21,039 nucleotides of DNA. Origin: a virus. The notes beneath the pieces were generated by a model that worked only from the letters and a program-made list of their open reading frames with translations, was not told the origin of the DNA and did not search any database. The translations under genes and the position numbers were made by a program. Shown here piece by piece: positions 1 to 21,039 of the stretch; position 1 is the stretch's first letter, and every line of letters begins with the position of its first letter. The stretch covers positions 1 to 21,039 of IMG/VR virus record IMGVR_UViG_3300021091_000493; one strand, written 5' to 3'.

Positions 1-3000
1 TTACCACTCACTGTTCTTAATTTGCCATCACCTAAACCACCAATCGGATAATCTAAATGAATAAGATCATTATTTATTACTTGCGCGACCACTCTTGTGT
101 ATTGTTTTAAAGATGCAGTCTCTGTAGTATTTATTACAATTAAATCACCAATACTCGCGCGTGCTGTAAAGTTAGAGGTATTACCAAAGAAACTATTGCT
201 AGAAAATGAGGTGTTTGCATTGGTGGCTTGCAATGTGTTAGATGTGTACACATTGGATGTTAAATTCATTTGCCCAGATAAAATATCCTTCATAAGAAAT
301 TTGGCTAGTAATTGCACACCTGCGGGATGAGCGACACGATATACTGTTTCGTTATAATCCTCTAAGGTTTTTTCAGAGACGATTTCATACGAGAAATTAT
401 GAAAATAGTCGTTATTTTGTATCTTTTTATCTGCACTTAAGAATCCATCAGTGTTTAAATAAAATCCACCATATTTAATTAAACCTCGAAGGAACTCAGT
501 GTTTGCCTTGGCTAATCCATCACCATAGTAATGTGGATATTGTCGTTCCGTAGCATCATTGATATCATTAAAGGATATGGTTGCATTAGATGTGGAGACG
601 TTAAGAACAACATTACCAGCTTCAGTATTCGCTTTTATAGGCTGCGCGGTGTCGATTGTTCCTGAATAGTTAAAGACACGAAGAACTGTATTACCTAAAC
701 CAAAGGCGCCACCAGTTGATTCTGATCGATAAACGTCATCAATCGTGCCACGGAACGTTGCATTGGCATTCGTGGCTCCACCTTGCCAAACAGAATCACC
801 AGACACGATAATTTGACTTGTAGCGAGATTGTCGGTCAAAACATCAACAATTTTTAATGAGGTAAGCGGCGTATTCGCATATTCGAATCCACGATTAATG
901 ATTTTAAAGTCTTGAATTCGACCAATATCTGAGGTTTCAGCTGAAAATTCTTCACCATCACTTAGTAAATAGACTTCGAGCACAGCACCAGTTCCAGAGG
1001 ACGCATGACCTGTATCCGTATCTCTAATTAAAATGGTCGGTGCCACTGGATAACCCTCCCCGCGATTATCAATGGTTATACTCGATATTGCTCCATTTGC
1101 ATGAACTGTATGATATGCATTAGCGCCATATCCAGTTCCTATAAACTCAATTACATTATTCGTTGTATTATACCCACTACCTCCGCTTTTTATTTCAACG
1201 AGACCGAGTTTGCCAGCGCCTCTAACATTTGGTCGAAAATCTAAAAATAATGCGAAATTTAAAATGTTTATTGCTGTAATATTATTTGCAAATTTTCTAT
1301 CTAAAAATATGGTTTTTGTATTCGCGGAACTGCCTGGATCATTTACAACATAATCTACTATTTCAGAATAGTGAGCAGTATCACCGACATCTAAAAATAA
1401 ACGACTTCCAGTATAAAATCCATTTGCCAAACTATATGTTGAGTTTGACGAATTTAAACGAATACTTGGTGGTTCCCCTGATGGATTGTACACAGAAAAT
1501 TGACCTGAAGGGATTCTTAAAAATCCCTGATCGGCTGAATAATCGGAATTATGTAAAGAAATCGCGTCGAAAGTAGGTGGTGTTTCAAAGAATGATCCGC
1601 CATCTTCTAGATTTAGTGCGCGAACTTTACCGAGAGTGATAGTCTCAAATGTTAATGCTCTGCCTATTTCTGTTTGAGCATTCGCAAAAATTTTAACATT
1701 GCTAGTACCGTCTACAGCAGAACCAAGAGCTGGCGATAATGTTGCAATTTTAGTTGTTCCATTATATGCAGTGATTGTCGTTGTATTTGGTGAAGAACCA
1801 GAACCCGTTCCGCTTATAACTCTTAATACAAAGGATTTATAAAAATCATTTGTTGTACTGGCTACATGAGTTGCTGTGTTTAAATTAATTAATGTTGTAG
1901 TATTTCCTGCGCCGATTGTTTGATTTGCAAATGTTGTTACATTATCGAAATCATACTCTAACGCATTTAATAAAATATCGTTTTTATAGTAAACAGAATC
2001 TGTATTAAACTGAATGTCTGCGCTGTTTGCACCACCATCATCCCAAATACCAGAAATTAATACATTAGCACCGATGCCTGTTGTAGAAAGCACACGAACT
2101 AGAGAATTAGGGTCAGTTCTAAAAAAATATCCTGGTTTTATAATTTCGATAGACTCAATAGATCCAGTAGAAACATTATTAACAACAGCAACTGCTTTTA
2201 CTGCATCGGGCGAATCTGCTAATCCTTTATGTATTACAACAGGATCGCCAGTTTTATACTTTCTACCAGTTTGTACGACACCAAATCTATTTTTAAACAA
2301 ACTAATGTTAGAAATTAATGAAACAATTTTCGATTTAAATGTTTTTTCTACATTTGCCTCAGTGTATTTAACAATTAAATTCTCGCCCGCATCAAATAGT
2401 CGTGTAACATTTGATACATAAAGTTCTACGAACTCGCGACCTGTTTCTCCATCAACTGTTAATACTGCTTTTTCAATAACACAAGTTGTTCTGGAAGTTT
2501 CGCCAACACCGAGTTTCTTTTCAAGCAATTTAATATTAAAATTAGTGTATTCGCTTAACTGAACTTTAAATAGTTTTGCGCTATCAAATGTTTTTGGTAT
2601 TACAGCGCCAGTAGCGACGTCAAAGGTATTCGCAAATGCAATTTCTACATTGAGAAAATCTCCAGCAGAATTAACTGTAAGAACTTTACGACGCGAATCA
2701 CCTATACGAATAAATGAACCAGCAGTAATGCCTTTTGTTATAAGATTAAATCCATTCGCGTTTACTACGTTTGCAGTAATCGCACTTACATTCACATTGC
2801 CACCGACAACTAAAGAACTTGTATCCGTAAAAGCAAGTCGTATTGCTTGTGGTAATTTCCACTTACCATCAGAGGCTTTTAAAATATCCTCTTTCGGAAA
2901 ATACACATCGATTTCTTGACGATATAATGTTCTAAACAAAAATTTAAATGAATCAGCAGAACCTTTTTTAGAATAAAAATATTTTGCAGATTTAATTAAT

Positions 3001-3254
3001 TTTTCTGTAGATAACTCAGTTTCTTCTGGAAAATTTGGAATAATTTTAGTTTTAAAATATTTAACAAGATCAGCGCGAGTTGTTTCAACATCCATGTAAT
3101 CATAAAGATGTTTACCAAGATGTAATGTTTTATTCGATTGCTCCATGTACTCATAGTATTTTTTGAGCAATGTAACAAAATTAGGATGATCTGCTCTTAT
3201 AAAACCAGGTAACTGGTTTTCGACTACGGTTGAAATGTAATTATTTGCAAACAT
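1..3254 (-). CDS. Large baseplate/tail structural protein (gp7-position), C-terminus beyond the window
   Basis: An open frame of 1,084 codons starts at ATG 3252-3254 and has no stop before the left edge, so the gene is 3'-partial here. The N-terminus carries a LPGFIRADHPNFVTLLKKYY motif (residues 15-34), a type of opening I associate with large structural proteins of marine T4-like phages. The middle is beta-rich and modular: residues about 683-743 hold a Gly/Tyr-rich module (GTGYGANAY, then NRGEGYPVAPTILI) that recurs in the neighbouring gp6. Around residues 945-985 there is a DYFHNFSYEI segment followed by VAHPAGVQLL, also typical of this family. The ATG shares one base with the gp6 stop (TAATG), so translation is probably coupled. 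Position after gp25-gp6 and size are like T4 gp7 (about 1,030 residues), a wedge protein, but I see no direct similarity to gp7. A tail-fibre connector is equally possible. Confidence 0.8.
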   Translation of the reverse strand, partial: MFANNYISTVVENQLPGFIRADHPNFVTLLKKYYEYMEQSNKTLHLGKHLYDYMDVETTRADLVKYFKTKIIPNFPEETELSTEKLIKSAKYFYSKKGSADSFKFLFRTLYRQEIDVYFPKEDILKASDGKWKLPQAIRLAFTDTSSLVVGGNVNVSAITANVVNANGFNLITKGITAGSFIRIGDSRRKVLTVNSAGDFLNVEIAFANTFDVATGAVIPKTFDSAKLFKVQLSEYTNFNIKLLEKKLGVGETSRTTCVIEKAVLTVDGETGREFVELYVSNVTRLFDAGENLIVKYTEANVEKTFKSKIVSLISNISLFKNRFGVVQTGRKYKTGDPVVIHKGLADSPDAVKAVAVVNNVSTGSIESIEIIKPGYFFRTDPNSLVRVLSTTGIGANVLISGIWDDGGANSADIQFNTDSVYYKNDILLNALEYDFDNVTTFANQTIGAGNTTTLINLNTATHVASTTNDFYKSFVLRVISGTGSGSSPNTTTITAYNGTTKIATLSPALGSAVDGTSNVKIFANAQTEIGRALTFETITLGKVRALNLEDGGSFFETPPTFDAISLHNSDYSADQGFLRIPSGQFSVYNPSGEPPSIRLNSSNSTYSLANGFYTGSRLFLDVGDTAHYSEIVDYVVNDPGSSANTKTIFLDRKFANNITAINILNFALFLDFRPNVRGAGKLGLVEIKSGGSGYNTTNNVIEFIGTGYGANAYHTVHANGAISSITIDNRGEGYPVAPTILIRDTDTGHASSGTGAVLEVYLLSDGEEFSAETSDIGRIQDFKIINRGFEYANTPLTSLKIVDVLTDNLATSQIIVSGDSVWQGGATNANATFRGTIDDVYRSESTGGAFGLGNTVLRVFNYSGTIDTAQPIKANTEAGNVVLNVSTSNATISFNDINDATERQYPHYYGDGLAKANTEFLRGLIKYGGFYLNTDGFLSADKKIQNNDYFHNFSYEIVSEKTLEDYNETVYRVAHPAGVQLLAKFLMKDILSGQMNLTSNVYTSNTLQATNANTSFSSNSFFGNTSNFTARASIGDLIVINTTETASLKQYTRVVAQVINNDLIHLDYPIGGLGDGKLRTVSG

Positions 3255-5323
3255 TAATTAAGTATGCGTGTATCAATTTTAATTGCATTCGCATCATCAT
3301 CGTCAATAGTAATAATTGAACTGCGTGCAGATTCAAAATTATTTGTCGCTGGTCGAGCAAATAATCGAAGAATTTTAAGTGGATCTTTAATTGAAACTGG
3401 GTTAAACTCGTTTAATGTGATTTTACCTAACAAATAATCGATAGTTCCAGCCGAAGGATTTAAAGTAGTTTTAATATTGTTTTTATCGAAAAAGAAACTG
3501 CGTAAAATTCCAAATCGATTTTGAATGGAAACACTTAAATCAACAGTTTCATCAATCTCTTCTTCATATGTGGTAACAGCTGTTGCAGTTTTATAATTAC
3601 TACCTGGTTTATCCACTACAATTTGTGTAATTTTTCCATTTACGACTATCGGATATGCATTTGCGCCTACACCGTCGCCTTTAATTGTAATTGTTGGTAC
3701 ACTTAAATAACTTCCTGGTGCATCTAAAATTATAATCTTTTCGATTCCAGAGGAAGATCCTGGAGTTTCTTCAAAGAAACATTCGCGAAGAATTCCATCA
3801 GAGTCAAACTGTTGAAATCCTGGCGCCGAGTAAATTCTATATGATGAATCTTCGCGTGTAATTGGTGTTCTAAAATTAAGTGTGTAATTTCTCGCAGTTC
3901 CGACTTGAGGCACAACTCGTTTTTCAATAACAGCAACAGCATCAGAATAAGAAATCGAGATCTCTGAGTCGTCGATTGTTCGAAGTAATCTAGACAATTT
4001 AAATCGACTGTTAAAGTTATCTAACTCAGAATCTTTAAAATTTAAAATTGCCGTACGAACTAAGGATTTAATTGCATCCTTAGAACGAACAGTTTTAGTT
4101 GAATCGTAATATACTTCAGCATAAATGTTTAGAAAGTTGTAATCTACGTCTACGAATTCAGGTAATACAGTTACAACTGAAACAGGTTTAATAACATTGT
4201 TAATAACATCAAGTTTTTCAGATTCCGTAACCTCAACTCCGAGTGTTGGTTTTGCAGCAATAAATACTTTACCATAGACAGGTGGATCATTTTCTTCACC
4301 ACCCCAAACATTAACTGCTTCGAAGTATGGATAATTTTTATTAATAAGTGCAACAAGATCGTCTTTCGTAACACCGCGATTGTTTGAAACATAGGCTTTT
4401 GGCGCACTAAATCGAATCTTACTTACAGACTCTTGACCAGATCCCCCAGAAGCCGCCACAATCGGAAAAACAATAGAACTTGTAAATCCACCAACTGCAT
4501 CTATTAAACTAAATGCGTTCGATTTATTTGCTGCAGCGCCATCTGTTTTAATATAGTTAGCGACTACAATATTACCATTTGTTAAACTCTTACCGATTAC
4601 ACCATCGCCGAAGTTAATTTTATATTTGCCATTGCGCGTCTCATCGATGAAATACACAGCAGAGTTAGAAGCGACTGTTGTTGCATCTGTCGCTAATGTA
4701 AATCGTTCAGTCTTAAGGCTCGTCGATGATTCTTGTACCAAAACTTCCAAAGATGATGTGTCGATACCAGCATCTGGCAATTCGAATGACTGAGTTGGAT
4801 TGTTAGTAGAATTATATGTGAATGTATAGGTTAATGGTTGACCTTGGTAAATATACAAATTATCAAAACAAAAACGATTACAAGTTGGATCATAATTAGT
4901 TGTTTTCGCTTCTGTGTTCACGAATGTGAACGATACACCATTAAGTGGCGTTGATTGTAATCGAGTAAATCTGGGTAAGGTTAGCGTTGTTTGTGTATTA
5001 CCTTGCGGGCGAGTAATTTGTAAATTTATCGTCGCTCGCGATGCGACTGAGGATACAGGCGTGTATCCTAGCATTTTGGCATGAGATACCACTGAATCTC
5101 GAAGCAACGCAGTATCCAAGAACATTTCATTAGCAATCATGTTGTTATAGAATGCCATATAATGCGTATTGTATGCAAGAATATCTAATAGGGTATTAAT
5201 ACCTGCAGCCTCGAAGTCAAAGTCTGAAAACTCAGACTGGTCTCTGAGGAAATTCTTTAAATTATTTTTAATCTGAGTAAAATCTAACTCAGAAACTACA
5301 AGTTTTTGATCAGTGTTTGCCAT
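3254..5323 (-). CDS. 6: Baseplate wedge subunit gp6
   Basis: This 689-residue protein (T4 gp6 is about 660) begins with the family's typical N-terminus: KLVVSELDFTQIKNNLKNFL, then a helix around residues 40-70 (INTLLDILAYNTHYMAFYNN, MIANEMFLDTALLRDSV) and MLGYTPVSSVASRA. T4 gp6 dimers form the ring that links baseplate wedges around the hub. The middle (residues about 320-480) has the baseplate-J-like pattern KIRFSAPKAYVSNNRGVTKD followed by alternating alpha/beta segments. Residues about 527-585 are an inserted beta module (VPTITIKGDGVGANAYPIVV) similar to one in the next gene. Both junctions are TAATG overlaps of one base, with gp25 upstream and the giant structural gene downstream, so the three are probably translated as a coupled unit. 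Confidence 0.93.
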   Translation of the reverse strand: MANTDQKLVVSELDFTQIKNNLKNFLRDQSEFSDFDFEAAGINTLLDILAYNTHYMAFYNNMIANEMFLDTALLRDSVVSHAKMLGYTPVSSVASRATINLQITRPQGNTQTTLTLPRFTRLQSTPLNGVSFTFVNTEAKTTNYDPTCNRFCFDNLYIYQGQPLTYTFTYNSTNNPTQSFELPDAGIDTSSLEVLVQESSTSLKTERFTLATDATTVASNSAVYFIDETRNGKYKINFGDGVIGKSLTNGNIVVANYIKTDGAAANKSNAFSLIDAVGGFTSSIVFPIVAASGGSGQESVSKIRFSAPKAYVSNNRGVTKDDLVALINKNYPYFEAVNVWGGEENDPPVYGKVFIAAKPTLGVEVTESEKLDVINNVIKPVSVVTVLPEFVDVDYNFLNIYAEVYYDSTKTVRSKDAIKSLVRTAILNFKDSELDNFNSRFKLSRLLRTIDDSEISISYSDAVAVIEKRVVPQVGTARNYTLNFRTPITREDSSYRIYSAPGFQQFDSDGILRECFFEETPGSSSGIEKIIILDAPGSYLSVPTITIKGDGVGANAYPIVVNGKITQIVVDKPGSNYKTATAVTTYEEEIDETVDLSVSIQNRFGILRSFFFDKNNIKTTLNPSAGTIDYLLGKITLNEFNPVSIKDPLKILRLFARPATNNFESARSSIITIDDDDANAIKIDTRILN

Positions 5324-5715
5324 TAACGGACCTTCTCTAGGAAGAAGTTGATTGTGACTGGTGCTTCGAGATTATTTATGAAGAATCGAATAGTAATATC
5401 GTAGCGATTTTGTTCTGGATTTGCCTGCACACGAATCGCATCAATCCCAACACGAGGTTCAAAATTGGCGATTGCATTACTAATTTCAGTTTGAAGAATG
5501 TTTGCAGTAATAAATGAGACATCTTCAAACAATAAACCACGAACTCTAGATCCAAAAATAGGTTGAAATGGCTTTTCATACAAATTTGTTAAGATTAAAT
5601 TACGCAATGCTCCAATAATAGCTGCATTGCCAGTTCGCTTAACCACGTCTTTTGTGACTGGATGCGCTTTAAAATTTAAATCTAAGTCTTTATATGTACG
5701 AACTTCAAGTGCCAT
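5323..5715 (-). CDS. 25: Baseplate wedge subunit gp25
   Basis: The 130-residue length matches T4 gp25 (132). The sequence shows the GPW/gp25 family pattern: an N-terminal DLDLNFKAHPVTKDVVKR, a helix with AIIGALRNLILTNLYEKPFQ, then PIFGSRVRGLLFE (residues about 54-66) and a C-terminal beta hairpin DITIRFFINNLEAPVTINFF. gp25 is the sheath-initiating wedge protein of contractile injection machines. The N-terminal arm contacts gp6 and the core resembles the sheath subunit's attachment domain (family knowledge). The ATG at 5713-5715 has AGG 7 nt upstream, 28 nt after the preceding stop. The gp25 stop overlaps the gp6 start by one base. Confidence 0.95.
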   Translation of the reverse strand: MALEVRTYKDLDLNFKAHPVTKDVVKRTGNAAIIGALRNLILTNLYEKPFQPIFGSRVRGLLFEDVSFITANILQTEISNAIANFEPRVGIDAIRVQANPEQNRYDITIRFFINNLEAPVTINFFLEKVR

Positions 5716-5743
5716 TTACACACCTATTACACTCTTCTTATAT

Positions 5744-7789
5744 TTAGCAAGGTTTGGCGCAAGGATCCTCTGGAACATTAACGTCAGGATTCTGATCGTC
5801 AACACCAGCGCCAACATTACCACTATCAACCGTCCCAGTTCCCTGTCTTGGGAAAGGACCTGCAATATCATCAATATCATCTAATGCTTTGTTAGGAATA
5901 ATAGATGTATTTGCAGTGATGGGATTATTTGTAAATCCAGGATCGTTATAATCGAAATCGAAATCGTCTAAAATATCAATAAAATCGCTGATGGTTGCAT
6001 CGCAACCTTGACGTTCTGGGTTAGGAATAAGGATTAAATCCAAATATTCATCGGAATCATTTGCACCACTGTCTTTGCGTTTTTTCTTAGAACATGATAA
6101 CGAGAATAGTTTAATCATACCTTTAACAAGATTTTTAACCTGATTTAAGACTTGAAGATCTTGTTCGTATATGTTTTTAACATCTTCCTTGACGCTCTTT
6201 AATCGATTCTTCGTATCTGTGAGTTTATCAATTAATTGTGCAGGAGTAAGCCCTTTTATCGCCTCATCGCGCAGATCATACTTCAGTTGATCTAGATGCC
6301 TTCTGGTTCTGCGTAATAATTCTTGCTGAAATAATGACTGCGCGCAATCGGTCGGTTTAGAGGCACTAGCGGTTTGATAGATGCCATTTGCTCTTCGTAC
6401 TTGCACAGTCATGCCGTTCAAAAAATTAGAATCACCGCTGATAGTTCCTGGAAGAGTAAACGCATTTACAATACCATCTGGATCAACTAAATCTTCATCT
6501 AATCCTAGAAGAGGTGTTTCATTTATAACCTTAAATACTGGATAATTTCCAGTTTTTCTGAGGTAATCATCGACAACAATCTGAGTATCAGTCACCGAAA
6601 TTACAAAATATTCTTTGTTATCATAATAAATTTTATTATTTGCTTGCAAATGTGTAGTGAACGAAGTACCATTTCCAGTAATCACATTATCTAAACATAC
6701 AGAATTACAAACAAATCCAGATTTTACTTTAATTGTTAAATCAGTATTGGTCGTGGAAAATGCGGTATTTACATTAAAAGATGTCTCTTTAAAGAAACCT
6801 TGTGCACTCGCAGAGGAGTAAAATGGATTGTAAACAGTTAAATGATCTCCTAACGAATTAATAACATTTACTTGACGCACTTCATTATTTACAGAAATAA
6901 ACATTCTATTATTTAACGTAATCGATCCACTTGTGCTCAACAAGCAATTAGCCAAATTTAGTGTAGCGACAGAGGCTGTCGTCACTCGCACATTATCAGT
7001 GCTCACATCAATCGAGACAGTTCCAGTTGGCGCAACTGTAAAGTTTTTATTTGTTACAATTTTTTCTAGAGAATTAATTACAACAGTATCACCAATGTCA
7101 ACAATCGGATAAACAGTTTGACTTAAATTTGGGCTGACAACAATACTAGAAGCAATATTTACATTAGCACCAGTTACTAAAACATTACCATAAAGTCGCG
7201 CAAACTCAAACACTACTCCAGATCCACCTAAACCAGAAAGATTATCGGTGTGCTGTTCCATTTCTCGCATTGTTCTGGCTAAAGAATCTGATTCTTCGGC
7301 GATGTTAATTAATTCGCCTAAAGAAAATGGACCAGCTTTATATGTGTCTCCGTTTTGCTGCACTTTTCCAATCATGTTTAATAAATTGGTTCTTGCTGTT
7401 GCAACACTAGGTTCAGTGTTACTAAACAATCCTGGCAGCGCTGCTTGTAGTCCGACGTAGTTATTTGCTGTATATTTGTCCATCCAATCGTTAAAGTTAT
7501 CGAGTGGAGAGCCAAAATTAATGTTTAATGGGTCTAATACATTTTTTTGATATGAATCTCGTAACGGATTGGTGAAGTTTTCTGCAAAGAAAGTCTTAAG
7601 ATCTTTCTTAAAATTTTTAAGTTTTTCAAGAAACTTACCAAATTTACTTTCTTTAAAATTAAATCCGCCATTTTTGGCGAAAGGAATAGGCGTGCATGAA
7701 AATACGATCGCCAAAGTCTGAAGCAATGGCAATCCTCCGATCAAACAGAGAATAATCTTGATAATTTTTCCAATAATTTTACCTAACAA
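5744..7789 (-). CDS. Unknown 681-residue structural-type protein with hydrophobic N-terminus
   Basis: I do not recognise this family. The only possible start is TTG at 7787-7789: an in-frame stop lies 15 nt upstream and the next Met is near residue 103. Residues 1-31 are strongly hydrophobic (IIKIILCLIGGLPLLQTLAI) and could be a membrane or virion-buried helix. Residues about 200-440 are beta-rich and seem to hold two related units, MFISVNNEVRQVNVINSLGD and KIYYDNKEYFVISVTDTQIV, the second preceded by TGNGTSFTTHLQ, a pattern common in phage structural beta domains. Residues about 500-590 look coiled-coil (RRTRRHLDQLKYDLRDEAIK onwards). The tail is Asp/Asn/Pro-rich and ends PEDPCAKPC. The gene overlaps the preceding 78-codon gene by 7 nt and sits 28 nt before gp25, so a baseplate or tail-associated role is inferred from context only. 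Confidence 0.75.
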   Translation of the reverse strand: MLGKIIGKIIKIILCLIGGLPLLQTLAIVFSCTPIPFAKNGGFNFKESKFGKFLEKLKNFKKDLKTFFAENFTNPLRDSYQKNVLDPLNINFGSPLDNFNDWMDKYTANNYVGLQAALPGLFSNTEPSVATARTNLLNMIGKVQQNGDTYKAGPFSLGELINIAEESDSLARTMREMEQHTDNLSGLGGSGVVFEFARLYGNVLVTGANVNIASSIVVSPNLSQTVYPIVDIGDTVVINSLEKIVTNKNFTVAPTGTVSIDVSTDNVRVTTASVATLNLANCLLSTSGSITLNNRMFISVNNEVRQVNVINSLGDHLTVYNPFYSSASAQGFFKETSFNVNTAFSTTNTDLTIKVKSGFVCNSVCLDNVITGNGTSFTTHLQANNKIYYDNKEYFVISVTDTQIVVDDYLRKTGNYPVFKVINETPLLGLDEDLVDPDGIVNAFTLPGTISGDSNFLNGMTVQVRRANGIYQTASASKPTDCAQSLFQQELLRRTRRHLDQLKYDLRDEAIKGLTPAQLIDKLTDTKNRLKSVKEDVKNIYEQDLQVLNQVKNLVKGMIKLFSLSCSKKKRKDSGANDSDEYLDLILIPNPERQGCDATISDFIDILDDFDFDYNDPGFTNNPITANTSIIPNKALDDIDDIAGPFPRQGTGTVDSGNVGAGVDDQNPDVNVPEDPCAKPC

Positions 7790-8019
7790 CGCACAGCACT
7801 CTTCTTAATTGATTCTTCTAACTCATAAATTTCTTTATTTTTTTGTTCTATAATTGAAAGCGCAGAAAGATAACTTTTATATCCCATAAATTTGTCATTT
7901 AAATTATGTGTCATCAAAAATAGTTCATCCTTCTCAGACAGCGGTATTGCTCTTGACATTTTCGCCACTATAGATTGATATGTTTTTACATCAGCTATCG
8001 TTAAACACATATTTATCAT
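7783..8019 (-). CDS. Small helical protein of unknown function (78 residues)
   Basis: This short gene is locked into the operon. Its ATG (8017-8019) overlaps the preceding stop as ATGA, and its stop overlaps the next gene's TTG start by 7 nt. The protein is almost all helical with a charged heptad-like C-terminal half (IIEQKNKEIYELEESIKKSA), suggesting a coiled coil. A GAAGGG Shine-Dalgarno-like element at 8022-8027 is only 2 nt from ATG 8019 but 11 nt from a second in-frame ATG (8008-8010), so the protein may really begin at MCLTIADVK (75 residues). No family is recognised. A small baseplate assembly factor or structural accessory protein would fit the location but is a guess. Confidence 0.65.
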   Translation of the reverse strand: MINMCLTIADVKTYQSIVAKMSRAIPLSEKDELFLMTHNLNDKFMGYKSYLSALSIIEQKNKEIYELEESIKKSAVRC

Positions 8020-8435
8020 ATCCCTTCAGGATTAGTTGCTGATTTATAACCACTAGTTCCTTCTGCTGGAGAATTCACCTCATTAACATTTTTGTAATTC
8101 GATGATGGAAATTGTTGTACTACACCATCGCCTCGACTAGCTGCTAATACATTATCAACAAAACTTTTGGCGCTACTGTTGTCGAAATTTAATACTTTAC
8201 CATTAAATGTTCTTTCGCCAGTCACAGAATCTATTTTAGCAGTGATTGTAGTTCCAGTGTTTGTTGGAATTTTATCACTAACTTTTGCACCAGGAATCAA
8301 AGCAGTTTGTTTAACTTCAGATTCGGTTTTTCTTTCTTGATCAACTTTAGAGAATTTATCTGTTTTTGGCGGATGTGGTGATCTAGAAACAACCTTCTTC
8401 ATTGCAGCTGCATTTAAAACGCCGAGAACAGCCAT
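8016..8435 (-). CDS. Unknown 139-residue tail-operon protein
   Basis: The ATG at 8433-8435 has AGGG 7 nt upstream and lies 3 nt after the gp5 stop; the stop forms an ATGA overlap with the next gene. The protein starts with a short helix (MAVLGVLNAAAMKKVVSRS), followed by a basic, polar and probably disordered segment (residues 20-45). A small beta segment follows (TTITAKIDSVTGERTFNGKV, residues about 62-81), then a Ser/Asn-rich tail. I recognise no family. Placement right after the gp5 spike and hub genes suggests a baseplate accessory or spike-associated protein, but nothing in the sequence proves it. No PAAR-type Cys/His tip motif is present. Confidence 0.65.
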   Translation of the reverse strand: MAVLGVLNAAAMKKVVSRSPHPPKTDKFSKVDQERKTESEVKQTALIPGAKVSDKIPTNTGTTITAKIDSVTGERTFNGKVLNFDNSSAKSFVDNVLAASRGDGVVQQFPSSNYKNVNEVNSPAEGTSGYKSATNPEGI

Positions 8436-8438
8436 AAC

Positions 8439-9743
8439 TTATCCCTTACTTCCGAAGTCATAATTTGGTGCTGGAACATCAATCTTACCAACATCTTGTA
8501 ATGGTGGTTCTGGAACGTCAACTTTACCTATAACTGGAAGGCAAGAATTAAGATCTTGAATTCCGTGAGTTTTGGTTATTTTAGAGTCAGTTTCGACGAC
8601 AGTTCCGCTCAGAGAGACGACAGGAGCACCGACAGCAGCCATACCACCACTAGACATATTTAATTTCGCTCCACCAACAATATTAGTTTTTACACCATCG
8701 ACGGTAACAATACCACCACTTACACCTGCAGTTGGAGCAGTCATACTGGCTGCATTACCTGCTTTTAAGTCAACTCTTTGTTCTGCTGTAACTGTAGCAG
8801 TTCCAGGATTGCCTCTACAAACAAGTTCGAATTCATCACACTCTATTCTAAACTTACCATTAATACGAAGGAAATAATCAGCATCAATCGTTTCATATTT
8901 ATCGCCATTTACATAATTACGATGATCGCCCATAGTAACGTCATAACGACCTTTTTGAGACTTAATCTTTGTATGACCTTCAGGTAAAAATTCTAATGTC
9001 GATCCAGTTCGATGAGATACCTGCAAACGCTCAAACTCTGGCGTGTCATCCATTTCAAATGCATGTCCAGATTCTGTCTCTGTCACATTGTTAAAGGGAT
9101 ATTTGGCATTAAAAGAGGGATATGGTTCATCCCAAGTCGATCCCGCCTTTGCAGTAGGAATACTCACAATGCGCGTTTTTCGTTGAACATCGATAGTTGT
9201 ATTTGCAATAGATTCAGAGGCAATACCATCATACTCACCTTCAAGTTCCCCACGAGTTGGACGAGCCAATCTTGATAATGTTGGTTCGTTTAAGTTTGCT
9301 GGATTTCTTTTCGGAACATCATTTGTAATTTGAACACCAAGAGAATCCGCTTTAATTTTAACATCTTTAACTTTTCTCGGAAATGCGCTTGATGCTTTCT
9401 CGGCGTCAGTAAATGGATCAGTAAAACCCATGTTATTTTGACGAATCTCATCAGGAATACCAGGAACTGTGCCCATAATAATAGGATACAGCCCATCCTG
9501 ACCATCAGCAAAAAATCCGAATACCATAGTTCCTTCTGGTGGTGGTTGTATATTCTTAACACCATAAGGAACAACTGGATGTGCCCATGGCAATTTATCA
9601 ATAGGAATTTGATTAATGTCGTCTATGTGCCAACCGAAACAACGGACTTGGCATCGACCGAGTTCCAGTGGATCGAGGCGATTCTCAACTACACCAAACC
9701 ACCAGACAAAATTATTTAATCCTAGAAAATCATCCCTCATCAT
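8439..9743 (-). CDS. 5: Baseplate hub/spike protein gp5 (OB-fold type, no lysozyme domain)
   Basis: Residues about 10-95 form the gp5/VgrG OB-fold: FVWWFGVVENRLDPLELGRC, then GWHIDD, LPWAHPVVPYG and EGTMVFGFFADGQDGLYPII. A linker follows, then residues about 220-320 with GHAFEMDDTPEFERLQVSHR, GSTLEFLPEGHTKI and DVTMGDHRNYVNGDKYETID, the repeating short strands expected of a gp5-like triple-stranded beta-helix. T4 gp5 has 575 residues and a lysozyme domain between the OB-fold and the helix. This protein has 434 and nothing in the linker looks like a lysozyme, so it probably only forms the spike and the OB ring on the hub. The start is the first of two adjacent ATGs; AAGG lies 10 nt upstream, and it overlaps the hub gene stop as ATGA. 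Confidence 0.88.
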   Translation of the reverse strand: MMRDDFLGLNNFVWWFGVVENRLDPLELGRCQVRCFGWHIDDINQIPIDKLPWAHPVVPYGVKNIQPPPEGTMVFGFFADGQDGLYPIIMGTVPGIPDEIRQNNMGFTDPFTDAEKASSAFPRKVKDVKIKADSLGVQITNDVPKRNPANLNEPTLSRLARPTRGELEGEYDGIASESIANTTIDVQRKTRIVSIPTAKAGSTWDEPYPSFNAKYPFNNVTETESGHAFEMDDTPEFERLQVSHRTGSTLEFLPEGHTKIKSQKGRYDVTMGDHRNYVNGDKYETIDADYFLRINGKFRIECDEFELVCRGNPGTATVTAEQRVDLKAGNAASMTAPTAGVSGGIVTVDGVKTNIVGGAKLNMSSGGMAAVGAPVVSLSGTVVETDSKITKTHGIQDLNSCLPVIGKVDVPEPPLQDVGKIDVPAPNYDFGSKG

Positions 9744-11089
9744 AATTTTTGCGCCTTTTTATATTCTTTCCCACCAGATAAACCTAGTGAGGTAGAAATT
9801 GAATTTTTTGATAGTTCTAAAATAGTTTGCAGTGAACCAGGAACAATTACATGACGAACTGCTGTAATTAAATATTTTCCTGAGTAAAATGGATCTTTGA
9901 CTCGTTCAATTTCTAAATTTGGTGTAAATGCTGGAATATCTAGTTCGACCGTAAATCCTGCAGTATATTGTGGATTTCCAGGCACAACACAATGTAACTC
10001 AGTATTATTTATCAACTCTATTTGCATTATTCTTTGGGCTAAATTTTCCTCAATAAATGTATCATTATCTCTAACACGTTTATTAATAAAATATGGTTTA
10101 TTAGATCTACCTTTATTTGTTAACCAATATCTAACGCTAGAATTAAATTCTTCATATAATGCTTTGTTATTTCTATTTGTAGCATCATTAAACGGAAAAA
10201 AACCATCGATCATTACATCTGAATTTAATTCATTTAGCAATGAAAGATTGTTTTCTTTATATGTTTGTGTTATTAAATCTAATGTGTATAATTTTGAACT
10301 ATACAATCCTTCTCTGGTTGCTTTTTCAACATCAAAATTTTGATTAAATCTAAAGTCGTTAATATCTGAAGAATTAAAAAATGGTGATCTGTTTCGTTCT
10401 TCTGTAAATTTCGCACTATTGAATTGTATAGTTGCAATAGGTGTTCTTTTATATAAAGATTGTAACGATACAAAATTAAAACCATTTTTATTTTCAAAAA
10501 ATACAAATGGCGATAATGCTGCACTAAAAGAATGTTTCGCAAAATATTCTATAGCCTGTAGTGGTTTTTTTCGTGTTAAAACAAACTGCGTTTGTCCAGC
10601 AGAATTTTCAAAATCAACAAGTTTATTAAATTGACACTTTAGATCAAATAAACAAATATTTCCGACATACTCAGAAGTGTTACCACCATCGTATGATCGA
10701 GAAATACTTTGCTGATTAGAAAAAATTAGTTCCTCAGAACAAAAGTGTATAACGTAGTTTTGTATTTGACCTGTAGCAGATTTTTCTCTGTCTGCAATTT
10801 TAAAAATTCTGAACACTTTGGTGTATCGTTGACTTTGATATGTTTCCCCAGGTCTACCAAATGTGATATAGATGTATTCATTGCCGTGTATGGCGTACTC
10901 AGATAATAAATTTATGCCATCGTTTAGTTGAATTGTTCCAGTTATTACGTTTTGAAATATATCTTCGTAGATATTTATCGCATTAAAACTGCTCAGCAAA
11001 TCCGCAACTTTACCATTGGATCCAACCAATCGCAATTCTAAAATAACAACATCACGAGTAGATGTATTTGTATTTACAAAATCAGTCAT
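9740..11089 (-). CDS. 27: Baseplate hub protein, gp27-like
   Basis: A 449-residue protein (T4 gp27 is 391) encoded directly upstream of gp5, the partner that binds the gp27 trimer in T4. The N-terminal region reads INIYEDIFQNVITGTIQLND then LLSEYAIHGNEYIYITFGRP (residues about 38-80), the beta-barrel start seen in gp27/gpD-type hubs. A central alpha/beta part has LTRKKPLQAIEYFAKHSFSA (residues about 171-190). The C-terminal segment GFTVELDIPAFTPNLEIERV and DPFYSGKYLITAVRHVIVPG (residues about 374-413) matches the second barrel that ends hub proteins. The ATG (11087-11089) overlaps the gp53 gene by 8 nt, and the stop overlaps gp5 as ATGA. The assignment rests on domain pattern and neighbourhood; direct identity with T4 gp27 is low. 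Confidence 0.78.
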   Translation of the reverse strand: MTDFVNTNTSTRDVVILELRLVGSNGKVADLLSSFNAINIYEDIFQNVITGTIQLNDGINLLSEYAIHGNEYIYITFGRPGETYQSQRYTKVFRIFKIADREKSATGQIQNYVIHFCSEELIFSNQQSISRSYDGGNTSEYVGNICLFDLKCQFNKLVDFENSAGQTQFVLTRKKPLQAIEYFAKHSFSAALSPFVFFENKNGFNFVSLQSLYKRTPIATIQFNSAKFTEERNRSPFFNSSDINDFRFNQNFDVEKATREGLYSSKLYTLDLITQTYKENNLSLLNELNSDVMIDGFFPFNDATNRNNKALYEEFNSSVRYWLTNKGRSNKPYFINKRVRDNDTFIEENLAQRIMQIELINNTELHCVVPGNPQYTAGFTVELDIPAFTPNLEIERVKDPFYSGKYLITAVRHVIVPGSLQTILELSKNSISTSLGLSGGKEYKKAQKL

Positions 11090-11765
11090 TTAATGTAGTT
11101 TCAAATTCTAACATTAGTGGTTGGATATATTCGCGTTTTAACATTTTAATTTCTCTTCTACTCTCATTTAATTCAATTTCATGATCATAAACATATACAG
11201 GTTTATATGTAGAAACTCTGGTTAATGTGGCGATTATTGCGCTGTTACTATTAACATTATTTGCTCTAAATACTACACTTTCAGTTACAGGAGTATTAAG
11301 CACCACAGAAACTAAACTATTAGAAGTGTAACTGTAAGTGTCTAGGGAAATGATACTAGTATCAGTTGTAACTGTAGTTGGACCGTCAACTTCTGATAAT
11401 GTAGATTTTACTTCATATTCATAGTGATGAATTGTTGAATATGCAGTTGAAATAGAGCTATATCCATACTGCTTAATAATTTTTCGTTCTAGAGCATCAG
11501 AGGATAATGGGAAATCAAACAATGGATCTAATGCTTGATTTACAGCAGCAATAATCCAATGATATTGCGGATCACCATATTCTTTAAATGATATAATTTC
11601 TGGCGTATCTCCATCTTGGTACTGATACTTATAAAACGCATATGCATTGTTAAGTGCACTGTCATTTAATGTAAATCGAGAAAAAATATTCGTAACAGAT
11701 GTTAACTTGCCTCGGTCAGACAAGTCAAATGAGTATCCGATTTTTGGAAATTGTCTAAAATACAT
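11082..11765 (-). CDS. 53: Baseplate wedge subunit gp53
   Basis: The protein has 227 residues (T4 gp53 has 196). It shows the family's clearest signature, GDPQYHWIIAAVNQALDP at residues about 63-80 (T4 has YGNPQLYWVLLMCNDNYDP), preceded by a segment that sets the chain length in the wedge (YQYQDGDTPEIISFKEY). gp53 binds the assembled wedge and allows wedges to join round the hub. A Ser/Thr-rich beta insertion (residues about 110-175) is longer than in T4. The C-terminus is a charged helix (HEIELNESRREIKMLKREYI). The ATG shares one base with the gp48 stop (TAATG), and the stop lies inside the start region of the hub gene. Confidence 0.88.
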   Translation of the reverse strand: MYFRQFPKIGYSFDLSDRGKLTSVTNIFSRFTLNDSALNNAYAFYKYQYQDGDTPEIISFKEYGDPQYHWIIAAVNQALDPLFDFPLSSDALERKIIKQYGYSSISTAYSTIHHYEYEVKSTLSEVDGPTTVTTDTSIISLDTYSYTSNSLVSVVLNTPVTESVVFRANNVNSNSAIIATLTRVSTYKPVYVYDHEIELNESRREIKMLKREYIQPLMLEFETTLND

Positions 11766-13093
11766 TAGTAACCCTGATTAACTGCTTCTCTGTCGATAAA
11801 GACTGTTTCTCTAAACCTTAAACTTAATCGTGTTTCTACTGGTGAGCCATCATAGAATGATGCGAATGATCCACCACCTGTAAAGTCTATAGCGATATCC
11901 TCCAAAACACACTTTTTGGTTCTAAATAGAAATTGATTTATATTGTTATTTGCATCATAAAATTCTAATTCAAATTGTGCTGGTGGAATAAAATATCTTC
12001 CACCCGAATCACTAGGAATTTGTGGTGATGCAAAAAATTTAAGTTGTTTTAATAACACGTTAATTTGCGCAGCCTCTGCTGGATTCCTAGGAACTAATCT
12101 AAAATCCATAACAAACTCGCGTAGAGCTGGCGAATTGTAAATCATTTCTGGTTGTGGGTTTAAAGTTCTGCCTGTGGTTGCAAATAATCCTATACGTTTA
12201 AATTCTTCAGACAATAAACCTTGAGCAGCTCTTCCTGCAGTCTCAATTAGATATGGATTTGCTCCATCTGCAGATTTACCTAAATCCGATCCGATTGCTT
12301 GCGCTAACATTCCTGCACCACCAGCTGCTTGCGTAAAACTCAATTCATCAAATTTGTTTTGATATGAAACAGCTAAAGTTTCTGGCATTAGTAATGCTAT
12401 TGCTACACGAAGTTGATCGATATTTCTTTTTAATGCAAAATTACTAATAAGTTGTTTGTATCGATCTGAGGTATTACTTATGTTAACTTGATTACCTAAA
12501 GCGTCCACAGTAGCACCAGCAGCCGCCTCGAACGCACCAGAACCAACTACTGCACCACCTAGTGCGCCACCTGCAGCAACCACAGATGCAGCGATTTTCC
12601 ACTTACCACCTAATGCTAACAGTCCTGCAGGTGTAATTGCGCCTTTAGCGCCAAGAACTGCTCCTAACACAGTTCCAGCATTAAGATCATCCAATGCGTT
12701 TGTTGCACCTACGACTCCTGAGGTAAAAGTCCTAGTCGATGAATCTGTTACAGTTACGGATCCAGTCTCCGTGTCATATATTTTAATTAGAACGTATGGA
12801 ACTGGCGAATTTTCTATGTCTAATGGAAATTTAATTATACCCAATTCACTTTTTTTAATAAAAGTTTCTGCAGTTTTACCAGTAACTTGTACTCCTTCTA
12901 ATTTCTCATCGTCTTCCTGTTCGGATAATGGTAATAATCCCCCAACTACTGCAGCTGCTGCTCCAGCAGCTGCAGGCAACTCTTTGACCTGTGGTTTTTG
13001 CTGCAGCTGCTGCACCAGCAGTTGCTTTAGGTGGTCTTTGCGCGCCGATAGTAGGTTTAGATCTATTTCCACTTTTTGTGGCAGTTTGACCAC
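11765..13093 (-). CDS. 48: Baseplate tail-tube cap gp48-like (true 5' end probably in another frame)
   Basis: The C-terminal part has the tail-tube-like fold of gp48-type caps: REFVMDFRLVPRNPAEAAQI (residues about 329-348), then LLKQLKFFASPQ, FIPPAQFELEFYD and a last strand TRLSLRFRETVFIDREAV. gp48 caps the hub and starts the tube in T4. The middle has Gly/Ala-rich segments (LGGKWKIAASVVAAGGALGG, residues about 161-180). The longest frame starts at GTG 13091-13093 without a good ribosome-binding site, and its first 38 codons use CTG, CAG and GTG codons that neighbouring genes avoid. A better start, ATG 13128-13130 with AGGA 7 nt upstream, lies in the frame one base away, so the gene probably begins there and changes frame near 12975-12990. 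gp48 and gp54 are related; gp48 is preferred from its place before gp53 and gp27. Confidence 0.75.
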   Translation of the reverse strand: MVKLPQKVEIDLNLLSARKDHLKQLLVQQLQQKPQVKELPAAAGAAAAVVGGLLPLSEQEDDEKLEGVQVTGKTAETFIKKSELGIIKFPLDIENSPVPYVLIKIYDTETGSVTVTDSSTRTFTSGVVGATNALDDLNAGTVLGAVLGAKGAITPAGLLALGGKWKIAASVVAAGGALGGAVVGSGAFEAAAGATVDALGNQVNISNTSDRYKQLISNFALKRNIDQLRVAIALLMPETLAVSYQNKFDELSFTQAAGGAGMLAQAIGSDLGKSADGANPYLIETAGRAAQGLLSEEFKRIGLFATTGRTLNPQPEMIYNSPALREFVMDFRLVPRNPAEAAQINVLLKQLKFFASPQIPSDSGGRYFIPPAQFELEFYDANNNINQFLFRTKKCVLEDIAIDFTGGGSFASFYDGSPVETRLSLRFRETVFIDREAVNQGY

Positions 13094-13130
13094 CTCGCTT
13101 TAATAAAGATGCTATTGCTCTAACAACCAT
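12960..13130 (-). other. 5' coding segment of the gp48 gene in the alternative frame
   Basis: From ATG 13128-13130 the frame reads MVVRAIASLLKRGGQ, then a basic, Ala-rich linker with AQRPPKATAGAAAAAKTTGQ. Codons end mostly in A or T, as in the rest of the phage. From about 12972 downstream the same frame turns into Cys/Trp/Ser-rich nonsense (ACSCWSSSCSSWG) and stops at 12906. The frame one base later there reads ordinary PAAAGAAAAVVGGLLPL. The two good halves join by a +1 shift (or loss of one base) within about 12971-12996. AGGA with a 7-nt spacer precedes the ATG. Either a programmed shift or a one-base sequence error would explain this. Confidence 0.6.
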
Positions 13131-13140
13131 TAACTGTTCC

Positions 13141-13148
13141 TATAAATA
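13141..13148 (+). promoter_or_regulatory. T4-type late promoter TATAAATA
   Basis: A perfect match to the T4 late promoter octamer, extended to TATAAATACTA, lies in the 22-nt gap between the divergent gp48 and gp4 genes. In T4 this octamer spans about -13 to -6, recognised by gp55 with the gp33 coactivator and the gp45 clamp. That would put the start of transcription at or next to the gp4 ATG (13153), predicting a nearly leaderless gp4 message. It is the only exact copy I found in the window on either strand. Whether this phage uses the T4 element is inferred from the gp33-like gene and T4-type core. Confidence 0.5.
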
Positions 13149-13152
13149 CTAG

Positions 13153-13587
13153 ATGGCTTACAGTGGTAAATTTAGTCCTAAAAATACCAATAAATATTTA
13201 GGTGATCCTACAAACGTCTGGTATAGATCGCTATGGGAACGCCGAGTTATGGTGCACCTGGACAATAATCCTAGCGTAATTGAATGGTCAAATGAAGAAA
13301 TCGTCATACCTTATTTATCCCCAGTTGACAATAAAATACATCGATATTTCCCAGACTTTTTTGTAAGAATGCGAACAAAGTCAGGAGTAACAGAGGCAAT
13401 GATTCTTGAGGTTAAGCCATTGGTACAAGCAAAACCACCAAAACAACAAAGTCGAGTTACTCGACGATACATTCGTGAGGTAATGACTTGGGGCGTAAAT
13501 GAAGCGAAGTGGAATGCTGCACTTAAATATTGCGAAGATAGAGAATGGAAATTTAAGATTATTACAGAGAGAGATTTAGGTCTATAA
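13153..13587 (+). CDS. 4: Head completion protein gp4 (PD-(D/E)XK nuclease fold)
   Basis: The protein has 144 residues (T4 gp4 about 150) and begins MAYSGKFSPKNTNKYLGDPT, the hallmark of this family. The segment YRSLWERRVMVHLD, then HRYFPDFFVRM and MILEVKPL, has the spacing of a TnsA/PD-(D/E)XK nuclease active site. Candidate catalytic residues are E29, D68, E86 and K88. In T4, gp4 acts on the packaged head before tails attach. No Shine-Dalgarno element precedes the ATG; a late-promoter octamer ends 4 nt upstream instead. The stop and the next start overlap as TAATG. In T4, gene 4 neighbours gene 53; here it starts a plus-strand operon diverging from gp48. Confidence 0.92.
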   Translation: MAYSGKFSPKNTNKYLGDPTNVWYRSLWERRVMVHLDNNPSVIEWSNEEIVIPYLSPVDNKIHRYFPDFFVRMRTKSGVTEAMILEVKPLVQAKPPKQQSRVTRRYIREVMTWGVNEAKWNAALKYCEDREWKFKIITERDLGL

Positions 13588-14132
13588 TGTCGTTACTTAA
13601 TAAAATTAGTGCAGAGTTAAGCGCAGCAAATATACGCCCAAGAACGGACGCCGCAAGAGCATGGTTAGGAGAAAAGATAAGAAAACTTCGTATACCGTCA
13701 GATCGATCTAATGTTCTAAACGACGCTTCGAGAATTTCTCCGAAAGCATTCGTTGGACGTATGTATTTTTATCATTACGATCCAAAGTACAAGGATATCC
13801 TACCAGTCTATGATAAGTTCCCGTTGGTCATTCCAATCGAAATGTATTCTGATGGATTTCTAGGTCTAAATTTACACTATTTAGATCCATACAGCAGACT
13901 TGCATTGCTGGATAAACTACTAGATTTCATAAACAACGATAAATACAATGACACGACCAAGTTTAATTTATCATATGATTTATTGACTAGATCGCGTCGA
14001 TATAGAATTATTGAACCATGTATTAAGAGATATTTGTTAAATCACATTCGCTCGTCGCTAATTTATATTGAGCCTAACAATTGGGAAACTGCGATATTCC
14101 TCCCAACCGCAAAGATGGTGTATAAGAAATAA
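13587..14132 (+). CDS. Conserved-looking phage protein of unknown function (181 residues)
   Basis: I cannot name this protein with confidence. After a basic helical N-terminus (AARAWLGEKIRKLRIPSDRS, residues about 22-41) it has a dense block rich in aromatic residues: GRMYFYHYDPKYKDILPVYD, then KFPLVIPIEMYSDGFLGLNL and HYLDPYSRLALLDKL (residues about 57-111). The rest is helical and basic with RYRIIEPCIKRYLLNHIRSS (residues about 137-156), a feature compatible with nucleic-acid or protein-ring contacts. I associate this block with T4-like marine phages but recall no proven function. It is coupled by TAATG overlaps to gp4 upstream and the tube-fold gene downstream, so a head-completion or tail-assembly role is likely. 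Confidence 0.7.
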   Translation: MSLLNKISAELSAANIRPRTDAARAWLGEKIRKLRIPSDRSNVLNDASRISPKAFVGRMYFYHYDPKYKDILPVYDKFPLVIPIEMYSDGFLGLNLHYLDPYSRLALLDKLLDFINNDKYNDTTKFNLSYDLLTRSRRYRIIEPCIKRYLLNHIRSSLIYIEPNNWETAIFLPTAKMVYKK

Positions 14133-14785
14133 TGGCAGTCTTAGATTTCATTAAACAATTATTTACGCAATCACCAACACCACCCGAGGAAGAATTAGAG
14201 GAAGTTGATGTAGCTGGATTGCAAAGATTTTCTGCGACCTACAATATAGAAAGATTTAAAAATCAAAATTTTATTAGAAGTGCGAAATTTGCAGCAAGAT
14301 TTTTATACGTGCCTGATTTCTTTACAGAATCCTCTGAAGAATTGCAGAGAATGATTTATTTGTGCGATTCTATAGAATTTCCTGGACAAACTTTAACTGG
14401 AGTAGACTATAAGATTCCTGGTAAATTAAAAATCAAAGTTCCATTTAATCGCGACATCAATGAAGTTAATTTTACGTTTTATATTAATGATGAGACACCA
14501 ATGTATGCTATGCTTAGCAATTGGATATATGAGATTTCGCCAAACAATGCTCTAAACAGATATTTTGATGAAGTCGTTGGAACAATTGAATTATTGTTAT
14601 TTGAAGACACTACATTTTTATATGGTAAATCGTCTGCTAATGCATACAAACACATGAGTGTTAAATTGATAGATGCTTATCCTGTAAGTGTTCAGACTAT
14701 GCCTTCTAATTGGATGGATGATGGATTTCAAAAAGTTAATGTTTCGTTTTTCTTTAGAGATTTAGAAATTTCCACTAGGAAATAA
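14132..14785 (+). CDS. Tail-tube-fold baseplate protein, candidate tube initiator gp54
   Basis: A 217-residue protein with a short acidic linker (EEELEEVDV, residues 18-26) followed by a domain with the gp19/gp48/gp54 tube fold. Key segments are MIYLCDSIEFPGQTLTGVDY, KIPGKLKIKVPFNRDINEVN and FTFYINDETPMYAMLSNWIY (residues about 73-132), with a last strand VNVSFFFRDLEI. Tube subunits, caps and initiators all share this fold. Because gp48 is encoded across the divergent junction and this gene is followed by gp26 and a tape-measure-type gene, gp54, the initiator on which the tube polymerises, is the best guess. A tube subunit (gp19) is less likely because gp19 is normally encoded beside the sheath gene gp18. 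It starts as TAATG with the previous gene; an 11-nt gap follows. Confidence 0.7.
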   Translation: MAVLDFIKQLFTQSPTPPEEELEEVDVAGLQRFSATYNIERFKNQNFIRSAKFAARFLYVPDFFTESSEELQRMIYLCDSIEFPGQTLTGVDYKIPGKLKIKVPFNRDINEVNFTFYINDETPMYAMLSNWIYEISPNNALNRYFDEVVGTIELLLFEDTTFLYGKSSANAYKHMSVKLIDAYPVSVQTMPSNWMDDGFQKVNVSFFFRDLEISTRK

Positions 14786-14796
14786 TTGGAGTTATT

Positions 14797-15552
14797 ATGC
14801 CTTTACCGAAAATTGATTTGCCTATTTTTGAAATAAAACTAGTTTCTGAACCTAATCCAATTAAGTTTAGACCTTTTTTAGTTAAAGAAGAAAAGTTATT
14901 ATTGATGGCGCTTCAAACTGAAGAGGAGCAAACTATCCTCAACACAGTGAAGCAAGTTATTAATAATTGTTTGGTAGATGAGTTAAACATAGATAAATTA
15001 CCAATCTTCGATATAGAGTATTTATTTTTAAATATTCGCGCTAGGTCTGTTGGCGAAACAGTCGAAACCACATATGTTTGTCGTAATATAACAGAAACTG
15101 GGATTAACGAACAAGGTGAAGAAGTTGGAGTTGAGTGTAAACATCTAATGTGCATTAAAATTAATCTATTAGATATTAAACCACCAATTGATGATTTGCC
15201 TACTAAAATTTATATTACCAAGGATGTTGGGATTAAACTTAATTATCCTACGCTTGAAACATTTAAGAGCGTAAAGAATTTAATTTTATCTGAAGACGCT
15301 GAACAAATATATGAGTTGGTGTTTGATTGTACTGAATATATTTTTGATAGCGAAAATGTTTATTACTCTAAAGAGTCGTCGCTTGAAGAGTTTAAACAGT
15401 TTTTAGAATCATTAACACAAGAACAATTTGACAAAATTTTAGAATTTTTTAATAAATTACCCACTATCAAAAAAGATGTAAAACATGTTTGCGAGAAGTG
15501 TTCGTTTGAACATAATTTAGTATTGGAGGGACTTAACGATTTTTTTATCTAA
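14797..15552 (+). CDS. 26: Baseplate hub assembly protein gp26 (T4_baseplate family)
   Basis: The 251-residue protein has the family core FRPFLVKEEKLLLMALQTEE (residues 25-44) and LPIFDIEYLFLNIRARSVGE (residues 68-87), characteristic of T4 gp26 (208 residues), which helps build the central hub. C95, C114 or C119, and the C232-x2-C235 pair could bind zinc, an inference from spacing. GGAG lies 5 nt before the ATG, one of the best ribosome-binding sites in the window. The last codons are GAT TTT TTT ATC TAA. The T7 run, preceded by GGAGGG, allows a -1 shift into the next ORF, which would give a 325-residue fusion. Just upstream of a tape-measure-type gene, gp26 occupies the place of the tail-assembly chaperone G of other long-tailed phages. 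Confidence 0.88.
   Translation: MPLPKIDLPIFEIKLVSEPNPIKFRPFLVKEEKLLLMALQTEEEQTILNTVKQVINNCLVDELNIDKLPIFDIEYLFLNIRARSVGETVETTYVCRNITETGINEQGEEVGVECKHLMCIKINLLDIKPPIDDLPTKIYITKDVGIKLNYPTLETFKSVKNLILSEDAEQIYELVFDCTEYIFDSENVYYSKESSLEEFKQFLESLTQEQFDKILEFFNKLPTIKKDVKHVCEKCSFEHNLVLEGLNDFFI
15525..15546 (+). promoter_or_regulatory. Probable programmed -1 frameshift signal (GGAGGG + T TTT TTT)
   Basis: GGAGGG at 15525-15530 is followed, 9 nt later, by seven T at 15540-15546. Read in the gp26 frame this is T TTT TTT, the X XXY YYZ form needed for a tandem -1 slip. After the slip the next codon is TAT at 15546-15548, and the frame stays open through ATG 15591 to the stop at 15771-15773. In E. coli dnaX an internal Shine-Dalgarno-like element about 10 nt upstream of A AAA AAG stimulates -1 slippage; the spacing here is nearly the same. 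No start codon lies where GGAGGG could serve as an ordinary ribosome-binding site. Confidence 0.7.
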
Positions 15553-15576
15553 CTTTTCGCAATGGGTCACTGCGCG

Positions 15577-15593
15577 CATATTACAGCAATATG
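15577..15593 (+). other. Hairpin covering the start codon of the small ORF
   Basis: CATATT (15577-15582) pairs with AATATG (15588-15593) around the loop ACAGC. The 3' arm contains the ATG of the 60-codon ORF. A perfect 6-bp stem over a start codon with no ribosome-binding site would disfavour independent initiation. It is about 30 nt from the slippery site, which is far for a classical stimulatory structure. Confidence 0.4.
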
Positions 15594-15773
15594 TTTACAT
15601 TAACTCACCAATACAAATATACACTAACTGAATTAGAAAATATGCTACCCTGGGAAAGAGACATGTATATTTCGATGGTGAATAACTGGGTAAAAGAAGA
15701 AACGGATAGAATTAATAAAACGAAGGTCGAATCTCAAGAAGCCATGAAAAAGTTGTTTAAGAACAAACGATAA
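15591..15773 (+). CDS. Small tail-assembly-chaperone ORF, probably made as a -1 fusion to gp26
   Basis: From ATG 15591 the product would be 60 residues with MLPWERDMYISMVNNWVKEE (residues 18-37) and a basic helical end, a pattern I associate with short ORFs between gp26 and the next large gene in T4-like marine phages. T4 gp51, the hub catalyst, has a similar role but is much longer, so I do not assign the name. There is no Shine-Dalgarno element, and the ATG lies in the arm of a small hairpin. The same frame is open upstream to 15546, giving 15 linker residues (YLTFRNGSLRAYYSN), and joins gp26 by a -1 slip. This would be the T part of a G/GT-like pair. Its stop overlaps the next gene as TAATG, coupling it to the tape-measure-type protein. 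Confidence 0.7.
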   Translation: MFTLTHQYKYTLTELENMLPWERDMYISMVNNWVKEETDRINKTKVESQEAMKKLFKNKR

Positions 15774-18091
15774 TGTCATTAGCAGATTTATCATCAAAAC
15801 TATACACAATTAAATCTAGAAAGAACGTTCCTTTCGCGACAGCATTCACACAGATGATTCGTGAAGATCTCGCTATGAGATATTCAGTTTTTAATTTAGT
15901 TAAGTCCCTTTCGGGATCAGAATTAATCGCTCAAGTTGCTGAGGCAAAGTATGGGTTTAGAACTCCGTTACAGAGAGGAGAAGAGGCTCGAGAAAAAAAA
16001 CGAGCATCGATGGATCGCAAATTTAAACTATTTACTGCGGATTCAATTGTAACTTTGAATAATAAAATAAACACACTCGCTTCTATAACCGAACGAAATT
16101 CTATATTAATTGAAAATTTGTATCACGATTTGGGATCATTTAGGACTCAAAGAAAATTCGCCAAACGCGATCTAAGCACTGTAGCAACCAAAATACCAAT
16201 AAAATCTAGAACAGTAAAATTTCAAATCGAAAACATTAGATCTGAACTAGATGCTTTGCAAAAAATAACTGTTGGTCCTAAAACTATTAGAAAAATTAAA
16301 AATTCTGCAGCTGCAGGTGGGGTAATGGGTGCAGCAGTCATGACTCGAGATCGTGATAAAGAGGGGATACCAGAAGAAACACCAACATCTCCAGAAGAAT
16401 CTAAATCTAGTCTGTTAGATACTGCAATAGATTTAGTCACAGGTTATACTGTTGTCAAAGGTGCTAAAGATATCTTTAGCGGCACTAAAGATTTTATAAA
16501 AAATAAGATGGGAAAGCCTACCGCAACCCCAACTGAAATTCTTGATAAGAACGGAAAACCATTAAGAGGTGCAGCACTAAAATCTGCACAGGAAAAAGCA
16601 GCGCGCGAAACTGCCCAAAAAGCGGCGCAGCAAACTCCATCTAAAACTGGAGTGATGTCTAGATTAGGTGGTGCAGGAACCTTATTGAGAAGCACTGTGA
16701 TTGGTGCCGCAGCATACGAATTGGGACCTGGTATGATTAATAGAATGATTGGTGCTTTTCAAAGAAAAGGGGATGAGACTAGATCTGCTGCAGAGAAAAT
16801 TGCGCAAATATATGGCATGAAGTTGATTAGGGGTGATGGTGGAACCACCGTAGCATTTGAAATAGATGGTAAACGATACACATATGACGAATTGCCGCCG
16901 CAATATAAAAATATCGTAAACGCATATTTAACTGGTGATCAAAGATCTGTGCCTGCTAGGACTGCTTTGGCAGAAATAAACAAAAATCAAGAAACATACA
17001 AACTGCTGAAAACTGCAGAGGGTAGAGCACAAGTTCTTGCACCACCAATGACAGAAACTGAAGCAGCGATAGCAACTTCATCAGCTGCGTCGGCTATAGT
17101 TGCCGCTGCAAAAACAGCAAAAGTCACAACACCAGAACCTCAAATGATTGCTGCAGGAACACCTGAAGTGACCGCTCCAGCAGCCCTATCAACTGCTAAT
17201 CTCGGCACACTTCCATCTGCGTCATACACTCCAGGTCAACCTGTTGATAAAGAAACAGTAAAACAAATCATCGTTCAAGCAGCTGGAATTGTTGGAGTTG
17301 ATCCTGGAATTATGTTGGCTATGGGTCAACAAGAGAGTTCATTCAATCCAAACGCTAGACCTTACGTCAAAGATAAAAAGACAGGCGAAATGAAATTGTT
17401 GTCGTCTGCTAAAGGGCTCTTTCAATTTATCGATTCTACTTGGAAAAATATGCTTGAAAAATATTCTGGGAAATATCCAGAACTATTAAATGGTCCAATG
17501 GATCCTATTGCTAATGCACTAGCAGGTGCGTTATATGTGAAAGAAAATTCTGAGATTTTAAGAAGTAAGAAAATTGCAATCACTGGAACATCAATTTATG
17601 CCACGCATTTTTTAGGTCCAGGTGGAGCATCAAAACTATTTTCTGCATCTCCAACCGCTTCGGCTGTATCAGTATTGCCTGCTGCTGCAGCATCTAACCC
17701 GCATATATTTTATGCAAATTATGGTAAGGGAGACGCTAGACCTAGAACTATACGTGAAGTAATTGATACGTTATACAAAAAAGTTGGATCGAAGGCTGAA
17801 GCGTATACTGCAGAAATTCGTAGAGGTGGTATACAACCATTACCAACAACAACACCAGGAATGGCAGTTTCCGCACCACCACCACCAATGTTATCTGCTG
17901 CTACCGCTGCACCTAGCGCATCATCAGCAGAACTTACGGCAGCAACTGCAGTTGCTGGTAACAAATTAACTCAAGAAACTGTGGTTGCTGTGGCAGATAA
18001 AGTTAGTGAGTTAGATAAAAGAACTAGTGTAGATCGATCATTTCCTTCTGTCCGAAACTCTTCTATGCTCAATCGTGGAGCAACAGTATAA
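15773..18091 (+). CDS. Tape-measure/hub-type tail protein with lytic transglycosylase (SLT) domain
   Basis: A 772-residue protein. Residues about 1-180 are basic and helical (KLFTADSIVTLNNKINTLAS). Residues about 180-480 are Ala/Lys-rich, with hydrophobic or small-residue stretches (AAAGGVMGAAVM near 178-189; LRSTVIGAAAYELGPG near 305-320). Residues about 490-625 form a goose-type lysozyme/SLT domain: VDPGIMLAMGQQESSFNPNA with E521 as probable catalytic acid, SAKGLFQFIDSTW near 546-558, and ATHFLGPGGA near 606-616. The C-terminal 130 residues are Ala/Pro/Ser-rich. The domain cleaves peptidoglycan glycan strands. Its position after gp26 and the frameshifted chaperone ORF suggests a tape-measure role like T4 gp29. 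A separate hub lysozyme is the alternative. The gene starts as TAATG and is the last in the plus-strand operon. Confidence 0.82.
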   Translation: MSLADLSSKLYTIKSRKNVPFATAFTQMIREDLAMRYSVFNLVKSLSGSELIAQVAEAKYGFRTPLQRGEEAREKKRASMDRKFKLFTADSIVTLNNKINTLASITERNSILIENLYHDLGSFRTQRKFAKRDLSTVATKIPIKSRTVKFQIENIRSELDALQKITVGPKTIRKIKNSAAAGGVMGAAVMTRDRDKEGIPEETPTSPEESKSSLLDTAIDLVTGYTVVKGAKDIFSGTKDFIKNKMGKPTATPTEILDKNGKPLRGAALKSAQEKAARETAQKAAQQTPSKTGVMSRLGGAGTLLRSTVIGAAAYELGPGMINRMIGAFQRKGDETRSAAEKIAQIYGMKLIRGDGGTTVAFEIDGKRYTYDELPPQYKNIVNAYLTGDQRSVPARTALAEINKNQETYKLLKTAEGRAQVLAPPMTETEAAIATSSAASAIVAAAKTAKVTTPEPQMIAAGTPEVTAPAALSTANLGTLPSASYTPGQPVDKETVKQIIVQAAGIVGVDPGIMLAMGQQESSFNPNARPYVKDKKTGEMKLLSSAKGLFQFIDSTWKNMLEKYSGKYPELLNGPMDPIANALAGALYVKENSEILRSKKIAITGTSIYATHFLGPGGASKLFSASPTASAVSVLPAAAASNPHIFYANYGKGDARPRTIREVIDTLYKKVGSKAEAYTAEIRRGGIQPLPTTTPGMAVSAPPPPMLSAATAAPSASSAELTAATAVAGNKLTQETVVAVADKVSELDKRTSVDRSFPSVRNSSMLNRGATV

Positions 18092-18117
18092 AAAAAAAGG
18101 GGGACCGAAGTCCCCCC
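18090..18117 (-). terminator. Intrinsic terminator of the gp32 operon, C(UUCG)G tetraloop
   Basis: On the minus strand the sequence reads GGGGGAC TTCG GTCCCCC followed by nine T, a perfect 7-bp GC-rich stem with the very stable cUUCGg loop. It lies 28 nt beyond the gp32 stop and directly abuts the stop of the convergent tape-measure-type gene. On the plus strand the same hairpin has no T tract after it, so it is clearly oriented to end gp32 transcription. Confidence 0.92.
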
Positions 18118-18145
18118 GAAAACATCTACGGTTTTCTAAGTTAGA

Positions 18146-19057
18146 TTACTCTGCAGCCAACTTCTCAAAGAAAGCCATGTCATCGTCTTCAACGGTGACG
18201 TCTTCAGCAGTAACCTTCTTTGCTGGAGCAGAACGAACGACAGGAGCATCTGCTTCTTCATCGTTAATTTTCTTGGCAGATGCACCAGCAACGCCACCAG
18301 CACCAAGAACGCGATCTAATTTTGCTTTCAAATCGTCATAAGACTTGAAGTTTTCAGGCTTCAAGAAGTCCTTGAGTGAATATGAAGACTTCCAAACCTT
18401 TTCGATTTGAGTATCATCGGGATGGGCTGGGTCAGAAGCGAACAATGCAGACTGGACATCAAACTCTGACTTGTCATAGTTGCGATAACCTTCGACATTA
18501 CGAATCTTGACCTTGAAGTTTGCACCCTTCCAGAAATCGAAAGGATTCAATGGCTTCTCATCCTCGAACTGCGGCTCAAGTTTTTCCTTAATCTTATCAA
18601 AGATTTTCTTACCAAACTTGTAAAGGAAAACCTTACCTTCGTTTTGAGGGCGCTTCGGATCAGAGACAATAAGAATGTTGCTAATGTAAGTCAGCTTGCG
18701 CTTTTGCTTACGAGCGATTTCTTTATTGGCTTCAATGCCAGAGTTCCAGAGAACAGTGTTGTACTCAGAAACAGGATCATTCTTTCCAAGAGTTGTAAGA
18801 GAGTTCTCAATGTACCAGCCACCTGGACCTTGAAATCCATGCGACCAAACTTGAACCCAAGGAAGACCATCTTCACCGTCAACTGCTGGTGTATCGAGGA
18901 AACGAATTACTGCGTATCCGTTGCCAGCGGCGTCAACATCAGGTTGCCAGAAACGATCATCTACACCTGGTTTTCCGCCACCTGCTGAAGATGCTTCAAC
19001 TGCTTTCTTTAATTTATCGAGGGATGAACCCTTGTTTTTAAGACTTGATAGTGTCAT
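18146..19057 (-). CDS. 32: Single-stranded DNA-binding protein gp32
   Basis: The 303-residue length matches T4 gp32 (301). The core shows DAAGNGYAVIRFLDTP (residues 42-57), WSHGFQGPGGWYIEN (71-85), LTYISNILIVSDPKRPQNEG, VFLYKFGKKIFDKI and FWKGANFKVKIRNVEGY, all aligned in order with T4. It coats single-stranded DNA and organises the replisome and recombination; the acidic C-terminus (TVEDDDMAFFEKLAAE) is the partner-binding tail. The T4 zinc ligands C77, C87 and C90 correspond to S86, about D94 and S97, and the protein has no cysteine at all, so the zinc site is lost. GGAG lies 8 nt before ATG 19055-19057. Codons end in C or G more often than in the tail genes, as expected for very high expression. 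Confidence 0.95.
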   Translation of the reverse strand: MTLSSLKNKGSSLDKLKKAVEASSAGGGKPGVDDRFWQPDVDAAGNGYAVIRFLDTPAVDGEDGLPWVQVWSHGFQGPGGWYIENSLTTLGKNDPVSEYNTVLWNSGIEANKEIARKQKRKLTYISNILIVSDPKRPQNEGKVFLYKFGKKIFDKIKEKLEPQFEDEKPLNPFDFWKGANFKVKIRNVEGYRNYDKSEFDVQSALFASDPAHPDDTQIEKVWKSSYSLKDFLKPENFKSYDDLKAKLDRVLGAGGVAGASAKKINDEEADAPVVRSAPAKKVTAEDVTVEDDDMAFFEKLAAE

Positions 19058-19065
19058 ATGTATTA

Positions 19066-19105
19066 CTCCGTATTGCGTTGTATTAAATGTATTTCGTCTT
19101 GTCCA
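19066..19105 (-). promoter_or_regulatory. Possible sigma-70-type promoter and ribosome-binding site of gp32
   Basis: In the 68-nt gap between gp59 and gp32 the minus strand has TGGACA (19100-19105), a 17-nt spacer and TACAAC (19077-19082), a 5/6 and 4/6 match to -35 and -10 boxes. GGAG (19066-19069) follows, 8 nt before the start codon. Another -10-like TATAAT lies further upstream near the end of gp59 without a good -35. gp32 often has its own promoters in T4 phages, but these matches are modest in AT-rich DNA. Confidence 0.35.
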
Positions 19106-19125
19106 CTTTTTTCATTACCATATTA

Positions 19126-19731
19126 TTATATAGTATTTTCGTTAGCAAGTAAAGTTTCTTTCGTCAAGAGTTTATACTTGTCAACGTTCACATTCAAGAA
19201 TGATCCATACTTACGAATCTTTCTTGAAATCTTTGGATAGATGATATCATCAGAAATCTTCTTATCCCAAATTCGAATAAAGTCAAAGAGATTGTTTAGT
19301 ATCACCATTGTTTCAATTGTTATTTCTTTCTGCATGAATAGAATTAATAACTTTGAATGTTGACCTTCTTCAATTTTAAATAGATCATTAAAATTTTCTT
19401 TTGTTGCAATTTTTTGCAAGTCTTCAGCGTAAACCTTGCTCATCGAATCTGTTCTTCGTCTCCAATCTCGATATGCTTGCTCAGCTTCTTCTTCAAGGAG
19501 TGACTTGGTCCAGTTATCGTCGCGGTCAATAAAATTAGCCACCAGAAATGGAACCATTTCTTCGTCGCGATACTTACGCGCAAGGCGGTGAAATAGAAAT
19601 TTGTCGCGACGTTTTTGAAACGCATCTATTGAAACTTTTGTTTTGCCATCATAATGAAAGAAGTTATAATTTTCAGAACTAAAGTGCAACTTGATGGCTT
19701 GATAAGTGCAGTATAGATCATATCCGTTCAA
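19126..19731 (-). CDS. 59: Helicase loader gp59
   Basis: The protein has 201 residues (T4 gp59 has 217). It starts with a helix like T4's (GYDLYCTYQAIKLHFSSENY) and contains DAFQKRRDKFLFHRLARKY (residues 36-54), almost the same as the T4 segment AYQKRRDKYFFQKLSEKY. The C-terminal half is helical with KLLILFMQKEITIETMVILN, matching the T4 layout. gp59 loads the gp41 helicase on forked or gp32-covered DNA. Its place next to gp32 is the T4 order. The start overlaps the stop of the upstream small membrane-protein gene as ATGA. A 68-nt gap separates its stop from gp32. Confidence 0.92.
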   Translation of the reverse strand: MNGYDLYCTYQAIKLHFSSENYNFFHYDGKTKVSIDAFQKRRDKFLFHRLARKYRDEEMVPFLVANFIDRDDNWTKSLLEEEAEQAYRDWRRRTDSMSKVYAEDLQKIATKENFNDLFKIEEGQHSKLLILFMQKEITIETMVILNNLFDFIRIWDKKISDDIIYPKISRKIRKYGSFLNVNVDKYKLLTKETLLANENTI

Positions 19732-19982
19732 AGTGATCCTCGCTTCGCTTTCTCTAAAAGTGCACGCATCTTATTCTTCGTTTCTTCATCGATTTCAAAA
19801 TCTTCTTCATCGTTACGTTCTTTTTCTGCTTCATTAAACGCCTTTAGCATATCAGATGCGCTCTGAGTTCCTGTAAAGATAGCAGGAATGATTAACCACC
19901 AAAGAGATGAATGTGTGACATAAATCATCACACCTATAAAAGTCCAAATAAAAATATTCCAAATTAATATTTGCCAATTCAT
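19728..19982 (-). CDS. Small two-helix membrane protein of unknown function
   Basis: The 84-residue protein has a Trp-rich hydrophobic N-terminal half: a first helix WQILIWNIFIWTFIGVMIYV (residues 3-22) and a second SLWWLIIPAIFTGT (residues 26-39). An acidic and then basic soluble tail follows (ERNDEEDFEIDEETKNKMRA, residues 55-74). It is held by ATGA overlaps on both sides, with the gp33-like gene upstream and gp59 downstream. In T4 gene 33 directly precedes 59, so this is an insertion into a conserved pair. I recognise no family. Membrane attachment of replication factors, or an exclusion or lysis-timing role, are guesses. Confidence 0.65.
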   Translation of the reverse strand: MNWQILIWNIFIWTFIGVMIYVTHSSLWWLIIPAIFTGTQSASDMLKAFNEAEKERNDEEDFEIDEETKNKMRALLEKAKRGSL

Positions 19983-20200
19983 AATGGAAGTTTACCACCT
20001 CTCGGAAGAAATCGCAACTCCATTGCTTCACCTTGTATAATACTTTTCAATGATTCATTGATTAAACTGGCAGCAACTTCAATTTCAAGATTGTTGCGTT
20101 CACAGTAGGTTGTGATTGCGTCCATGTGATCTATTTTTTCATTAATCGCCATGTTCATAATCATCATTGAAAATATATTCTTTTCTTCTCGACTCGCCAT
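19979..20200 (-). CDS. 33: Late-transcription coactivator gp33-like protein
   Basis: The protein has about 73 residues from ATG 20198-20200; in-frame ATG 20212 and GTG 20218 would add 4 or 6. I prefer 20200 because it begins 1 nt after the guaC stop, though no start has a strong ribosome-binding site. The core reads IFSMMIMNMAINEKIDHMDA, ITTYCERNNLEIEVAASLIN and IIQGEAMELRFLPRG, the helix-helix pattern I associate with gp33 in T4-like marine phages. T4 gp33 (112 residues) bridges RNA polymerase and the gp45 sliding clamp at late promoters. The 33-x-59-32 gene order supports the assignment. The stop overlaps the next start as ATGA. Similarity to T4 gp33 itself is weak. Confidence 0.6.
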   Translation of the reverse strand: MASREEKNIFSMMIMNMAINEKIDHMDAITTYCERNNLEIEVAASLINESLKSIIQGEAMELRFLPRGGKLPL

Positions 20201-20201
20201 T

Positions 20202-21039
20202 TCAGATCTCATACGCACTCAAGGAATTGTTCAACTGCTGAGTTACACGCACGAACGTTGTACGCTTACTCAAATGCTTCAATTCACTTGCTCCCACATA
20301 AGTGCATGCCGAACGCAGACCACCAAGAATTTCTTGCAATGTTCTGCTCACCTCTCCGCGATATGGTATCTCAACAGTCTTGCCTTCGCTGGCTCGATAG
20401 TTAGCAACACCACCATTGTGTAAGTCCATTGCTGTATCTGAACTCATACCATAGAATTTATTTTCTCCAAACACAGATGCGCCACCCTCTTTGTGACCCG
20501 CCAACATACCACCAAGCATCACAAAATCGGCTCCCGCAGCGAATGCCTTCACAACGTCTCCAGGAACGGTACACCCTCCATCCGCTATGACATGACCCTG
20601 AAGACCATGTGCTGCATCCGCGCACTCAATAACTGCACTCAACTGCGGATAGCCGATTCCTGTCATCTTGCGTGTTGTGCACACTGATCCAGGACCAATA
20701 CCAACTTTCACAATGTCAACACCAGAAAGTATAAGTTCCTCTGTCATTTCTGGTGTAACAACATTACCTGCGATGAGAGTTACTGATGAATATTTATCAC
20801 GAAATTTCTTTACAAAATCTACAAACGCTTGTGTATAGCCATTCGCAACATCAATACAAACTCTCATGTGTATGTGAAACATATCAGAGTGATAAACATT
20901 CTCAAACTTCTTTAGATCTGTGTCTGAAATACCCAAAGAGTAAACACTACTGTTCAATCTCAATGCAAAATGATTTAACAAATCTTGTTCAGTATAATGT
21001 TTGGCTACAGCAACTAAACACTTATGTTTGTTTAGTTCC
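20202..21039 (-). CDS. guaC: GMP reductase GuaC, N-terminus beyond the window
   Basis: The frame is open to the right edge, so the 5' end is missing; about 279 codons are visible of a family length near 345. Motifs in order: [44 protein letters not shown] with the catalytic Cys, [58 protein letters not shown] and [13 protein letters not shown]. The [11 protein letters not shown] and [12 protein letters not shown] forms mark GMP reductase rather than IMP dehydrogenase. The enzyme reduces GMP to IMP and ammonia with NADPH, so guanine nucleotides can be turned into adenine nucleotides. It heads the visible part of the gp33-gp59-gp32 cluster and looks intact, so it is probably an active auxiliary metabolic gene. 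Confidence 0.93.

Follow-up and report, generated by a model that had tools for sequence, protein, structure and literature searches.

Gene 26 of a T4-like virus as a probable tail-assembly chaperone gene decoded through a -1 frameshift

Gene 26 of the virus analysed here is very probably a tail-assembly chaperone gene that is decoded two ways, through a -1 frameshift of the G/GT kind. The virus record, 21,039 bases long and called the window throughout, carries a T4-like tail gene block. That gp26 and the small ORF behind it are together the G/GT-like chaperone was the original prediction, and it is supported by the slip site, a Shine-Dalgarno-like element, the fusion to a gp51 domain, the variable position of any start in the small ORF and a chaperone-like predicted fold. 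The features on which the argument turns, with their neighbours, are the following:

13153-13587, + strand: gp4-like head closure protein (profile and PHROGs searches)
from 13587, + strand: gp2-like DNA end protector
from 14132, + strand: tail tube-family protein
14797-15552, + strand: gp26-like protein, 251 aa, probable short chaperone form (TAC-N, gpG equivalent; PF12322, phrog_150, AlphaFold model)
15525-15530, + strand: Shine-Dalgarno-like GGAGGG inside gp26, likely stimulator (read directly; conserved in relatives)
15540-15546, + strand: slippery heptamer T TTT TTT, gp26 frame (read directly)
15550-15552, + strand: TAA that ends gp26 in the zero frame, one codon past the heptamer
15546-15773, + strand: -1 frame extension, 75 codons and stop, probable TAC-C (gpT equivalent; C-terminus of T4 gp51)
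15773-18091, + strand: probable tape-measure protein, 772 aa, containing a transglycosylase domain (PF01464; position)

The gp4-like head closure protein (13153-13587) also matches the N-terminal domain of TnsA-type endonucleases (PF08722, E 5.6e-22). In the baseplate block, a 681-aa protein encoded on the - strand (5744-7789) found no PHROGs match at E 0.01, and neither did its small neighbours at 7783-8019 and 8016-8435.

The slip site and its conservation

The 3′ end of gp26 reads GAT TTT TTT ATC TAA, the seven T occupying positions 15540 to 15546. Direct reading of the window confirms that GGAGGG (15525-15530) is followed after 9 nt by the T TTT TTT heptamer in the phase of the gp26 frame, and that the frame entered by a -1 slip (TAT CTA ACT TTT CGC and on) is open from 15546 to 15773, so that 250 residues of gp26 and 75 of the extension would make up a fusion of 325 residues.

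The site was compared in 80 loci, namely the window and 79 IMG/VR relatives with a readable stop and identity down to 33%, from which 71 sequences less than 80% identical were taken as a non-redundant set. An in-phase NNT TTT TTN heptamer is present in the gp26 frame at all 80 loci, with 0, 1, 3 or 8 codons between it and the gp26 stop among the relatives. Eleven of 16 named phages, belonging to several groups, also have it in phase; a search with a Vibrio phage gp26 found only seven near-identical loci, and those that were read contain the heptamer. The original prediction had proposed conservation of the T-run as a check, and here the outcome was divided: the phased heptamer is kept in 80/80 loci, but the run of seven T is not itself the conserved unit, since run length varies from six to eight T among relatives, often in the form T TTT TTC.

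The codons at the site point in the same direction. The codon preceding the slip ends in T in 71 of 71 sequences, though it encodes seven different residues, and because the residue changes while the wobble T stays, several independent events are implied. Calculated from the loci's own codon usage, retention of this wobble T has a log10 P of about -15, a value that ignores shared ancestry; related loci do share ancestry, which makes the nominal P values given in this work too small and overstates independence. TTT serves as the first Phe codon in 71/71, against 75% elsewhere in the same genes, and the second slip codon is TTC in 36 sequences, TTT in 30 and TTA in five. Judged from these codons, conservation of the heptamer is far beyond chance, and the pattern is the one that tandem -1 slippage would need, unexplained by conservation of the protein alone.

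The upstream element and the downstream RNA

In E. coli dnaX, whose products are tau and gamma, a Shine-Dalgarno-like element lies about 10 nt upstream of the -1 heptamer. The window resembles dnaX in this respect, with GGAGGG 9 nt before its heptamer, and differs in having T TTT TTT where dnaX has A AAA AAG followed by a stem-loop; no stem-loop beyond chance is found downstream in the window. Conservation of the upstream element, as anticipated, is seen in the relatives as (x)G GAG GGN with fixed spacing and codon bias. Of the 71 loci, 52 have a Glu-Gly pair, in every case exactly four codons upstream of the slip, and its Glu is encoded by GAG in 38 of these against 24% elsewhere (P 8e-14, ignoring shared ancestry). 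Where Leu precedes the pair its codon has G in third position in 25 of 36 cases, against 26% elsewhere (P 9e-8, with the same disregard of ancestry). Pairing with the anti-Shine-Dalgarno sequence peaks in the relatives just 5′ of the heptamer, the mean duplex at the Glu-Gly motif being -6.9 versus 0.17 (sd 0.80) kcal/mol. Codon bias and pairing together imply that GGAGGG has been selected as a nucleotide sequence, at dnaX-like spacing, and on this comparative evidence it is likely to be a frameshift stimulator.

On the 3′ side of the slip, predicted RNA structure in the window does not exceed chance (z -0.22). A consensus helix was sought in an ungapped alignment of 70 loci, where RNAalifold returned an energy of 0 and the best stem was no better than in column shuffles; this null consensus speaks against a universal downstream stimulatory structure. 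Hairpins of single loci are enriched, 17 of 70 having z < -2 when control windows gave 4 to 8 out of about 70 (P 0.003), and hairpins of -14.9 and -17.5 kcal/mol (z < -4) are predicted at 6-50 nt past the heptamer in L002 and L003, the two relatives nearest to the window. Downstream hairpins would be at most lineage-specific.

The -1 frame extension and T4 gp51

The -1 extension is open in every non-redundant relative with complete sequence, over 58-80 codons. In the window it matches phrog_634, annotated as baseplate hub assembly catalyst (gp51), with E 7.9e-19, and the homology sets in at residue 3 of the extension, in the linker upstream of ATG 15591. Residues are conserved in the alignment from the slip onward, for example Leu 11 in 94% and Phe 19 in 97% of sequences, and ATG 15591 falls in a column that holds Asn in 92%. 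The position of the first -1 frame ATG, from 0 to 32 codons past the slip, is not conserved, and no ATG, GTG or TTG occurs in the -1 frame of the window between the slip and 15591. The small ORF had been described as lacking a ribosome-binding site, which agrees with an anti-Shine-Dalgarno duplex of +1.6 kcal/mol before ATG 15591 compared with -5.9 before the gp26 ATG. Read from the alignment, the small ORF is without a conserved independent start.

In T4, both domains stand in a single ORF, that of gp51: residues 1-201 match PF12322 (E 3.9e-52), and the same C-domain comes after them. The -1 product of the window aligns with the C-terminus of T4 gp51 right across the junction. This alignment implies that T4 encodes whole what the window phage would make by frameshifting. 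Genes 26 and 51 of T4 are separate and on opposite strands; gp51 holds both domains and needs no frameshift.

Some gp51 records bear on annotation. In three phages gp51 is annotated as a separate CDS with an internal start (L083 5034-5171, NC_020484; L082 5061-5192, NC_015288; L097 3070-3183, NC_031906), which is probably a mis-annotated frameshift product from which the conserved linker has been cut off. In another locus (L132, 1501-2246) a T4-type gp51 ORF ends after 120 codons while homology runs on to residue 247; this truncation may be a pseudogene, an intervening shift or a sequencing error.

Family and predicted fold of gp26

gp26 matches PF12322 (E 3.6e-55, above the cut-off) and phrog_150 (E 8e-64). 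An AlphaFold model built from 41 relatives has a mean pLDDT of 90, and with it Foldseek matched T4-type gp26 proteins in a viral library; Foldseek alone gave no significant match against the PDB, and searching the PDB by sequence turned up no relative of gp26. When 592 candidate PDB chains were realigned, the top three, covering about residues 1-95, were rbstp2171 (3fgx), the HK97 tail assembly chaperone gp13 (2ob9, Z 7.7) and B. subtilis YqbN (3klu), all at Z 7.6-7.7, where values below 8 are not decisive. YqbN is a prophage tail-assembly-chaperone-like protein. The next chain was 5ir0 (Z 5.2), followed by an unrelated one (Z 4.2). The part of gp26 matched by the top three is residues 1-87, and the region of about residues 88-251 had no clear PDB match. 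The N-domain model, in resembling the fold of the HK97 chaperone, lends moderate and independent support to the chaperone reading.

Alternative explanations

The small ORF could be a separate gene 51 starting at ATG 15591, or be reached by re-initiation past the gp26 stop with the aid of GGAGGG. Annotators list it as a CDS of its own in many phages, the gp26 stop overlaps a -1 frame ATG as TAATG or TGATG in phi-ST2, Cr30, EniLVp02, Mendera and Atu_ph04, and such an ATG lies within 6 nt of the gp26 stop in 20 of the 71 loci; the other 51, however, have no ATG near that stop, and the window has neither a start codon between the slip and 15591 nor a Shine-Dalgarno sequence before 15591. Re-initiation, moreover, has no need of an in-phase T TTT TTN, yet the heptamer is in all 80 loci, and it leaves protein conservation directly from the slip codon unexplained. 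We consider this explanation very unlikely.

Still less probable is that RNA polymerase adds or drops a base on the T-run and so yields a fusion mRNA. Seven consecutive T in the window and eight in a few relatives would suit such slippage, but 36 of 71 relatives end in TTC, leaving T6 followed by C, which is short for a slipping polymerase; codon phase is always kept although the polymerase does not need it, and a Shine-Dalgarno-like element has no transcriptional role. An error of sequencing or assembly in the homopolymer, hiding a plain in-frame fusion, is the least credible explanation: homopolymers are error-prone and T4 gp51 is just such a fusion, but the out-of-frame layout recurs in 80 of 80 contigs and in named phages outside the T4 subgroup.

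A model for frameshifting and the downstream ORF

In the -1 frameshift model that we propose, where the efficiency of frameshifting, the exact tRNA events, the tape-measure client and the role of the C-domain are as we infer them, most ribosomes would stop at 15552 and release the short form of 251 aa. A minority would pause as GGAGGG pairs with the anti-Shine-Dalgarno sequence of 16S rRNA while TTT TTT fills the P and A sites. The two Phe-tRNAs would then slip one base back on T TTT TTT and re-pair, and the shifted ribosomes would read past the gp26 stop to 15773, giving a 325-aa long form that ends in the C-terminal domain of gp51. If the two forms act as lambda gpG and gpGT do, the tape-measure protein, probably encoded by the ORF that follows, would be coated by numerous short copies and a few long ones, and tail tube subunits would be brought in by the C-domain.

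The 772-aa protein encoded by that ORF carries a transglycosylase domain (PF01464) at residues 501-597. It had no match among known tape-measure families, and no similarity emerged when its sequence was compared with T4 gp29 and with the proteins that take its place in relatives. Genes at the corresponding position are annotated as tape measure in Caulobacter phage Cr30 and in Pelagibacter phage HTVC008M, and the 772-aa protein is likely to be the tape measure, position being the basis of this assignment. Its start overlaps the -1 frame stop (TAATG, 15771-15775) behind a weak Shine-Dalgarno sequence (-1.4 kcal/mol). The large downstream ORF starts on or just past the -1 stop in 46 of the 57 loci in which it was located, and its Shine-Dalgarno sequence is weak, with a mean of -2.7 against -6.4 kcal/mol before gp26. 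These data give weak support to the idea that initiation of the tape-measure gene is translationally coupled to termination in the -1 frame (P 0.035 against other adjacent starts); other overlapping starts in the window have weak Shine-Dalgarno sequences too. It is conceivable, if rather doubtful, that the frameshift also meters the tape-measure protein and ties its output to that of the long chaperone, in which case shifted ribosomes would be the main ones to re-initiate at the large ORF.

Relation to known systems

Vladimirov, Gautam and Davidson (Virology 2022, 566:9-15) reportedly identified the chaperones of T4-like phages, with frameshifting conserved in several groups and the T4 group using genes 26 and 51. 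The supposition that no such frameshift had been described for gp26 in T4-like phages was mistaken, as two later papers cite the 2022 work for it (PMC12846349 and PMC10885494). According to these papers, T4-like TAC-N genes have poly-T -1 frameshift signals (PMC12846349) and some T4-like phages carry separate short and fused genes (PMC10885494). The window shares with the T4-like 26/51 chaperones (TAC-N, TAC-NC; Vladimirov 2022) the genes, their position and the poly-T -1 frameshift, and as far as the citing papers tell there is no essential difference.

Many phages are known to produce a tail-assembly chaperone in two forms by such a slip, among them lambda (gpG/gpGT) and the larger G-T family of long-tailed phages (Xu, Hendrix and Duda 2004). 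With these the window would have in common a short chaperone with a rarer -1 extension and, just downstream, a probable tape measure. It differs from lambda by its likely Shine-Dalgarno-like stimulator and by the extra gp26 region (about residues 88-251). The slippery sequence of lambda G/GT is also different from that of the window.

The Ackermannviridae (L086, L089, L095, L098, L106-L122) depart from the pattern: the gp51-like -1 extension is kept, T TTT TTN and the Shine-Dalgarno-like element are absent, and gp26 ends for example as GAR ATT TTC ATT TAA, with TAATG overlaps in some. Having no heptamer, they would need to make the C-domain through a rare start, through re-initiation or by slipping at a different site.

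The window is one more, previously undescribed member of the known T4-like frameshift chaperones. What is added here is a quantified, likely Shine-Dalgarno-like stimulator, the finding that the small ORF has no conserved start, the lineage-specific hairpins and the Ackermannviridae exceptions. The quantified element is a clear cis-signal and a cheap aid to annotating the gene, and annotation is where correction is due, since public records give gp51 a doubtful internal start, and the 'gp51' of many T4-like phages is most likely the C-terminal domain of the gene 26 frameshift product. A 2016 review still had T4 as the exception (PMC5009743). The present analysis supports the view that it is T4 itself which departs from the rule, with two genes instead of a frameshift.
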